Part shown: piece after piece, positions 1 to 64,000 of the stretch
Layout: the number at the start of each line of letters is the position of its first letter
How positions within the stretch are numbered: the stretch's first letter is position 1
Notes under the pieces: model-generated
Told to the model about the DNA's origin: nothing
Seen by the model: only the letters and a program-made list of their open reading frames with translations
The model's database searches: none
Assembly: GCA_937944385.1 (NCBI GenBank)
Contig: CALDYQ010000047.1
Span: 61,000-124,999, forward strand
Reading direction: 5' to 3'
Origin: an uncultured Burkholderiales bacterium
GTDB lineage: Bacteria; Pseudomonadota; Gammaproteobacteria; Burkholderiales; Casimicrobiaceae
Length of the DNA: 64,000 nucleotides
Program-made: the position numbers and the translations under genes

Positions 1-23
1 GCGGCGGAGAGCGGGGCGTTCAT
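1..23 (-). CDS. Start of a gene downstream of cysH (truncated by window edge)
   Basis: An ATG on the minus strand at 23-21 overlaps the cysH stop codon in an ATGA arrangement, and the frame stays open to the window edge. Only seven codons are visible, beginning Met-Asn-Ala-Pro-Leu. The 4-base overlap implies translational coupling with cysH. In many proteobacteria the gene after cysH is cysD (sulfate adenylyltransferase subunit 2), which is a reasonable guess from position alone. The visible residues cannot prove it. Confidence 0.4.
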
Positions 24-775
24 ACAACCACCTCGACGGACTCTGATGCTGGCGGTGGCGCGAGATGCAGCCCGCACTCGCCGCCTTGCTGGCCGTTCTG
101 CTCCCACCACCAGCGGCCGGCGCGCAACGGCTCGCCCGGGCGAATGGCCCGGGTGCAGGGCTCGCAACCGATCGAGGCATAGCCGCGCTCGTACAGACCA
201 TTGAACGGCAAGCCATGAACGCGCGTGTACCACCACACATCCTCATCCGACCATGCCGCGAGCGGGTTGAACTTGCGGAGCGCGAAGCGCGTGTCCCAGT
301 GCTCGGTCTCGATCGTCTCGCGCCCCTCGCTGTGGGCCCGGCGCAGTCCGGTTACCCACGCGGCCTTGCCGGCGAGTTCGGCCGCAAGCACATCGACCTT
401 GCGCACCGTGCAGCAGCGCTCCCGCGCCGCACGGGAGTGGTAGATCGCCTCGAATCGGTGCGAGCCCGCGTGCGCGATCAGGGCTGTTACCTCGGGCCGC
501 AGCCAGCGGATCGTGCGGCCGGTGGCACGTTCCATCTCGGCAGCGACGGCATGGGTCGTCTGTGGCAGCTTGAGCGTGTCGATCGCCACCACCTCGATGG
601 GCAGCGCTGCGACCGAAATCGCGTGCATGAGTACGTTGTCCTCGACGGAAAGACTCGAGGCGAGCACGCAAGGCTGCTGCCGTGCCGCGCGATCGAGCAG
701 GGCTGCGAGCGCATCGACGCGGGAGGCGAAGCCGAAGGGCGGACGATCCGGGGAGAGAGCGAAGCAGGCAGTCAT
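20..775 (-). CDS. cysH: Assimilatory adenylyl-sulfate (APS) reductase
   Basis: Reduces activated sulfate to sulfite with thioredoxin as electron donor, in cytoplasmic sulfate assimilation. The 251-residue protein has a PAPS/APS reductase fold. A Cys-Cys pair near residues 121-122 (RCCTVRKV) and a CxxC near 204-207 (GCEPC) form the [4Fe-4S] site that marks the APS-type rather than the PAPS-only enzyme. The catalytic Cys lies in the C-terminal ECGLH motif near residue 234. The ATG at 775 is preferred; a TTG three codons upstream is possible. The stop overlaps the next gene's start. The sulfite reductase that uses its product is about 20 kb away at 21286-22935. Confidence 0.93.
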   Translation of the reverse strand: MTACFALSPDRPPFGFASRVDALAALLDRAARQQPCVLASSLSVEDNVLMHAISVAALPIEVVAIDTLKLPQTTHAVAAEMERATGRTIRWLRPEVTALIAHAGSHRFEAIYHSRAARERCCTVRKVDVLAAELAGKAAWVTGLRRAHSEGRETIETEHWDTRFALRKFNPLAAWSDEDVWWYTRVHGLPFNGLYERGYASIGCEPCTRAIRPGEPLRAGRWWWEQNGQQGGECGLHLAPPPASESVEVVV

Positions 776-784
776 GGCGATCAA

Positions 785-1172
785 CAGGGAAGAGAGGGCA
801 TCGCGCCGACGGAACTCGGGCTGGGTCGTCGACGGGTCAGGCGAGCAGTGTCATGGTCCGACACGCGGTGCGTATCAATCGATTCAGGCAATCGCTTATT
901 CGATTTCCGTCATGAAATGCACCGCACGAGACGGCCGTCCCACCCGTGCCATCGCGCGGCGGCAACGCGATTGACGCGTCCCGATCGCCTTGCTAGGCCC
1001 CCGGGGGGCCTCAAAAGAGATGTTGTCCTGCGCCATCAGCCGAGCGCCAAGTCGGCGGGAAGGCAGGTGCGTCGTGCAAACACGCAGCGCAGCGTGCAGC
1101 ATCTTGCTCGAGCAGAGGTGTCGCCTGCCTTGCCCCTGGGGTGAGATCGCGCACGATAGAAAGATCTGAGAC
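785..1172. other. Intergenic region between cysH and the delta-60 remnant
   Basis: About 390 bases separate divergent starts and should contain the cysH promoter. A near-perfect inverted repeat AGGCCCCC / GGGGGGCCT lies at about 995-1011, but no T-run follows it, so it is not an obvious terminator. Long open frames across this stretch are non-coding shadows with no recognisable protein features. I could not identify a CysB site by eye. Confidence 0.4.
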
Positions 1173-1529
1173 ATGAACATCACACGCGCCGCACGATGGC
1201 TGGCTTGGGCGACTGCGCTGCTCGCCACAGTCACACTGGCCCAGACCCCTGGCAGCTTCGACACGACGTTCAACGGAACCGGCCGGCGCACGATTCACCT
1301 GACGAACCACGACAACGCGTTCTCCGTGGCGGTGCAGCCGGACGGTCGCATCGTGGCGGCGGGCGGGTGTCACGCCATCGTCGGCATCACGCGCCGACCC
1401 CGGATCGCGCTCGGACTGACCGGCAGTGCTGCGCTCAACGGGATCGGCTTTGCTCCGCATGCGACGCGGACGACCTGGTCCGCGATCCGTGACCACCTCG
1501 TCACGCAGTGCGGCATGAGCCTTCCCTGA
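1173..1529 (+). pseudogene. Delta-60 repeat (beta-propeller) protein remnant
   Basis: A 118-residue frame with a good N-terminal signal peptide (residues 1 to about 23, ending TLAQ). It then shows one clear delta-60 type repeat: SFDTTFNGTG, followed by AFSVAVQPDGRIVAAGG. This repeat normally occurs many times in exported beta-propeller proteins of several hundred residues. Here a single unit is followed by about 50 residues with no repeat character and then a stop. The simplest reading is the 5' stub of a decayed repeat protein fused to unrelated downstream sequence. It may still be translated as a small secreted protein. Confidence 0.6.
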
Positions 1530-1603
1530 CCGCCGTGTGAGCCCAGCCCGGCCGCGCCGGGCGCGACCGGGCACTCACGCCCGTTGCGCTATCGTGTGAA
1601 GCC

Positions 1604-3409
1604 ATGAGCACGGGTGAACACGCCGCCGCACCAAACACCGAGGTCACCGATAGAGAAGGCGGCCCCCGCCGCAGCACGCCCTGGGCGACGCTCGGTTTTC
1701 TCTGGGCCTACATGCGGCCGTATCGCGGGCGGCTCGCCTGGGCGCTTTTCGGGCTCGTGCTTGCGGCGGCGGCGTTTCTCGCGCTCGGCGAGGGCATCAA
1801 GCGGGCAATCGATGGCGGCTTCGCCGCCCGCAACACCGAGGCGCTCAATCAGGTGCTCGCGGTGATGATCGGACTCGCCATCGCGCAGGGGGTCGGGGTC
1901 TACATCCGTTGGTCCAACATCGCCTGGGTGAACCAGCGCGTCGTCAACGACCTGCGCGAGCGTATCCATGCGCATCTGCTTACCCTCTCGCCCGCGTGGT
2001 TCGAGCGCGAGCGCACCGGCGAAGTGCTCTCGCGCCTCACGGCCGACACCGCCACCCTCGACGGCGTCATCGCCAATGCCTTCTCCTGGGCCCTCCGGAA
2101 CGCCGTGATGCTCGCCGGTGCGCTCATCATGCTCGCGCTGACCTCACCCAAGCTCCTCGCCTGGGTGATCGTAGCCACGCCGGTCGTGATTGCGCCCATC
2201 ATCCTGATGGGTCGCCGCATCAAGCGCCTCGCCCGCGCCTCCCAGGACCGGCTCGCCGAGGTGATGGCGGGTGCCGGCGAGACGATCGCTGGGATCCGCA
2301 CGGTACAGGCCTACGCCCGGGAAGCGCATGAGCAGTCGCGTTTCGAGCAGGCGCTCGCCGGGCTCTTCGCACAGAGCATCGCGCGCGAGCGGTTGTCGGT
2401 GGCGCTCTCGGCCATCGTCATCGTGCTCGCTTTCATCGCGGTTGCGCTGATCGTCTGGCTGGGCGGGCATGAAGTGCTCGCCGGCCGCATGACCGCAGGC
2501 GAGCTCTCGGCCTTCGTCTTCTACGCAGTCATCGTGGCGAGCGCCGTGGGCGCGATCGCCGAGGTGGTGGGCCAATTGAAGCGCGCCTCCGGTGCGACCG
2601 AACGCATCCGCGAGCTCCTCGCAACCGAAAGCGAGATCCGTGCGCCGGCCCATCCCATCCCCGTGACCCCAAGGGCCGGGGCGATTGCCCTCGACGGCGT
2701 GAGCTTCACCTATCCGACCCGGCCGGAAGCGCCGGCGCTCGCGGACTTCACGCTCGACATCGCCCCGGGCGAAGTGGTCGCCTTGGTCGGGCCGAGCGGC
2801 GCGGGCAAGTCCACGGTCTTTCAGCTCCTTCTGCGCTTCTACGACCCGCAGGCGGGCGCAGTGCGGGTCGACGGCGTGGATGCGCGCGCGGCCGACCCAC
2901 GCGCCTGGCGCAGCCAGTTCGCACTCGTACCGCAGGAGCCGGTGATCTTCTCGACGTCACTCGCCGACAACGTGCGCTACGGGCGGCTCGATGCGACCGA
3001 GGCAGAAATCCGCGCCGCCTGCGATGCCGCGCACGTGACCGAGTTCGCGCTCAAGCTGCCGGAGCGCTTCGACACCCGACTGGGCGAGCGCGGGGTGCTG
3101 CTCTCGGGCGGCCAGCGCCAGCGGGTGGCGATCGCGCGCGCCATTCTGGCTGCACGGCCCATCCTGCTCCTCGATGAAGCGACCAGCGCGCTCGACGCCG
3201 AGAGCGAAGCGCTCGTGACCGAGGCCATCGCCCGGCTCGCTCGGCGGCAGACCACGCTCGTGATTGCACACCGGCTCGCCACCGTCCAGGGAGCCGACCG
3301 CATCGTCCTCATCGATCAGGGGCGCATCCAGGGCGTCGGCAGCCACGCCGGACTGCTCGCCGGGAACGCGCTCTATGCACGCCTCGTGGCTCGACAGTTG
3401 CAGGGGTGA
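1604..3409 (+). CDS. MsbA/ABCB-type ABC exporter, fused permease and ATPase
   Basis: A half-transporter of 601 residues. The N-terminal transmembrane domain (about residues 30-330, six hydrophobic segments) is followed by one ATPase domain with Walker A GPSGAGKST (about 396), signature LSGGQRQR (about 500), Walker B ILLLDEATSALD (about 520) and the H-loop IAHRL. It should work as a homodimer in the inner membrane. The family includes lipid A flippases and multidrug exporters, and the length and layout fit this ABCB group. Substrate cannot be read from sequence. It is a single gene facing ttcA convergently. A TATCGT hexamer sits 9 bases before the ATG with no Shine-Dalgarno sequence. Confidence 0.9.
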   Translation: MSTGEHAAAPNTEVTDREGGPRRSTPWATLGFLWAYMRPYRGRLAWALFGLVLAAAAFLALGEGIKRAIDGGFAARNTEALNQVLAVMIGLAIAQGVGVYIRWSNIAWVNQRVVNDLRERIHAHLLTLSPAWFERERTGEVLSRLTADTATLDGVIANAFSWALRNAVMLAGALIMLALTSPKLLAWVIVATPVVIAPIILMGRRIKRLARASQDRLAEVMAGAGETIAGIRTVQAYAREAHEQSRFEQALAGLFAQSIARERLSVALSAIVIVLAFIAVALIVWLGGHEVLAGRMTAGELSAFVFYAVIVASAVGAIAEVVGQLKRASGATERIRELLATESEIRAPAHPIPVTPRAGAIALDGVSFTYPTRPEAPALADFTLDIAPGEVVALVGPSGAGKSTVFQLLLRFYDPQAGAVRVDGVDARAADPRAWRSQFALVPQEPVIFSTSLADNVRYGRLDATEAEIRAACDAAHVTEFALKLPERFDTRLGERGVLLSGGQRQRVAIARAILAARPILLLDEATSALDAESEALVTEAIARLARRQTTLVIAHRLATVQGADRIVLIDQGRIQGVGSHAGLLAGNALYARLVARQLQG

Positions 3410-3441
3410 CGAACAGGCTCGCGGCGCGTTGAAGGCTCTGG

Positions 3442-4407
3442 CTAGGCGCGCGACCGAAACGTGATCGGCACAGCGCGAGCTCGCGCCTCCTGCTCGAAGC
3501 TCTCGGCGTCGAACGCCCGGTCGCCCTCGGTTGACCAGTCGATTCCTGCCTCGCGCCGGAGCCCGGCGAAATCGAAGAGTTGGGCATCTGCAAGATGCGA
3601 GGGCACGACGTGCTGCAGCGCGCGGAACATCGTCTCGAGCCGCCCGGGATGCCGGCGGTCCCACTCTTCGAGCATGCGCCCGACCACCTCGCGCTGCAGG
3701 TTCGGCTGGCTGCCGCAGAGCGTGCAGGGGATGATCGGAAAGCCGCGCTCGGTGGCATAGCCGATGATGTCGCGCTCCCGGACGTAGGCGAGCGGCCGGA
3801 TCACCACGTGCGCGCCATCGTCCGAGACGAGCTTGGGCGGCATCGCTTTCAGCTTGCCGCCGTAGAAGAGGTTCAGGAAGAACGTCTCGAGGATGTCGTC
3901 GCGATGGTGCCCGAGCGCGATCTTGGTTGCGCCGAGTTCGCGTGCGGTGCGGTAGAGAATGCCGCGCCGCAGCCGCGAGCAGAGCGAGCACTTGGTCTTG
4001 CCCTCGGACAGCACGCGCTCGACGATCGAGTAGGTGTCCTGCTCGACGATGCGAAACGGCACCCCGAGCGCGGCCAGATAACGCGGCAGCACCTCCTCGG
4101 GGAAGCCCGGCTGCTTCTGGTCGAGGTTCACTGCGATCAGTTCGAATTCGACCGGCGCAACGATCCGAAGCGCGAGCAGCATGTCGAGCAGCGTGTAGCT
4201 GTCCTTGCCGCCCGAGAGGCAGACCATGACCCGGTCGCCTGCCTCGATCATGCCGAAGTCGCGCACGGCGGCGCCCACGATGTTGCGCAGCCGCTTGCCT
4301 TCACGCGTGAGCGAAAAGGGCAGGCGTCGCGGCAGCCGCCGGGGCGCGGTCGCCTCGTGCACCGTGTCGAGCGCATCGCGCGGCGGGGCAGTGGGGGACG
4401 CGTCCAT
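3442..4407 (-). CDS. ttcA: tRNA 2-thiocytidine(32) synthetase
   Basis: Thiolates cytidine 32 of some tRNAs, using ATP to activate the base and an iron-sulfur cluster in sulfur transfer. The 321-residue protein has the PP-loop SGGKDS at residues 65-70 and the two CxxC pairs that hold the [4Fe-4S] cluster: CSLC at 140-143 and CTLC at 228-231. ALGHHRDD near 163-171 is another family block. The ATG at 4407 was chosen because the family core begins soon after and a TAGAAT promoter-like hexamer lies only 9 bases upstream (4416-4421), which rules out longer starts if real. It is monocistronic and convergent with the ABC exporter. Confidence 0.95.
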
Positions 4408-4415
4408 GGGCCTGG

Positions 4416-4421
4416 ATTCTA
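4416..4421 (-). promoter_or_regulatory. TAGAAT -10-like element directly before ttcA
   Basis: On the minus strand TAGAAT ends 9 bases before the ttcA ATG at 4407. A sigma70 transcript starting 6-9 bases after it would begin at or next to the start codon. No good -35 hexamer and no Shine-Dalgarno sequence are visible. The same CCTAGAATC string precedes arginase (48824-48829), xseB (36470-36475) and ispA (about 33303-33308). Confidence 0.45.
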
Positions 4422-4476
4422 GGCAGGCGCACACCGTACACTCGTGGCGACCTGACGGATGGGATCATCTCGCCCG

Positions 4477-4932
4477 ATGAACACCCACCGGCCTTTGCGT
4501 CGATTGCTCAATCCACCGCGCGCGGTGGCGCTCCTCTTCGCCGCCGCGATCGGCCTGGGAACGCTCCCCGCTCCTGCTGCTCACCCCTCGGGGGGAGGGG
4601 CGCCGGGTGTTCGCGGTGACGCTCGCCTTCGAACTCGTAGCGAACTTATAGCGGCGGGGGTCGGAAAAGACATCTTCGCCCAGGCCATTGCGCCGATGCG
4701 CAGCCCGCACGTGCAGCCGCTGGACGCGCGTCACGGCGTCTGCCCGAAGGCGGAGACGGGTGCCCGCGTCGCGCAGCAAATGCGTGGCCACATGATCGAC
4801 TCATCGATTTCGACCAAGGCGTTGCAATCGCGAAGATTCATTCCTCAACGGACACTATTGCGCAGGCCCTTGCCAAAAGCCGCGTTCCAACCCAAGCCGT
4901 CGCCGAAAAAAAGGCGCCCACAGGCGCCCTGA
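4477..4932 (+). CDS. Doubtful hypothetical exported protein
   Basis: A frame of about 151 residues beginning MNTHRPLRRLL, with a plausible signal peptide through about residue 30 (VALLFAAAIGLGTLPAPA). The rest is basic and low in recognisable motifs. No Shine-Dalgarno sequence precedes the ATG. The last codons run through a rho-independent terminator of the opposite-strand gene (4906-4928), which explains its Pro/Lys/Arg-rich end. I recognise no family. The region could equally be non-coding spacer between the divergent ttcA start and the convergent end of the BAX-inhibitor gene. Confidence 0.25.
   Translation: MNTHRPLRRLLNPPRAVALLFAAAIGLGTLPAPAAHPSGGGAPGVRGDARLRTRSELIAAGVGKDIFAQAIAPMRSPHVQPLDARHGVCPKAETGARVAQQMRGHMIDSSISTKALQSRRFIPQRTLLRRPLPKAAFQPKPSPKKRRPQAP
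4906..4928 (-). terminator. Rho-independent terminator of the BAX-inhibitor-like gene
   Basis: Read on the minus strand: GGCGCC, loop TGTG, GGCGCC, then seven T. It begins about 30 bases after the stop of the gene ending at 4958, a textbook position and structure. Confidence 0.85.
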
Positions 4933-4957
4933 TCGTCAAGCGTGCCGGTGAAGGCCA

Positions 4958-5638
4958 CTAGTCGCTGTCGCCCGTGATGCCGAGGAGCGACAGCAGATTC
5001 GAGAAGATGTTGAAAAGGTTGATGTAGATCGAGAGGGTGGCCGAGATGTAGTTCGTCTCGCCGCCGGTGATGATCTGGTTCAGGTCATAGACGATCCATG
5101 CCGAGAACAGGCCCACGAACAGGATCGACACCGTGATCATGAGCGCAGGCAGCGCGAAGACGATGCCGCCGATGGCCGCGACGAGTCCGACCAAAAAGCC
5201 AATCCAGAGAAATTTGCCCAGGCCGGTCAGCGAGCGCTTGATGGTGCTCGCGATCGCGGCCATGCCGGCGAAGATCGTCGCCGTGCCACCAAAGGCGTAC
5301 ATCACGAGCGTGGCGCCATTCTTCAACTCGAAAACGCGACCGAGCAGCATCGAAAGCCAGAAGCCCATGACGAACGTGAACGCGAGCAGCACGGCAACGC
5401 CCGCGCCCGAGTTCTTGGTCCGCTCGATCGCGTAGCCGAAACCAAACGCGATCGCGAGCAGGCCGAGCAGATTCAGCCACCACGCCCCGAAGCCGCGGAA
5501 GCCGATGGCGAGCCCGAGTGCGGCGCCCGCCACGGTAGGCACCATGGAGATGGCCAGCAGGATGAACGTGTTACGCAGGACGCGGTTCTGGCTCGCCGAA
5601 AGCGAGCCTGCGCCAGGAAGGGTGGTGATGTTGCTCAT
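4958..5638 (-). CDS. BAX inhibitor-1 / YccA-family inner membrane protein
   Basis: A polytopic membrane protein of 226 residues with about seven hydrophobic segments. Family features include the N-terminal region LRNTFILLAISMVPTVAGA and the C-terminal block FSAWIVYDLNQII followed by NYISATLSIYINLFNIF. E. coli YccA interacts with and restrains the FtsH protease; YbhL is a relative. The call to the family is firm, the partner is inference. The start has a strong Shine-Dalgarno GGAGGA (complement at 5643-5648) and a good sigma70-like promoter (5681-5709). A terminator follows, so it is a single-gene transcript. Confidence 0.92.
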   Translation of the reverse strand: MSNITTLPGAGSLSASQNRVLRNTFILLAISMVPTVAGAALGLAIGFRGFGAWWLNLLGLLAIAFGFGYAIERTKNSGAGVAVLLAFTFVMGFWLSMLLGRVFELKNGATLVMYAFGGTATIFAGMAAIASTIKRSLTGLGKFLWIGFLVGLVAAIGGIVFALPALMITVSILFVGLFSAWIVYDLNQIITGGETNYISATLSIYINLFNIFSNLLSLLGITGDSD

Positions 5639-5680
5639 GGACTCCTCCGATCAAGACAGTCTGAAACGAAATCGACTGGC

Positions 5681-5709
5681 AATGTAGGGACGCATCATGA
5701 CACTTGCAA
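5681..5709 (-). promoter_or_regulatory. Sigma70-like promoter of the BAX-inhibitor-like gene
   Basis: On the minus strand TTGCAA (5709-5704) and TACATT (5686-5681) are separated by exactly 17 bases. The predicted transcript start lies about 35 bases before the ATG at 5638, leaving room for the GGAGGA ribosome site. Confidence 0.7.
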
Positions 5710-6032
5710 GCGTGCAGACCCCAAACCCATGCGCGGGGTTCCCCGCGTGGCGATTGGGGAAAACACTCCAATTCCGGCCCGATGCCACCCGAAAGCGCCC
5801 CGACTGATGCGAATTCCGCGGAAATCCGCGCGAATCTTGACCGCGATGCGCGAATCTGTGGCATGCTTCGGGGACGTCCACGCACTTACTCACGGTTTGT
5901 GAGGCGTGTGCGGTCGCGTCAGCGAGTTTCCAGGTCCCCGAAGTCACGCGTCACGTCACAGTCGTTACCGGTGCAGTCAGAGTCCTTGAAATCCGCGCAT
6001 TCAATCTTTTGATTTCGAGGATCGTTACGCAA
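5710..6032. other. Long leader upstream of the RRM protein gene
   Basis: About 320 bases without a credible protein. Cold-inducible RNA-binding protein genes often have long untranslated leaders and this spacing would suit one, but I see no defined riboswitch or convincing promoter for the plus strand by eye. A Shine-Dalgarno-like GAGG lies 12 bases before the ATG at 6033. Confidence 0.35.
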
Positions 6033-6380
6033 ATGGGTAATCGTCTGTTCGTCGGAAACATCAGTTTCCGCGCGACCCCTGAATTGATTCGTGAAGAGTT
6101 CGCCGCCTTCGGCGAAGTTGCAGATGTGCATCTGCCCATGGATCGTGAAACCGGCCGCATGCGCGGCTTTGCCTTCGTCACCATGGGCACCGACGCTGCA
6201 GCGCAGGCAGCCATTGCCGGCATGAACGGCAAGGCGCTCGAGGGCCGTCCGATCGTGGTCAACGAGGCACGTCCCGCCGAAGGCGGCGGTGGCGGCCGTG
6301 GCCCGCGCGGTTCCGGTGGTGGTGGCGGTGGCGGCTACCGCGGTGGTGGCGGTGGTGGCTATCGTAACGGCGGCTACTGA
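6033..6380 (+). CDS. RRM-type glycine-rich RNA-binding protein
   Basis: A small single-RRM protein of 115 residues: RNP2 LFVGNI at 5-10, RNP1 RGFAFVTM at 44-51, then a Gly/Arg/Tyr tail (about residues 84-115) with RGG-like and GGY runs. Bacterial members resemble cyanobacterial and plant cold-inducible RNA-binding proteins and probably act as RNA chaperones. The ATG at 6033 gives the usual MGNRLFVGNI start; a TTG eight codons earlier is less likely. The long upstream leader and immediate downstream terminator indicate a separately regulated monocistronic gene. Confidence 0.92.
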   Translation: MGNRLFVGNISFRATPELIREEFAAFGEVADVHLPMDRETGRMRGFAFVTMGTDAAAQAAIAGMNGKALEGRPIVVNEARPAEGGGGGRGPRGSGGGGGGGYRGGGGGGYRNGGY

Positions 6381-6451
6381 GACGTCGAAACGAGGATCTC
6401 CGCTCTTCCAACGAGCGCTGACCGTTGCCCGGGCTGACCACTCGGCGCGAG

Positions 6452-6475
6452 AAAGGCACCTGCGGGTGCCTTTTT
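6452..6475 (+). terminator. Rho-independent terminator after the RRM gene
   Basis: GGCACC, loop TGCG, GGTGCC and five T, 75 bases after the RRM stop. The three A before the stem let it work weakly on the other strand, where the convergent gene ends at 6490. Confidence 0.85.
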
Positions 6476-6489
6476 GGTTTGTGTCTCCG

Positions 6490-6687
6490 CTACTTCTCCC
6501 GCACCGCCTGCTGGAGCCAGCGCGCCAGCCGGAAAAGCAAAAGCGTGAGGATCACTGCCCCCGCCGCACCCACGGCCAGTTGCAGATCCTTCTGTTTGGG
6601 GAAGAGAAGGAACCCCACGAGGTAACCGAGCGCTCCGCCCGAGAGCACGCCGGTGAGCACGCAGGCGAAATAGAGAAACCAAGTCAT
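6490..6687 (-). CDS. Small two-helix membrane protein, function unknown
   Basis: A 65-residue protein starting MTWFLYFACVL with two predicted membrane spans (about residues 3-27 and 36-57), joined by a short loop containing PKQKD and ending in a basic tail. The ATG at 6687 has GAGG about 5 bases upstream; a GTG two codons earlier is less well placed. It shares a terminator with the convergent RRM gene. I recognise no named family. Confidence 0.65.
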   Translation of the reverse strand: MTWFLYFACVLTGVLSGGALGYLVGFLLFPKQKDLQLAVGAAGAVILTLLLFRLARWLQQAVREK

Positions 6688-6831
6688 GGACACCTCGAAA
6701 ATCCGACTGGGCGAGCGGATTGCATCGTCGCTTCCTCGCTCATCCCCTGCCTATCTGTCTGATCTGCCACGGGGGATTCGCTTCGGGGCTCGTTGCATTC
6801 CGCCCGCTCGCGACGGTGTTTCGAAGTGTCC

Positions 6832-7458
6832 TCATCTCTTCCCCCGCCGCGCCATCTCCTCGAGCGCGCGGTTGACCATGGTCTCGACATAGCTCGCGTA
6901 GAAGTCGAAATTCGCAACGCCGACGATCGCGTCGCCGATCTTCTTGCCGTTTGGGTCGAGCATCATCACGGTGGGCGTGAAGCGACCGTCGAGCCGGGTG
7001 GCCACGTCGATCGGCCGCACGCTCTTGCCGTCGAAATCGGTGAGCGGTGTGGTGTGATCGATCGTGATCTGCCGAAAGAGCAGGCGCGTGTTCCACTTCG
7101 GATCGCGGAACATCGGCACGATCACCTCGCGGAGCGCCCCGCGGCAGAACGCGCAGCCCGTCAGGCTGAAGAAGAGGAGGATCGGTTTGGCCGTCGCGCG
7201 CGCTTCTCGGCCGTCTGCGGCGAGATCCGTGGCCACGGGCAGGATACGCTCCCATTCGCGGCTGGAGGATGGCGGGGGCGTGGCCGCAGCCGGTGTGGAC
7301 TGGGCCTGGGCGAGGCTTTCCCTCGCCGCGCCCGCGCTTGCGAGCAGGGCTGCTGCGCCCGCGGCACCGAGGAGCGCCCGGCGCCTTGGCGATGCGACCG
7401 ATACGATAGAGGGCGTGGCAGAACCTCGAACGAGCCTTCGGAGCACGACCACTCGCAT
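6832..7458 (-). CDS. Periplasmic thioredoxin-fold protein
   Basis: A 208-residue protein with an N-terminal export signal containing SPRRRALLGAAG near residues 23-34, which resembles a Tat or strongly basic Sec signal, then a thioredoxin-like domain with CAFC at 102-105 (TGCAFCRG) and the cis-Pro region FTPTVMML. It should act as a thiol-disulfide oxidoreductase or thioredoxin-like reductase outside the cytoplasm. The start is uncertain: ATG at 7458 and GTG codons at 7452 or 7446 all overlap or abut the divergent hemC start. No partner operon is evident. Confidence 0.8.
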   Translation of the reverse strand: MRVVVLRRLVRGSATPSIVSVASPRRRALLGAAGAAALLASAGAARESLAQAQSTPAAATPPPSSSREWERILPVATDLAADGREARATAKPILLFFSLTGCAFCRGALREVIVPMFRDPKWNTRLLFRQITIDHTTPLTDFDGKSVRPIDVATRLDGRFTPTVMMLDPNGKKIGDAIVGVANFDFYASYVETMVNRALEEMARRGKR

Positions 7459-8398
7459 GACTGAACCCTTGATCATTGCCACCCGTGAAAGCCCGCTCGC
7501 CATGGCGCAGGCGGTCTTTGTGCAGGCGAGGCTCACAAGTTTAGTGTCGCCCCGGGCAGTGAGCCTCGCGCCCATGACCACGCGCGGCGACCAGATCCTC
7601 GACCGTGCGCTGGCGAAAGTGGGAGGCAAGGGTCTCTTCGTCAAGGAACTCGAGGTCGCGATGAGCGAGGGCCGCGCGCATCTCGCGGTGCATTCGCTGA
7701 AGGACGTGCCGATGCAGCTGCCGCGCGGCTTCACGCTCGCGGCCATCCTCGAGCGTGAGGACCCGCGCGATGCCTTCGTGAGCCCGCGCTACGCCTCGCT
7801 CGCCGAACTGCCCGCGGGCGCGCGGGTGGGCACTTCGAGCCTGCGGCGCGCGGCGGTGCTCAAGCGGCGGCATCCCGCGCTCGATTTCCAGCCCGTGCGC
7901 GGCAACGTGAACACGCGGCTCGCAAAGCTCGACCGCGGTGAGTTCGACGCGCTCATCCTCGCCGCTGCCGGGCTCGTCCGTCTCGGGCTCGGCGAGCGCA
8001 TCCGCGAGCGGCTGCCCATCGAAATCTCGCTGCCGGCGCCAGGGCAGGCCGCGCTCGGCATCGAAGTCCGCTCTGACGACGAGGCGACCGCCGAGATCGT
8101 CTCCGAGCTCGACCACACGCCCACGGCCATCTGCTGCCTCGCCGAACGCGAGGTCTCGCGCCGGCTCGGCGGCTCCTGCGAACTGCCGATCGCGGCCTAC
8201 GCCGACTGGGTCGAGGGTGAGCGGCCGCTCCGCCTGCGGGCCTTCGTCGCAAACCTCGATGGCTCGACGCTCATCGAGGCCGAAGCGCTCGGGACGCCGG
8301 ATACGCCAGAAGCCCTCGGCGCCGAAGTCGCTGATCTTTTGCTCACACGCGGCGCGGACCGCGTGATCCGGGAACTCTCCACCCATGACGCGAGGTAA
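7457..8398 (+). CDS. hemC: Hydroxymethylbilane synthase (porphobilinogen deaminase)
   Basis: Polymerises four porphobilinogen units into hydroxymethylbilane for heme, siroheme and cobalamin. The 313-residue protein has the usual IIATRESPLAMAQ start, KGLFVKELE, HSLKDVP, GTSSLRR and RGNVNTRL blocks, and the dipyrromethane-bearing Cys in GGSCELP near residue 241. The ATG at 7457 is the family start and overlaps head-to-head with the divergent thioredoxin-fold gene. It is followed 9 bases later by hemD, so the two form a tetrapyrrole operon. Siroheme made through this path is required by the CysI enzyme in this window. Confidence 0.97.
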   Translation: MTEPLIIATRESPLAMAQAVFVQARLTSLVSPRAVSLAPMTTRGDQILDRALAKVGGKGLFVKELEVAMSEGRAHLAVHSLKDVPMQLPRGFTLAAILEREDPRDAFVSPRYASLAELPAGARVGTSSLRRAAVLKRRHPALDFQPVRGNVNTRLAKLDRGEFDALILAAAGLVRLGLGERIRERLPIEISLPAPGQAALGIEVRSDDEATAEIVSELDHTPTAICCLAEREVSRRLGGSCELPIAAYADWVEGERPLRLRAFVANLDGSTLIEAEALGTPDTPEALGAEVADLLLTRGADRVIRELSTHDAR

Positions 8399-8407
8399 GC
8401 CCAAGCC

Positions 8408-9247
8408 ATGACCGGTCCCACCGACTTCCACCTGCAACCGGCCCCGGGGGCCCAGGCACCGGATGGCCCGCTCGCCGGAGTGCGTGTGCTCATCACCCGA
8501 CCCGCGTGGCCTGCGGCACGCACGGCCGCCCGGCTTGCCGCGCTCGGCGCCGTGCCGCTCGTCTTTCCGACGCTCGTCATCGCCCCCCCTGCTGACGCAT
8601 CTGCCGCGGCCGCGGTCGAAGTGGCCCGCGCGCGGCTCGCCGAGTTCGATGCCGTGATCTTCGTGAGCCCGAGCGCGGTGGAGATGTTCCTCGCGCCCTA
8701 TGGTGCGCAGCCGCACGCGCTTCCTGCTCGGCTTTCGCTCTTCGCGCCTGGGCCAGGGACGGCCGAGGCGCTCGCGATGGTCGGTGCCGAGGATGTGGCG
8801 ATCCCCGAAGATGAACGCTACGACGCGCAGGGCCTGCTCGCTCTGCCTGCGCTTGGGCCGGAGGCGATTGCAGGGCGCCGCGTTCTCATCGTTCGCGGCG
8901 AGCGCGGCCGGGATGATCTGCCCGAAACCCTCCGCGCAAGAGGCGCAGAGGTCGAGCTCATCGCTGCCTACCGCAGCGAGGCCCCGGCCACGCCACCCGA
9001 GGGCCTGCTCGAACTCATCGATCGCCGGTCGATCGACGCGATTTCGGTCATGTCGAGCGAGGCGGTGTCGAATCTGGTCGCGCTGGTCTCGCCTCCTCGC
9101 CGCGAGGCGCTCCTCGCGCTACCGCTCTATGCGAGCCACCCACGCATCGCCGAGGCCGCGCGGACGCTCGGCTTCACCGAGGTCATCACCACGCAGGCGG
9201 GGGATGCGGGGCTGATCGCCGCGCTGCTCCTGCGGAACGAACGCTGA
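8408..9247 (+). CDS. hemD: Uroporphyrinogen-III synthase
   Basis: Cyclises hydroxymethylbilane with inversion of ring D to uroporphyrinogen III. The 279-residue protein has the two-domain HemD4 architecture: GVRVLITRPAWPA near residue 23, FVSPSAVEMF near 82, GRRVLIVRGERGRDDLPETLRARGA as the second-domain opening (about 156-180, quoted only in outline) and a C-terminal ISVMSSEAVSNL. The family is poorly conserved, so the call rests on these blocks and the position right after hemC. The stop precedes the next ATG by one base, so the dehydrogenase gene is probably cotranscribed. Confidence 0.92.
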   Translation: MTGPTDFHLQPAPGAQAPDGPLAGVRVLITRPAWPAARTAARLAALGAVPLVFPTLVIAPPADASAAAAVEVARARLAEFDAVIFVSPSAVEMFLAPYGAQPHALPARLSLFAPGPGTAEALAMVGAEDVAIPEDERYDAQGLLALPALGPEAIAGRRVLIVRGERGRDDLPETLRARGAEVELIAAYRSEAPATPPEGLLELIDRRSIDAISVMSSEAVSNLVALVSPPRREALLALPLYASHPRIAEAARTLGFTEVITTQAGDAGLIAALLLRNER

Positions 9248-9248
9248 C

Positions 9249-10217
9249 ATGCGCCCCGAGATCGTCAACATCGCCCCGCTGCCGCCGTTCATCGCCGGGC
9301 CGCTTGGCGAGCGCTACCTCGTGCATGATCTCCACGGCGCAGGCAGCCGCGACGCCCGCGAGGCCCTCGTGCGCGACGTGGGGGCCCGGGTGCGCGGCCT
9401 GGTTGCCTTCGGCGGGTCGCGCGTCACGCCCGAGCAACTCGACGGCTTTCCCGCACTCGAGATCGTCTCGGTCTTCGGCGTGGGCTACGACGGCATTCCG
9501 GTCGAACACTGCGCCCGTCGTGGCATCAAGGTCACCCATACGCCGGGCGTGCTCGACGACGAGGTCGCCGACACCGCGATCGCGCTCATCCTCATGACGC
9601 TCCGGCGTCTCGTGGCCGCGCACAAGTTCGTCGAGGCAGGCGAGTGGTCAGCGCGGCCGTTCCCGCTCACCCGCTCGCTCTGGGGCAAGACGGTGGGCAT
9701 CGTGGGCCTCGGCCGCATCGGCCGGGCGATCGCCGAGCGGCTCGTCGCCCACAAGGCGCGGGTGGTCTACCACGCACGGGGGCCGAAGGATGCGCCCTGG
9801 CCGTTTTACGCATCGCTCGTCGAGATGGCGTGCGCCTCGGATGTGCTCGTCGTGGTCACTCCGGGGGGTGCGGCCACGCGGCATCTGATCGATGCGCGGG
9901 TGCTCGCGGCGCTCGGGCCCGAGGGTGTTCTCGTGAACGTCGCGCGCGGCAGCGTGGTCGACGAGGCGGCGCTCGTCGCGGCGATCGAAGCCGGCACGAT
10001 CGCCGGTGCCGGACTCGATGTGTTCGAACACGAGCCGGAGGTGCCGGCCTTGCTGTTTCGGCGCGACAACGTGGTGCTCTTGCCGCATGTGGCGAGCGCC
10101 ACGGTCGAGACGCGCGAGGCGATGGGTGCACTCTGCGTCGAGAACCTGCGCAGGCACTTCGACGGCCTGCCGGTGCGGACGCTCGTGCCCGAGCTCGCTG
10201 GGCGGATCGCACCGTGA
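9249..10217 (+). CDS. D-isomer-specific 2-hydroxyacid dehydrogenase
   Basis: Oxidises or reduces 2-hydroxy/2-keto acids with NAD(P)H. The 322-residue protein has the nucleotide motif GLGRIG near 154-159, the catalytic Arg in NVARGSVVDE (about 233), Glu in FEHEPEVP (about 262) and His in LPHVASAT (about 280). Resemblance is to the hydroxypyruvate / glyoxylate reductase branch, but substrate is not certain. Its ATG is one base after the hemD stop. Nothing in heme synthesis requires it; it is probably a passenger in the operon. Confidence 0.88.
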   Translation: MRPEIVNIAPLPPFIAGPLGERYLVHDLHGAGSRDAREALVRDVGARVRGLVAFGGSRVTPEQLDGFPALEIVSVFGVGYDGIPVEHCARRGIKVTHTPGVLDDEVADTAIALILMTLRRLVAAHKFVEAGEWSARPFPLTRSLWGKTVGIVGLGRIGRAIAERLVAHKARVVYHARGPKDAPWPFYASLVEMACASDVLVVVTPGGAATRHLIDARVLAALGPEGVLVNVARGSVVDEAALVAAIEAGTIAGAGLDVFEHEPEVPALLFRRDNVVLLPHVASATVETREAMGALCVENLRRHFDGLPVRTLVPELAGRIAP

Positions 10218-10250
10218 CCCGCGCCTCTTGGCGTACCGAGGGTCGATCGT

Positions 10251-11798
10251 TCAGGCTGGCACGAGCAGACTCTCTCCCGTCATCGCCTCCGGCTTGGGCA
10301 GACCCATGAGATCGAGGAGCGTGGGGGCGACATCGCGGAGCGCGCCGCCCGCCCGGATCGCCACCTCGGTGCGGCGGCCGACGTAGACGAAGGGCACGCG
10401 GTCGGTCGTGTGCTGGGTGTGCGGCTGGTTGGCCGCCGGGTCGAACATCTGCTCGCAGTTGCCGTGGTCGGCCGTGATGAGCACTTCGACGCCCGCGGCT
10501 TCGGCCGCCGCGAGGACGCGGGCGAGGCAGGCGTCGAGCGTTTCCACCGCCTTCACCGCGGCGGCGAGCACGCCTGTGTGGCCGACCATGTCGCCATTCG
10601 CGTAGTTGACGATGATCGCGCCGAAGCGCCGGCTTTCGATCGCCTCGATGAGCCGGTCGGTGACCTCGGGGGCGCTCATCTCGGGCTTCAGGTCATACGT
10701 GGCCACCTTAGGCGAAGGGACAAGGATGCGCTCCTCGCCCTCGAAGGCGTGTTCCCGGCCGCCCGAGAAGAAGTAGGTGACATGCGCATATTTCTCGGTC
10801 TCGGCGAGCCGGAGCTGGCGGAGCCCGGCGCGAGCGACGATCTCGCCGAAACCGTCGACGATGGTTTCGTTGCGAAACGCGGTCGGCAGGTGTGCGTAGG
10901 CTTCGCCGTAGAACGACAGGCAGGCGAAGGCGGCGAGCCGCGGGAAGCGGCTCCGCGCGAAGCCGTCGAACGCGGGATCGGTGAGCGCGGTGGTCATCTC
11001 CCGCGCGCGGTCGGCGCGGAAGTTCATGAACACGACCGCATCGCCATCGGCGACCGGCGCGCTGGCGCCGATGACCGTGGGCAGGACGAACTCGTCGTTC
11101 TCGCCGCGCGCGTAGGCAGCCGTGAGGGCCGCATCCGCGCTTGGCGCGGTGTGTATCGCCTGGGCTTCGACGATCGCCCGCCAGGCGGTTTCCACCCGCT
11201 CCCAGCGCCGGTCGCGGTCCATCGCGTAGAAGCGTCCGCTGACGGTGGCGATGCGCGCGCCGGTCTCGGCGCAGACTGCTTCCGCCGCGGCGAGCGAGGG
11301 GGCGGCGCTCCGCGGCGGCACGTCGCGTCCGTCGAGAAAGGCGTGCAGCACGATCCGCCGCACGCCCTGCGCCTGCGCAAGCCGGAGCATCGCATGGATG
11401 TGCCGCTCGTGCGAATGCACGCCGCCGGGCGAGAGCAGGCCCAGCACATGCAGCGTGCCCCCCGAGGCGACCACCGCGCGGCAGACCCCGACGAGCGCTT
11501 CGTTGGTCTGGAATTCACCGGTCTCGAGCGCGCGGTCGACGCGCGTCAGGTCCTGATAGACGATGCGCCCGGCACCGAGATTGAGGTGCCCCACCTCGGA
11601 ATTGCCGAACTGTCCGCGCGGCAGGCCCACGTGATGCTCGCTTGCATCGATCGTGCCCCAGGGGCGCGTGGCGAGGAGCCAGTCCCACGTCGGCGTGGCC
11701 GCCAGGCTCACCGCATTGTCCGGTGCTGGTTCGCGATGACCGAAACCATCCAGGATGATGAGCAGGACGGGGGCGGAGGTGCGGTCTGTCATGGGCAT
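10251..11798 (-). CDS. gpmI: 2,3-bisphosphoglycerate-independent phosphoglycerate mutase
   Basis: Interconverts 3- and 2-phosphoglycerate in glycolysis and gluconeogenesis using Mn2+ and a phosphoserine. The 515-residue length is typical. The metal site begins LIILDGFGH; the phosphorylated Ser is in FGNSEVGH (about residue 67); later metal ligands include the NYANGDMVGHTG and TADHGNCEQM blocks. The start may be ATG 11798 or ATG 11792. It is divergent from the rhodanese gene, matching the enterobacterial gpmM-yibN-grxC-secB-gpsA neighbourhood. Confidence 0.96.
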   Translation of the reverse strand: MPMTDRTSAPVLLIILDGFGHREPAPDNAVSLAATPTWDWLLATRPWGTIDASEHHVGLPRGQFGNSEVGHLNLGAGRIVYQDLTRVDRALETGEFQTNEALVGVCRAVVASGGTLHVLGLLSPGGVHSHERHIHAMLRLAQAQGVRRIVLHAFLDGRDVPPRSAAPSLAAAEAVCAETGARIATVSGRFYAMDRDRRWERVETAWRAIVEAQAIHTAPSADAALTAAYARGENDEFVLPTVIGASAPVADGDAVVFMNFRADRAREMTTALTDPAFDGFARSRFPRLAAFACLSFYGEAYAHLPTAFRNETIVDGFGEIVARAGLRQLRLAETEKYAHVTYFFSGGREHAFEGEERILVPSPKVATYDLKPEMSAPEVTDRLIEAIESRRFGAIIVNYANGDMVGHTGVLAAAVKAVETLDACLARVLAAAEAAGVEVLITADHGNCEQMFDPAANQPHTQHTTDRVPFVYVGRRTEVAIRAGGALRDVAPTLLDLMGLPKPEAMTGESLLVPA

Positions 11799-11864
11799 CG
11801 GCGCGGGGCCGGATGGATGGGCGAGCCTAAAATTCTAGGTTTCCGCGACCGCACGTTTGTCTCG

Positions 11865-12278
11865 ATGCAGTTTCTCGCCAACAACTGGATGCTCGTCCTG
11901 ATCATGTTCATGTCGGGTGCCATGCTCCTGTTTCCGCTGATCCAGCGGCGATCCTCCGGCATGAAGGAGATCGGCAATACGCGCTTGACCTACCTGCTCA
12001 ACCGCGAGGGTGCGAGCGTGCTCGACATCCGTGAGGCCCGCGAGATGGACGGCCGGAAGATCGTCGGTGCGATCCACATCCCGTTGTCTCAGCTGAAGGA
12101 TCGTCTGGGTGAACTGAAGGCACCGAAGGACAAGCCGCTCATCGTCTACTGCGCGCGCGGTCAGCGCTCGCTGATGGCCGGAAGCACCCTCAAGTCGGCG
12201 GGCTTCACGGATTTGTACAACCTGAACGGCGGTTTCAAGGCATGGAGCGAGGCGGGGCTGCCCGTCGACAAGGTGTAG
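11865..12278 (+). CDS. Membrane-anchored rhodanese-like protein (YibN type)
   Basis: A 137-residue protein with one N-terminal membrane span (about residues 5-24, WMLVLIMFMSGAML) and a rhodanese domain with active-site Cys in VYCARGQRS. Rhodaneses transfer or bind sulfane sulfur; the physiological role of YibN is uncertain, though it is inner-membrane and adjacent to export genes in many proteobacteria. The ATG at 11865 was chosen because the hydrophobic segment follows directly. It is the first gene of a plus-strand run: rhodanese, grxC, secB, SH3 protein, gpsA. Confidence 0.88.
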   Translation: MQFLANNWMLVLIMFMSGAMLLFPLIQRRSSGMKEIGNTRLTYLLNREGASVLDIREAREMDGRKIVGAIHIPLSQLKDRLGELKAPKDKPLIVYCARGQRSLMAGSTLKSAGFTDLYNLNGGFKAWSEAGLPVDKV

Positions 12279-12290
12279 AGGGGTGACGCC

Positions 12291-12551
12291 ATGGCCCGTG
12301 TTCGCATGTATGTCACCGCCGTTTGCCCCTACTGCATCAATGCCGAACGGCTCTTGCGCTCGAAGGGCGTCATCGAGATCGAAAAGATCCGCATCGACCT
12401 CGACCCCGCCCGGCGCGACGAGATGATGGCCATCACCGGCCGTCGCACCGTGCCGCAGATCTTCATCGGCGACACCCACGTCGGAGGTTTCGACGACCTG
12501 TCGGCGCTCGATCGCGCGGGCGGGCTCGACCCGCTGCTCGCCTCCGGCTGA
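12291..12551 (+). CDS. grxC: Glutaredoxin 3
   Basis: A glutathione-dependent disulfide reductase of 86 residues. The dithiol site CPYC is at 12-15, followed by the family blocks RRTVPQIFIGDTHVGG (cis-Pro and glutathione contacts) and FDDLSALDRAG. Start is 12 bases after the rhodanese stop. The grxC-secB order is conserved across beta- and gammaproteobacteria. Confidence 0.96.
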   Translation: MARVRMYVTAVCPYCINAERLLRSKGVIEIEKIRIDLDPARRDEMMAITGRRTVPQIFIGDTHVGGFDDLSALDRAGGLDPLLASG

Positions 12552-12611
12552 GACGTCCCGGCCCCGATAAAATCCTGGGTTTGCTTAAGACACGAAAGCA
12601 CGAGCACGTCC

Positions 12612-13100
12612 ATGGCCGACCCGGCAGCGCAACCCGACCCGAACGCCCCGTTCTTCTCGATCGAGAAGCTCTATGTCAAGGACCTCTCGGTCGAGAATCC
12701 GAGTGCGCCGCAGAGCTATCTCTGGCGTGAATCGCCCTCGGTCGAGGTCGGCCTCGATCACGAAGCCACGCTGATCGAAGAAGGTTTCCACAACGTGCTG
12801 CTCAAGGTCACCGTGACCGCGACCATCGCCGACAAGACGATGTTCCTGGTCGAGGCAGCCCTCGGCGGTATCTTCCAGATCCGCAACTTCCCGGAGGCGG
12901 ACATGGCCCCGCTGCTCGGCGTGCACTGCCCGAACATCCTGTTCCCGTATGTGCGCGAGGTGATTTCGGACGCGGTCAATCGCATGGGCTATCCGGCGAT
13001 CTACCTGCAGCCGATCAACTTCGAAGGCATGTATCAGGCGCGCATCCAGCGCGAACTCGAAGCGCAGCAGGCGGCCGGTGCCGCCCCGACGCTGCAGTAG
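12612..13100 (+). CDS. secB: Protein-export chaperone SecB
   Basis: A tetrameric cytoplasmic chaperone that holds preproteins unfolded and delivers them to SecA. The 162-residue protein contains FFSIEKLYVKDLSVENP at the start, HNVLLKVTVTA, the LGVHCPNILFPYVREVISD block and a PINFEGMY tail. A TAAAAT hexamer at 12568-12573, 39 bases before the ATG, may give it its own promoter in addition to readthrough from grxC. The gene directly after encodes an exported protein. Confidence 0.97.
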   Translation: MADPAAQPDPNAPFFSIEKLYVKDLSVENPSAPQSYLWRESPSVEVGLDHEATLIEEGFHNVLLKVTVTATIADKTMFLVEAALGGIFQIRNFPEADMAPLLGVHCPNILFPYVREVISDAVNRMGYPAIYLQPINFEGMYQARIQRELEAQQAAGAAPTLQ

Positions 13101-13107
13101 CCGACCC

Positions 13108-13560
13108 GTGCGCCTGGCTGCGACGCTCGCTGCCGCCGTGTTTGCCGTCGCGGCAGGTGCGGCGGTGAACCCGGCGGCCGCGGCCGAGTTCCGTCAGACG
13201 CTCGAGGCGGCCACAGTCTCCTACGAAGGACCATCGAAGAAGGCCACGCCCCAGTTCATCTACAGCCGGGGCACGCCAGTCGAGGTGGTCGTTCAGATCG
13301 AAGGCTGGACCAAGGTGCGTGATGCGCAAGGCGCGCTCACCTGGGTCGAGCGACGGGCGCTGGGTGAGCGCAGCCAGGTCCAGGTGACGACGGCTACCGA
13401 GGTCTTCGCCAACCCCGAGGGCACCGGCGCTGTTCTCTACCGCGCCGAGCCGGGGCTCTTGCTCACCCTCGTCGCGCCGCCTGCCGGCCGCTTCGTCCAG
13501 GTGCGCCATCGCGACGGCGTGACGGGTTTCATCCGCGCGGATGCCCTGTTCGGGCTCTGA
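13108..13560 (+). CDS. Exported SH3-like domain protein
   Basis: A 150-residue protein with a signal peptide (VRLAATLAAAVFAVAAGAAV, cleavage near residue 28) and two bacterial SH3-like segments: one around GTPVEVVVQIEGWTKVRDAQG, continuing TWVERRAL, the other around GTGAVLYRAEPG to GVTGFIRADALFGL. Such domains usually bind peptidoglycan or partner proteins in the envelope. The GTG at 13108 avoids overlap with secB and begins the signal peptide; a TTG at 13078 would overlap secB. It lies between secB and gpsA, a common position in Betaproteobacteria. Confidence 0.82.
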   Translation: MRLAATLAAAVFAVAAGAAVNPAAAAEFRQTLEAATVSYEGPSKKATPQFIYSRGTPVEVVVQIEGWTKVRDAQGALTWVERRALGERSQVQVTTATEVFANPEGTGAVLYRAEPGLLLTLVAPPAGRFVQVRHRDGVTGFIRADALFGL

Positions 13561-13568
13561 TCGAGCCC

Positions 13569-14564
13569 ATGCGCATCGCCGTTCTCGGTGCCGGGGCGTG
13601 GGGCACCGCACTCGCGACACGGCTTGCGGCGGATGAATCACGCTCGGTGCGCCTCTGGGGGCATCGACCGGACGCCATCGAGCGTATCGCCCGCGAGCGT
13701 GTCAATCCGCTCCTGCCTGGGGTGACGCTCGCGCCCACGCTCGACGTCACCGCCGATCTCGCGCGGGCGCTCGAGGGGGCCGATCTCGTACTCCTCGGCG
13801 CACCGGCGGCGGCCACGAGCGAACTGGCGCGCGCGGCCATCCTTCATGCACCCGCGGCGCCCGTGCTCTCGCTCGCCAAGGGCTTCGTCGCGGGCGCGGG
13901 CGAAGGCACGCTGCGCCTCGTCCATGAGGCGATCGAGGAGGCGGGCTGCGCCCAGGCGGGCATCCTCGCCGGACCGAGCTTCGCGAGCGAGGCCGCGCGC
14001 GGACTGCCGCTCGCGCTCGTTTGCGCGCTCCCCGACGGCGAACTGGCGCAGGCGCTGGCCCAGAGCTTGCGCGACGCCTCGATGCGCATCTACGCCGGCA
14101 CCGACCGCATCGGGGTTGCGCTCTGCGGCGCCATCAAGAACGTCTATGCGATCGGGGCGGGTGTCTCCGACGGTCTCGGGCTCGGGGCGAATGCGCGGGC
14201 CGCGCTCGTCACGCGGGCGCTCGCCGAGCTTCGCCGTCTCGTCATTGCCTCGGGCGGATCGCCAGAGGTGGTGACGGGCTTGGCCGGCGTGGGCGATCTC
14301 GTGCTCACCACCGGGGGCGACGCCTCACGCAACCGGCAGGTGGGCCTCGCACTTGCCCGCGGCGATCGCCTGGACGCCATCGTGCGCGACCTCGGCCACG
14401 TGGCCGAAGGCGTGGCCACCGCCACACGCACGCTCGTCTACGCAGCACGCCATGGCGTCGAGATGCCCATCGCTGCGGCGATTGCCGCGTTGATCGAAGG
14501 GCGCACCGATGCGGCCACCGCAATCAGGCAGTTACTCACGCGGGCGCCGCGAGGCGAGTTCTGA
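13569..14564 (+). CDS. gpsA: NAD(P)H-dependent glycerol-3-phosphate dehydrogenase
   Basis: Reduces dihydroxyacetone phosphate to sn-glycerol-3-phosphate, the backbone of phospholipids. The 331-residue protein has the nucleotide motif GAGAWGTALA at 6-15, LAGPSFASEAARGLP, the catalytic-lysine block GAIKNVYAIGAG, and GLAGVGDLVLT. It starts 9 bases after the SH3 gene and ends the conserved secB-gpsA run. Confidence 0.96.
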   Translation: MRIAVLGAGAWGTALATRLAADESRSVRLWGHRPDAIERIARERVNPLLPGVTLAPTLDVTADLARALEGADLVLLGAPAAATSELARAAILHAPAAPVLSLAKGFVAGAGEGTLRLVHEAIEEAGCAQAGILAGPSFASEAARGLPLALVCALPDGELAQALAQSLRDASMRIYAGTDRIGVALCGAIKNVYAIGAGVSDGLGLGANARAALVTRALAELRRLVIASGGSPEVVTGLAGVGDLVLTTGGDASRNRQVGLALARGDRLDAIVRDLGHVAEGVATATRTLVYAARHGVEMPIAAAIAALIEGRTDAATAIRQLLTRAPRGEF

Positions 14565-14630
14565 CCGGCCGTCGAAAACCCCTGCCGTGGGGCCATCGTC
14601 ACCGATGGGCCGTGTGCCGGCAAGACCAAG

Positions 14631-14655
14631 AAAAAAGGCCCGCACGAGGCGGGCC
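14631..14655 (-). terminator. Rho-independent terminator of the 53-residue protein gene
   Basis: On the minus strand: GGCCCGC, loop CTCGT, GCGGGCC, then six T. It lies 65 bases after the stop at 14721 and supports that small frame as a real transcription unit. Confidence 0.85.
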
Positions 14656-14720
14656 CAAGGGATCACGAGAAGTCTCGCCCGAGCGGGCGACCGGGGGAGG
14701 AAAGCACCCGTCGGACGAGG

Positions 14721-14882
14721 TCAGAACACGAGGCGCGCCGCGGCCACGCGATCGCCGAGCCGTTCCAGTTCGCGCAGAGCCTTGATCTCACCTTCATCGG
14801 CTTCAATGCCGGATGCGAGCGAAAGGCTCTGCGAAACGGGAGTCCGACCCAAGTCGGCGGATTCGAGCAAATCGGTGTCCAT
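14721..14882 (-). CDS. Small conserved-looking acidic protein, function unknown
   Basis: A 53-residue protein beginning MDTDLLESADLG and ending AAARLVF. The second half is predicted helical (EGEIKALRELERLGDRVA). The ATG at 14882 has an AGAGG ribosome site 6 bases upstream and the gene is followed by a strong terminator, so it is very likely expressed although no family is recognised. It has no membrane segment or cysteines. Confidence 0.7.
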   Translation of the reverse strand: MDTDLLESADLGRTPVSQSLSLASGIEADEGEIKALRELERLGDRVAAARLVF

Positions 14883-15266
14883 GACTGACCTCTTCTGACG
14901 CGATGAGCATTGCGGCTTTCGTGCCACTTCACCGAACTGGACGATTTATCAACGACTTGCATGACATCCGTCCATCCGCTCAGGGTGTTTCCGAGCAATC
15001 CGGCGTTCTCCGAGGCTGAATCTGTCGCAAAAGCACGACGTATGCCGAAGGCATATCTCTTAAGCCATTGATTTCACTGGGGTCGTGCTGTCGCCCTCGG
15101 GCGACGCGCGTGTGCCCGCCGGGATGAGCGGTGTCGTGACGACGCTGGGCGGTCGGGCATCGCGCCCAGCAGGCCGAGGCCGGCACGAATGGAAATTTCG
15201 CTGCCGGTTACAGCGGGTTACAGCTTCGGCTTGCGAGCGGCTGATCCTTGCGCACAATCCGTCCGC
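14883..15266. other. Intergenic region between the small protein and the DUF1800 gene
   Basis: About 380 bases between divergent starts. It contains a short perfect hairpin TATGCC-GAA-GGCATA near 15051-15065 and a promoter-like pair TTGCGA (15231-15236) and CACAAT (15253-15258), spaced 16 bases, ending 9 bases before the DUF1800 ATG. No protein is evident. Confidence 0.45.
15231..15258 (+). promoter_or_regulatory. Promoter-like pair directly before the DUF1800 gene
   Basis: TTGCGA and CACAAT with a 16-base spacer; the -10 element ends 9 bases before the ATG at 15267, so the transcript would begin at or within a base or two of the start codon. There is no Shine-Dalgarno sequence. Confidence 0.45.
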
Positions 15267-16856
15267 ATGAAAGCAATCATTCAGCACGCGCTCTGCGGGT
15301 TCTCGCTGTTCATGGCCAGCGTGGCACTCATGCCGTGGCCCGTAGCGGCAGCCGCGGCGCCTTCAGCGCCGATGGGTCGGGCCGATGCGTGGCACCTGCT
15401 TGCGCGCACCGGCTTCGGCGCCGCACCGGCGGATGTGGAACGCTTCGCCACACTCTCGCGCGAGGCGGCGATCGATGCCCTGCTCACCGATGTGCGGCGT
15501 CGTGCCACGCTGCTGCCTCCGGCCTGGGCGCATCGCTACGAGCGCGTGTTCCGGCCCGGGATGACGGCCGAGCAACGCCGGGCCGCAAACCGGCGCGAAC
15601 AGGTCGAGCGCGGGCTCGAACTGCGCGCGTGGTGGGTGGCCGAGATGCTCGCAACCCCGACACCGCTCACCGAGCGCATGACGCTCTTCTGGCACAACCA
15701 CTTCGCCACCTCGCAGCAGAAGGTGCGCGTCGCCTCGCTGATGTATCGGCAGAACGTGCTCCTGCGCGAGCATGCGCTCGGCAATTTCGCGGTGCTCCTG
15801 CGCGAGGTGGCCAAGGACCCGGCGATGCTCGTCTGGCTCGATGGCGCGCAGAACCGCCGCGGCGCACCGAACGAGAATTTCGCGCGCGAGGTGATGGAGC
15901 TGTTCACGCTCGGCGAGGGCCGCTACACCGAGGCCGATGTGCGCGAGGCCGCGCGCGCGCTCACCGGCTGGAGCGTGGACCCCGAGACCGGAGACTTCCG
16001 CTTCCGCCGCGCGCTGCACGATCCGGGCGTCAAGACCATCTTCGGCCGAACCGGCCCGCATTCCGGCGATGACCTGATCACGCTGCTCCTCGCCCAGCCT
16101 GCGACCGCCGAGTTCATCACGAGGAAGCTCTGGCGCGAATTCGTGGGTGAGCCCCGCCCCGAGGATGCGCCCGAGATCACGCGGCTCGCGGCCGCCTTCC
16201 GCGGCTCGGGTTATGAACTCAAGCCGCTGGTCGCCGGGATCCTGCGCACGGAGGCGTTCTGGTCACCGGCGCGCCGAGGCGAACTCGTCAAGTCCCCGGT
16301 CGATCTCGTCGTCGGCACGCTGCGCACGTTCGCCTTCGAAGTCGAGGATGCCGCGCCGTTCGCGATCGTCCTTCGGCAACTCGGGCAGGATCTCTTCGCG
16401 CCCCCCAACGTCAAGGGCTGGCCGGGCGGCGAGGCGTGGCTCTCGACGAGTACGCTGCTCGCGCGCAAGGCGTTCCTGAACCGCCTCTTCCGCGCCGATG
16501 AGATGCGCGAGGCCGCCAACGATGCGACCGAGGGCACCGACGGCATGCCGAGAGACGCGCGTGGGTTGATCGACCGTGACCTTCCGGGGCAGGGTCGCGC
16601 GCGGGCGCAGATGCGCTTTGCGCTGGGCACCGCGCCTGCCCCGATGTCCCCGATGGGCCGCGCGCAGCTGCGTGGCCAGTTCGCGTTCTCCGCCACGGAC
16701 TGGGCCGCACGCCATGGGCTCGATCTCACGCGCGCCGATCCGGGCGTGGCCGAGCTGTTGCTTGCCAGCCCACCGGTCCAGGCGCAACCCGTGCCGAGGG
16801 ATGCGCTCGCAAGTCTGCGCGCGCTCGTGCTCGACCCGGCGTATCAGCTCAAGTGA
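15267..16856 (+). CDS. Exported DUF1800 protein
   Basis: A 529-residue protein with a signal peptide (about residues 1-30) and the DUF1800 core: DAWHLLARTGFG near 38, then TERMTLFWHNHF, NENFAREVMELFTLGEG, ALTGWSV and PPNVKGWPGG. These proteins are widely distributed, exported, and nearly always encoded next to a DUF1501 protein. Their biochemical role is not established; a role at the cell surface or in polymer handling has been suggested for some. The stop is followed 11 bases later by the DUF1501 ATG, so the two are one operon. Confidence 0.9.
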   Translation: MKAIIQHALCGFSLFMASVALMPWPVAAAAAPSAPMGRADAWHLLARTGFGAAPADVERFATLSREAAIDALLTDVRRRATLLPPAWAHRYERVFRPGMTAEQRRAANRREQVERGLELRAWWVAEMLATPTPLTERMTLFWHNHFATSQQKVRVASLMYRQNVLLREHALGNFAVLLREVAKDPAMLVWLDGAQNRRGAPNENFAREVMELFTLGEGRYTEADVREAARALTGWSVDPETGDFRFRRALHDPGVKTIFGRTGPHSGDDLITLLLAQPATAEFITRKLWREFVGEPRPEDAPEITRLAAAFRGSGYELKPLVAGILRTEAFWSPARRGELVKSPVDLVVGTLRTFAFEVEDAAPFAIVLRQLGQDLFAPPNVKGWPGGEAWLSTSTLLARKAFLNRLFRADEMREAANDATEGTDGMPRDARGLIDRDLPGQGRARAQMRFALGTAPAPMSPMGRAQLRGQFAFSATDWAARHGLDLTRADPGVAELLLASPPVQAQPVPRDALASLRALVLDPAYQLK

Positions 16857-16867
16857 GGTGCTCGGTG

Positions 16868-18061
16868 ATGAAGCTCTCCCCGCTCTCCCGTCGCGCGCTC
16901 CTGCGCCACACCCTGGCTTCGCCGCTCCTCGCACCGTGGGCAGCGGGGGTGAGCGTGCTCCACGCCGCGCCCGAGGCGAACCCGTGGCGGCGGCTCCTGA
17001 TCCTCGTCGAACTGCGCGGCGCGAACGACGGGCTCAACACCTGGGTGCCCCATGCGGGGCCAGCCCGCGAGCATTACGTCCGCGCGCGGCCGACGATCGG
17101 CCTGCCCGCCGAGCAGGTAGTCAAGCTCACCGCCACGCACGGCCTGCATCCATCGCTCGAGCCACTCGCGTCACTCTGGGCGAAAGGCGAAATGGCGGTC
17201 ATCGAGGGCTTGGGCTATCCCGAGCCCAACCTCTCGCATTTCCGTTCGATCGAGATCTGGGACACTGCCTCGCGGAGCGACCAGTATCTGCACGAGGGTT
17301 GGCTCGCCCGCGCCTTTGCCGAGCGCAGGCCACCCGCCGCGTTCTTCGCCGATGCGGTGAGCGTGGGCGGCGGCGATCTCGGGCCTTTTGCTTGCGGAGC
17401 GCGTGCGCTTGCGATCGCCTCGCCCGAGGCCTTCCTCCGACAGGCGCGGCTCGCCGAGCCTCGCGGGCGCGCCGGCAACCGGGCGCTCGAGCACGTCCTT
17501 CGGCTCGAGGCTGAGGCGCGCGGTGCGAGCGGACGGCTCGACCTCTCGCGCACGCTCGGCACGCGCTTTCCGGCCCACGCCTTCGGCCAGCAGGTGAAGA
17601 GCGCGATGCAGATCCTCGCCGGTTCGCCCGGTGTGGCGGCGCTGCGCATCGGGCTCGGGTCGTTCGACACCCATCAGGGGCAACTGGGCACGCACGCTGC
17701 GCTTCTGCGCCAGCTCGCCGAGGGTGTCGTCTCGCTTCGCGAAGCATTGACCGAACTCGGCCGTTGGCCGGACACGCTCGTCCTCACTTACTGCGAATTT
17801 GGTCGCCGCGTGCGCGAGAACGAAAGCGGCGGCACCGACCACGGCACCGCGAACATGCAACTCGCCTTCGGCGGCGCGCTGCGCAGCGGCACGCACGGAA
17901 CGCCGCCCGATCTCGCCGACCTCGATGCCCGCGGCAACCTGCGCCACACGCTCGATTTCCGGAGCCTCTACGCCACGCTGCTCACGCGCTGGTGGGGCTT
18001 CGACGCTGCGGTGACCGAGCGTGTGCTCGGCGGGCGGTTTGCGAGTTTCGAGCTGGTTTGA
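16868..18061 (+). CDS. Exported DUF1501 protein (sulfatase-like fold), partner of DUF1800
   Basis: A 397-residue protein starting MKLSPLSRRALLRHTL, a twin-arginine-like signal, followed by the DUF1501 pattern LLILVELRGANDGLNTWVP, GLHPSLEPLA, VIEGLGYPEPNLSHFRS, SFDTHQGQ and SGGTDHGTANMQLAFGG. The fold belongs to the alkaline-phosphatase/sulfatase superfamily, but enzymatic activity is unproven. The Shine-Dalgarno GAGGTG overlaps the preceding stop, giving tight coupling. An Arg-Arg signal would mean it is exported folded, possibly with metal bound. Confidence 0.88.
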   Translation: MKLSPLSRRALLRHTLASPLLAPWAAGVSVLHAAPEANPWRRLLILVELRGANDGLNTWVPHAGPAREHYVRARPTIGLPAEQVVKLTATHGLHPSLEPLASLWAKGEMAVIEGLGYPEPNLSHFRSIEIWDTASRSDQYLHEGWLARAFAERRPPAAFFADAVSVGGGDLGPFACGARALAIASPEAFLRQARLAEPRGRAGNRALEHVLRLEAEARGASGRLDLSRTLGTRFPAHAFGQQVKSAMQILAGSPGVAALRIGLGSFDTHQGQLGTHAALLRQLAEGVVSLREALTELGRWPDTLVLTYCEFGRRVRENESGGTDHGTANMQLAFGGALRSGTHGTPPDLADLDARGNLRHTLDFRSLYATLLTRWWGFDAAVTERVLGGRFASFELV

Positions 18062-18329
18062 CCGAAGAGGCAGGCTGCGCCCGCGTTACCCCCGTGCCTG
18101 CGTCGCCGCCGCTTGTCACGTGGCCAGTCAACGCTCCGGCGCGCATCGATGACGCCCTTGGTTACGACCTGTCCGTAGTCGAGGTGTCGTGCTCCGTCGG
18201 GGGCCGTCCTGTCCACGAGTCTTAGCAGTCGATACACCCGCGACACGCTCGGCCGCGCCGGCTTGGGTGCCTCGGGCAGGCAGGGTGCGCGCCTCGCTAC
18301 ACTGCCCACCTCGCTTCCGTCCCCCGCCG

Positions 18330-19757
18330 ATGACGTTCGATTCGCTGACGTTCGCGCTCTTTCTCGCGATCGTCTTTCCGGTCTATTGCCTGCTGCCCGG
18401 CTGGGGCGCGCGGAAGAACCTGTTGCTCGTGGCGAGTGCGGTGTTCTACGGCGCGTGGAATCCGTTCTTCCTGCTGCTGCTCGGCTTCACCACGGTGTTC
18501 GATTGGTGGGCTGCGCAGCGCATGGAGGCGGCCGCAAGCGAGCGCGTGCGCCGCGCCTGGATGTGGGCGGCCGTGGGGGCGAGCCTCGCGATCCTCGGCT
18601 TCTTCAAGTACGCGCAATTTCTCGCCAACACCGCGATCGAGTGGATGGCGCTTGCGGGCATCACCTACCAGCCGCTCGACCTCGGGATCATTCTGCCGCT
18701 CGGCATTTCGTTCTACACCTTCGAGTCGGTGAGCTACATCGTCGATGTCTACAAGCGGCGGGTGGGGGCAACGCGCTCGCTGCGCGACTACGCGCTCTTC
18801 ATGACCTTCTTCCCGCACCTCGTGGCGGGGCCGATCATGCGCTTTCCGGACTTCGCGCAGCAGATCGCAAGCCCCCGCCGCGCGACCGTCGAAGGCACGC
18901 TCATGGGCCTCTACCTCGTGGTTGGCGGGCTGTTCCTCAAGATCGTGGGCGCGGATCACGTCTTTGCCCCCGTGGCCGATCGTGTCTTTGCTGCGGATTA
19001 CGCGGCCGGGACGGCGGCGGCCTGGCTCGGAGCCTTCGCCTTCTCGGGGCAGGTGTTCTGCGACTTCGGCGGCTATTCGCTCGCGGCCCTCGGGCTCGCG
19101 CGAATGTTCGGCATCGTGCTGCCCGCGAATTTCGAGTCCCCCTTCGCGAGCGTGGGCATTGCCGAGCTCTGGACGCGCTGGCACATTTCGCTGTCGACCT
19201 GGCTGCGCGATTACGTCTTCAACCCGCTCGGGCACTACCGCAGGGGGCGCTCACGCGGCTATCTCAACGTGATGATCACCTTTACCGCCTGCGGCTTCTG
19301 GCACGGCGCGGCTTGGCATTTCGTCGTCTGGGGCGCGTTGCACGGGGCGATGCTCGTGGCCGAGCGGATGCTCAAGGACTCGCCCTTGGGTGCGTGGCGG
19401 CTCTGGGCCACACGGCCCGCGCGAGTGGCGCTCGCGCTTTTGACCTTCACGCTGTTCACGCTCGCGGTCGTGTTCTTCCGCGCGCCCACGCTCGCGGTGG
19501 CGTGGGATCGTGTGCAGGCGATGTTCGGCGTGCTGCCCGCGAAGGTCGCCGAGTTTGCCTGGAACGGCGAGGCGAAGACCGCGCTCGTAGGCCTGATCGT
19601 CATGCTCGCCGTGCAGGCGTGGTTGAAGCCGCGCCGCGGGTGGGATTGGCTCGCCGAGACGCCCTGGTTCGCGCGCGCGGTGCTCCTCGCCCTCATGCTC
19701 ATCGCGATCGTGCTGTCGCCTGGGCGGGGGCAGACGTTCATCTACTTCCAATTCTGA
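18330..19757 (+). CDS. MBOAT-family O-acyltransferase (AlgI-like)
   Basis: A polytopic inner membrane protein of 475 residues that probably moves acyl (acetyl) groups across the membrane for transfer to a polysaccharide or other envelope polymer. MBOAT marks include FFKYAQF, LPLGISFYTFESVSY, the block FFPHLVAGPI, WHISLSTWLRDYVF and the catalytic-type His325 in GFWHGAAWHF. The ATG at 18330 gives the family's usual N-terminus. The SGNH-like protein directly downstream is the usual partner, as with AlgI and AlgJ/AlgX. No polysaccharide synthase is nearby, so the acceptor is unknown. Confidence 0.92.
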   Translation: MTFDSLTFALFLAIVFPVYCLLPGWGARKNLLLVASAVFYGAWNPFFLLLLGFTTVFDWWAAQRMEAAASERVRRAWMWAAVGASLAILGFFKYAQFLANTAIEWMALAGITYQPLDLGIILPLGISFYTFESVSYIVDVYKRRVGATRSLRDYALFMTFFPHLVAGPIMRFPDFAQQIASPRRATVEGTLMGLYLVVGGLFLKIVGADHVFAPVADRVFAADYAAGTAAAWLGAFAFSGQVFCDFGGYSLAALGLARMFGIVLPANFESPFASVGIAELWTRWHISLSTWLRDYVFNPLGHYRRGRSRGYLNVMITFTACGFWHGAAWHFVVWGALHGAMLVAERMLKDSPLGAWRLWATRPARVALALLTFTLFTLAVVFFRAPTLAVAWDRVQAMFGVLPAKVAEFAWNGEAKTALVGLIVMLAVQAWLKPRRGWDWLAETPWFARAVLLALMLIAIVLSPGRGQTFIYFQF

Positions 19758-19767
19758 CGAGCGCGCC

Positions 19768-20772
19768 ATGACCCGCACGACTCGACACTGGATTGCCATC
19801 TGGGCGCTCTCGCTCGTGGCCACGCTCGCCGCATGGGCGGGCTTCGAGCGTTACTGGCGGGCGCAAGGCTACGTGCCGACGGCGACCGATGACATGAATC
19901 TGTGGTCGCTCCACCGCGCGCGGGCGGTGCGGCCGGCGCCACCCGTGCGGGTAGCGCTCCTCGGCGCCTCGCGCATCCAGTACGGCCTCAAGCCTTCGGT
20001 CATGCGGGAGGAGGCGGCCCGGCTCGGCCTCGACATCGACCCGATCATGCTCGCAGTGAACGGGCACTATCCGCTCGCGGCGCTGCGTGATCTCTCGGAA
20101 GACCCGAACTTCAAGGGTGTCGCCCTCGTCGGCATCGACAGCCGGGGCTTCAACCGGGCCTGGCGTGACATGCAGCAGAAATACGTGACCTACTACCACC
20201 ACGAGTTCACGCCGGCCAAGGCGCTGCACCGTCGACTGCTCACGCCGCTCCAGGAGCGCTTCATCGCCGCGCGGCCGGATTTCGCCTGGGTCACGCTCGT
20301 CAATCGCGCCTGGGAGGGTCTGGGGCCGCCGTGGAAGGAGTACGTGGCCTTCACGCGGGATCGGGCCGGGGCGACCGATTATCAGAGGAGTGATCTCGCC
20401 GCCATTCGTCAGGCGCGCGTCGGAGATTTACGTCGCAATTACGCAACCTTCACGCCACCGATCGCGGAGGCCTGGCTCGAGGCCAATCTCGACGTGATCG
20501 GCTGGGTCGAGCGCATCAACGCGCGTGGCGGCAAGGTGGTCTTCTACCGGGAGCCCGTGTCCGACGAGCACCTCGAGATGGACGAGGAGAAGTTCCCGCG
20601 CGCCAAGATGTGGGACGTGCTCGCAAAGCGCATGCCCGCAGTCATGATCGATTTCCAGGACCACCCGGAACTGCGCATCGACACGCCCGACACCTCGCAC
20701 ATCGACGCGAAGGACATCGAGCGGCATTCCCGCGCGCTCGTCCAGGTGCTCCGGCAGCGCGGGGTGTGGTGA
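19768..20772 (+). CDS. SGNH/GDSL-like acyl-transfer partner of the MBOAT protein
   Basis: A 334-residue protein with one N-terminal membrane anchor (about residues 8-25) and a periplasmic domain with the SGNH nucleophile block LLGASRIQYG (Ser68) and the C-terminal catalytic pair in DTSHID (Asp308, His311). The arrangement is like AlgJ/AlgX-type acetyltransferases, which take the acyl group delivered by the MBOAT partner. It starts 10 bases after the MBOAT stop. Substrate is unknown. Confidence 0.8.
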   Translation: MTRTTRHWIAIWALSLVATLAAWAGFERYWRAQGYVPTATDDMNLWSLHRARAVRPAPPVRVALLGASRIQYGLKPSVMREEAARLGLDIDPIMLAVNGHYPLAALRDLSEDPNFKGVALVGIDSRGFNRAWRDMQQKYVTYYHHEFTPAKALHRRLLTPLQERFIAARPDFAWVTLVNRAWEGLGPPWKEYVAFTRDRAGATDYQRSDLAAIRQARVGDLRRNYATFTPPIAEAWLEANLDVIGWVERINARGGKVVFYREPVSDEHLEMDEEKFPRAKMWDVLAKRMPAVMIDFQDHPELRIDTPDTSHIDAKDIERHSRALVQVLRQRGVW

Positions 20773-20779
20773 TTCCGCC

Positions 20780-20797
20780 CCGCTGACCGCACAGCGG
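20780..20797. terminator. Hairpin between convergent genes
   Basis: CCGCTG, loop ACCGCA, CAGCGG lies between the SGNH stop (20772) and the DUF934 stop (20814). It has no clean T-run, so termination activity is only possible. Confidence 0.35.
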
Positions 20798-20813
20798 ATT
20801 CATTCGCGCGGTC

Positions 20814-21299
20814 TCAGGCGGCAAAGCGGTAGACCGGCTGGTAAGCCACGCTGAATGCGCAGAGGGTCGCGGCCGCCGCCTCCCGGTCGGCGAGCAGATC
20901 GCTCTCGGCTTCGTCGAAGCCCGAGCGTAAGAGCTGCCCCAACTGGTCGGGCAGGAGCTCACCCACCGCCCGGAGCGGGCCCCGCCAGCCGAGATCGCGG
21001 CGGATCATGTAACCGATCGAGAAACCCCGCCCGTCGCCGAACGCCGCAAACTCCACCGCGATCAGCGCGATGCCCTCGAGCGTGCCTTGGAGCCGATGCG
21101 GGTCGTCGGCACCGCCGAGCAGCACGCCGAGTTGGGCGCCGCCATCGACGCCGTGCGCTCGCCAGCGTCCGCCGAACTCGAGCCACTCCGCGAGCGGAAG
21201 CAGAAGGCGCTGGCCGTGCATCACCGCGGCGGCGTCACCCGTGAAGCGGGCCCAGGCTTCGGGGGTCCGCGACAGGTCGTGCAGATCAAGCCGGGGCAT
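20814..21299 (-). CDS. DUF934 protein linked to sulfite reductase
   Basis: A 161-residue protein beginning MPRLDLHDLS; core blocks are LLPLAEWLEFG, VDGGAQLGVLLGG and FAAFGDGRGFSIGYMIRRDLGW. DUF934 genes sit directly after the siroheme sulfite reductase gene in many alpha- and betaproteobacteria and are presumed to assist sulfite reduction, though the mechanism is unproven. The ATG at 21299 overlaps the end of cysI by 14 bases, indicating translational coupling. Confidence 0.88.
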   Translation of the reverse strand: MPRLDLHDLSRTPEAWARFTGDAAAVMHGQRLLLPLAEWLEFGGRWRAHGVDGGAQLGVLLGGADDPHRLQGTLEGIALIAVEFAAFGDGRGFSIGYMIRRDLGWRGPLRAVGELLPDQLGQLLRSGFDEAESDLLADREAAAATLCAFSVAYQPVYRFAA

Positions 21300-22935
21300 A
21301 GAGTCGCTCCTTGAAGGGAGTGATGCCGAGCCGCTCGACGACATCGATGAAACGCTCATCTTCGTGCTCGCGCAGCTCGAGGTAGGTCCGGAGCAGCGCC
21401 TCGATTGCATCCGGCACCTCGGCCTCGGCGACCGAGGGTCCGAGGATGCGGCCGATGCGCGCTTCGGGGCCTTGACGGCCACCGATCGTGATCTGGTAGT
21501 AGCCCTCGCCCTGCTTGTCCACGCCAAGGATGCCGATGTGCCCGACATGATGGTGGCCGCAGGCGTTGATGCAGCCAGAGATATTGAGGTCGAGCTCGCC
21601 CACGTCGAACTGGAAGTCGAGCGATTCGAAGCGCTCGATGATTGCCTGCGCCACCGGGATCGACACCGCGTTGGCGAGCGAACAGAAATCCCCTCCGGGG
21701 CAGCAGATCACGTTGCCGATGAGCCCGACGTTCGCCTGGGCGAGACCGAGCGCGGCGAGCTCGCGCCAGAGCGCGGGCAAGGTTGCCGTCACGACGGCGG
21801 GCAGGAGCAGGTTCTGTTCGTGCGTGACCCGCAGATGCCCCTGGCTGTAGCGATCGGCCAGCTCGGCCACGGCCTCCATCTCGGAGGCGGAGAGATCGCC
21901 CGGCGCCACACCGCGCCGTTTGAGCGAGATCGTCACAGCGCGATACCCGGGCACGCGGTGGGCGTGGACGTTGCGACGGAGCCATTGAGCGAAGGCGGCC
22001 GGCGCATCGGTCGCATCGATCGACTCGTCGGCGAGACCACGATACTCCGGCCACTCGAAGCGAGCGGCAATCGCGCCGAGCCACTCGGCGGTCACCTGCG
22101 GTGTGGTTGCGAGGCAACGCTGGAACTCGGCCTCGACCAGGGCAGTGAAGGTGTCGAGGCCCAACTCCCGCAGCAGGATCTTGATGCGTGCCTTGTACTT
22201 GTTGTCGCGGCGGCCGAAGCGGTTGTAGATGCGCAGGATCGCCTCGAGATAGGCCAGCAGGTCGGCCGCGGGCAGTGCCTCGCGAATGACGCTTCCGACG
22301 ATCGGGGTCCGGCCGAGGCCGCCGCCCACCACCACCCGGAAGACGACGCCACCGTCATCATCGCGTCGTGCCGCGAGTCCGATGTCGTGTACGAGCGTGG
22401 CTGCCCGGTCGGCGGGCGAACCACTGATCGCGATCTTGAACTTGCGTGGCAGCCAAGCGAACTCCGGATGCAGCGTACTCCATTGGCGCAGGAGTTCCGC
22501 CCAAACCAGGGGGTCGACCACCTCATCGGGTGCGATGCCTGCGAGATGATCGGTCGTGATGTTGCGGATGCAGTTGCCACTCGTCTGGATCGCGTGCATC
22601 TGCACCTGGGCGAGTTCGGCCAGCAGATCAGGCACGCGGTCGATCTCGACCCAGTTGAACTGGATGTTCTGCCGCGTGGTGAAGTGGCCGGCTCCACGGT
22701 CGTATTCGCGGGCGATGCGCGCGAGCGTGCGCAGCTGGCGGGTGTCGAGTAGCCCGTAGGGGATGGCCACGCGCAGCATCGGCGCGTGCTTTTGCACATA
22801 GAGTCCGTTCTGCAATCGCAACGGCCGGAATTCGTCTTCGCTGAGGCGACCCGCGAGGTAACGCGCGGTCTGTTCGCGGAACTGCGCGACGCGCTCGTCC
22901 ACGAGTCGCTGGTCGATGTCGGTGTAGCGGTACAT
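21286..22935 (-). CDS. cysI: Siroheme [4Fe-4S] sulfite reductase
   Basis: Reduces sulfite to sulfide in six-electron steps. The 549-residue nitrite/sulfite reductase-family protein has two ferredoxin-like half domains (ITRQ-type block GHFTTRQNIQFNW, about residues 87-99) and the four Cys that hold the cluster and siroheme in CCPGGDFC and GCINACGHH, in the C-terminal half. Coupling to DUF934 favours assimilatory sulfite rather than nitrite reduction. cysH is about 20 kb away, so the pathway genes are split. CACACT lies 8 bases before the ATG and no ribosome site is visible. Confidence 0.92.
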   Translation of the reverse strand: MYRYTDIDQRLVDERVAQFREQTARYLAGRLSEDEFRPLRLQNGLYVQKHAPMLRVAIPYGLLDTRQLRTLARIAREYDRGAGHFTTRQNIQFNWVEIDRVPDLLAELAQVQMHAIQTSGNCIRNITTDHLAGIAPDEVVDPLVWAELLRQWSTLHPEFAWLPRKFKIAISGSPADRAATLVHDIGLAARRDDDGGVVFRVVVGGGLGRTPIVGSVIREALPAADLLAYLEAILRIYNRFGRRDNKYKARIKILLRELGLDTFTALVEAEFQRCLATTPQVTAEWLGAIAARFEWPEYRGLADESIDATDAPAAFAQWLRRNVHAHRVPGYRAVTISLKRRGVAPGDLSASEMEAVAELADRYSQGHLRVTHEQNLLLPAVVTATLPALWRELAALGLAQANVGLIGNVICCPGGDFCSLANAVSIPVAQAIIERFESLDFQFDVGELDLNISGCINACGHHHVGHIGILGVDKQGEGYYQITIGGRQGPEARIGRILGPSVAEAEVPDAIEALLRTYLELREHEDERFIDVVERLGITPFKERLYAPA

Positions 22936-23031
22936 GGCCGGCAGTGTGCGGGCTGCCGCGCCCGTGGCGTCATTCCGATTCGTGCAATGCGTATGCCGCG
23001 AATGGCCTTCGGCTCAGGCCCGCGGGGTGCC

Positions 23032-23790
23032 TCAACGGAGCGTGATGTCGGCGTAACACGCGCTCGCCTTGCCGCCCATCGTCTCGGTGTCGGTCATGAT
23101 GCCGATCGACTCGATCTCGCCCGGCTCCTCGCCGGGAAAGAGCCGCCGGAAATCCGTCCGCACGTCCCGTTCGAAGGCGAGCCATTGCCCGAGTCCCTCC
23201 GCGCCGGAGCGTACGACGAGCTTCTTGATGCGGCTCACGGTGTGATGATCGAGCGGGGTCTCCGCGGCGAGTTCGGCTTCCCAGAGGTATTGGATGGAGG
23301 CGTACGGGATCTGCCAGCCCCCCACGAGGCGCGCCATGTTCATGGCCGCGCGGTCGGCCGCCGGAACCTTTTCCATGTCGCCCTTGAACGCGACGATCAC
23401 CCGTACCGACGCATCGTCCCGGCCCATGCCCTGGCCTGTGGCGTTGGGCGGCAGCGCGTCGGTGATCCAGCGCCAGGACAGGGTCGAGGCGTTGGCAAAG
23501 GCGATCGGGACCGGGGCGGCCAGGATCGACCACGAGGTGTCCGCCTCGGCGCGGATGCAGGGCTGGCCATCGACCGTGTCGGGGCGGTAGACCGTCTCGG
23601 TCTTGAAGCGGATCGGCACCCGCATCCAGGGCGGCTGGGCCGGGTCGTTGGGCAAGCGAAAGGCAGCGACCGCTTCGACGGGAGGGGGCGAGGGTGCCGG
23701 CTCGACTGTGGCGCAGGCGGCCGAGAGCAGACACAACAAGCTCGTGGCTGCGCGCGTCGTCAGGGCGAATGGACGGATGCGATGGCTCAT
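23032..23790 (-). CDS. DUF3047 lipoprotein
   Basis: A 252-residue exported protein. The N-terminus is a signal with a lipobox-like LLSAAC (Cys near residue 26), so it is probably lipid-anchored. The DUF3047 domain shows LSWRWITDALPPNA, RVIVAFKGD, VVRSGAEGLGQWLAFERDV and the C-terminal signature ESIGIMTDTETMGG followed by CYADITL. The family is common in Proteobacteria and has no assigned function. It is a single gene. Confidence 0.85.
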   Translation of the reverse strand: MSHRIRPFALTTRAATSLLCLLSAACATVEPAPSPPPVEAVAAFRLPNDPAQPPWMRVPIRFKTETVYRPDTVDGQPCIRAEADTSWSILAAPVPIAFANASTLSWRWITDALPPNATGQGMGRDDASVRVIVAFKGDMEKVPAADRAAMNMARLVGGWQIPYASIQYLWEAELAAETPLDHHTVSRIKKLVVRSGAEGLGQWLAFERDVRTDFRRLFPGEEPGEIESIGIMTDTETMGGKASACYADITLR

Positions 23791-24039
23791 GGATTCCCCG
23801 GTCGAAGGGCTGTCAGCGCGAGCGTAGCTGCATCAGATGACGGCAGCGAGCTCAGGAACCCGTGCCTCATGCCCCGGCGATCGCGCCGCTCACGGTCCGG
23901 GCCGAGCGGCCAGCGGTTTCGGTCTTCTGCTCGTCCGACCTGCCGCGTGGCCGAGACTCGACTGGGAACCGGCTGCGAGCCGACACGTTACAGTGAGGGC
24001 TCCATCGAAGCACGATCATCGAACAGGGAGGACGGCCGC

Positions 24040-24399
24040 GTGTCCCACATTCATATCCGCCGCGCCCATCACGCGACGCTCGCCAAAGCGAAGAAGATGG
24101 CCGATCAGGTCGCTGCGAAGCTCGCCCACGATTACGAGCTCAAGTCGAGCTGGGACGGCAACACGCTTCATTTCAACCGGAGCGGCGTCCACGGAACGCT
24201 CGCGGTCGGCGCCAAGGATTTCGCGATCGACGTCGAGCTCGGGCTCCTGATGGCAGCGTTCAAGAACCCGATCCAGCAGGCGATCGAGACGAATCTCGAG
24301 AAGCTGATCGCCCAGCACGAAGCGAAACACGAGCACGCGGCGAAGACAGCCGAGAAGACCGCAGACAAACCGTCCGCAAAGAAGCCCGGCCGCAAGTAG
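24040..24399 (+). CDS. Polyhydroxyalkanoic acid system family protein
   Basis: A 119-residue protein starting at GTG 24040 (SHIHIRRAHH), with GGGAGGA 7 bases upstream. The pattern of an R-x-H motif, alternating helix AKKMADQVAAKLAHDYEL, then SSWDGNTLHFNRSGVHG and AFKNPIQQAIETNLEKLI matches the small PHA granule-region family. The C-terminal 25 residues are Lys/Ala-rich, echoing phasin-type tails. It suggests the organism stores polyhydroxyalkanoate, but no pha synthase or depolymerase is in the window. Confidence 0.85.
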   Translation: MSHIHIRRAHHATLAKAKKMADQVAAKLAHDYELKSSWDGNTLHFNRSGVHGTLAVGAKDFAIDVELGLLMAAFKNPIQQAIETNLEKLIAQHEAKHEHAAKTAEKTADKPSAKKPGRK

Positions 24400-24457
24400 G
24401 CGTCGACGGGCAGACAAAGGGGCGTCGAACGCGCCGCCCGGATCACTGCGGCCCCCT

Positions 24458-25732
24458 TCAGAGCGTGGCCGGCCCCATCATGTCATCGAGGATGTTCGTG
24501 AGCCAGCCCATCGCGTAGACGCCCTCGATCGTGCTCGCGTTCTCGCTCACGCCACCCGCGCCGGCGACCGGCTTCATCGTGCGCTCCTTCGGGTCGTACC
24601 GATAGACTGCTGCGACATGGATGGCATCGCGCTGGTTCACGAAGCTGTAGCAGGTGTTCGCGATCACGATGTCCTCGAGCACCGGCTCGCCCGCGAGCTG
24701 CCGCGCAATCGCCATCGCGCAGACCTTGGCCTGCTGGTTCGCCATGTGACCGGACTTGTGCATGCCCGGTGCGCCCTGGACGCTGTCGCCGAGCACGTGG
24801 ATGCCCGGCACTGCCGTGGACTCGTAGGTGCGGAAGTCGACAGCGCACCAGCGACCGCCTGCGCCGTTGGCGAGGCCCGAGGCCGCAGCAAGCCGTCCGG
24901 CCCGCTGGGGCGGGATCACGTTCCACACATCGGCCTTGACCTTGCCTTGCATCACGAAGGCCACCTCACCGGATGCATCCACCTGGGCAATGTCCGCGTT
25001 TGGCGTGTAGGTGATGATGCCCTTGTACTCCTGCGCCCAGATGCGCTCGAAGAGGCCCTTTTTCGACAGGATCTCCGGATTCGCATCGAACACCAGCAGC
25101 TTCGCCTTGGGGTTGCGTTGCTTGAGCCGCGTGGCGATCAGGCTCGCCCGCTCGTAGGGGCCGGGCGGGCAGCGGTACGGGGCCTTCGGGATGTGCATGG
25201 CGACCACGCCACCTTCGGCCAATCGCTCCAGCCGGTCGCGCAGCTCGGTGGTTTGCGGGCCGGCCTTCCACGCGTGAGGCATGCGCGCCTGGGCCAGGGC
25301 GTTGAGGCCGGGTACGGCATCGAAGTCGAAGTCGATGCCGGGGGCGATGACCAGCCGGTCCCAAGGGACGCGCTTGCCGCCCGAGAGCGCGACCTCGCGC
25401 TTGCCCGTGTCGATCGAGACCGCGGTGTCCTGCACCCAGTTGACGCGGAAGCGCGCGGCAAAGGCGTCATAGCTCCGGGTCAGGTCACGCAGCCCCATCG
25501 CGCCCTGAATCACGCGGTTGCTCATCGCGCAGGAGACGAATTGGGCAGCGGGCTCGATGAGCGTCACATTGGCCCGCGGCGCGTACTCGCGCAGGTAGCG
25601 CGCGCAGGTCGCACCGCCGAACCCGCCGCCGACGACCACGATGTTGGCGCGGCTCTGGGCGCGCAGCACGGACGGGGTCAGAGCCAGGGCGGCGCTCGCC
25701 GTACCGGTGACCAGAAATCGACGTCGGTCCAT
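24458..25732 (-). CDS. fccB: Flavocytochrome c sulfide dehydrogenase, flavoprotein subunit
   Basis: Oxidises sulfide in the periplasm and passes electrons to cytochrome c. The 424-residue protein has a twin-arginine signal (MDRRRFLVTGTA), a Rossmann FAD motif VVVGGGFGGATCA at 32-44, and Cys68 in FVSCAMSN, the residue that carries FAD covalently in FccB/SoxF. A C-terminal FCSD flavin-binding region includes CYSFVNQRDA. It starts 11 bases after the cytochrome gene's stop, so the two are an operon. It contrasts with the assimilatory sulfite reductase nearby, which makes sulfide. Confidence 0.92.
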   Translation of the reverse strand: MDRRRFLVTGTASAALALTPSVLRAQSRANIVVVGGGFGGATCARYLREYAPRANVTLIEPAAQFVSCAMSNRVIQGAMGLRDLTRSYDAFAARFRVNWVQDTAVSIDTGKREVALSGGKRVPWDRLVIAPGIDFDFDAVPGLNALAQARMPHAWKAGPQTTELRDRLERLAEGGVVAMHIPKAPYRCPPGPYERASLIATRLKQRNPKAKLLVFDANPEILSKKGLFERIWAQEYKGIITYTPNADIAQVDASGEVAFVMQGKVKADVWNVIPPQRAGRLAAASGLANGAGGRWCAVDFRTYESTAVPGIHVLGDSVQGAPGMHKSGHMANQQAKVCAMAIARQLAGEPVLEDIVIANTCYSFVNQRDAIHVAAVYRYDPKERTMKPVAGAGGVSENASTIEGVYAMGWLTNILDDMMGPATL

Positions 25733-25743
25733 GTAGCGCGCCC

Positions 25744-26118
25744 TCAGTTGAAACGGCCGAAATACTGCGCGAGCGCCTTCAGCTCCGCTTCGGAGTAGCC
25801 CTTGGCGTGCTGCTGCATGATCGTGCTCTGTGCGGTGCCATTGCGGAAGGCGAGCAGCTTGCGTTCGATCTCTGCTGCGCCCTGTCCCGCGAGCCGGAGC
25901 CCCACCCCCTCTGCCCGGCCTTCCACGCCGTGGCAGCTCTGGCAGGTTGCCGCGATGAGCTTGATCGATGGGCTATCGATCGTCGGCGCCGGGGCTACGG
26001 TCTGGGCCATCGCCGTGAGCGGGCTCAGGACCATCGCCGTCACCACCGCCCCGGCGATCGCCAGCGCACGGGCGAACCGCTCGGCAGACTCGGCGGACGG
26101 GAGACCTGCGACACTCAT
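25744..26118 (-). CDS. Class I cytochrome c, probable FccA subunit
   Basis: A 124-residue exported protein with a signal peptide through about residue 39 and one heme site CQSCH at 59-63, with a likely distal Met near residue 97 in QSTIMQQHAKGYSE. It is upstream of and cotranscribed with fccB and is the expected electron acceptor. FccA of purple bacteria is often diheme; this is monoheme, as in many chemotrophs. The ATG at 26118 has GGAGGTG close upstream; an upstream start at 26151 would place the signal badly. Confidence 0.88.
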   Translation of the reverse strand: MSVAGLPSAESAERFARALAIAGAVVTAMVLSPLTAMAQTVAPAPTIDSPSIKLIAATCQSCHGVEGRAEGVGLRLAGQGAAEIERKLLAFRNGTAQSTIMQQHAKGYSEAELKALAQYFGRFN

Positions 26119-26128
26119 GGACACCTCC

Positions 26129-26155
26129 GGGAGAAGAAGTCTTCTCCCCATTATG
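26129..26155 (-). promoter_or_regulatory. -10 element and 9-bp inverted repeat before the cytochrome-fccB operon
   Basis: On the minus strand CATAAT (26155-26150) is followed after one base by GGGAGAAGA, two bases, then TCTTCTCCC (stem at 26129-26137 and 26140-26148), and then the GGAGGTG ribosome site. The repeat would span the transcript start and could be a repressor operator or an mRNA hairpin close to the ribosome site. Confidence 0.5.
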
Positions 26156-26195
26156 CAATCGTCATCGGTTGATGCATAGAGCTATCTGATCAGAG

Positions 26196-27039
26196 TTATC
26201 CCGTGGCGACGAGACTGAAGGTGTCCGCGCTCGACCGTGCCCAGGAGTACGAGAAAACGCGGTGGCCGGTCGTGTCTGCGCCCAGCAGCTCGCTGGGCTT
26301 GAGGAACTTGTAGAGTGTCGCGAGCGAGGTGACTTCGGTTGCGCTCACGCGACGGATGATGTGCTCGGGCCGCAGTTCGCCCGGATGCCGGAGGCCTGCC
26401 GCGGCCAGGAGTTCCGCGAGGGCCTTCATCGTGCTCGCGTGAAACTCCTGCACGCGCTCGGCCTTCGAGGGCACGTGCAGCGCCCGCTGCCGAAGCGGGT
26501 CCTGCGTGGTCACCCCTGTCGGGCAGCGTCCGGTGTGGCAGGTCTGCGCCTGGATGCAACCCAACGCGAACATGAAGCCGCGTGCCGCCAACGCGAACAT
26601 GAAGCCGCGTGCCGAATTGCACCCGTCGGCGCCGAGCGCCATCGAGCGGGGCGATGTCGAAGGCCGAGATGCTCTTGCCGCTCGCGCGCCTGCTCCGCAA
26701 AACGTGCCGGGTCGAAGCGTCTGTCCGCCGTACGGCAGCCGAAATAGCCGCTGCCGATCTCCCAGATGAGGGCGCCGCCTCGCTGTCGCTTTCGATGAAG
26801 TACTGCCGGATTTCCGGCCGAACGTACTCGAACAGGAAGCGGAAGTGGCCAAGGATCGGATAGTTGCGCAGGATCGCGTGCCGTGTCTGGGTCAGGTCCC
26901 GCAGGCCGAGCAGGGCAAGCGCGCCCGCAATCATGGCGGCCCCGACGAGTGCGGGCGTCCAGCCGCGCATCCATCCCCAGATCAGGCAGGTGAGAAATGC
27001 GAGGGCGACGAAAGCAAAGGGGCTGTAGCGGCTGAGCAT
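26196..27039 (-). pseudogene. Degraded FMN-binding glutamate-synthase-family gene
   Basis: Intact relatives are about 530 residues: two membrane spans, then a glutamate-synthase-type FMN barrel. Here the N-terminus is clear (MLSRYSPFAFVALAFLTCLIW through EYVRPEIRQYFIESD, ending near 26780). It jumps frame and skips over 100 residues to LIWEIGSGYFGCR...RFDPARFAEQA (ending near 26690), skips most of the barrel to ISAFDIA (near 26660), changes frame again near 26645 to LGADGCNSARGFMF, and then carries a 27-bp tandem duplication (26561-26614) before GCIQAQTCHTGRCPTG and a recognisable C-terminus. At least three frame changes and two deletions rule out a functional enzyme. Confidence 0.85.
26561..26614. 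repeat. 27-bp tandem duplication inside the pseudogene
   Basis: Two identical 27-base copies, 26561-26587 and 26588-26614, starting CCAACGCGAACATGAAG. They duplicate the encoded ARGFMFAL segment in frame. A single copy is expected in intact genes. Confidence 0.95.
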
Positions 27040-27234
27040 GGGGGCTCCGCGATCAGAATGGGCCGTCTCCAGTGCGATCCGGGGCGCAGCGCCCCGGGGC
27101 AAACTTGATCGAGCGCAAGCGTCCGACAGGCGAGCACCCAACAAAATACCGGTCTGACTGCGCGCAAAGCATGTCGCGTCGACGACATGCGCCACCCTCA
27201 TCGGCAGGCCGCGCCCGAAGGAGACATCCACACG

Positions 27235-28083
27235 ATGCGCGAGGACACCCCCGCCCAGGCCCGCATCCGCAACACGCAGCCATGGGTGCCGCTCACCTGG
27301 CTTGCCCGAGGCGCGCGCGACATGCTCGCGATTGGGCCGCTGTCGCTCGCGCACGGGGTTGCCGTCGCCTCGGTCGCGGCGGTCTCGCTCTGGTTCTTCC
27401 ACCGCTGGTTCTGGGTGCTCGCCGGGCTCGCCTCGGCCTTTCTGGTCGTGGCACCGGTGCTCGCCACCGGGCTCTACGCCCTCTCGCGCGCACGCGAGCG
27501 CGGAGAGGCGGCGGATTTCCGCTTGCTCCGGCTTACCTGGACCGCATGGGGCGCCCGGCGACGGAGCGATCCTTCGAGTTACTGGTGCCTCGTGCGTTTC
27601 GGCGGTCTGCTAGGTGTCGCGGCCGCGGGCTGGATCATGACCTCGGCCGCATTCGTGACTGCCTTCGCACCGGCGCCCGTCCGGGAACCGCTCGAGTTCC
27701 TGAAGACCGTGATGCTCTCCGAGCAGGGCTGGGCGTTCGAAACCTGGCTTGTCCTCGGCGGCCTGATGGCGGCACCCATCTTCGCCTCCTCGGTCGTGAC
27801 CATCCCCTTTCTGCTCGACCGGCATGTGCAGCTCAAACAGGCTGTGCTCACGAGCTGGCTCGCCGTGCTCGCCAACCCCGTCACGATGGCGGTATGGGCA
27901 AGCCTGCTCCTGCTCCTCGTGCTCATCGGCTTCGCGACCCTGACGCTCGGGCTCGTCGTGGTGGTGCCGCTCCTGGGCCACGCGAGCTGGCACGCCTATC
28001 GGGATCTCGTCGATGCCGAACACCTGCCGGAGCGTTTGCCGAAAGGACAGCCCAGGAGCGAGGCCGTGCGGAGCGAGCCATGA
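27235..28083 (+). CDS. DUF2189 integral membrane protein
   Basis: A 282-residue protein with about six hydrophobic segments after a soluble N-terminus (MREDTPAQARIRN). Motif-like blocks include WLARGARDMLAIGPLSLAHG, LATGLYALSRARERGE and LLGHASWHAYRDLVD, which fit the DUF2189 family; no function is established. The ATG at 27235 has AAGGAG about 10 bases upstream and is preferred over one at 27187. Its stop overlaps the next gene's ATG by 4 bases. Confidence 0.85.
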   Translation: MREDTPAQARIRNTQPWVPLTWLARGARDMLAIGPLSLAHGVAVASVAAVSLWFFHRWFWVLAGLASAFLVVAPVLATGLYALSRARERGEAADFRLLRLTWTAWGARRRSDPSSYWCLVRFGGLLGVAAAGWIMTSAAFVTAFAPAPVREPLEFLKTVMLSEQGWAFETWLVLGGLMAAPIFASSVVTIPFLLDRHVQLKQAVLTSWLAVLANPVTMAVWASLLLLLVLIGFATLTLGLVVVVPLLGHASWHAYRDLVDAEHLPERLPKGQPRSEAVRSEP

Positions 28084-28301
28084 ACGTCACGGTCTTCGGC
28101 TTCACCGAGGCGCAGATCAGCGGCTTCTTCCTGACCTTCGGGGTCGGCGCCTTCATCGCCTACATGCTCTTCATCATCCTCCAGCTTGCCTGGGAGAGCA
28201 AGGCCGGCAAGCTGGGAACGTTCGTCCTCCTGCTCGCGCTCGGCTTCGGAACGACCGGCTACATCGCCAAGCAGGTCATCCAGTGGTGGTTGAGCAAATG
28301 A
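28080..28301 (+). CDS. DUF2788 small membrane protein
   Basis: A 73-residue protein with two membrane spans (about 15-36 and 46-65). The pattern FGVGAFIAYMLFII followed by AWESKAGKLGTFVLLLALGFG matches DUF2788, a small proteobacterial family of unknown role. It overlaps the DUF2189 gene in ATGA form, so the products may act together in the membrane. Confidence 0.85.
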   Translation: MNVTVFGFTEAQISGFFLTFGVGAFIAYMLFIILQLAWESKAGKLGTFVLLLALGFGTTGYIAKQVIQWWLSK

Positions 28302-28303
28302 AA

Positions 28304-28319
28304 GGCGGCTTCGGCCGCC
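28304..28319. terminator. UUCG-loop hairpin between convergent genes
   Basis: GGCGGC-TTCG-GCCGCC directly after the DUF2788 stop. The C(UUCG)G tetraloop makes it very stable. Only a TTT follows on the minus strand and no T-run on the plus strand, so it may act as an end-stabilising or Rho-assisted terminator for both convergent genes. Confidence 0.5.
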
Positions 28320-28352
28320 CGCTGCGGCATCGCGCCAAGCACGCGCAATCAC

Positions 28353-29492
28353 TCAGAGCCGCGCCTTCACACTGAACGCATTGCGCGACGGCACACCCGG
28401 CGCAAGCGTAAGCGAGCGCTCGACGCAGTCGATGATGACGCCGAGCACCGTCTCGATCTGCGCGACCGCCGGAAGCGCGGGGTCGGGCTCGCGTGCGATC
28501 GCGCCCGCGCCTCCGGCTGCATCCGAAAGCAATGTCTCGATCGCCCGTGGGGGGATGCGCTCCGGCCAGGCCGCCGTGATCCCTTCCGCCCGACGAAGGC
28601 GCGGCTCGGTTGTGATCATCGCATCGAGTGGGGCCTGCTCCACGGCAAGCGTCGGCGCGCAGAAGTGATTCGTGTGCAGCACGAGACCCAGCGCCGGGGC
28701 CACGGTGGCCACGCCAGCCGGGTTGTATTCGAGTGAGGCGACCGCGCCGCCGGCATCCCCGAGAATGGCGTTCGAGGACGCTGCGAAAGGCAGTCGGCCC
28801 GCGCGTTGGATGACTTCGGCCACATTGGCGCAATCGAGCGCCGCCCGCTGAAAGACATGGACCGGAAGCCCGATTTGCGAACCGTCGTTGACCGCACGCA
28901 GGATGTTGAGCCCAATCGCCAGCCCGTGGGCGTTGACACCGATCTTGCCAACCATGCCTGCCTCGGTGACGAGCAGCAGATCCGGCCCGTCCTCACGCCG
29001 GACCGTGAGCAGGATCACGTGGTCGCGTTGCGCGCCGATCCAATCCCAGTTCTGGGCCACTCGGGTGTGGCCGTCCTCCATGCGGCCGCCGCTCACGGCG
29101 AGACTCGTGCATTCGGCGAGATCGGCGAAGCCGAGCGTTGTGTTGCGCGCCCGCGCGGCATCGATGTCGCCGACCGCACCGACCGGGAACACCGGCGGCA
29201 GGATCTCGGTGCGTGCATTGAGCGCGAGCACGCCGTCGAGCGAAACCCCGCTACCCGCGGCAATGCCCTGCATCTCGGCGTACAGTGCCGGGGTCAGATC
29301 GGCCACCACTTCGCGATAGCGCCACGCCAGCGCGCAGGCCGTGGGCCAGTCGATGCCCACGCTCGCAAAGATCGCGGCATAGACCCGGACCGAACCCAGC
29401 ACTTGGGCACGTGCAAGCGCCCCGTGCTGCCGGCCGCGTTCGAACGCAGTGCCCGAGGTGTCGATCCGTGTGAACATGGCGACCATTCTCAT
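28353..29492 (-). CDS. C45-family peptidase / acyl-transferase-like Ntn hydrolase
   Basis: A 379-residue protein similar to acyl-CoA:6-aminopenicillanate acyltransferase relatives. The probable self-cleavage nucleophile is Cys128 in AECTSLAV, followed by the family block VAQNWDWIG and NAHGLAIGLN. Such proteins cleave themselves before the Cys and hydrolyse or transfer amide bonds; the bacterial substrate is usually unknown. No signal peptide is seen. Start is uncertain among ATGs at 29492, 29486 and 29477; GGAG precedes the first. It is divergent from the SDR gene, with only 14 bases between starts. Confidence 0.85.
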   Translation of the reverse strand: MRMVAMFTRIDTSGTAFERGRQHGALARAQVLGSVRVYAAIFASVGIDWPTACALAWRYREVVADLTPALYAEMQGIAAGSGVSLDGVLALNARTEILPPVFPVGAVGDIDAARARNTTLGFADLAECTSLAVSGGRMEDGHTRVAQNWDWIGAQRDHVILLTVRREDGPDLLLVTEAGMVGKIGVNAHGLAIGLNILRAVNDGSQIGLPVHVFQRAALDCANVAEVIQRAGRLPFAASSNAILGDAGGAVASLEYNPAGVATVAPALGLVLHTNHFCAPTLAVEQAPLDAMITTEPRLRRAEGITAAWPERIPPRAIETLLSDAAGGAGAIAREPDPALPAVAQIETVLGVIIDCVERSLTLAPGVPSRNAFSVKARL

Positions 29493-29506
29493 CAACTCCA
29501 CCGCCG

Positions 29507-30232
29507 ATGAAAACCATCCTCGTCACGGGAGCCACGCGCGGCATCGGACTCGCCACCACGAAGCGCCTGCTCGCACGCGGTTGCCGCGTGCTCGCGCTCG
29601 GGCGGGATTTCAGCCGCTTCGACCGGGAGGTGGTCGCCGAGCCGGGTCGATTCGAGCGCATTGCGTTCGATCTGCGGTGCGTCGGCGCGATCGAAGCGCT
29701 TGTGCGTGACTGGCCCGCGCTCGATGGACTGGTGAACAACGCGGCGATGCTCACCGCACAGCCCTTCGAAACCTATTCGGTGGCCGACCGGCGCGACCTG
29801 ATTGGGGTCAATCTCGAGGCGCCGGCCGAGCTCGTGCGCGTGCTGCTTCCCCAGATGATCGAGCGCGCCCCCGATGCCGACGGCGTGCGGGGGCGCATCG
29901 TGAACGTCGCCTCGGTCGCCGCCTTTGGCGGGCATCCCGATGTCTGGTACGGCGCGAGCAAGGGCGCGCTGGTCAACCTCACCAAGAGCCTCGCCACCCG
30001 CTACAGCCCGGAAGGCGTGCTCTTGAACGCCGTCGCACCAGGGCCCACGAAAACCGACATGTTCGACCGCTTGCCGAGCTCGCGGATCGAAGCCTTCGAG
30101 CGCGCGGTGCTCGCTCGCCGATTCGCCGAGCCCGACGAGGTCGCGCGCGTCATCGAGTGGCTGGTGCTCGACGCTCCCGCCTATGTCAACGGGGCGACGA
30201 TCGACGCAAACAGCGGGGCCTATCTGCGCTGA
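29507..30232 (+). CDS. SDR-family oxidoreductase
   Basis: A classical short-chain dehydrogenase of 241 residues. The cofactor motif GATRGIGLA is at 8-16, NNAAM follows in the middle, the catalytic Ser is in NVASVAAF and the Tyr/Lys pair in YGASKGAL. The C-terminal block NGATIDANSGAYL is usual. Resemblance is to FabG-like 3-oxoacyl reductases but without neighbouring fatty-acid genes, so the substrate is open. Confidence 0.88.
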   Translation: MKTILVTGATRGIGLATTKRLLARGCRVLALGRDFSRFDREVVAEPGRFERIAFDLRCVGAIEALVRDWPALDGLVNNAAMLTAQPFETYSVADRRDLIGVNLEAPAELVRVLLPQMIERAPDADGVRGRIVNVASVAAFGGHPDVWYGASKGALVNLTKSLATRYSPEGVLLNAVAPGPTKTDMFDRLPSSRIEAFERAVLARRFAEPDEVARVIEWLVLDAPAYVNGATIDANSGAYLR

Positions 30233-30235
30233 ATC

Positions 30236-30454
30236 TCAGCCGCAGCAACCGCCCTGACCCGCACGCTGCACCGGTGGGCAGGGCACGCTGCCATAGGAGC
30301 AATAGACGCAGCAGTCACCGGGTTTGGGCGTGAGGGTGGCCTTGCAGCCCGGGCAGTCCCAGGCCCACTGGCAGGCGTCGGTCGGCATCACTTCACGGGC
30401 GGCGTGCGCGCAGTGCGGGCAGGTCAGCGTGCTCTCGAGGATGATCGTGCTCAC
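30236..30454 (-). CDS. Small cysteine-rich zinc-ribbon-like protein
   Basis: A 72-residue protein with CxxC pairs CPHC and CPGC, then [16 protein letters not shown] and a C-terminal GGCCG. The GDCCVYC block is a conserved small-protein signature in Betaproteobacteria; metal binding is very likely and function unknown. The start overlaps the dxs stop by 4 bases (ATGA), so it is translationally coupled to dxs. Confidence 0.8.
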
Positions 30455-32319
30455 GAGCGCTCCGCGAGCCGTTGCTGGATGGAGCGCTCGATCCCTTGGG
30501 CATCGAGCCCGACCGAGGCAAGCATGATGGCCGGGTCGCCCTGGTCGATGAAGCGGTCAGGCAGGCCGAGTGTGAGCACGGGTGTGGCGAGCTTGCGTGC
30601 GGCGAGGCATTCGAGCACGGCGCTGCCGGCGCTGCCCATGACCGAGGCCTCTTCGACGGTGACGAGCAGGTCATGACTGGCAGCAAGTTCGGCAACCAAA
30701 GCCTCGTCGATCGGCTTGGCGAAACGCATGTTGACGAGCGTCGCAGCGAGCCGCTCGGCAACCGTGGCGCAGGGGTGCAGCATCGCGCCCCAGGCGAGGA
30801 TCGCCACACGAGGCGCGCTCGAAGCGGGGCTACCCACTCGCACCCGCTCGGCGCGGCCGAGCTCGATTGGCGTCACCGGCGCGTCGGTCGGTCCATGACC
30901 GGCGCCGCGCGGATAGCGCACGGCCGAGGCGCCCGGCAGCGTGAGCGCAAACGAGAGCATCGCACGGCACTCGGCTGCACTCGAGGGGGCGAGGATCGTG
31001 ATGTTGGGCACGCAGCGCATGAAAGCCACGTCGAAGCTGCCCGCGTGCGTCGGTCCATCCGCACCGACGAGTCCGGCACGGTCGATCGCGAAGACCACGG
31101 GCAGATTCTGCAGTGCCACGTCGTGGACGAGCTGATCGTAGGCGCGCTGGAGGAAAGTCGAATAGATGGCGACCACCGGCCGCATGCCCTCACAGGCAAG
31201 TCCGGCGGCGAAGGTGACCGCGTGTTGCTCGGCAATGCCGACGTCGAAGTAGCGGTCGGGGAATTCCTGCGAGAAGCGTACGAGCCCCGAGCCCTCGCGC
31301 ATCGCGGGCGTGATGCCGACGATCTTCGGGTCCTGGGCCGCCGCCTCGCAGAGCCAGTCACCGAAGATCTCGGAGTAGGTTTTCTTCGCCGCCTTGCCGG
31401 TCCCGGTGGGAATGCCCACGGCGTGGTCGAACTTTCCGACGCCGTGGTACAGGATCGGGTCTTCCTCGGCCAGCTTGTAGCCCGCGCCCTTGCGGGTGAT
31501 CACGTGCAGGAACTGCGGGCCCGGACGATCCTTGATCTTCTCGAGCGTGTCGATGAGCAGGCCGATATCGTGCCCGTCGATCGGCCCGATGTAGTTGAAG
31601 CCGAACTCCTCCCACATCGTGCCCGGCAGGACGAGGCCTTTCACATGCTCCTCGGCCCGCCGCGCGAAGCGCGCCACAGTCGGCGCGACCGAGAGCACGC
31701 GCTTGCCGACCGAGCGCACGCGGTCGTAGCTGTGGCTTGCGAGCACGCGCGAGAGATAGCGGTTCAGCGCGCCGACCGGCTCGGAGATCGACATCTCGTT
31801 GTCGTTCAAGATCACGAGCAGGTCGGCATCCATCGCCCCCGCGTTGTTGAGCGCCTCGAAGGCCATGCCAGCGCTCATCGCGCCATCGCCGATCACTGCG
31901 ACCACGCGCCGCTTCTCGCCGGTCGCCTTCGCGGCCACTGCCATGCCGAGCGCGGCCGAGATCGAGGTCGAGGAATGCGCCACGCCGAAGGTGTCGTACT
32001 CGCTCTCGTCACGCTTCGGAAAGCCCGCGAGCCCGCCCCACTGCCGGAGCGTGTACATGCGGTCCCGCCGCCCGGTGAGGATCTTGTGCGGGTAGCACTG
32101 GTGGCCCACATCCCAAACGAGGCGGTCGTGCGGCGTGTCGTAGCAGTAGTGGAGCGCAGTTGTGAGCTCAACCACGCCCAGGTTGGAGGCGAAATGCCCA
32201 CCGGTTTTTGCCACCGATTCGGTGACGAAGGCGCGCAATTCATCGCAGAACGCAGGAAGGGACTCGCGCGGCAGGCGCCGCAGGTCGGCGGGCAGGTGGA
32301 CTTGGTCGAGTAAAGCCAT
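30451..32319 (-). CDS. dxs: 1-deoxy-D-xylulose-5-phosphate synthase
   Basis: A thiamine-diphosphate enzyme that condenses pyruvate and glyceraldehyde-3-phosphate, the first step of the MEP isoprenoid pathway. The 622-residue length is standard. Key blocks: [17 protein letters not shown] near 67, [18 protein letters not shown] followed by [11 protein letters not shown] (ThDP binding), the catalytic-Glu region [15 protein letters not shown] and [15 protein letters not shown]. It is 8 bases downstream of ispA and coupled to the small Cys-rich gene. Confidence 0.97.
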
Positions 32320-32327
32320 GGCGTACG

Positions 32328-33245
32328 TCAGTGTGTCCTCGCCCCCATCGTGCGCGCCAGTGCCGCGAGGCGGTCGACCGACCGCCCGGCCGACGAGAGC
32401 GCGGCCAGGGCAGCAATGGCTGCGTCGGTCAGACGGGCGGCCTCGGCCCGCGCACCGTCGATGCCGAGCAAGGACACGAAGGTCGGTTTGTCATCCGCGG
32501 CATCCTTACCGGCGGTCTTGCCCAGGGTCGCTGTGTCGGCCGTGGCATCGAGCACATCGTCGATGACCTGAAAGGCGAGCCCGAGGGGCTGTGCGAAGGC
32601 GCGCAGCGCCGCAATCGTGCTCGCCTCGGCCTCGATCGCGATCGCCGGCAGCACGACGGCCGCCTCGAACATTGCACCGGTCTTGAGCCGGTGCATCTCG
32701 GTGAGGGCGTCGAGGGTCATCGCCCGGCCGACGTTGGCCAGATCGATCGCCTGCCCGCCCGCCATGCCCGCCGCGCCCGAGGCCTGTGCAAGCTCCGCCA
32801 CGGCACGGATACGCCCCACCGCGCTGGCCGGCATGGCGGTGAGGGCGGCGAAGGCGAGCGGCTGCATCGCGTCCCCCGCGAGCATCGCGGTGGCTTCGCC
32901 GAACACGACGTGATTGGTCGGCTTGCCGCGCCGGAGGGCGTCGTCATCCATGCAGGGCAGATCGTCGTGGATGAGCGAGTAGGCGTGGATCAGCTCCACC
33001 GCGACGGCAGCGTGATCGGCCACTTCGGCGCTCGCCCCCACGGCCTCGGCGCTTGCGTAAGCGAGCAGGGCCCGAAGCCGCTTGCCGCCACCCAGTGCGC
33101 CGTAGCGCATGGCTTCGAGCAGCCGCCCGGCAAACAGCTCACCTGCGGGCAGGGCCCGGACGAGGGCGGACTCGACGCGGGCGCGATGCGCGTCGCACCA
33201 GGCGGCGAAGTCGGACGGCGAATCTGTGCAGGACGTCAAGCGCAA
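32328..33245 (-). CDS. ispA: Short-chain polyprenyl (farnesyl) diphosphate synthase
   Basis: Condenses isopentenyl and allylic diphosphates to C15. The 305-residue protein has the first Asp-rich motif DDLPCMDDD and the second DDVLDATAD, with GGGKRLR upstream. The insert of two residues in the first motif (DDxxxxD) and its context are usual for bacterial FPP/GPP synthases. No ATG is available near the expected N-terminus; TTG at 33245 (or 33239) is used. A strong hairpin (33253-33278) lies just upstream and appears to include the only ribosome-site-like GGGGA. Confidence 0.9.
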
Positions 33246-33278
33246 AACAAATCCCCGCGCGGCACGTGGCCGGCGGGG
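33242..33278 (-). promoter_or_regulatory. Hairpin plus T-rich run overlapping the ispA start
   Basis: On the minus strand a GC-rich stem-loop (CCCCGCCGGC, loop, complementary arm ending GCGGGG; 33278-33253) is followed by ATTTGTTTT, which runs into the TTG start. It resembles a rho-independent terminator for the gene upstream (stop at 33306), and its 3' arm contains GGGGA, the only Shine-Dalgarno candidate for ispA. It may be a terminator, a translational control element or both. Confidence 0.55.
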
Positions 33279-33305
33279 ACGACGGTGGGCGATGGTCCCC
33301 TGATT

Positions 33306-33698
33306 CTAGGGAGACTGGCGCCGGCCGGTGGCAAGTCCCGAGGCTGGGTCGCGGCTGCTTGACGGCGCACCCGCCGGACATCCGCTGCCTGGGGCAGCGC
33401 CGCCTTCGAGGCCTTCCTCGTTGACCGTGATGTCAGTGCTGCGAGCGGTACCCCCAGCTCCGACCACGTAGCCGCGGTTCGACCCTTGCCTGCGACTTGC
33501 CCCTGGCGCAGGCTTCTCGTCCTCGATCTGCAGAAAGAAGTCGGCGGCGCGTGTGGAGGGCCGGGGGCAGTCGGTGGCTGTGGCACCGCTGTTCCTCGCG
33601 TTGGAACGCGAGGTGTTGATTCCTGCGGCATCGGCGGCGGCCGACAGGGCGAACGCGGAGAAGGCGAGGGTCAGGGTAAGGCGGCTGCGCGAATTCAT
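33306..33698 (-). CDS. Small secreted protein of the sigma / subtilase cassette
   Basis: A 130-residue protein with a clear signal peptide (MNSRSRLTLTLAFSAFALSA, cleavage near residue 23). The predicted mature form starts GINTSRSNARN, is rich in Ser, Arg, Gly and Ala, and has only two Cys (in TDCPRP and GSGCPAG), which could form one disulfide. The Shine-Dalgarno AAAGGAA precedes ATG 33698. It is the last gene of the cassette after the subtilase. I do not recognise a family; it is a plausible substrate, inhibitor or effector of the neighbouring protease. Confidence 0.65.
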   Translation of the reverse strand: MNSRSRLTLTLAFSAFALSAAADAAGINTSRSNARNSGATATDCPRPSTRAADFFLQIEDEKPAPGASRRQGSNRGYVVGAGGTARSTDITVNEEGLEGGAAPGSGCPAGAPSSSRDPASGLATGRRQSP

Positions 33699-33811
33699 GG
33701 CGGTTCCTTTCGGTGAGGCGCGGGCGGCGGTCACCGCTGCCCGTGTGCTGCTTTGTCGTTCGCGGCGAGCGGTTTCTTCACGCCTCGTCGGGAAAAGTCA
33801 GCGATAACGCC

Positions 33812-35041
33812 TCACCAGAGGAGTGCACCGCAGCCGAACACCGGGTCGCGCCCTGGAGGCCCGAGATCCCGAGCGCGAGCGCAGAGCGCACCCAGCGCGA
33901 CGGGTTCGCCGCGGGCGGCGGCCCAGGCGAGGCGTGCGGCCACGATGGGGGCGGCGAAGGAGGTGCCGCTCACATACCGCCCCCCGTCGAGCGGAAGCCA
34001 GAGTTCCACCCCCGGGGCGGCGAGCGCGATGTAGTCGCCCCGGTTGCCCCGGTCGTACGGCCGGTCGGCCGCATCATGGGCGGCCACCGCTATGACGCCG
34101 GGCCATGCCGCCGGGTAGACCGGTGGCGCTTCTGGCCCTGCGTTGCCTGCAGCAGCGACGAGCACGAGCCCGCGGGCGAGCGCGCGCTCGACGATCGCCC
34201 TTTGCACGGTATCCCCCGCCCCGCCAAGCGAGAGATTCACCACCGGAACACGCAAAGCCAGCAGCCGGTCGAGCGCCTGGGCCAGCCCAAGCGTGGAGCC
34301 GCGCAGACGATCGCCGGGGGCGCGCCCGAGAATCGCGATCAGCGTGATGTCTGCCTCGGGCAGCAGACCGCGGAAGCCGCTTCCCGCATCCGCGCGGCAG
34401 GCGAGCAGGCAGAGCACGGCGTCGGCATGCTCGTGACCTGGTGCATCGCCATCGAAGCGCTCGATGCGCAGCGTCCCGGCCAGCGGCAGGTCCTGGCTCG
34501 GCGCGGCATCGATCACGCCAAGCCGTGGCCGTCCGCTCTGGGGCGAGGGCATCGGCGTCGGCAACCGGATCGCGGCTGCGGCGTAGAGCCGCGCGGGCAA
34601 GCCCTGCTGCGGGTCGAGCCAGGCCATACGATCCACGACCGCATCCGGCAGCGCCCGTGCGAGCGCGTCGACCACCGCCGATTCGGCTCCGGGTTCGACC
34701 GCGAATTCGACGAGCGTGAGATCCAGCGCCTCGAGCCGGAATCGGGCCGCCTCGCGGGCCTCGGGCACCCGAGTCGTCTCGACCGTGGCGTTGGCACCCT
34801 CCCTCAGCATGATCACGCGGCCGGGGACGTGGGGCCCGCCGGGGTCGGTCTGTGCGCCGCCCAGTCCTGGCGCGAGCAGACGAAAGAGAATCCCGAGGTC
34901 GAGCGTGACACCGACGCCGGCGCGCGGGGGCGCTGACGGGCGAGGTGCATCCGGTTTGCCTTGCGCCAGTCCGCCCGGGCTTGCGATGGCGAGGCTCAGG
35001 CCGAGCAGGGCAGCGAGTGCCGCAGTCCGACGAGCGCGCAT
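33812..35041 (-). CDS. Exported S8 (subtilisin-like) serine protease
   Basis: A 409-residue protein with a signal peptide (to about 27) and a prodomain-like segment (about 72-150), then a subtilase domain with Asp178 (LGVIDAAP), His in PGHEHADAV (203 or 205), the oxyanion Asn300 (AAAGNAGP) and Ser361 (GTSFAAPIVAA). The His motif departs from the usual HGTxVA and Asp is not followed by Ser/Thr-Gly, so activity is likely but not assured. It starts one base after the anti-sigma stop, within a coupled sigma/anti-sigma/protease operon. Confidence 0.85.
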   Translation of the reverse strand: MRARRTAALAALLGLSLAIASPGGLAQGKPDAPRPSAPPRAGVGVTLDLGILFRLLAPGLGGAQTDPGGPHVPGRVIMLREGANATVETTRVPEAREAARFRLEALDLTLVEFAVEPGAESAVVDALARALPDAVVDRMAWLDPQQGLPARLYAAAAIRLPTPMPSPQSGRPRLGVIDAAPSQDLPLAGTLRIERFDGDAPGHEHADAVLCLLACRADAGSGFRGLLPEADITLIAILGRAPGDRLRGSTLGLAQALDRLLALRVPVVNLSLGGAGDTVQRAIVERALARGLVLVAAAGNAGPEAPPVYPAAWPGVIAVAAHDAADRPYDRGNRGDYIALAAPGVELWLPLDGGRYVSGTSFAAPIVAARLAWAAARGEPVALGALCARARDLGPPGRDPVFGCGALLW

Positions 35042-35042
35042 C

Positions 35043-35591
35043 TCACGGCTCGACCGAGACCGCCTCGACGAGGGGCGACGCGCGCAGGCGGGCGAGCGCC
35101 GCCTCGCGGTCCGTCCGGGGCACGCTCACACGCCAGAGCCCGAGTGCGCTCGGCCCGCCGACGAACTCGCCGCCTGCCTCCATGACGAGCCGACCCGCCT
35201 CGGCGAGCGGCACGCCGGGCCGAAAGGCGAGCGTGAGGATGCTGCGCTCGGCCGGTACCGAGACGCCGGGTCGGCCCGACAGCGCCTCGAGCGAGGGCTC
35301 GCCCGCGTCGGACCAGAAGCCGCGCGGCGTGAGGCCGATCACCGCGAGCGCGGCCGCGGCCCCGAGCGCGAAGCCCCAGCCGCCGACGAACCAGCTTGTG
35401 CGGCGCCCGCGGGCTGCCGGTGCGTCGGTGCGTCGCGTTGCGGCTGCCCACTCGCGTTCAGCACGGATGCGCGCCTCGAGTCGCGCCTGCGAGCGCGCGG
35501 GATCGAAAGGCGGACTCGCGGCCCGCAGCATCTCGGCGGCGCGGGCATGCCAGGCGTCGTCACGGTCTGGGAGAGTGGAGCGCTCGTTCAT
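35043..35591 (-). CDS. Membrane anti-sigma factor with prodomain-like periplasmic domain
   Basis: A 182-residue protein directly after the ECF sigma gene. It has a cytoplasmic N-terminal helical region (about 1-62, including PARSQARLEARIRAE), one membrane span (about 66-88) and a periplasmic part ending ILTLAFRPGV...LGLWRVSV...LRASPLVEAVSVEP. This last pattern resembles the fold of subtilisin propeptides / I9 inhibitors, which end in the same L-x-x-SP-x-V-x-x-V-E-P style. Role as sigma inhibitor is inferred from topology and position. The zinc-finger HxxxCxxC motif of many anti-sigmas is absent. Confidence 0.65.
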   Translation of the reverse strand: MNERSTLPDRDDAWHARAAEMLRAASPPFDPARSQARLEARIRAEREWAAATRRTDAPAARGRRTSWFVGGWGFALGAAAALAVIGLTPRGFWSDAGEPSLEALSGRPGVSVPAERSILTLAFRPGVPLAEAGRLVMEAGGEFVGGPSALGLWRVSVPRTDREAALARLRASPLVEAVSVEP

Positions 35592-35623
35592 GTTTGCTCT
35601 GTCGGATGATGGCCGCCGTTTCT

Positions 35624-36178
35624 TCACGCGCTGCGCTCGAGGCAATCCCGAAGCCGCCGCTTGGCGTGATGAACGCGCGTGGCGGCGGTGTTCTCGGGGA
35701 TTGCAAGCACTTCGGCCACCTCGCGCAGCTTGAGCCCATCGACCACGTGCAGCCAGAAGGCATCACGCTGCGGGTCGGGCAGTGCGTCCACACAGTCGGA
35801 CAGGCGCTCGGAGGTCTCGCGGGCGAGCAGCCGCTCGAATGGATTCGGTGTCGTTTCGTCGGCCAACTCGGCGCTGTCCTCTGCGTCGAGCGGATCGGTG
35901 CCGAGCCGGCCGCGGGCCCGCAGCCTGTCGAGCGCCTTGTGGCGGGCGATACCGAAGAGCCAGGTGCGCACGCTCGCGCGGCCCTCGAAGCGCGCCGCCA
36001 GCCGCCAGACGTCGTAGAACGTCTCCACGACCACGTCCTCGGCCTCGCCGACCTCGTCGAGCATGCGATGGACGAAGCGAAACACCGCCGTGGCGTGACG
36101 GTCGTGCAGCGCCGTGAGCGCGCGCTCATCGCCGCGGCCGATGGCCGAAATCAATTCGGCATCGGAGCGCGCCTCCAT
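35624..36178 (-). CDS. ECF-type RNA polymerase sigma factor
   Basis: A 184-residue sigma70-family protein with region 2 (TALHDRHATAVFRFVHRML, EDVVVETFYDVWRLA, SVRTWLFGIARHKALDRLR) and region 4 (LPDPQRDAFWLHVVDGLKLREVAEVL, quoted in parts, then ENTAATRVHHAKRRLRD). It lacks region 3, as in ECF factors. The ATG shares its A with the xseB stop (TGATG), so translation is coupled to xseB. The membrane anti-sigma gene follows after 32 bases. Confidence 0.92.
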   Translation of the reverse strand: MEARSDAELISAIGRGDERALTALHDRHATAVFRFVHRMLDEVGEAEDVVVETFYDVWRLAARFEGRASVRTWLFGIARHKALDRLRARGRLGTDPLDAEDSAELADETTPNPFERLLARETSERLSDCVDALPDPQRDAFWLHVVDGLKLREVAEVLAIPENTAATRVHHAKRRLRDCLERSA

Positions 36179-36435
36179 CAGCCCGCTCCGCCGCTGTTCC
36201 CGGGCAAGGGCGCGAGCATCTCCCCCTCGAGCACGCGCACCTGTTGCTCGACCTGGGCGAGCTCGCCTTGCGCGTACTTGATCAGCTCGGCACCGCGCTT
36301 GTAGGCGGCGAGCGATTCGGCGAGCGGCAGCTCCCCGCGCTCGAGTTGCCCGACGAGGGCCTCGAGTTCCGCGAGTGCGGCCTCGAACGTCGCGGGGCTG
36401 GCGGGGGCGTCGGGTTTTGCAGCGGCCTTGGCCAT
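36178..36435 (-). CDS. xseB: Exodeoxyribonuclease VII small subunit
   Basis: An 85-residue helical protein with the family pattern FEAALAELEALVGQLERGELPLAESLAAYKRGAEL (abbreviated) and a second helix QGELAQVEQQVRVLEGE. It associates with XseA to degrade single-stranded DNA. In most relatives xseB is followed directly by ispA and dxs; here four genes intervene. A TAGAAT element lies at 36470-36475, about 35 bases before the ATG. Confidence 0.93.
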   Translation of the reverse strand: MAKAAAKPDAPASPATFEAALAELEALVGQLERGELPLAESLAAYKRGAELIKYAQGELAQVEQQVRVLEGEMLAPLPGNSGGAG

Positions 36436-36469
36436 GGATCGCGGGGGGACGGACGTCGCGGTGCCGCTG

Positions 36470-36475
36470 ATTCTA
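36470..36475 (-). promoter_or_regulatory. TAGAAT -10-like element before xseB
   Basis: CCTAGAATC on the minus strand, 35 bases before the xseB ATG and after the lrgB stop at 36489. It is the likely origin of the xseB / sigma / anti-sigma / subtilase transcript. No strong -35 is visible. Confidence 0.4.
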
Positions 36476-36488
36476 GGGTTGACCTTGC

Positions 36489-37208
36489 TCAGCGCAGCAC
36501 ACTCACGAGGGGCGGCAGCACGAGCGCCGAGACGATGCCGTTGAGCCCGAGAGCGAGTCCGGCGTAAGCGCCCGCTTCCGGCGAGACGTAGAACGCCCGC
36601 GCGGTGCCGATGCCGTGGGCCTGCGCCCCGAGCGCAAATCCACGGATCGAGAGGTCGCGTACGCCGATGGCATCGAAGACGAGCTTGCCGGTTGCAGCAC
36701 CCAGCACCCCGGTCAGCACGCAGAACACCGCCGACAGCGTGGGAATGCCGCCGATCGATTCACTGATACCCATCGCGATGGGCGCGGTCACGTTCTTGGG
36801 CACCATCGAGCGCAGGGTCGCTTCGCGCGCCCCGAGCGTCGTCATCAGGAGGACGACCGAGCCCAGGGCGACCACGTTTCCAGCGACGAGCCCCGCAGTG
36901 AGCGCAAGTGCTCGCTTACGGAGCGCCGCCAGGCGGTCGAAGAAAGGCACCGCCAGCGCAACCGTTGCCGTGCCGAGCAGAAAGTGCACGAACTGAGCGC
37001 CTTCGAAATATTGTCGGTAGGGCGTACCGGTCGCGGCGAGCAGGCCTGCGATCGCCAGCATCGCAATGAGGACGGGGTTGACCAGAGGATGTCCGCCCGC
37101 GCGCGCTGCAAGCCAGAGCCCGAGCTGGTAGGCGACGAAGGTCAGCGTGAGCCCGAGCAGCGGTGTCGCCGCAAGGTAGACCCAGAGTCGGAACAGGTCC
37201 ACGCTCAC
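36489..37208 (-). CDS. lrgB: LrgB/CidB-family membrane protein
   Basis: A 239-residue polytopic protein. Family blocks: NPVLIAMLAIAG, the motif FLLGTATVALAVP, PKNVTAPIAMGISESIGGIP and the C-terminal GTARAFYVSPEAGAYAGLALGLNGI (abbreviated). LrgB is studied in staphylococci with LrgA in control of murein hydrolases and, in other bacteria and plants, in glycolate or pyruvate transport. Its ATG overlaps the end of lrgA by 4 bases. Confidence 0.93.
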   Translation of the reverse strand: MSVDLFRLWVYLAATPLLGLTLTFVAYQLGLWLAARAGGHPLVNPVLIAMLAIAGLLAATGTPYRQYFEGAQFVHFLLGTATVALAVPFFDRLAALRKRALALTAGLVAGNVVALGSVVLLMTTLGAREATLRSMVPKNVTAPIAMGISESIGGIPTLSAVFCVLTGVLGAATGKLVFDAIGVRDLSIRGFALGAQAHGIGTARAFYVSPEAGAYAGLALGLNGIVSALVLPPLVSVLR

Positions 37209-37588
37209 TGCGGATCCTCAGCCCGAGCGCGGCTTCGCCCGTCCTGCCAGCGCGCCACGCGCTCGGCGACCCAGGCCGTGGCGGCGAGCCCGCCGAGCGT
37301 GGAGACGACGAGCGCAGCGGCGATCGCGAGCGCATCCTCGCGGATGGCGGACAGATACATCACCACGCCGACGCCCGCCGGGATGAACAGCAGCGACAGA
37401 TGCGGCAAGAGCGCATCCGCCGCGGCGCGAAGCGGTGCCCGGAGCGGCGGGGCGAGCCCGAGCGCGCCGAGCGCGAGTACGAAGCCCACGATCGGCCCCG
37501 GCAGCGGTACCCCGGTGAGGCGCACTACGGCCTCACCGGCCAACTGCAGGACGAGGAGCCAGGTGAAACCGGTCAGGGCTGCGTTCAT
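37205..37588 (-). CDS. lrgA: LrgA/CidA-family holin-like membrane protein
   Basis: A 127-residue protein with four hydrophobic segments. Family marks: LTGFTWLLVLQLAGEAVV, LPGPIVGFVLAL and LLPHLSLLFIPAGVGVV. The ATG at 37588 gives the usual family N-terminus; longer starts at 37627 or 37660 are not needed. It is the first gene of an lrgAB operon; a perfect 18-base palindrome is found 120 bases upstream. Confidence 0.92.
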   Translation of the reverse strand: MNAALTGFTWLLVLQLAGEAVVRLTGVPLPGPIVGFVLALGALGLAPPLRAPLRAAADALLPHLSLLFIPAGVGVVMYLSAIREDALAIAAALVVSTLGGLAATAWVAERVARWQDGRSRARAEDPQ

Positions 37589-37894
37589 GACTTGGATTTT
37601 GGCCGAGGCCGTGCCTTTGATGTGCATCAGGTGGAACCTTTGCCCGGGTGAGATAATCATGGCCTCGATGACGCGGCCTCCCGCCAGCGGCGCCCGGTTC
37701 CGGAACCAAGTCTCTCGAGAGACTTTCAGTACTTAACCCGGCGCGGCCAGTCCGGGCAGAGGGCGACTTGGCAACGGTTGGGTGCAGCCCGTGCGCATTG
37801 GCGCATCATTGCACCGCGATTGTGTTGGGTTCACGGGGCTCGTGCCCGCGGCGCAGTGACTGCGCCACCTCTGTTTCCGGGAAAGGGTTTGACC
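37589..37894. other. Intergenic region between lrgA and the Rieske oxygenase gene
   Basis: About 305 bases between divergent starts. It holds a perfect 18-base palindrome (37708-37725) and GATTATC near 37659 on the minus strand that could be an lrgA -10. AAAGGG 10 bases before 37895 is a plausible ribosome site for the oxygenase. No protein is seen. Confidence 0.45.
37708..37725. promoter_or_regulatory. Perfect 18-base palindrome, candidate operator
   Basis: AAGTCTCTC joined to its exact reverse complement GAGAGACTT, with no spacer. It lies between the divergent lrgA (start 37588) and Rieske oxygenase (start 37895) genes. Its lower GC than the surroundings and perfect symmetry suggest a dimeric regulator's site. 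Confidence 0.5.
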
Positions 37895-39022
37895 ATGTCA
37901 CGCCTCCTTTCGGCTGCAGAACTTGCTGCGCCGACTTCGCAATTGCCGCCTTCGGTCTACTTCGATACCGAGCTTCTCGCGCGAGAGCGCGAACGCCTGT
38001 TCGCGCAGGGGCCGGGCTATGTCGGACACGAGCTCATGGTGCCCGAGCTGGCCGACTACATGGTGCTCGAAAGCCGCGGCAACGCGTGTGCGCTCACCCG
38101 CACCGAGCGCGGGGTCCATCTCGTCTCCAACGTCTGCCGCCACCGGCAGGCGATCATGCTCGACGGCCGCGGCTCGCTCGCGCAAAACGGCGGCAACATC
38201 GTCTGCCCGCTGCATCGCTGGACGTATTCCGGCGAGGGTGAACTGATCGGCGCACCGCATTTTCCGTGCAACCCGGCGCTCTCGCTCGAAAACCGTGGCT
38301 TGAAGGCTTGGAACGGCATGCTCTTCGACGGCCCGCGCGACCCGGTCGTCGATCTCGCGGCGATGTCGGCCGAGACCCGCGGCGCGCTCGACTTCACAGG
38401 CTACGTCTTCCACAAGGCGGTGGCGCATCACTGTGCCTACAACTGGAAGACCTTCATCGAGGTCTACCTCGAGGATTACCACGTCGGGCCGTTCCACCCG
38501 GGACTCGGCCAGTTCGTCACCTGCGACGACCTGCGCTGGGAGTTCGGCGGCGAATTCTCGGTGCAGACCGTGGGCGTCCACCGGGCGCTCGCGCAGCCGG
38601 GCTCCAAGGTCTACGAGCGCTGGCATGAGCAGGTCATGCGCTTCCGCCAGGGCGTCCCGCCCGAGCACGGCGCGATCTGGCTCACCTATTACCCGAACAT
38701 CATGCTCGAGTGGTATCCGCACACCCTCGTCGTGTCCTCGCTCTGGCCCAAGAGCCCCACCGAGACGTTGAACGTGGTCGAGTTCTACTACACGGAGGAA
38801 GTCGCGCTCTTCGAGCCCGAGTTCATCGAGGCCGAGCAGGCGGCCTACATGGAAACTTGCGCTGAAGACGATGAGATCGCGATCCGCATGGACGCTGGAC
38901 GACGCGCACTCTTCGAACAGGGCAAGGTCGAGGTCGGCCCCTACCAGAGCCCGATGGAGGACGGCATGCAGCATTTCCACGAGTGGTATCGCGAACGCAT
39001 GGGCGAAGCGCTGCGCGTCTGA
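37895..39022 (+). CDS. Rieske-type aromatic-ring-hydroxylating oxygenase alpha subunit
   Basis: A 375-residue oxygenase component. Rieske [2Fe-2S] ligands are Cys81, His83, Cys104 and His107 (CRHRQ...CPLHRW). The mononuclear iron site has His196 and His201 in EDYHVGPFHPGL. The domain order is that of choline monooxygenase / phenylpropionate-type dioxygenases. No ferredoxin, reductase or beta subunit is encoded nearby, so electrons must come from elsewhere; substrate is unknown. The ATG at 37895 follows an AAAGGG ribosome site. Confidence 0.9.
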   Translation: MSRLLSAAELAAPTSQLPPSVYFDTELLARERERLFAQGPGYVGHELMVPELADYMVLESRGNACALTRTERGVHLVSNVCRHRQAIMLDGRGSLAQNGGNIVCPLHRWTYSGEGELIGAPHFPCNPALSLENRGLKAWNGMLFDGPRDPVVDLAAMSAETRGALDFTGYVFHKAVAHHCAYNWKTFIEVYLEDYHVGPFHPGLGQFVTCDDLRWEFGGEFSVQTVGVHRALAQPGSKVYERWHEQVMRFRQGVPPEHGAIWLTYYPNIMLEWYPHTLVVSSLWPKSPTETLNVVEFYYTEEVALFEPEFIEAEQAAYMETCAEDDEIAIRMDAGRRALFEQGKVEVGPYQSPMEDGMQHFHEWYRERMGEALRV

Positions 39023-39032
39023 TCCGATCGAG

Positions 39033-39072
39033 CCGTCCGAATCGCCGCGTCCGAATCGCCGCGTCCGAATCG
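39033..39072. repeat. 14-base tandem repeat after the Rieske gene
   Basis: The unit CGTCCGAATCGCCG is repeated about 2.8 times, imperfect at the ends, 10 bases after the oxygenase stop. Function unknown; possibly slippage-derived. Confidence 0.85.
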
Positions 39073-39183
39073 GCCCGTCTCCACGGGGAAGCGCGCGACG
39101 AACAGGGCCGCGGCGTTGTCCACCGGCATCATGCTCGTGCGTTATGAGCGCGCTCGGGTCATTCTTTCTCGGAGCTCACCGCC

Positions 39184-39408
39184 ATGATCGACAGCAAACC
39201 CGTGACCATCGATGCCGCCACCGGCCGCGCCGAGCCGCTCAAGCGGCAGGCAACGTGGAAGCGCGTGGTGATCGCGCTGCTCGCGGTGTTCTACATCCTC
39301 TCGCCGCTCGACCTGCTGCCCGAGGCGCTGCTCGGCCCGCTCGGCTGGCTCGATGACCTGGGTGTGCTTGCCTGGGCAGCGCGGCAGGTGTTCTTCAAAC
39401 GGGATTGA
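39184..39408 (+). CDS. DUF1232 (YkvA-like) small membrane protein
   Basis: A 74-residue protein with a C-terminal hydrophobic helical hairpin. The motif YILSPLDLLPEALLGPLGWLDDLG is the DUF1232 signature (abbreviated reading: SPLDLLPE then LDDLG). GGAG lies about 12 bases upstream of the ATG at 39184. Function is unknown; it is convergent with the decarboxylase gene 14 bases away. Confidence 0.88.
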   Translation: MIDSKPVTIDAATGRAEPLKRQATWKRVVIALLAVFYILSPLDLLPEALLGPLGWLDDLGVLAWAARQVFFKRD

Positions 39409-39421
39409 TTCCGGCAGCTCC

Positions 39422-41668
39422 TCACCCTACCCGCACGCAATCCACGAAGTAGCGCGTTTCGCCGCGGCTCGTCTCGGTGACCAGGCCATGCACGTCGGTG
39501 TCGAAGCCGGGCAGCTGGCCATTGAATTCGCGCGCGAAGCGCAGGTAGCGCACGATCGCCTCGTTGAAACGCTCGCCCGGGATCAGGAGCGGAATGCCCG
39601 GCGGGTAGGGCGTGACGAGCATCGCGGTGATGCGGCCGACCAAGTCGTCGATCGGCACGCGATCGACCTTGCGGTGCGCGAGCTGCTCGAAGGCGTCGGA
39701 AGGCCGCATCGCCGGCTCCATCGGCGAGAGATACATCTCGGTGGTGACGCGGGCGATGTCGTGCTTGCGGTAGGCCTCGTGAATGCGCTGGGCGAGGTCC
39801 TTGAGGCCCACGCGTTCGTATTCGGGGTGCTGCTGCGCGAATTCGGGCATCACGCGCCAGAGCGGCTGGTTCTGGTCGTAGTCCATCTTGAACTGCTGGA
39901 GCTCGGTGACGAGCGAGTTCCAGCGGCCGCGTGTGATGCCGATCGTGAACATCACGAAGAAGCTGTACAGCCCGGTTTTTTCGACCACCACGCCGTGCTC
40001 GGCGAGGTACTTGGTGACGAGCGCAGCCGGGATCCCCTGCGCGGCGAACCTGCCTGAGATGTCGAGCCCCGGTGTGACGATCGTGGCCTTGATCGGGTCG
40101 AGCATGTTGAAGCCGGGCTCGATGCCCGTGAATCCATGCCACTTGTCGGCGGGCTTCAGGAACCAGTCCTCGCGCTTGCCTACGCCTTCGTGCTCGAACT
40201 TCGACGGCCCCCAGACCTTGAACCACCAATCGCGGCCGAATTCGCGATCGACCTTCGCCATCGCGCGCCGGAAGTCGAGCGCTTCCGAGATCGATTCCTC
40301 GACCAGCGCGCCGCCGCCGGGTTGCTCCATCATCGCCGCGGCGACGTCGCAGCTTGCGATGATCGCGTACTGCGGCGAGGTCGACACGTGCATGAGGTAG
40401 GCCTCGTTGAAGCGCATGGTGTCGAGCTTGAGCTTCTCCGCATCCTGGACCAGGATCTGCGAGGCCTGCGACAACCCCGCGAGCAGCTTGTGCGTGCTCT
40501 GGGTGGCGTAGACCATCGAGTCGCGGCAGGGCTTCCTGCCCGGACCGATCGCGTGCATGTCCTGATAGAACGGATGGAAGGCCGCGTGCGGCAGCCACGC
40601 CTCGTCGAAGTGCAGGTTTTCCACGTAGCCGGCGAGCGCGCTCTTGATCGTCTCCACGTTGTAGAGCACGCCGTCGTAGGTGCTCTGGGTGATGGTCATC
40701 ACGCGGGGCCGCGAGGATTTGTTCTTGACCAACGGGTGCGCATCGATCTGATTCTGGATCGAGGTCTTCGAGAACGCCTTCTTCGGGATCGGGCCGATGA
40801 TGCCGTAGTGGTTGCGCGTCGGCGTGAGGAAGATCGGCACGGTGCCGGTCATCACGATCGAGTGCAGCACGCTCTTGTGGCAGTTGCGGTCGACGAGCAC
40901 CACGTCGTCGCGCGCGACGTTCGCATGCCAGACGATCTTGTTCGAGGTCGAGGTGCCGTTGGTGACGAAGAACAGGTGATCCGCGCCGAAGATGCGCGCG
41001 GCGTTGCGCTCGCTCGCCGCGACCGGGCCCGTGTGGTCGAGCAGCTGCCCGAGCTCATCGACCGCGTTGCAGACGTCGGCCCGGAGCATGTTCTCGCCGA
41101 AGAACTGGTGGAACATCTGCCCGACCGGGCTCTTGAGGAACGCAACTCCGCCCGAGTGCCCTGGGCAGTGCCAACTGTAGGAGCCGTCGCGCGCGTAGTC
41201 GACGAGCGCCTTGAAGAACGGCGGCGGCAGTGCGCTCAGGTATTTCGTGGCTTCGCGGATGATGTTGCGCGCGACGAACTCCGGCGTGTCCTCGAACATG
41301 TGGATGAAGCCGTGCAGCTCCTTGAGGATGTCGTTCGGGATGTGCTGCGAGGTCCGCGTCTCGCCGAAGAGGAAGATCGGCACGTCGGCATTCCTCTTGC
41401 GGGTGGCCTCGATGAACTTGCGCAGATCCTCGATCGCCTGGCTCTGCGCGCCGTCTTCGCTCACTTCCTCGTCGTCGATCGAGACGATGAAGGCGCTCGC
41501 GCGGGCCGACTGGTTGGCCACCATGCCGACATCGGTGTAGGTGAAGCCGCCCACGACCTCCATGCCCTGTTCCTCGAGCGCGCGGGCGAGCGCGCGGATG
41601 CCCAGGCCCGAGGAGGACTCCGCGCGCCAGTCTTCGTCGATGATCACGATCGGAAAGCGGAACTTCAT
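39422..41668 (-). CDS. PLP-dependent arginine/lysine/ornithine decarboxylase (AdiA/Ldc type)
   Basis: A fold-III aminotransferase-like decarboxylase of 748 residues. It has an N-terminal wing (response-regulator-like, IVIIDEDWRAE), a PLP core with Lys394 in TQSTHKLLAG and the Asp-Ala-W block HFDEAWLPHAAFHPF, and a C-terminal domain. Overall length matches the acid-stress decarboxylases AdiA, LdcI and SpeF. The HFDEAW reading leans to arginine (AdiA-like) but does not settle substrate. Arginase is 6 kb away. No antiporter gene (adiC/cadB) is adjacent, so a role in acid resistance is unclear. Confidence 0.88.
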   Translation of the reverse strand: MKFRFPIVIIDEDWRAESSSGLGIRALARALEEQGMEVVGGFTYTDVGMVANQSARASAFIVSIDDEEVSEDGAQSQAIEDLRKFIEATRKRNADVPIFLFGETRTSQHIPNDILKELHGFIHMFEDTPEFVARNIIREATKYLSALPPPFFKALVDYARDGSYSWHCPGHSGGVAFLKSPVGQMFHQFFGENMLRADVCNAVDELGQLLDHTGPVAASERNAARIFGADHLFFVTNGTSTSNKIVWHANVARDDVVLVDRNCHKSVLHSIVMTGTVPIFLTPTRNHYGIIGPIPKKAFSKTSIQNQIDAHPLVKNKSSRPRVMTITQSTYDGVLYNVETIKSALAGYVENLHFDEAWLPHAAFHPFYQDMHAIGPGRKPCRDSMVYATQSTHKLLAGLSQASQILVQDAEKLKLDTMRFNEAYLMHVSTSPQYAIIASCDVAAAMMEQPGGGALVEESISEALDFRRAMAKVDREFGRDWWFKVWGPSKFEHEGVGKREDWFLKPADKWHGFTGIEPGFNMLDPIKATIVTPGLDISGRFAAQGIPAALVTKYLAEHGVVVEKTGLYSFFVMFTIGITRGRWNSLVTELQQFKMDYDQNQPLWRVMPEFAQQHPEYERVGLKDLAQRIHEAYRKHDIARVTTEMYLSPMEPAMRPSDAFEQLAHRKVDRVPIDDLVGRITAMLVTPYPPGIPLLIPGERFNEAIVRYLRFAREFNGQLPGFDTDVHGLVTETSRGETRYFVDCVRVG

Positions 41669-41809
41669 GGCGGGCAGGCGCGGAGCCGGTCGGCAAGGAT
41701 GAAGGCGCGATTGTAGGAACGCTCTGCGACAGCGCTCGTGCAGCGAGCGCACGAGCGCGGGGAAGCCGGCGCGGAAGTCGTGTTTCCGGTGCCGCGGATA
41801 ATGTGGGCA

Positions 41810-43123
41810 ATGATGTCACCGCTCCAGAAGCTCCTCCAAGAATTCGCCGAGATCGACCGGGCGGAATCGCTCCAGATCGGGCTCGTCGTCTTCGCCGTCG
41901 CGGTTGGACTCGTGCTCGCCTGGGTGACGACCCGACGGCGTGCGAGAGCCGGGACCGAAATCGCCCATGCGCCGTTCGTCGAGGCGCTGCTCTATGGCGT
42001 CATCTTCCCGGCGATCGCGACCGTGGTGCTCGCCGCCGGGGGGTACGTGCTGGGCGGCCGCAGGCTGCCCACGCTCATCCTGCTTGCGCTCACGATCTTC
42101 GGCTCGCTCACCGTCCTGCGGCTCGTCGCGCAGCTCCTCAGGCGGTTGTTCCCGGATTCGGCCAACATCCGCATGCTCATCAACTGGGCGAGTGTCGCGG
42201 TCTGGCTCGGCATCGTGCTCAATGCCCTCGGTCTGCTCGGGCCGCTCGCCGAGGATCTCGATCAGGTCGTGCTTCCGCTCGGCAAGGCGAGCGTGTCGGT
42301 GCTCGCGCTCCTGCAGGGCTTCGCGATGGTCTGCCTCACGGTGGTGGCCGCGCTCTGGATCTCCGCCTTTCTCGAAAGCCGCCTGCTCGCGCTCGATCTG
42401 GATACGAGTCTCCGGCTCGTCTTTTCGCGGGCATTGCGCGCACTGCTCTTCGTGGTCGCACTGCTCGTGGCGCTCTCTGCGGCCGGCATCGATCTCACGG
42501 TGCTGTCGGTGTTCGGCGGCGCGCTCGGTGTGGGGCTGGGCCTCGGCCTCCAGCGCATCGCAGCGAATTACGTGAGCGGCTTCGCGATCCTGCTCGAGCG
42601 CTCGTTTCGCGTGGGGGATGTGGTCCGCATCGACAACGCCTTCGAAGGCCAGATCACCGACATCCGGAGCCGCTACACCGTCGTTCGTTCGCCCACGGGG
42701 CGTGAGTCGATCGTGCCCAATGAGTCGCTCATGACGCAGCGGATCGAGAGCCTCTCCTTCGCCGATCGGCGCATCGCCCTCACCACCGTGGTGGGCGTGG
42801 CCTACGGCAGCGACATCGACCTCGTGACCCGCCTGCTCGAGGACGCGGCGCGCGCCCAGCCCCGCGTGCTCGCCGATCCTGCGCCGCGGGCGATGCTGTC
42901 GAATTTCGGCGCGGACGGGCTCGAGTTCACGCTCGGCTTTTGGATCGACGACCCCGAGAATGGCCAGCTCAACGTGCGCTCCGACGTGAACCGCGCAATC
43001 CTCGCCGCCTTCCGCGCGCATGGAGTCGAGATTCCTTTTCCGCAGCGCGTCATCCATCAGGTTGCCGCCACCGCGTCTGCCGCACCCGTGGCGACCTCCG
43101 CTTCCCTCTCCTCCGAGTCCTGA
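41810..43123 (+). CDS. MscS-family mechanosensitive channel
   Basis: A 437-residue inner membrane protein with about six hydrophobic segments followed by the MscS core: the pore helix FGGALGVGLGLGLQRIAANY (about 235-255) then LLERSFRVGDVVRI and the beta domain with VVRSPTGRESIVPNESLM. It should open on membrane tension and release solutes. A GATAAT hexamer (41797-41802) ends 8 bases before ATG 41810, so earlier in-frame ATG 41801 would lie inside the promoter; hence the chosen start. The tex gene follows after one base. Confidence 0.9.
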   Translation: MMSPLQKLLQEFAEIDRAESLQIGLVVFAVAVGLVLAWVTTRRRARAGTEIAHAPFVEALLYGVIFPAIATVVLAAGGYVLGGRRLPTLILLALTIFGSLTVLRLVAQLLRRLFPDSANIRMLINWASVAVWLGIVLNALGLLGPLAEDLDQVVLPLGKASVSVLALLQGFAMVCLTVVAALWISAFLESRLLALDLDTSLRLVFSRALRALLFVVALLVALSAAGIDLTVLSVFGGALGVGLGLGLQRIAANYVSGFAILLERSFRVGDVVRIDNAFEGQITDIRSRYTVVRSPTGRESIVPNESLMTQRIESLSFADRRIALTTVVGVAYGSDIDLVTRLLEDAARAQPRVLADPAPRAMLSNFGADGLEFTLGFWIDDPENGQLNVRSDVNRAILAAFRAHGVEIPFPQRVIHQVAATASAAPVATSASLSSES

Positions 43124-43124
43124 C

Positions 43125-45440
43125 ATGCCTGAGCCCCTGATCACCCGCCTTGCGCGGGAAGTGAACGTTTTGCCTGCCCAGGTCGAGGCCGCCGTGCGCC
43201 TGCTCGACGAGGGCGCGACCGTGCCTTTCATCGCCCGCTACCGCAAAGAAGCCACACAAGGCCTCGACGATGCGCAGTTGCGCCTGCTCGCCGAACGGCT
43301 CGATGACCTGCGCGAGCTCGACCGGCGCCGGGAAAGCGTGATCGAGGCGATCCGCGCGCAGGGCAAGCTGACCGATGCACTCGCCCGCGCGCTCGATGCA
43401 GCCGAGACCAGGCAGAAGATCGAGGATCTCTACGCGCCCTACAAGCAGAAACGCCGCACCAAGGCGCAGATTGCGCGCGAGGCGGGTCTCGAGCCGCTCG
43501 CAGACCGACTGCTCGCCGATCCGACGCAGCCACCGCTCACGCTCGCTGCGGCCTACGTGAATGCCGAGGCGGGCTTCGCCGAGCCCCAGGCGGCGCTCGA
43601 TGGCGCGCGCGACCTGCTCGCTGAACGCTGGGCCGAGGATGCCGCGCTCGTCGGGCCGCTGCGCGAGTGGCTTTGGCAAAACGGGCTCTTCACGAGTCGC
43701 GCAGCCGAGGGCAAGGAGGCGACCGAAGCCGCCGCGAAGTTCCGTGACTACTTCGACTACGCCGAGCCGATCGCCCGCGTGCCATCGCATCGCGCGCTCG
43801 CCGTGTTTCGCGGCTGGCTCGCCGAGGTGCTTACGGTCAAGCTCGAGCAGCCTGCGGTCGAGGGTGCACCCGCCGGCGCGATGACACCCGCCGAGGCGAG
43901 GATCGCCGCGCATCTCGGCTGGACGCACCAGGGCCGACCGGCGGATGACTGGATCCGGCGTGTGATTGGCTGGTGCTGGCGGGTGAAGCTCGCACCGGCC
44001 GCCGAACGCGATCTCTTCGCCCGGCTGCGGGAGGCGGCCGAGGCGGTGGCCATCCGCATCTTCGGCGAGAACCTGCGCGAACTGCTCCTTGCGCCGCCCG
44101 CCGGGGCAAGGCCAGTCATGGGGCTCGACCCGGCGATTCGAACGGGGGTCAAGGTCGCGGTGGTCGATGCGACCGGAAAGGTGGTGGCCACCGACACGGT
44201 CTACCCACACGAGCCGCGTCGCGATTGGCAAGGGGCGCTCGCCACGCTCGAGCGGCTCTGCCGTACCCATGCCGTGGCGCTGATCGCGATCGGCAACGGC
44301 ACCGCAAGCCGCGAGACCGACCAGCTCGCCGCCGAACTCGTCAAGCGACTCGGCGGCGGGGTCACCAGGGCGGTCATTTCCGAGGCCGGTGCCTCGGTCT
44401 ACTCGGCGAGCGAATACGCAAGCGAGGAACTGCCGACGCTCGACGTCTCGCTGCGCGGGGCGGTATCGATCGCGCGACGGCTGCAGGATCCGCTCGCCGA
44501 ACTCGTGAAGATCGATCCGAAGTCGATCGGTGTCGGCCAGTATCAGCACGACGTGAACCAGAGCGCGCTCGCGCGGAAGCTCGACGCCGTGGTCGAGGAT
44601 TGCGTGAACGCGGTCGGGGTCGATGTGAACCTCGCCAGCGTGCCGCTGCTCACCCGTGTGGCTGGGCTCACCCCCTCGCTCGCCCGGGCGATCGTGCGGC
44701 ATCGGGACGAACGGGGTGCATTCGCCGACCGTCGGGCCCTGCTCGAAGTGCCGGGGCTCGGGCCCAAGACGTTCGAGCAGTGCGCGGGCTTTCTGCGCAT
44801 CCGTGACGGAGCCAACCCGCTCGATGCCTCTGCCGTGCATCCCGAGAGTTATCCGCTGGTCGAAGCGATCCTCGCCCGCGTCAAGCGGCCGCTCGCCGAG
44901 ATCCTCGGCCGCAGTGGTGCCCTGAAGGCGCTGCCCGCGGCCGAGCTCACCGCGCTCGGCTTCGGCGAGGCCACGGTGCGCGATGTGCTCGCCGAGCTCG
45001 AAAAGCCGGGGCGTGACCCGCGCGGCGAGTTCCGGGTCGCGCGCTTCAACGACGGGGTGAGCGATCTTGCCGATCTGCGCGAGGGCATGATTCTCGAGGG
45101 CACGGTGACCAATGTGGCCGCCTTCGGCGCCTTCGTGGACATCGGCGTGCATCAGGACGGGCTCGTGCATGTTTCGCAGCTTGCCAACCGCTTCGTGCGT
45201 GACCCGCAAGAGGTCGTCAAGCCGGGTCAGATCGTGCGCGTGAAGGTGCTCGAGGTCGATCTCGCGCGCAAGCGCATCGCACTGTCGATGCGGCTCGATG
45301 CCGAGATGCGGTCGAACGCGGGCGCCCAGGGCGAGCGTGTGGACATCCGCACCGGCCCGGCGCCGTCGCAGCGCCGTCGGGCCGCCACGCCGCCCGCCGA
45401 GACTGCGATGGCGCGAGCCTTTGCCGCGCTCAAGCGCTGA
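43125..45440 (+). CDS. tex: Tex-family RNA-binding transcription accessory protein
   Basis: A 771-residue nucleic-acid-binding protein. It has the helical N-terminus (VPFIARYRKEATQGLDDAQL, abbreviated), a YqgF-like RNase H fold (MGLDPAIRTGVKVAVVD), helix-hairpin-helix repeats (LTPSLARAIVRHRDERGAF) and a C-terminal S1 domain (EGTVTNVAAFGAFVDIGVHQ, about 650-715). Tex is conserved in most bacteria and affects transcription and stress tolerance. The ATG at 43125 directly follows mscS. The last 11 bases overlap the convergent MFS gene. Confidence 0.95.
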   Translation: MPEPLITRLAREVNVLPAQVEAAVRLLDEGATVPFIARYRKEATQGLDDAQLRLLAERLDDLRELDRRRESVIEAIRAQGKLTDALARALDAAETRQKIEDLYAPYKQKRRTKAQIAREAGLEPLADRLLADPTQPPLTLAAAYVNAEAGFAEPQAALDGARDLLAERWAEDAALVGPLREWLWQNGLFTSRAAEGKEATEAAAKFRDYFDYAEPIARVPSHRALAVFRGWLAEVLTVKLEQPAVEGAPAGAMTPAEARIAAHLGWTHQGRPADDWIRRVIGWCWRVKLAPAAERDLFARLREAAEAVAIRIFGENLRELLLAPPAGARPVMGLDPAIRTGVKVAVVDATGKVVATDTVYPHEPRRDWQGALATLERLCRTHAVALIAIGNGTASRETDQLAAELVKRLGGGVTRAVISEAGASVYSASEYASEELPTLDVSLRGAVSIARRLQDPLAELVKIDPKSIGVGQYQHDVNQSALARKLDAVVEDCVNAVGVDVNLASVPLLTRVAGLTPSLARAIVRHRDERGAFADRRALLEVPGLGPKTFEQCAGFLRIRDGANPLDASAVHPESYPLVEAILARVKRPLAEILGRSGALKALPAAELTALGFGEATVRDVLAELEKPGRDPRGEFRVARFNDGVSDLADLREGMILEGTVTNVAAFGAFVDIGVHQDGLVHVSQLANRFVRDPQEVVKPGQIVRVKVLEVDLARKRIALSMRLDAEMRSNAGAQGERVDIRTGPAPSQRRRAATPPAETAMARAFAALKR

Positions 45441-46650
45441 GCCGGGCCGATGCCGCGAGCGCACGTCGTTGGGCCAGCCAAAACGCCGCCGCAGCGGCCG
45501 ACGCGAGGAGGATCAGGGCGACCAGAGCAAGCCGGTAGCCCGCATCGAAGAGCCAGAGAGCGGCGACCATGGACGGCCCCGCGGCACGGGCAAGCGAGGC
45601 GGGGAGACCGATCAAGCCGTTGAGCGACCCGGCGTACGCCTGCGAGACGTACTGCGCCATGGCGGTGGCCTTGACGATCGTGTTCATGCCGTTGGCGAGC
45701 CCGAAGCACAGTCCGAAGCCCAGCGCGGCGGCGAGCGCGACGGCGGGGCGCTGCGTGGCCACGAGCAGCAACACGAGCGCAAACGGAAGCAGCACGGGCA
45801 CCCAGCGGTTCGTGCGGTGCACGTCCCAGCGGCGCTCGGCGACATAGAGGACGAGCCTGCCGAGTGTCTGCAGCGCGCCGATCGCAGCCGGGATCGCCAC
45901 CACCCAGACGGCCGGCAGTCTGGCCTCGGTGAGCATGGGCACGAGATGTGCCGCCACGGCCGTGGTCACGCCGCCAAAGATCACGAAAAAGCAGGCGATG
46001 CCCCAAAACGGCAGCGTACGCAGATGGGGCGAGAGATCGCCGCGCGTCCCTGGCGCAGGTGAAGGCAAGCGCTCGCCGCGGAGCAGCGTGGCATGAATTG
46101 GCAAAACGCACAGCCAATGCAGCCCGGCCATCACCGCAAGGGCGTGTCGCCAGCCGAGTCGCGAAATAAGCTCGGCGCAGAGCGGAATGAACACGGTGCT
46201 CGCGAGTCCGCCGAGAAAGGTGAGCGTGATGATTGCGCGACGGTAGCCCTCGGGATAGCGGCGGATCAGTACGGCAAAGGCCGGTGCGTAGAGCGTGCCG
46301 GCCATCGCGGCGCCGATGAGCATGAAGCCGAAGTAAAGCGTCGTCTGTGTCGTGGCGTGCGAGACCACGAGCAATCCGGCGCCGGCAAGCAGCGAGCCGG
46401 CGCTCATCAGGGCGCGGGCGCCACCACGCTCGATCCATCGCCCTGCCGGGAAGGCGAGCAGGCCCTCGACCACGAGCGCGAGCGAGAAGGCGGCCGCGGC
46501 ATCGACTCGCGAGAGCCCGAGATCGCGCTCGAAGTGGACGAGAAAAAGCGAGAAGCTGTAGTAGAGCGTCCCCCAGCTCACGAGCTGCCCGACCGACAGC
46601 CAGAACACGAAGCCTCGGGGCGGCAGGGCGAAGGAAGGTGTCACCTGCAT
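45430..46650 (-). CDS. MFS transporter
   Basis: A 406-residue protein with twelve predicted spans. The loop after helix 2 has the motif-A-like FPAGRWIERGGARALM, and helix 1 shows SVGQLVSWGTLYYSF, typical of the oxalate/formate antiporter-like or MCT-like MFS groups. Substrate is not assignable. The ATG at 46650 was chosen because the N-terminal hydrophobic region follows after about 15 residues. Its stop overlaps tex on the opposite strand. Confidence 0.85.
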   Translation of the reverse strand: MQVTPSFALPPRGFVFWLSVGQLVSWGTLYYSFSLFLVHFERDLGLSRVDAAAAFSLALVVEGLLAFPAGRWIERGGARALMSAGSLLAGAGLLVVSHATTQTTLYFGFMLIGAAMAGTLYAPAFAVLIRRYPEGYRRAIITLTFLGGLASTVFIPLCAELISRLGWRHALAVMAGLHWLCVLPIHATLLRGERLPSPAPGTRGDLSPHLRTLPFWGIACFFVIFGGVTTAVAAHLVPMLTEARLPAVWVVAIPAAIGALQTLGRLVLYVAERRWDVHRTNRWVPVLLPFALVLLLVATQRPAVALAAALGFGLCFGLANGMNTIVKATAMAQYVSQAYAGSLNGLIGLPASLARAAGPSMVAALWLFDAGYRLALVALILLASAAAAAFWLAQRRALAASARLSA

Positions 46651-46722
46651 CGTCCGGAACGATAGCGGGCCGGCCGATCGTTCCTTGGTCGGTGTCTCAG
46701 GCAGCACGCGTCTGGCAGCAGG

Positions 46723-47817
46723 CTAGAACAGTGCCGCCTGTCCCGCGAGCCGCCCCGGGTCGAACTGCGTCGGATCGAGCGGATAGCGTGCGGCAAGTGC
46801 CTCTCCGGTGGCGAGGCCGTAGCGCGTGCAGGCGAGACGAAAGCGCTGCCGGATCAGATCCGCCCACGGGCCCTGGCCCTTCATGCGCTCGCCGAAGGTG
46901 CTCACGTTCTCGGCGCCGCCGCGCAGCTCGCGGATGCGCGCCATCACGTGCGCCGCCCGGTCGGGGAAGTGTTCTTCGAGCCACGCAAGCCAGAGCGGGC
47001 GCACTTCCCACGGCAGCCGCAGGATCGTGTAGCCCGCCCCGACCGCACCCGCCCGAGCCGCGCGCTCGAGCACGGCTTCGAGGAAGGCGTCGTTCAGAAA
47101 CGGAATGATCGGCGCGACGAGCACGCTCACAGGCACGCCCGCCTCGGCGAGCGCGCGCACGGCGTCGAGGCGCCGCTCGGGCGAGGCTGCCCGCGGCTCG
47201 AGAATGCGTGTGAGACGCCGCTCGAGCTGGGAGATCGAGATGAACACGTGCACGAGGCGATCGCGCGCCATCGCGCCGAGCAGGTCGAGGTCGCGCGTGA
47301 TGAGCGCGCCCTTCGTCACGAGCGTCAGCGGATGCTGGCATTCGGCCAGCACCTCGAGCACGCTGCGCGTGATCCGTTCGGTCTTCTCGATCGGTTGATA
47401 CGGATCGGTCGCGGCACCGAGGTTGATCGTCGTCACCCGGTAGCCGGGGCGCGCGAGTTCGGCCCGGAGGAGCGCGGCCGCATTGCGCTTGGCGAAGAGC
47501 TGGGTCTCGAAGTCGAGCCCCGGCGAGAGGTTCACATAAGCATGGGTCGGCCGCGCGTAGCAGTAGATGCAGCCGTGCTCGCAGCCCCGGTACGGGTTGA
47601 TCGACCGCGTGAAGCGCACATCGGGCGAGTCGTTGTGCGAGAGGATCGAGCGCGCCTCTTCGATGTGGATCGCCGTTCGGGGTGAAGGCGGCGCTTCATC
47701 GTCCTCGGCGATCACCCAGCCATCGTCGAAGGCTTCGCGGCGCACCGACTCGAAGCGGCCGGAGAGATTCGCCGTCGCGCCGCGGCCCTTGATCACCTGG
47801 GATTGATTGTCCCGCAT
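46723..47817 (-). CDS. PA0069-type radical SAM protein
   Basis: A 364-residue radical S-adenosylmethionine protein. The cluster motif is in GCEHGCIYCYA (CxxxCxxC), after NPYRGCEHG. Other blocks are GAATDPYQPIEK, TKGALITRDLDLL and FISISQLERRLTRILEPRAAS (abbreviated). The family is related to spore photoproduct lyase-like SplB enzymes but its substrate is unknown. Alternative ATG at 47832. It stands alone between the MFS and arginase genes on the same strand. Confidence 0.88.
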   Translation of the reverse strand: MRDNQSQVIKGRGATANLSGRFESVRREAFDDGWVIAEDDEAPPSPRTAIHIEEARSILSHNDSPDVRFTRSINPYRGCEHGCIYCYARPTHAYVNLSPGLDFETQLFAKRNAAALLRAELARPGYRVTTINLGAATDPYQPIEKTERITRSVLEVLAECQHPLTLVTKGALITRDLDLLGAMARDRLVHVFISISQLERRLTRILEPRAASPERRLDAVRALAEAGVPVSVLVAPIIPFLNDAFLEAVLERAARAGAVGAGYTILRLPWEVRPLWLAWLEEHFPDRAAHVMARIRELRGGAENVSTFGERMKGQGPWADLIRQRFRLACTRYGLATGEALAARYPLDPTQFDPGRLAGQAALF

Positions 47818-47878
47818 GCTGTGATTATGCACAGCTGTCGTCCCCTCGGCGAGCGCGCCAGAGCGCAGCGGCGCGGGC

Positions 47879-48817
47879 TCAGCGCACGCCGCGCCGCATC
47901 AGGGTGGACTTGCCGAACAGGCTCTCGATCAGGTCGACCGCAAGCCGCGCGGTGCGGTTCTTCACGTCGAAGGCCGGGTTGAGTTCCATCACGTCGAGCG
48001 AGCCGAGGCGCCCGGTGTCGGCGATCATCTCCATGCAAAGCTGGGCTTCGCGATAGGTCGGCCCGCCCGGCACGGTCGTGCCCACCCCGGGCGCGATCTC
48101 GGGGTCGAGGAAATCGACGTCGAAGCTCACGTGCAGATGCGTGGTCTCGTCGACGCCGGCGAGCGCGGATTCCATGACCGTGCGCATGCCGAGTTCGTCG
48201 ATCGATCGCATGTCGTACACCTCGAGCCCCTGCTCGTGCACGAAGCGCTTCTCCTCCGGGTCGACGCTGCGGATGCCGATCTGCACGATCTCGGCTGTAG
48301 TGATCGCGGGGACCTGGTCGGACAGATGGACGAGGGCGTCGGCGCCATGGCCGAAGAGGGTGGCCACCGGCATGCCGTGGATGTTGCCCGAGGGCGTGAT
48401 CACGCTCGTGTTGAAGTCGGCATGGGCATCGAACCAGAGCACGCGCAGGCGTCGTCCGGTGCGTCGGCAATGCGCCGCGACCGCGGCGATCGAGCCGATC
48501 GCGAGGCAGTGATCGCCGCCCATGAGGATCGGCAGTTCACCGGCACGCAGTGCGTGGCTCATGGCGTCCCGCACCGCGACGTTCCAGGCGAGCACCTCCG
48601 GCAAATGCCGGTAGCCTTCGACCGGCGGCAGCCAGGGGTTGGGCGGCCCGCTCAGATTGCCGTCGTCATGGACGACGCGTCCGCGCGCGCTGAGCGCCTC
48701 GGCGAGACCCGCCACCCGGAGCGCCTCGGGGCCCATCGAGGCCCCGCGCGCACCGGCGCCGACGTCGGTGGGCACACCAATCAGACGGATCGGAGATGCA
48801 GTGGGCGCCGCCAGCAT
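47879..48817 (-). CDS. rocF: Arginase
   Basis: A Mn-dependent ureohydrolase of 312 residues that splits arginine to ornithine and urea. Metal and substrate motifs: GGDHCLAIGSI, WFDAHADFNT, the arginase-type SGNIHGMPVA loop and SFDVDFLDPEIAPGVGT. The start GVPTDVGAGARGASMGPEAL (about 14-33) also favours arginase over agmatinase. No urease is visible. TAGAAT ends 7 bases before the ATG with no ribosome site, suggesting a leaderless message. Distance from the decarboxylase gene is about 6 kb, same strand. Confidence 0.88.
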   Translation of the reverse strand: MLAAPTASPIRLIGVPTDVGAGARGASMGPEALRVAGLAEALSARGRVVHDDGNLSGPPNPWLPPVEGYRHLPEVLAWNVAVRDAMSHALRAGELPILMGGDHCLAIGSIAAVAAHCRRTGRRLRVLWFDAHADFNTSVITPSGNIHGMPVATLFGHGADALVHLSDQVPAITTAEIVQIGIRSVDPEEKRFVHEQGLEVYDMRSIDELGMRTVMESALAGVDETTHLHVSFDVDFLDPEIAPGVGTTVPGGPTYREAQLCMEMIADTGRLGSLDVMELNPAFDVKNRTARLAVDLIESLFGKSTLMRRGVR

Positions 48818-48823
48818 CCAGGG

Positions 48824-48829
48824 ATTCTA
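48824..48829 (-). promoter_or_regulatory. TAGAAT -10-like element directly before arginase
   Basis: TAGAAT on the minus strand ends 7 bases before the arginase ATG at 48817, in the same CCTAGAATCC context as ttcA. A transcript would start on the ATG. Confidence 0.45.
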
Positions 48830-48865
48830 GGCAGACCCGTGCTGTCGGCTTTTCGCACCCGCAAG

Positions 48866-49951
48866 CTACGCGCGGAAGGTCCGACTGGCAAAGCTCACCG
48901 ACAGCGCGCCCGGGCCGAGCATCAAGGCGCCGGTCATGCTCATCGGGGCCACGCTCAGGGTGACCTGCTGGCGTGTGCACTGCGTCCGCAGTTCGGCAAA
49001 CTGCGGCAGCGCCTCGAGCGCATCGAGCGGTCCGGCGTAGCTCACCGCGATCAGCGGGTTGGCGAGGGTTCCGCTCTCGAGCGCGCGCAGGCAGCGGCCC
49101 AGGACGGTGCCCAGCCCGCGAGGGCCGCGCCGGACGCGCTCGGCGACCCGGATTCGATCCGCCTGCATGTGGAGCATGGGCACGAGCGAAAACATCTCAC
49201 CCAGGTGTTGCTTCCAGAGCGGGATTGGCCGCCTTTCCACTCTCCGCGCCGCACGGGCGATGAAGTCGAATCGTCCCGGCATGGCGAGCGTGTGCACATG
49301 GGCGCGGAACTCGTTGAGCGACTGGGCGATCGTCGCGGCCGGCGCATTGCTCTCGCGCAGACGCACGGCCTCGGCGAGCAGGACGCCGCAGCCGGTCAGG
49401 GCGTTGGTCGCGTCGACCACCCACCCACGTAGGGGAGGCGCGCTCGGGTCGAGCGAGCGACGGACTTTGGTGTGGATCAGGACCAGCGACTGCACGGCGG
49501 CGATCGCGTAGCTGTAGACCTTGCTGCGGCGCGCCGACGCGGTGATGACGATGACCCCCGTCGTGCCGCGACGAAGGTGACGCTGGATCGTGTCCCGCAG
49601 CACCACGGGTGACGAGGGTAAGGATTGCGCGGTCGTGGCTAAGGTCGGGAGCAGCCGCTCCAGCTGTCGCGTGAGTGCGCTCGGCTCGCGCGTCTCGGCC
49701 AGTTCGCCGCCCGCTGCAGGAATCCGCCGCGGTGCCACCACGATGTGGTGATAGTCGAGCCACGACTGCGGCATGTCGCATGCGCTGTCGACCACGATGA
49801 CCGTGCGACGGCAGGCCTCGGCATCCGGGCGGTCGCTGACGCCAGGCAGGGTCGACGGACTCTGCTGATCGCGCACGTAGTCGAGCGCGAGGGCGGTCGG
49901 CATGTCGAGCGCGTCGTAGCCCTCGACGCGCGCGGAGGCGGCGGTGAACAT
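48866..49951 (-). CDS. DegV-family protein
   Basis: A 361-residue protein. After a nonconserved N-terminus (about 45 residues) comes the DegV opening TVIVVDSACDMPQSWLDYHH (abbreviated), IVVAPRRI, then VIVITASARRSKVYSYA and LRGWVVDATNALTGCG. DegV proteins bind fatty acids; some serve fatty acid kinases in Gram-positives. It is longer than the usual 280 residues, with an extended C-terminus LSVAPMSMTGALMLGPGALS. The start could be ATG 49951 or 49903. It is a single gene. Confidence 0.78.
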   Translation of the reverse strand: MFTAASARVEGYDALDMPTALALDYVRDQQSPSTLPGVSDRPDAEACRRTVIVVDSACDMPQSWLDYHHIVVAPRRIPAAGGELAETREPSALTRQLERLLPTLATTAQSLPSSPVVLRDTIQRHLRRGTTGVIVITASARRSKVYSYAIAAVQSLVLIHTKVRRSLDPSAPPLRGWVVDATNALTGCGVLLAEAVRLRESNAPAATIAQSLNEFRAHVHTLAMPGRFDFIARAARRVERRPIPLWKQHLGEMFSLVPMLHMQADRIRVAERVRRGPRGLGTVLGRCLRALESGTLANPLIAVSYAGPLDALEALPQFAELRTQCTRQQVTLSVAPMSMTGALMLGPGALSVSFASRTFRA

Positions 49952-50096
49952 GGTATGTGGTGAGTGCTGGCGGTGGGCGGTGTAGCCTCGATGCGAGCCC
50001 TGTTCCTCTCACGGCGTCGCGGCCTTGTCGCGCCATGCTAGCGTGCCCGGCGCGCGCAGCAAGATCGGAATTGGCCGAACTTGCGCGGAGACTGCG

Positions 50097-51089
50097 TCAG
50101 CGCATGAGTTCGAGGAAGCGCGCTACACCGATGTTGCCGCCCGAGAGCGTGACGGCCACCCGTCGGCCGGCAAAACGCTCGCGATGCGTCCACACCGCGG
50201 CGAGCGCGGCCGCTCCCGAGGGCTCGACCACGATCTTGAGCCGCTCGAACAGGAGCCGCATCATCTCGAGCACGTTGGCGTCACTCGTGGTGAGTATGCC
50301 CGCGACCTCGCGCGAGATGATCTGCCACGGCCGCACGCCCACGGCTTGGGTCTGCAGGCCGTCGCAGATCGTGCGCGGCACGTCGATCGCCACGATCTCG
50401 CCCATCGCGAGCGACTGCTGGATGTCGTTGCCGGCTTCGGGCTCGGCGCCGAAGACTTCGCAGTCGGGCAGGAGCTGCTTGATTGCAACGGCACAGCCGG
50501 AGAGCAGGCCGCCGCCGCTCGCGCAGACCACGAGCGCATCCACGCGGCCGCCATCGAGTGCGATCTCGAGCCCGCAGGTGCCCTGGCCGGCCATCACCCC
50601 CAGATGATCGAATGGGGGAATCAACTGCCCGCCGCGTTCGTGCTGGATGCGCTCGGCGATCGCTGCACGGTCGTCGCGATAACGGTCGTAGAGCACCACC
50701 TCGGCGCCATAGCCGCGCGTGGCCTCGATCTTGAGCGCGGGTGCATCCTCTGGCATGACGATCACCGCGCGGGTGCCCAAGAGCTGGGCCGCGAGCGCGA
50801 CCGCTTGCGCATGGTTGCCCGAGGAGAACGCCACGATGCCCTGCGCCCGCTCGGCGGGCGTCAGCATCGCGATCGCGTTGTAGGCGCCGCGGAACTTGAA
50901 CGCCCCGCTGCGCTGGAAATTCTCGGCCTTGAGCAGGAGCTCGCAGCCGAACAGGCGGTCGAGCGTGCGGCTCGTGAGGATCGGCGTGCGGTGCGCGACG
51001 CCGCGTAGCCGCTCGGCCGCCGCGGTGACATCGGCAAAGGTGAGCGGAAGCCCGGGGGCGTGGTCGGTCGTGGCTGGCGGGAAGGACAT
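50097..51089 (-). CDS. Threonine/serine dehydratase-like PLP enzyme
   Basis: A 330-residue fold-II PLP enzyme without the ACT regulatory domain of biosynthetic IlvA. Lys is in GAFKFRGAYNA, the phosphate-binding loop is ASGGGLLSG, and SSGNHAQAVALAA is conserved. Such short forms include catabolic threonine dehydratase, serine racemase and threo-3-hydroxyaspartate dehydratase; sequence alone does not choose. The ATG at 51089 (MSFPPATTD) is 14 bases after the VOC gene stop, so they probably share a transcript. Confidence 0.85.
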   Translation of the reverse strand: MSFPPATTDHAPGLPLTFADVTAAAERLRGVAHRTPILTSRTLDRLFGCELLLKAENFQRSGAFKFRGAYNAIAMLTPAERAQGIVAFSSGNHAQAVALAAQLLGTRAVIVMPEDAPALKIEATRGYGAEVVLYDRYRDDRAAIAERIQHERGGQLIPPFDHLGVMAGQGTCGLEIALDGGRVDALVVCASGGGLLSGCAVAIKQLLPDCEVFGAEPEAGNDIQQSLAMGEIVAIDVPRTICDGLQTQAVGVRPWQIISREVAGILTTSDANVLEMMRLLFERLKIVVEPSGAAALAAVWTHRERFAGRRVAVTLSGGNIGVARFLELMR

Positions 51090-51103
51090 CGGGTGGGTGG
51101 CTG

Positions 51104-51523
51104 TCACTTGGCGAACAGTTGCCCGATGTTCTCGAACGCCTTGAACTCGAGGGCGTTGCCCGAGGGATCGAGCAGGAACATCGTGGCCTGCTCGCCCGGC
51201 TCGCCCTTGAAGCGGAGGTGCGGCTCGATGATGAACTCGGTGCCTTGGGCCCGGAGCCGTTCGGCAAGCGCCCGCCACTCGGACATCGGGAGCACCACGC
51301 CGAAGTGGCGGCAGGGGACGGCATCGCCATCGACGTCACTCGTCTTGGCCATCGAACACTCCTCGGGCGCGAGGTGGGCGACGAGCTGGTGGCCGTAGAA
51401 GTCGAAGTCGACCCAGTGCTCGCTCGATCGGCCCTCGCGGCAGCCGAGCTTGCCGAGATAGAAGTCCCGTGCCGCCGCGAGGTCGTGGGTCGGGAAGGCG
51501 AGATGGAACGGTGGCAGCGGCAT
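51104..51523 (-). CDS. VOC-superfamily (glyoxalase-like) protein
   Basis: A 139-residue protein with two beta-alpha-beta modules. The start PPFHLAFPTHDLAAARDFYLG is the usual VOC opening (abbreviated), HFGVVLPMSEW opens the second module and MFLLDPSGNALEFKAF ends it with the likely Glu metal ligand. His near residue 4 and 68 could be other ligands. Function is unassigned. Cotranscription with the dehydratase-like gene is likely. Confidence 0.85.
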   Translation of the reverse strand: MPLPPFHLAFPTHDLAAARDFYLGKLGCREGRSSEHWVDFDFYGHQLVAHLAPEECSMAKTSDVDGDAVPCRHFGVVLPMSEWRALAERLRAQGTEFIIEPHLRFKGEPGEQATMFLLDPSGNALEFKAFENIGQLFAK

Positions 51524-51613
51524 GCGGTCGGTCTCGGGTTGGTCTCGAAGAGGCATCGCGACGAGCGACGAAGAGAGATTGTGACTCGCGCCGGCTTTCG
51601 CGCGCAGGGTGGC

Positions 51614-52699
51614 TTACTCCCGGCCGCCCGAACCCATCGGCGCACGAAGCCGCCAGGCCAGCGCGCGACCCAGCGTGAGCGGCACGACCGTCTCCTCGCC
51701 AAACGCAAACGCATCGGGCGGCGACCAGGTCTCGCGCGCGAGCGTGACCGTGCCCGTGTTGCGCGGCAGGCCGTAGAAGGCCGCACCAAAGCGGCTTGCG
51801 AAATCGTCGAGCCGGTCGAGGGCGTCGGCCGCCTCGAAGGCTTCGGCGTAGAGCTCGAGCGCGGCATGGGCGCTGTAGCAGCCCGCGGCGCCGCAGCAGG
51901 ATTCCTTGCTGTTTTTCGCGTGAGGCGCGCTGTCGGTGCCCAAGAAAAACTTCGGGTTGCCCGAGGTCGCCGCTTCGATCAGCCGCTGGCGATGCGACTC
52001 GCGCTTCAACACCGGGAGACAATAGAAATGCGGCCGGATGCCGCCCGTGAAGAGGGCGTTCCGGCTGTAGAGCAGGTGCTGCGGTGTGATCGTCGCGCCG
52101 ACGTGCGCGGGGGCCGCCTCCACCCAGTCGGCCGCCTCGCGCGTGGTGATGTGCTCGACGACCATCCGGAGCGCTGGGAAGTCCCGCGCGATCTGCGCGA
52201 GCGGACCCTCGACGAAGCGCGCCTCGCGATCGAAGACATCGACTTCCGGCGAGGTCACCTCGCCGTGCAGGCAAAGCACCACCCCCTGCTGCTCCATCGC
52301 GGCGAGCACCCGGTAGACGCGCTCGAGGGCAGTCACGCCCGAGTCCGAGTTCGTGGTTGCTCCGGCCGGGTAGTACTTGAAGGCGATGACCTCGGGGGTT
52401 TCGGCCACGCGCGCCACCTCGTCGAGCGGCGTGTTGTCGGTGAGATAGAGCGTCATGAGTGGGGCGAAGGCCGAATCCGCGCCCTCGGGCGCACGCTGCT
52501 CGAGGGCCGCGAGGATCCGTTCGCGGTAGGCGAGCGCCTGCGCGACCGTCGTCACCGGCGGCTTCAGGTTTGGCATCACGAGCGCCCGGCCGAACTGTGC
52601 AGCGGTGTGCGGGACGACCGAGGCCATCGCCGGCCCATCCCGCAGGTGGAGATGGAAATCGTCGGGGCGGGTGAGGGTGAGCGCGCGCGGTGTTGGCAT
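51614..52699 (-). CDS. pyrC: Dihydroorotase
   Basis: Cyclises carbamoyl-aspartate in pyrimidine synthesis. The 361-residue class II enzyme has the metal motif DDFHLHLRDG near residue 13, MPNLKPPVTT, the carbamylated Lys in AFKYYPAGATTNS, and FLGTDSAPHAKNSKE. The ATG at 52699 is preferred over GTG 52705. TAAACT (52709-52714) ends 10 bases before it with no Shine-Dalgarno, consistent with the leaderless pattern seen elsewhere. Confidence 0.96.
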   Translation of the reverse strand: MPTPRALTLTRPDDFHLHLRDGPAMASVVPHTAAQFGRALVMPNLKPPVTTVAQALAYRERILAALEQRAPEGADSAFAPLMTLYLTDNTPLDEVARVAETPEVIAFKYYPAGATTNSDSGVTALERVYRVLAAMEQQGVVLCLHGEVTSPEVDVFDREARFVEGPLAQIARDFPALRMVVEHITTREAADWVEAAPAHVGATITPQHLLYSRNALFTGGIRPHFYCLPVLKRESHRQRLIEAATSGNPKFFLGTDSAPHAKNSKESCCGAAGCYSAHAALELYAEAFEAADALDRLDDFASRFGAAFYGLPRNTGTVTLARETWSPPDAFAFGEETVVPLTLGRALAWRLRAPMGSGGRE

Positions 52700-53027
52700 G
52701 GTCACCGGAGTTTAGGGTAGCCACCTGGGCGCGCATCAGGCTGTGGCTGTGAGCGCGCCCTGACACCGCGGCGCCCGTCTCACGTGGAATGGGGCGGGCG
52801 TTCGCCGCGGGCCACAGCCTCGGCTGCGGGGCCTGTGTCTATAATCCGCGGCCCTGTGCAGACAGCCCGCACCGATGGGTGGGGCGCGGTCACGGGAGTA
52901 CGGTACGCCCCGCCGATTGCGTGATTTGCCGGTCGGTGCGCGGGCGAGGAAACGGCGGCAGTTCACGGCGACGAGGTTTCCCCCTCCATCTGCGAGCGCC
53001 GTCGGCTCGGAAGGAGCAGACACCACA
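52700..53027. other. Long leader of dksA with TATAAT promoter element
   Basis: About 330 bases. A perfect TATAAT at 52840-52845 (plus strand) with no strong -35 would start a transcript near 52852, giving dksA a leader of about 175 bases. The leader has a GC-rich 3' half and ends with AAGGAG 9 bases before the ATG. No small protein is convincing. Confidence 0.5.
52840..52845 (+). promoter_or_regulatory. Consensus -10 element of dksA
   Basis: Perfect TATAAT in a very GC-rich context, the best single -10 match in the window; it points to strong expression of dksA. Confidence 0.6.
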
Positions 53028-53648
53028 ATGGCCACGAGCAGCAAGACGAAACCGGCGACAGGGGTGGTCGCCGCGACGAAGAGCAAGTCAACCGTTGCAG
53101 CACCCGCCGCTGGAACGCCCAAGTCGGCACCGGCGGCCAAGCCAGCGACGGCGACGGCGGCGAAGTCGGCATCGGCTGCAGCGCCCGCTACCTCAGCCGC
53201 CACGCCGCTGCCGCTGACCGTGGATCCGCACAAGCGCTACGGGCCGCTGACCGAGGCGGAGATCCTCGCGATGCCCGAGTCGGCCTACATGAACAAGGAT
53301 CAGCTCGAGTTCTTCCGGGCCAAGCTGACCGAACTGTACCAGCACATCATCGCCAACGCGAGCGACACCGGGGAGCACCTCCGTGACGTCGAGGTGGCGA
53401 CCGATCCGTCGGACCGGGCGACGCAGGAAGAGGAATACACGCTCGAGCTGCGCACGCGCGACCGCGAACGCAAGCTGCTCAAAAAGGTCGAAAAGGCGCT
53501 GCGTATGATCGATGACGGCAGCTTCGGCTGGTGCGAGGAGACCGGCGAGCCAATCGGCATCGCGCGGTTGCTTGCGCGACCGACGGCGACGCTGTCGATC
53601 GAAGCGCAGGAGCGGCGCGAGCGGCGGCGGAAGCTCTACGGGGACTGA
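53028..53648 (+). CDS. dksA: DksA, RNA polymerase-binding transcription factor
   Basis: Binds the secondary channel of RNA polymerase and potentiates ppGpp. The 206-residue protein has a 60-residue Ala/Lys/Thr/Pro-rich low-complexity N-terminus, then the DksA core: MNKDQLEFFRAKL, the coiled-coil tip with DPSDRATQEEE, and the C-terminal GWCEETGEPIGIARLLARPT. The zinc finger keeps only the first of four Cys (C, T, S, A), a variant frequent in Burkholderiales and pseudomonads. The ATG at 53028 follows AAGGAG. Confidence 0.94.
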   Translation: MATSSKTKPATGVVAATKSKSTVAAPAAGTPKSAPAAKPATATAAKSASAAAPATSAATPLPLTVDPHKRYGPLTEAEILAMPESAYMNKDQLEFFRAKLTELYQHIIANASDTGEHLRDVEVATDPSDRATQEEEYTLELRTRDRERKLLKKVEKALRMIDDGSFGWCEETGEPIGIARLLARPTATLSIEAQERRERRRKLYGD

Positions 53649-53733
53649 TCCACCGCTCGGCTGTCATTGGTCGCGAATTGAGGTTGTCGCCCAGCCCGGG
53701 CGGCATGATGTGTCTGACAAAGGAGTCCGTTTC

Positions 53734-54336
53734 ATGAGTGCCCCCTTCAGCCTGCCCCCGCTGCCCTATGCCGACAATGCGCTCGATCCGCTGATCTCGG
53801 CCAATACCATCGGCTTTCACTACGGCAAGCATCACAAGGCGTATCTCGACAATCTCAACAAGCTCGTCGAAGGCAAAGACCTCGCGCAGATGTCGCTCGA
53901 AGAGGTGATCCGCGCCTCCGTGGGCAAGCCCGACATGACCGGCGTGTTCAACAACGCCGCGCAGGTCTGGAACCACACGTTCTACTGGAACAGCCTCAAG
54001 CCAGGCGGCGGCGGCAAGCCGGGCGGCACGCTCGGCGCCATGATCGATGCGTCCTTCGGTGACTATGACACCTTCCGAAAGGAATTCGCCAATGCGGCGA
54101 TGACCCAGTTCGGCTCGGGCTGGGCCTGGCTCGTCAAGGATGGCGACAAGCTGGCCGTAACGAAGACGGGCAACGCGGAGCTGCCCATGACGCAAGGCAA
54201 AAAGGCGCTCCTGACGATCGACGTTTGGGAGCATGCCTACTACCTCGACTATCAGAACCTGCGCCTCAAGTACGTCGAGACGCTCATCGACAGGTTGATG
54301 AATTGGGACTTTGCCGAGAAGAACCTCGCAAGCTGA
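53734..54336 (+). CDS. sodB: Iron superoxide dismutase
   Basis: Converts superoxide to oxygen and hydrogen peroxide. The 200-residue protein has the four metal ligands in GFHYGKHH, NHTFYWNS, DVWEHAYY (Asp and His), and the Fe-type pattern FNNAAQVWNHTFYW (abbreviated). AAGGAG lies 7 bases before the ATG. The next gene, an ABC ATPase, begins with GTG directly after the stop. Confidence 0.96.
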   Translation: MSAPFSLPPLPYADNALDPLISANTIGFHYGKHHKAYLDNLNKLVEGKDLAQMSLEEVIRASVGKPDMTGVFNNAAQVWNHTFYWNSLKPGGGGKPGGTLGAMIDASFGDYDTFRKEFANAAMTQFGSGWAWLVKDGDKLAVTKTGNAELPMTQGKKALLTIDVWEHAYYLDYQNLRLKYVETLIDRLMNWDFAEKNLAS

Positions 54337-55125
54337 GTGGTATTTCCGCCGAGCCCGACCCGCAGCGACGCAGGAAGCCCCTCGAGGTCGCCTTCCGCGC
54401 CGCCCTTGAAGCCCGCTCATGCGCCACTCGTCGAAGGGGTGGCACTGACGCACTGTTTCCCCGGCGGCGTCACGCTTGCGTTTCCGGACCTCGTGCTCGA
54501 GCGCGGCGAGGTGGTGCTTTTGCGCGGACCGAGCGGGGCGGGAAAATCGACGCTGCTCAACCTGCTCGCCGGGGTGCTCGCACCCCGCACGGTGCCGGGC
54601 GAGTTCTCCGCTGCGACTTGCAGGGCCCGACTGCGCGTCGGTGAGATCGACCTGCTCAATGCGTCCGCGCGGCAACGTCAGGCACTTCGCCCCGACCGCG
54701 TAGGCTGGGTTCCGCAGCGCCCCATCCTTCAGGCCGGGCTTACGCTCCTCGACAACCTGCTCCTGCCGACGCTCTTCAGCACGGTGACGCTGCCTGACGA
54801 TCTGCACGCCCGTGCCACCCACGCGCTCGATTGCCTCGGGCTCACGCAGGCGATGCGCCAACGCGGCCGCGAAGCCTCGGTCGGTCAGGCGGCGCGGATC
54901 AATCTCGCGCGGGCGCTCCTGCTTCGGCCGCCGCTGCTCTTGGCCGACGAACCGACCGCCGCGCTCGATGCGGAGAACGCCGAGCGCGTGGCCGAGGCGA
55001 TCGCCGAGCACCTCTCGGCTGGGGGCGGCGCCGTGATCGCCACACACGATGCGGCCTGGGCAGCCGTGCTCGAACGTGCCGCGCCCGGTGCGACGCGGAT
55101 GATCGAGCTCTCCGGCGGAGGCTGA
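54337..55125 (+). CDS. ABC transporter ATPase (LolD/MacB-like)
   Basis: A 262-residue ATP-binding subunit: Walker A GPSGAGKST, Q-loop VPQRPI, Walker B LLLADEPTAALD. The signature is degenerate (ASVGQAARIN instead of LSGGQ), close to the SVGQQQR form of MacB-type ATPases. It begins with GTG 54337 immediately after sodB; TTG 54406 is another option. It pairs with the FtsX-type permease two bases downstream. Confidence 0.85.
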   Translation: MVFPPSPTRSDAGSPSRSPSAPPLKPAHAPLVEGVALTHCFPGGVTLAFPDLVLERGEVVLLRGPSGAGKSTLLNLLAGVLAPRTVPGEFSAATCRARLRVGEIDLLNASARQRQALRPDRVGWVPQRPILQAGLTLLDNLLLPTLFSTVTLPDDLHARATHALDCLGLTQAMRQRGREASVGQAARINLARALLLRPPLLLADEPTAALDAENAERVAEAIAEHLSAGGGAVIATHDAAWAAVLERAAPGATRMIELSGGG

Positions 55126-55127
55126 TC

Positions 55128-56315
55128 ATGCTGGGTCTGCGACTGCAGCTTCGCCTGCGCCTGATCGGCGCTTTTCTGCGTGAGCGGCCAAGCCACTTCC
55201 TGCTCGCGGTCGTGCTGGCTGCCCTCGGCATGGCGTCGGCTACGGCGGTGCTCTGGCTGCGCGACACGCTCGAGACGCACGCCGCCCGGCAGGCCGAAGG
55301 TATCGACATCGTCGTCGGGGCCAAGGGCTCGGCGCTTCAGAACGTGCTCGCGGCGGTCTATCACGTCGATGTGCCCAACGGCAACATCCCACTCGCCGAG
55401 GTCGAGGCGATTGCCGCACGCCCCGACGTGGCGCGGGCGGTACCGATCGCGCTCGGCGATTCGGTGGGGGGCGCGCGCATCGTCGGTACGACTGCGGAAT
55501 TTCTTACGCTCTACGAGGCCCGCGCAGCGCTGGGCAGCGACGCGATCGCGCCGATGGGGGCGTTGCTCGGCGCCGAGGTCGCTCGCCGAACCGGACTGCG
55601 GGTAGGCGACCATTTCGTCGGTACACACGGTCTGGCCGAGGGCGGCGAAGAGCATGACAGTCATCCCTATCTCGTCACCGGCATCCTCGCCCCGACAGGA
55701 CGGATCATCGATCAGCTCGTGGTCACTGCGCTCGAGAGTGTCTGGCTCGTGCACGAGGGGCACACGGCTGCGACCGAACCCGAGGTCACCTTCGCGCTCG
55801 TCACGGTCAAGGGGCCTGCCGCGATGGCCACCCTGCCGCGGGCGCTCAATGCGCGACCAGCGCTCCAAGCGGCCGTCCCGGCGCTCGAGTCGGCCCGCCT
55901 GCTCACCGTCTTCGGCTGGGTGGTCGCCCTCGTACAGGCGTTCGCCTGGACGATGGTGGCTGCCGCGGTCGCGAGCCTCTTCGGCGCGCTCATGCAGGCC
56001 GCGGCACGACGCGAGCCCGACTTCGCGATGCTCTCGGCGATCGGTGCACGGCCAATGCGACTTGCACTCCTGCTGCTGGTCGAACTGGCCGTCGTCGTGC
56101 TTGCCGCAGCGGCCATTGCACTCGCGATCGTGCTTGGGTTGCCTGCCGTGGCGACCGCCTGGGTCGGTGTCGCGCTTCCCTGGCGCCTTTGGACAGGTGT
56201 ATGCTGGTTCGGTGTCGTCCTATCCGTGACCGCGCTCGTCGCGCTTCTGGCCGGGCTGCCCGTTGTGATCCGGGCCGGTCGGGTGGACGTGGCGCAACAG
56301 CTCACGGGTCATTGA
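55128..56315 (+). CDS. FtsX-like ABC permease
   Basis: A 395-residue protein of the MacB/FtsX type: one N-terminal span (about 20-45), a large periplasmic domain (about 50-250) and three C-terminal spans. The periplasmic part starts GIDIVVGAKGSALQNVLAAVYH, a motif shared by permeases encoded next to DUF3299 genes. Residues EEHDSHPYLV are His/acidic rich and could bind metal. It follows the ATPase by two bases. Confidence 0.85.
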   Translation: MLGLRLQLRLRLIGAFLRERPSHFLLAVVLAALGMASATAVLWLRDTLETHAARQAEGIDIVVGAKGSALQNVLAAVYHVDVPNGNIPLAEVEAIAARPDVARAVPIALGDSVGGARIVGTTAEFLTLYEARAALGSDAIAPMGALLGAEVARRTGLRVGDHFVGTHGLAEGGEEHDSHPYLVTGILAPTGRIIDQLVVTALESVWLVHEGHTAATEPEVTFALVTVKGPAAMATLPRALNARPALQAAVPALESARLLTVFGWVVALVQAFAWTMVAAAVASLFGALMQAAARREPDFAMLSAIGARPMRLALLLLVELAVVVLAAAAIALAIVLGLPAVATAWVGVALPWRLWTGVCWFGVVLSVTALVALLAGLPVVIRAGRVDVAQQLTGH

Positions 56316-56323
56316 TCCTCATC

Positions 56324-56833
56324 ATGCGCTTTCCCCTACGTATTCAAAGCTTCACCATCCTGAGCGCATTGGGTCTCGCCGCCTGCGCGTGGGCAGTCAC
56401 TCCGGTGCCGCCGTCGGGCGCGCTGCCTGCACCCGGAACATTGCTCCAGCCCTACCAATTTCTTCCCGAGCGGCCGGGCTTCATGTCGTGGAAAACGTTG
56501 AGCCAGGTCACGCTCGCCCGCCAGAACAACCGCATGGTGCCCCAGTTCGCACCCGAGATCATTCAGCTCGATGGCAAGACCGTGCGCATGCAGGGTTTCA
56601 TGATGCCGCTCGACATTGGGGATCGTCAGCGCCGCTTCCTGCTCACTGCCGCGCCGCCGCATTGCGCGTTCTGCCTTCCCGCCGGGCCGGATTCGATGAT
56701 CGAGGTGCGTGCGAAGGATGCGATTCGTTACACGATCGATGCGGTCGCGCTCTCCGGTCGCATCCAGATATTGCGGGACGACCCGGCCGGGCTTTACTAT
56801 CGTCTCGTCGACGCCGAGCCGGTTCGGCATTGA
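56324..56833 (+). CDS. DUF3299 exported protein of the ABC operon
   Basis: A 169-residue protein with a lipobox-like LSALGLAAC near residue 21. The DUF3299 pattern is VRMQGFMMPLD...FLLTAAPPHCAFCLPAGPDSMIEV; the CAFC pair may bind metal or heme-like groups or be redox-active. Genes of this type with an FtsX permease and ATPase resemble the zinc-uptake zrg cluster of Vibrio cholerae, but the DUF2796 (ZrgA) gene is not present here, so metal transport is only a hypothesis. Confidence 0.8.
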   Translation: MRFPLRIQSFTILSALGLAACAWAVTPVPPSGALPAPGTLLQPYQFLPERPGFMSWKTLSQVTLARQNNRMVPQFAPEIIQLDGKTVRMQGFMMPLDIGDRQRRFLLTAAPPHCAFCLPAGPDSMIEVRAKDAIRYTIDAVALSGRIQILRDDPAGLYYRLVDAEPVRH

Positions 56834-56880
56834 CGCCACGCCGACACTGAACGACGGCCGGATCACAGGCAGCACGCACG

Positions 56881-58155
56881 ATGGCGTTCCATCTTTTCCA
56901 GAAGGACGGAAAGAACAGCAAGCCGGCTGACCGGCGTGCCATGCCCGATGCAGCCAACACGGCCGGCGCAAACGGCCCGTCGACCCGTTCGCTGCGCAGG
57001 AGCGGCTCGACCACGTGCACCATCGGTCTCGTGGGGCCGAGCACCAACACGTTCGCCGAAAGCGAGACCTGGAACCCGCAGGTCGGCGTGATCGAAGTCG
57101 TCGAGGAATCCTTCTCCAGCCCTTCGCTCGAGAACGCCGCCCTCATGTTCGCGCACGGCAATGCGAGCGCCGCCACCGCGGCGCTGCGCCACGCGATCGA
57201 TTCGCCCGAAGGCAAGCAGGCGTTCGTCTGGCTTTGCCTGTTCGACTTGCTCGCCCGCGCGGGCGATCGCGCGACCTTCGATGACCTCGCGCTCCGCTAC
57301 GTCGTGCAGTTCGAACGCTCCGCGCCAGCATGGGACGACATGACCCGGCCCGGCGGGGGCGAGGCCAACGCGGCCGGGCAGCCGGGCGCGAACGCGCCCA
57401 AAGGCAGGATCCTGCTGCGCGGGGACCTGACGGACACGCATTCCCCGGCGATCGCCACACTCACCGAGACATCCCGGCGCAAGCCGCCCGATCTGCCGCA
57501 ACGCCTTGACCTCGACATCGCCGAGTTGCGCTCTGCAAGCGACGTCTGCGGTACGCTCGTGGCCGGTGCGCTGGCCGCCTTGCGGCGCAAGGGCGCGCAC
57601 ATCGTCTTCCGGGGGCTCCATCCGGCGGTCAACCGGCTCGCGCAGCATGTGGAGGAGCACAAGGCCACGTGCCCGCGCGGCGTGTGGTATCTGACACTCG
57701 AACTCATGCAGTGGGCGGATCGGCAGAATGCCTTCGAAGACTTGGCGGTCGAGTTTGCCGTGACCTTCGGTCTCTCGCCGCCTTCTTGGGAAGCGCTCTC
57801 TGCGGCCCAGCGTGCAGTGATCGCGGCGACGCCGGAGACCCCCGAGGACGCATCGACCGATGCTGCATCCGGCGACGAATGGATCCGGTTCCTGGGCGAA
57901 CTGCGCGGTGCGAATGACGTGAGTCTGCGGCTGATCGATCCGAGTAAGGTAGAAACCAATCCGGTGATGATCGACATGTCGCGGGTTCAGCGCGTGGACT
58001 TCGTCTGCGCCGGTGCGCTCGCCAATGCGGTGCGGCGACTCATGGCGCAGGCGATCGACGTGAAGCTCGTCAATGTCTCGCCGATCATTCAGGCGCTTCT
58101 GCAACTCACGGGAACACCGGCGCACTTGTTCACGCGCGTCAATCCCAAACGCTGA
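56881..58155 (+). CDS. STAS-domain protein upstream of hslV
   Basis: A 424-residue protein with a central STAS-like segment (LDLDIAELRSASDVCGTLVAGALAAL, abbreviated, near 205-235) and a C-terminal one (PVMIDMSRVQRVDFVCAGALANA, near 360-385). STAS domains act as anti-sigma-antagonist-like or binding modules. The region between is helical and ordinary. No phosphorylatable Ser/Thr is plain in either. It lies 13 bases upstream of hslV in the same direction, as commonly seen in Betaproteobacteria. Confidence 0.8.
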   Translation: MAFHLFQKDGKNSKPADRRAMPDAANTAGANGPSTRSLRRSGSTTCTIGLVGPSTNTFAESETWNPQVGVIEVVEESFSSPSLENAALMFAHGNASAATAALRHAIDSPEGKQAFVWLCLFDLLARAGDRATFDDLALRYVVQFERSAPAWDDMTRPGGGEANAAGQPGANAPKGRILLRGDLTDTHSPAIATLTETSRRKPPDLPQRLDLDIAELRSASDVCGTLVAGALAALRRKGAHIVFRGLHPAVNRLAQHVEEHKATCPRGVWYLTLELMQWADRQNAFEDLAVEFAVTFGLSPPSWEALSAAQRAVIAATPETPEDASTDAASGDEWIRFLGELRGANDVSLRLIDPSKVETNPVMIDMSRVQRVDFVCAGALANAVRRLMAQAIDVKLVNVSPIIQALLQLTGTPAHLFTRVNPKR

Positions 58156-58167
58156 CGGCGAATTCCG

Positions 58168-58707
58168 ATGAACGGATTCCACGGCACCACGATCGTGGCG
58201 GTGCGGCGCGGCAACGCGGTCGCCCTGGGCGGTGATGGCCAGGTCACGCTCGGCAACCAGATCATCAAGGCCACCGCGCGCAAGGTGCGACGGCTGCACG
58301 AAGGCCGCGTGCTCGCGGGCTTTGCCGGCGCAACGGCGGATGCCTTCACGCTCTTCGAACGCTTCGAGGCCAAGCTCGACAAGCATCAGGGCCAGCTCAC
58401 GCGCGCCGCGGTGGAACTCGCCAAGGACTGGCGGCAGGATCGCATGCTGCGCCGGCTCGAGGCGATGCTCGCCGTGGCCGATGCCACGGCCTCGCTCGTG
58501 ATCACCGGCAACGGCGACGTGCTCGAGCCGGAGCACGGCATCGTCGCCATCGGCTCCGGCGGCGGCTTTGCGCTGGCGGCGGCGCGAGCCCTCGCCTCGC
58601 ACACGGCCCTCTCCGCGCGAGAGATCGTGGCGGAGTCTCTCAAAGTGGCAGGGGAGATCTGTATCTACACGAACCAGCAGCACACGATCGAGGAGCTCAG
58701 TTGGTAA
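58168..58707 (+). CDS. hslV: HslV, ATP-dependent protease proteolytic subunit
   Basis: A 179-residue proteasome-like peptidase. After a short propeptide (MNGFHG) the catalytic Thr begins [42 protein letters not shown] (abbreviated) and [11 protein letters not shown] are family blocks. Normally hslU, encoding the unfoldase, follows directly. Here the next gene is a flavin monooxygenase that overlaps by 7 bases. The hslU gene may be elsewhere. Confidence 0.95.
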
Positions 58708-59957
58708 ACGCGGGGTTTTCCTCGACCGCATCGGCGTGGCCGACACGGCCGGCGGACGTGGCCATCGTCGGCGGCGGCCCGGTCGGCTGGGCCTTCGCGC
58801 TTGCGAGCCGGCACGCCCTCGGTGCCGAGGCCCGCATCATCGTCTGTGACCCGCAGCGGCCGCAGGCACCAGCTGATCAGGCCCCCTTGGGCGCGCGGGT
58901 CTATCTCGTCGCCGAGGGGCATCTGCGCTGGCTCGCGGCCTCCGGCGTGTGTCTGCCTTCGACCCGGAGTGCCGAGGTCTCACGCATCGAAGTGCTCGCG
59001 ACCGACGGACGCGCACAGCTCATGATCGATGCGTCGGATGCGGCTGCCGAGCGCCTGGGCCTCACGATCGAGCATGATGCGTTGACCGCCGCAATCGCGA
59101 GTCACGCGCGGACGCTTGGCGTGACCCAGCACGCGGTTCGGGTCGAGGCGCTCACGATGCTCGATGGCGTGCGCTGGGTCGAGACAGCGGACGGCGCGCT
59201 CGAGGCGGCGCGACTCGTGGTGCTGGCCGATGGTCGGCACGGCGCGCTCGCCAAACGCGCGGGCTTCGAACGGCTCGAGCGCGACTATGGGCAGGTGGGC
59301 GTGGTCGCGCATTTCCGGCTCGGTCGCCGGGACGGGGGCGCGGCGCGGCAGTGGTTTCTGCCCGATGGCTCGATCCTCGCGCTTCTGCCCCTGGCCGACC
59401 CGCAAGCGCCGCAGGATGGCTCGCCGGGCAACTCCTGCGTGTCCTTGGTCTGGTCATGCGCAACCGAGCGGGGCGAGGCGCTTCTTGCTCTGGGGCCAAA
59501 GGCGCTCACCGAGGCTGTACGAGAGGTGGCTGGTCGCGCCGTCGGTCTCGCCGAGTGCATCTCGGCGCCTGTTGCATTTCCGCTCACGCTCGCCCGCGTG
59601 GCGGATCCGGTCGGTGAACGCCTCCTGCTTGCCGGAGATGCCGCGCACGCGGTGCATCCGCTCGCTGGACAGGGCGTGAACCTCGGTCTGGCCGATGCGC
59701 GCGTGTGGCAGGCAGTGCTCGCTGAAGCGCGCGCGGTGGGATGTGATGCCGGGCACGCCTTGCTCTTGTCGCGCCACCGGCGTCGTCGGCAGGGCCCGGT
59801 GCTCGCGATGCAGGCCACGATCGACGGTCTGTGGCGTCTCTACAATCGGGCGCCAGCCCCGCTTGCAGAGCTTTCGGGGCGTGCAATGCGCGCCCTGTCG
59901 TCCCTGCCCGCATTTCGTCATCGACTGGCTGGCGCGGCAGTCCAGATTGCCGTGTAG
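58701..59957 (+). CDS. UbiH/Coq6-family FAD monooxygenase
   Basis: A 418-residue flavoprotein hydroxylase starting at TTG 58701, overlapping hslV. It has the Rossmann motif [15 protein letters not shown] at 20-34, [10 protein letters not shown], and the C-terminal [19 protein letters not shown]. In Betaproteobacteria this enzyme, next to a DsbC gene, is placed in ubiquinone ring hydroxylation (UbiH/UbiF/VisC group). Which ring position it acts on is not clear. Confidence 0.85.
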
Positions 59958-59984
59958 TTGCCGCGCTCATCGAGGAATTCGTCC

Positions 59985-60812
59985 ATGCTTCGCCCCGCTC
60001 ACTTTCTCCTGCCCTTTGCCGCGGCCGTCGTGCTGGCCAGTACGGCCTGCGAGGCGCAGCAGCCCGCCCGCAGCGCGGCTCAACGACCCGCCGCCCAGGC
60101 TGCGGCTGCGCCAGTGTCCTCCGGCGAGCTGGCCGCGATCGAGAAGGCACTGACCGAGCGCTTTCGCGGCGCACCGGTCAAGGGCTTGCGCGCATCGGTT
60201 TTTCCCGGTGTGTATGAGGCGATGATTGGCGACGACCTCATCTACTTCGATGCCAAAGTCAATCACTTCATCGTCGGCAATCTCGTCGAGGCCGCCACGA
60301 TGAAGAACCTGACCGAAGAGCGGGCGGCCGAGCTGAAGGCGATCGACGTCAAGCAGCTGCCGCTCGACGATGCGATCAAGTTCGTACGCGGCAATGGCGA
60401 GCGGGTCATGTACCTCTTTTCGGATGTCGACTGCCCGTTCTGCACCCGGCTCGAAACCACGTTGCAGGACATCGACAACATCACGGTCTACATCTTCATG
60501 TACCCGATCGACAGCCTGCATCCGGCTGCGCGGGCAAAGCAAAAGGCCATCTGGTGCGCCAAAGATCGCCTGGCCGCCTGGCAAGACGCCGTGCTGCGGC
60601 GCAAGTTCGACCCGAACGCGAAGGGCGATTGCGACAACCCGGTCGACCGCACGGTGGAGCTCGGCCAGAAGCTCGGTGTCCGCGCCACGCCGACCTTCTT
60701 CCTCGCCGATGGCCGCATGGTGGCCGGAGCGCTGCCGAAGGACCGGATCGAAGCCGCCTTGAACGCCGCTCAGGCCAAGGTTCGACAACCCGCCGGCGCA
60801 TCCACGAAGTGA
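59985..60812 (+). CDS. DsbC-family thiol-disulfide isomerase
   Basis: A 275-residue periplasmic protein. Signal peptide to about residue 22, dimerisation domain (about 60-120), then thioredoxin fold with CPFC at 150-153 (SDVDCPFCTRLE) and cis-Pro RATPTFF. A second pair, Cys in WCAKD and GDCDN, is also a DsbC trait. It has an Ala-rich linker (about 24-43). The ATG at 59985 has GAGGA 8 bases upstream. It is in tandem with the monooxygenase gene. Confidence 0.92.
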   Translation: MLRPAHFLLPFAAAVVLASTACEAQQPARSAAQRPAAQAAAAPVSSGELAAIEKALTERFRGAPVKGLRASVFPGVYEAMIGDDLIYFDAKVNHFIVGNLVEAATMKNLTEERAAELKAIDVKQLPLDDAIKFVRGNGERVMYLFSDVDCPFCTRLETTLQDIDNITVYIFMYPIDSLHPAARAKQKAIWCAKDRLAAWQDAVLRRKFDPNAKGDCDNPVDRTVELGQKLGVRATPTFFLADGRMVAGALPKDRIEAALNAAQAKVRQPAGASTK

Positions 60813-60860
60813 CGGCGTGAATTCGTCGCGCGACACGTCTTTTCCCGAAAGGAGACTGCC

Positions 60861-61973
60861 ATGGCCCTGATGGACTTCATCCGCAAGGAACTGATCGAGA
60901 TCATCGAGTGGACCGATGACTCACGCGACACGCTCGCCTACCGCTGGCCGGATCAGGACAAGCAGATCAAGAACAACGCGCAGCTGATCGTGCGCGAAAG
61001 CCAGGTCGCCCAGTTCGTCTATCTCGGGCAGTACGCCGATACGCTCGGCCCGGGCAAGCACACGCTCAAGACCGACAACATCCCGATCCTCTCCACGCTG
61101 CTCGGCTGGAAGTACGGCTTCGAGACCCCGTTCAAGGCGGATGTCTACTACGTCGTCACCCGCGTCTTCCCCGGCAACAAGTGGGGCACGGCCAATCCGA
61201 TCATGCTGCGTGACCCGGACTTCGGCGTCGTGCGGGTCCGGGCCTACGGCCAGTACGACTTCAAGATCGTCAATCCGCCGCTCTTCCTGAAGGAAGTCGC
61301 CGGCACCGATCACCACTTCCGTCTCGACGAGTTCATCGACGTCATGCGCTCGAAGATCGTCACTGTCTTCACCGAGGCGATCGCCAACGCCAAGGTGCCG
61401 GTGCTCGACGTGGCGGGCCGCTACAGCGAGATCGGCAACGCGCTCCTGCCCGGCATCAACCCGGTCACCACGTCCAAGTACGGCATCGAGATCACCTCGT
61501 TCAACATCGAGAACGTCTCCCTGCCGCCCGAGGTCGAGCAGGCCATCGACAAGCGCGGGGCGATGACCACGATCGGCGACATGGGCGAGTACATCCGCTA
61601 CAACATGGCGAATGCCGTGGGCGAGGGCAAGGCCGGCACGATGGGCTTTGGTGCCGAGTTCGCTGCGGCCATGGCGCTCGGCCAGCAGATGATCAACCAG
61701 CCCGGCGGGGCCGTGGGCGCGAATCCTGCAGCGCCGAAGGGCATGGTGCCCGGCGCGATGGGCGTCACGGCGGCTGCACAGGCCGCAGCACCCGCCGCCG
61801 CAGCCGCTGCCGCGCCGGTCGACCTCATGAATCCTGCGCAGGTGGCGCAGATGCTGGGCGTGGGTGAGGCCGATGTGCTCGCCGAGTTGGAGGCCGGCAA
61901 CTTGAAGGGCCGCAAGATCGGCACCCAGTGGCGGGTGACGCGTGAAGCCGTGGATGCCTTCCTGAAAGGCTGA
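60861..61973 (+). CDS. SPFH-domain protein with C-terminal excisionase-like helix-turn-helix
   Basis: A 370-residue protein. Residues 1-220 form an SPFH/band-7-like domain in the virion-core/YdjI group (MDFIRKELIEIIEW, then LIVRESQVAQFVYLG). A low-complexity Ala/Gly/Pro linker (about 265-325) leads to a helix-turn-helix-type module (AQVAQMLGVGEADVLAELEA, then GRKIGTQWRVTREAVDAFL) like MerR/excisionase domains. In Bacillus the YdjI homologue is part of the pspA-ydjGHI membrane-stress operon. AAGGAG precedes the ATG. Confidence 0.85.
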   Translation: MALMDFIRKELIEIIEWTDDSRDTLAYRWPDQDKQIKNNAQLIVRESQVAQFVYLGQYADTLGPGKHTLKTDNIPILSTLLGWKYGFETPFKADVYYVVTRVFPGNKWGTANPIMLRDPDFGVVRVRAYGQYDFKIVNPPLFLKEVAGTDHHFRLDEFIDVMRSKIVTVFTEAIANAKVPVLDVAGRYSEIGNALLPGINPVTTSKYGIEITSFNIENVSLPPEVEQAIDKRGAMTTIGDMGEYIRYNMANAVGEGKAGTMGFGAEFAAAMALGQQMINQPGGAVGANPAAPKGMVPGAMGVTAAAQAAAPAAAAAAAPVDLMNPAQVAQMLGVGEADVLAELEAGNLKGRKIGTQWRVTREAVDAFLKG

Positions 61974-61988
61974 TTCCCGCCGCTCGCC

Positions 61989-63161
61989 ATGCCCGCCCCT
62001 GGCACGCCCGGCAGCGCCACGCACGGCGCCGCCACCGCGCCCGAGAAGGCTGCGCGCAGCAAGTACAGCTGTGTCGCCTGCGGGGGCGAGGCCATCTGGA
62101 ACCCCGGCAAGCAGAAACTCGTCTGTGCATTCTGCGGCACCGAGGCACCGATGCCGCTTCACGAGGCGGCACCGCCCGGGCTGCAGTCGACCGACATCGT
62201 CGAGCACGACCTCGCTGCGGCGCTGCGCAACATGCAGGGGGAAAAGCGCGGCTGGGCGCGCACGTCACGCATGATCCAGTGTCGGCAGTGCCGCGCGATC
62301 AGCGTGTTCTCGGCGGAGAAGCAGGCGCAGCGCTGCGACTTCTGCGGCTCGGCCTCGGTGGTCGATTACGACAGCGACGAGGACGTGATCCGGCCCGAGG
62401 CCGTGCTGCCGATCCAGATCGCCGAACCCCGCGCGCGAGAGATCATCCGCGCCTGGTACGGCAAGCTCTGGTGGGCGCCCAACGCCCTCAAGAAGCGCGC
62501 ACTCACCGATACGGCCAAGGGCGTCTATCTCCCCTACTGGACTTTCGACGCCTTCGTCAATGCGCGCTGGCAGGCCGAGGCCGGCTACTACTACACCGAG
62601 ACAGAGACTTATTGGGACCGCGGGCAGATGAAGAGCCGGCCGGTGCAGCGCATCCGCTGGCAATACGCGCAGGGACAGTTGAACCACTTCTTCGACGACA
62701 CCCTCGTCTGCGGCTCGAAGGGCGTTCATGCGGGGCTCCTGCGCTCGATCGAGCCCTTTCCGACGACCGAGCGCGGGGTCGGCGCCCTCCGGCCGTATGA
62801 CCCGGCTTACGTCGCTGGCTGGACCGTCGAGCGCTACCAGATCGACTTGATCCAGGCGGCGAAACTCTCGCGTGAACGCATGCTGGCCGACACCCGGGTG
62901 CTCTGCGCGCAGCAGGTGCCGGGCGACACCCATCGCAACCTGCAGGTCGAGGCCACGTTCTCCCGACAGACCTTCAAGCACATCCTGGCACCCGTCTGGC
63001 TCATGAGCTACGTCTACAACGGACGTGACTTTCAGGTCATCATCAACGCGGTGACCGGCAAGATCGACGGCGAGTATCCGAAGAGCTGGGTCAAGATCAC
63101 ATTGGCGACCCTCGGTGCCATCGTGCTCGCATTCATTCTGCTTGCCATCATGGGACGATGA
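61989..63161 (+). CDS. TFIIB-type zinc-ribbon membrane protein, partner of SPFH protein
   Basis: A 390-residue protein with two zinc ribbons: CVACGGEA...CAFCGTE (about 28-50) and CRQCRA...CDFCGSA (about 98-122). A central domain has GVYLPYWTFDAFVNARWQAEAGYYYT (abbreviated) and FDDTLVCGSKGV; one C-terminal membrane span (about 366-388). Architecture matches B. subtilis YdjG-like proteins paired with SPFH genes. It starts 15 bases after the SPFH stop and overlaps the DUF3025 gene by 4 bases. Confidence 0.85.
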   Translation: MPAPGTPGSATHGAATAPEKAARSKYSCVACGGEAIWNPGKQKLVCAFCGTEAPMPLHEAAPPGLQSTDIVEHDLAAALRNMQGEKRGWARTSRMIQCRQCRAISVFSAEKQAQRCDFCGSASVVDYDSDEDVIRPEAVLPIQIAEPRAREIIRAWYGKLWWAPNALKKRALTDTAKGVYLPYWTFDAFVNARWQAEAGYYYTETETYWDRGQMKSRPVQRIRWQYAQGQLNHFFDDTLVCGSKGVHAGLLRSIEPFPTTERGVGALRPYDPAYVAGWTVERYQIDLIQAAKLSRERMLADTRVLCAQQVPGDTHRNLQVEATFSRQTFKHILAPVWLMSYVYNGRDFQVIINAVTGKIDGEYPKSWVKITLATLGAIVLAFILLAIMGR

Positions 63162-63949
63162 CGCCGGCGCTGGCATCCTGCGCCGTCGACTTGCCCGGGC
63201 GTTTTCTCGATCATCCAATCTTCGCGCCCTATCGCAGCGCTTGGCCGCCGGAGGCCACCGGCTCGCCGCGACTCGTACCGGCGCCCCGGGGGAGCCCGGG
63301 CGCGCTCGCCTTCGAGCGGGCAATCGTCGAGCGGGATGAACTGCACGTGCGGCCGGGCAACCTGCACGATGCTTTGAATGCCGTCGTATGGCGCACCTTT
63401 CCGGCCGCCAAGCGTGCGATCAGTGCGTGGCACGTCGATCTCGGTCACGACCCGAAGTCGCCCAGCGGGCGGCCGCGCGGACGCGATGTGCTCACGCTCT
63501 TCGACGAGGCGGGGCTCCTGCTCGTCTCGCCCGAAGCCGAGGCGCTCGCCGCGGCGAACGCGCGGCACGACTGGCATGCGCTCTTCGTCGTCGGCCGGGC
63601 GCGCTGGCACGCCACGATCCGGCCGATCGTCTTTGGCCATGGTGCGCTCGAGCAGATGGCAAAGAGCTTCGCTCGACACGACGCCCCCTTGATCCAGCGC
63701 GACCTCACGCTCAAGGCGCTCTGGCTCGACGGTGAGCCGGCTGCGCCGCTTGCCGACATCGACAGCGCGCTCGCTCGATCGATCCGGGCTGGAACAGCCC
63801 TCTACGCGGAGGAGCGCCGTCTACCCCTGCCCGTGATCGGCGTGCCCGGATGGTTTGCTGAGAGCGAGGATGCTGCGCTGTATGACGATCGTGCGGTCTT
63901 TCGCCCGGCGCGTTCGATCAGGCGGTCAGCACTGTGTGCAGCATCTTGA
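63158..63949 (+). CDS. DUF3025 protein
   Basis: A 263-residue cytoplasmic protein with the family blocks LHDALNAVVWRTFPAAKRAIS (abbreviated) and LIQRDLTLKALWLDG. DUF3025 is common in Betaproteobacteria and of unknown role. It overlaps the preceding gene in ATGA form, and its 3' end overlaps the convergent gene at the right edge by 32 bases. Confidence 0.85.
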   Translation: MTPALASCAVDLPGRFLDHPIFAPYRSAWPPEATGSPRLVPAPRGSPGALAFERAIVERDELHVRPGNLHDALNAVVWRTFPAAKRAISAWHVDLGHDPKSPSGRPRGRDVLTLFDEAGLLLVSPEAEALAAANARHDWHALFVVGRARWHATIRPIVFGHGALEQMAKSFARHDAPLIQRDLTLKALWLDGEPAAPLADIDSALARSIRAGTALYAEERRLPLPVIGVPGWFAESEDAALYDDRAVFRPARSIRRSALCAAS

Positions 63950-64000
63950 AGGCGAGCAGGTAGAGCAGGATCGCGAAGATGCGCTTGAGCGTCGCTACGG
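63918..64000 (-). CDS. 3' end of a probable TauE/SafE-family permease (truncated)
   Basis: The minus-strand frame entering from the right edge ends at the TGA at 63918-63920 and encodes a hydrophobic C-terminus with VATLKRIFAILLYLLAFKML near its end. LKRIF followed by a leucine-rich final helix and KML is typical of the sulfite exporter TauE/SafE family. Only 26 codons are visible. If right, it adds another sulfur-related gene to the window. Confidence 0.5.
   Translation of the reverse strand, partial: VATLKRIFAILLYLLAFKMLHTVLTA

Follow-up and report, generated by a model that had tools for sequence, protein, structure and literature searches.

The window analysed here is a 64,000-nucleotide stretch (G000:C47:61000-124999) of a 2.54 Mb genome assembled in 98 contigs. 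It carries a gene for an SPFH protein with a C-terminal helix-turn-helix (HTH), followed by a gene for a zinc-ribbon membrane protein, hereafter the partner. The features of the locus, with the evidence for each in brackets, are as follows:

60861..61973, + strand: SPFH protein of the YdjI type (PF13421) with C-terminal HTH_17 (Pfam, hydropathy, AF2 model, Foldseek)
61563..61820, + strand: post-SPFH helices and Ala/Pro/Gly-rich linker, residues ~235-320 (pLDDT, low conservation)
61824..61967, + strand: predicted winged helix-turn-helix, residues 322-369 (HTH_17, AF2, conservation, charge comparison)
61989..63161, + strand: YdjG-type partner with two zinc ribbons, a long-stranded beta domain and a C-terminal, tail-anchor-like membrane helix (alignment, AF2, hydropathy, adjacency of homologues to SPFH genes in several phyla)
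63158..63949, + strand: DUF3025 gene, co-linear neighbour (PF11227, 1.1e-47)
59958-60812: upstream neighbour, DsbC-like gene
58701-59957: upstream neighbour, FAD-dependent monooxygenase gene
58168-58707: upstream neighbour, gene for a proteasome-type (HslV-like) subunit

A Shine-Dalgarno-like AAAGGAG can be read at 60848-60854, ahead of the SPFH gene. The initial annotation described an operon of overlapping genes. Such an overlap exists between the partner and DUF3025 genes (4 bases, ATGA, 63158-63161) but not between the SPFH and partner genes, where the stop codon ends at 61973 and the next ATG lies at 61989, leaving a gap of 15 bases. DUF3025, also listed initially with the system, lies next to the pair in none of the relatives compared except those closest to the window; because of this lineage-local occurrence it was rejected as a component and is probably outside the system. 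Gene clusters c2-c5, including those of the DsbC-like protein and the FAD monooxygenase, were likewise rejected as conserved companions, as they reflect local synteny. No third gene conserved across phyla was found in the neighbourhoods of the relatives compared, and no client for the scaffold emerged from them.

The SPFH protein and its partner

The SPFH gene encodes 370 amino acids. Residues 27-236 match Band_7_1 (PF13421; 2.7e-79, 266 bits against a gathering cut-off of 24), which places the protein in the YdjI-type family, and residues 322-369 match HTH_17 (PF12728; 1.4e-8, above the Pfam cut-off). The two are linked by an Ala/Pro/Gly-rich stretch (~284-320) that is predicted to be disordered in the AF2 model; pLDDT is below 50 over most of residues 230-319, and this region is poorly conserved. 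The fusion across an Ala/Pro-rich linker that had been proposed from the sequence therefore holds. The AF2 model as a whole is moderate (mean pLDDT 66.6, pTM 0.50), with its SPFH part nearest to human stomatin, HflC (HflK/C), prohibitin and flotillin (Foldseek; best E 1e-8, probability 1.00). The protein has no membrane span of its own, its top 19-residue hydropathy being 1.29. Among relatives collected from genome contigs, the best 80 of 255 align through the HTH, the 13 nearest at more than 80% identity and the others at about 58-65%, and because of this conservation the fusion is not a chance arrangement. This sample is biased, in that one of the search patterns falls inside the HTH and the set was restricted to the 80 best of 255; prevalence was therefore taken from even samples of the class and of a phylum.

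The partner (390 amino acids) has no Pfam match above cut-off. It contains two CxxC...CxxC ribbons (C28/31/46/49 and C98/101/116/119), and an alignment of 49 homologues keeps all eight cysteines without exception. Its single membrane helix is C-terminal, at 367-389 (hydropathy 2.7 at 370-388). The two zinc ribbons and one membrane span noted initially are thereby confirmed. YdjG-type proteins are built in this way, with two zinc ribbons ahead of a membrane span; Bacillus YdjG itself has two zinc ribbons, a YpeB-related NTF2-like domain and a membrane segment (Ravi et al., PMC11237479). The AF2 model (mean pLDDT 84.9) predicts with high confidence a beta domain (177-343) with strands of ~30 residues (177-210, 213-241, 314-343). 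No significant match to this domain was found among PDB folds, and the best hit, to beta-pore proteins through the long strands (E 0.02, probability 0.13), was discarded as not meaningful.

In Enterococcus, a stretch without pspA holds together an SPFH protein with a zinc-ribbon-like module, a YdjG-like protein and a TPM protein. The window's partner and the protein beside this SPFH gene are homologous over their full length (26% identity over 93%, E 4e-23), and this Enterococcus locus links the partner directly to the Firmicute YdjG setting. The pair is homologous to Bacillus YdjI and YdjG, which bears out the resemblance first suggested.

The winged helix-turn-helix tail and its recognition helix

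Within the C-terminal module, AF2 predicts a helix (325-332), a second helix (336-345), a beta-hairpin (350-360) and a third helix (361-369), with block pLDDT of 78-82. As modelled, this layout is that of a winged helix-turn-helix, in keeping with the initial assignment of the module to HTH folds. It is the sole HTH_17 match in the whole window genome (window 61824-61967). The excisionase profile TIGR01764 just misses on the tail (28.4 vs 28.8 bits), and among solved chains the nearest in sequence is that of the phage excisionase-like Gp37 (4j2n, E 0.0019).

The recognition helix (336-345) is acidic, with E336 and D338, and is followed by a basic wing (K349, R/K351, K352, R358). Across residues 335-345, which span this helix, net charge averaged -3.07 (range -4 to -2) in 85 distinct homologues. 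For 25 ordinary HTH_17 domains, taken as controls from other genomes in the class, the corresponding mean was +1.2 (range -1 to +4). Because the 85 homologues share descent, this comparison holds far fewer independent points than rows. E336 is kept in 83/85 homologues and D338 in 85/85; where the control domains typically have Tyr and Arg/Lys, the homologues have aliphatic and small residues. The wing is still basic (mean +3.4), with K349 and R358 invariant. The tail thus has the winged fold of HTH_17 and excisionase domains by Pfam and AF2, and lacks their neutral-to-basic recognition helix. Since that helix is acidic in every homologue (n=85), the DNA-binding option of the initial annotation, which described an excisionase-like DNA- or protein-binding module, is disfavoured; judging from these residues, ordinary major-groove DNA binding by the tail is unlikely. 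The basic wing makes some nucleic-acid contact possible.

Distribution, pairing and genomic context

PF13421 occurs in 45/64 genomes of the window's family (as grouped by the genome tool); one genus, with 11 small genomes, is without the SPFH gene. The HTH tail is present at all 30 loci retrieved from this family, of which one is truncated by a contig end. Even sampling of the class (184 genomes) gave strong PF13421 matches (E below 1e-30) in 12 other genomes, and none of these has an HTH nearby. By eye, ten of them have a GYF-like domain at the C-terminus, which Pfam confirms for four (L112, L116, L119, L122); one ends in SHOCT, slightly under cut-off (25.5 vs 27 bits); and the last, cut by a contig end, has no recognisable module. 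The initial annotation had asked whether the extension is general in proteobacterial YdjI-type proteins, and by this survey it is not. In the Verrucomicrobiota, strong matches were found in 18/115 genomes, with an HTH inside the SPFH open reading frame in three of the 18 (including the genome on which the sample was centred) and, among others, GYF_2 or in one case a double zinc ribbon. The HTH tail therefore marks a sub-clade and not the SPFH family as a whole; besides the window's family, this sub-clade includes certain other Burkholderiales as well as Verrucomicrobiota and Acidobacteriota.

GYF_2 fills the same position in Gammaproteobacteria, Alphaproteobacteria, Actinomycetota and Verrucomicrobiota, SHOCT in one Gammaproteobacterium, and the zinc-ribbon-like module in Enterococcus. 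Because the HTH is absent from the other strong carriers and other modules stand in its place, the SPFH C-terminus is a swappable slot for an HTH, GYF_2, SHOCT or zinc ribbon. HTH-type sequences separate from the other types weakly in the SPFH tree (0.62) and clearly in the partner tree (0.97), a split that partly reflects how the sequences were gathered.

In most relatives the partner gene adjoins the SPFH gene in neighbourhoods that are otherwise unrelated, and the pair is kept across phyla. Where the partner was not seen beside the SPFH gene, it was located elsewhere in 15/18 genomes. Homologous pairs are found on plasmids, of HTH type in Comamonas, of GYF_2 type in Vibrio, Paracoccus and Tsukamurella, and with the zinc-ribbon-like SPFH protein in Enterococcus; that of Paracoccus (L198:1-1775) sits after a toxic anion resistance gene and a DUF2927 gene. 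At some loci the two genes are separated, either by a DUF4019 gene with an apparent N-terminal signal sequence, limited to sister lineages, or in individual genomes by unrelated single genes (Uma2 nuclease, PDDEXK_3, glutathione S-transferase):

L025:7017-7502, L049:7041-7526, L036:7008-7499, L051:7026-7667: DUF4019 gene between SPFH and partner genes
L005:7105-7695, L043:7169-7978, L069:7151-7870: single-gene insertions between SPFH and partner genes

A profile search did not find PspA (PF04012) in the window genome, whose assembly is 98.6% complete, with the search's controls positive in 9/14 genomes. The absence of pspA noted at the locus thus extends to the genome, and a PspA encoded elsewhere in it was rejected. 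Among 44 genomes carrying the HTH type, PspA passes the Pfam cut-off in seven and is absent from 37; in none of the seven does it lie beside the pair in the fetched loci (up to 6 kb on each side, some cut by contig ends). Regular adjacency of pspA, which would have spoken against the initial annotation, was accordingly not seen among the 44 carriers, and a PspA-free state is the rule among them. TPM-domain proteins are encoded in 34/44 carrier genomes. The window's is one of these; its tandem TPM pair lies on contig C61 and the SPFH and partner genes on C47, so that the pair has no YdjH-like TPM neighbour.

Proposed function and comparison with known systems

In Bacillus, YdjI is soluble and without a membrane span of its own, it requires YdjG and YdjH to form membrane foci, and it binds, localises and recruits PspA (PMC8581546). 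On balance, we consider it probable that the window's pair is a PspA-independent scaffold of the YdjI/YdjG type, anchored by the partner and using the HTH as a protein-docking adaptor. Soluble SPFH subunits would assemble into a ring or cage at the cytoplasmic face of the inner membrane, where, by analogy with the need of YdjI for YdjG and YdjH (PMC8581546), the tail-anchored zinc-ribbon partner should hold them. From each subunit a winged HTH would dangle on the flexible Ala/Pro linker, so that many copies are displayed. The HTH would have lost ordinary DNA recognition and may dock a protein, bringing either a client or the partner to the scaffold; sister families use this slot for GYF_2, SHOCT or a zinc ribbon. 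The acidic recognition helix and this exchange of modules are why we read the tail as a protein-docking module, which fits better than DNA binding. By analogy with Bacillus YdjI (PMC8581546), the pair may also have a role in membrane or envelope stress. A bolder proposal, which we regard as tentative, is that an SPFH clade in Burkholderiales, Verrucomicrobiota and Acidobacteriota has repurposed a DNA-binding winged helix of the excisionase type: now acidic, and possibly mimicking DNA, it would serve as a protein-docking adaptor and draw a specific client to a membrane platform that lacks PspA.

Were the winged HTH to bind DNA after all, the scaffold might tether DNA to the membrane or act as a membrane-bound transcription regulator. 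The HTH_17 match above cut-off, the kinship with Gp37 (4j2n) and the invariant K349 and R358 of the basic wing are in line with this, but the recognition helix is acidic in 85/85 homologues with its Tyr and Arg/Lys positions now aliphatic or small, the slot elsewhere holds GYF_2, SHOCT or a zinc ribbon and not DNA-binding regulators, and no conserved neighbouring target appears at the relatives' loci; we therefore hold such binding to be quite improbable. Similarly improbable is a docking platform of the Bacillus kind, on which the pair would receive PspA, or some other ESCRT-III-like or TPM-domain protein, from a gene elsewhere. Bacillus YdjI, which binds and localises PspA (PMC8581546), speaks for this; the absence of PspA from the window genome and from 37/44 carriers (Pfam cut-off), with none adjacent in the rest, speaks against it. 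The TPM-domain proteins of 34/44 carriers, the window genome included, and the grouping of SPFH, YdjG-like and TPM genes in Enterococcus are what this platform would predict; TPM proteins are widespread, however, which makes their co-occurrence weak evidence, and the window genome's tandem pair is on another contig.

It is also unlikely, if somewhat less so, that the HTH purely stabilises the assembly by packing against the SPFH ring or the partner itself, with no client recruited. No companion other than the partner is conserved, and the partner sequences that go with HTH-type SPFH proteins group as a separate clade (support 0.97), as packing of this kind would have it, but the long linker, disordered in the AF2 model, suggests reach.

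The SPFH and partner family is already known, and NCBI names one member, Comamonas odontotermitis WP_224153175, 'SPFH and helix-turn-helix domain-containing protein'. A literature search for the SPFH-HTH fusion or COG4260 found no study, and the acidic recognition helix and the comparison of slot domains appear to be undescribed in the literature searched. A pair studied in Bacillus as a PspA receptor is widespread without PspA, and the natural swaps of HTH, GYF_2, SHOCT and zinc ribbon at the swappable docking slot offer a direct route to what bacterial SPFH platforms recruit.

The cages of stomatin, HflK-HflC, prohibitin and flotillin share the SPFH fold with the window protein, without its HTH tail or a zinc-ribbon partner; they mostly have membrane anchors of their own, unlike the window's SPFH protein. 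The SPFH-GYF_2 proteins of Vibrio coralliilyticus (WP_021456962/963), Paracoccus and Tsukamurella belong to the same SPFH family, with the module in the same position and a homologous partner directly downstream; they differ in that GYF_2 replaces the HTH and the partner is only about 26-34% identical. Comamonas odontotermitis WP_224153175 has the architecture of the window's SPFH protein, the gene after it encodes a 'TFIIB-type zinc ribbon-containing protein', and it shows no difference in kind; it is plasmid-borne. Compared with the pspA-ydjGHI operon of Bacillus subtilis (PMC8581546, PMC11237479), the window has an HTH where YdjI has a zinc finger, runs in the order SPFH then partner, and has pspA neither in the operon nor in the genome and no ydjH/TPM neighbour, whereas its combination of an SPFH protein without a span and a membrane-spanning partner matches the arrangement of YdjI and YdjG.
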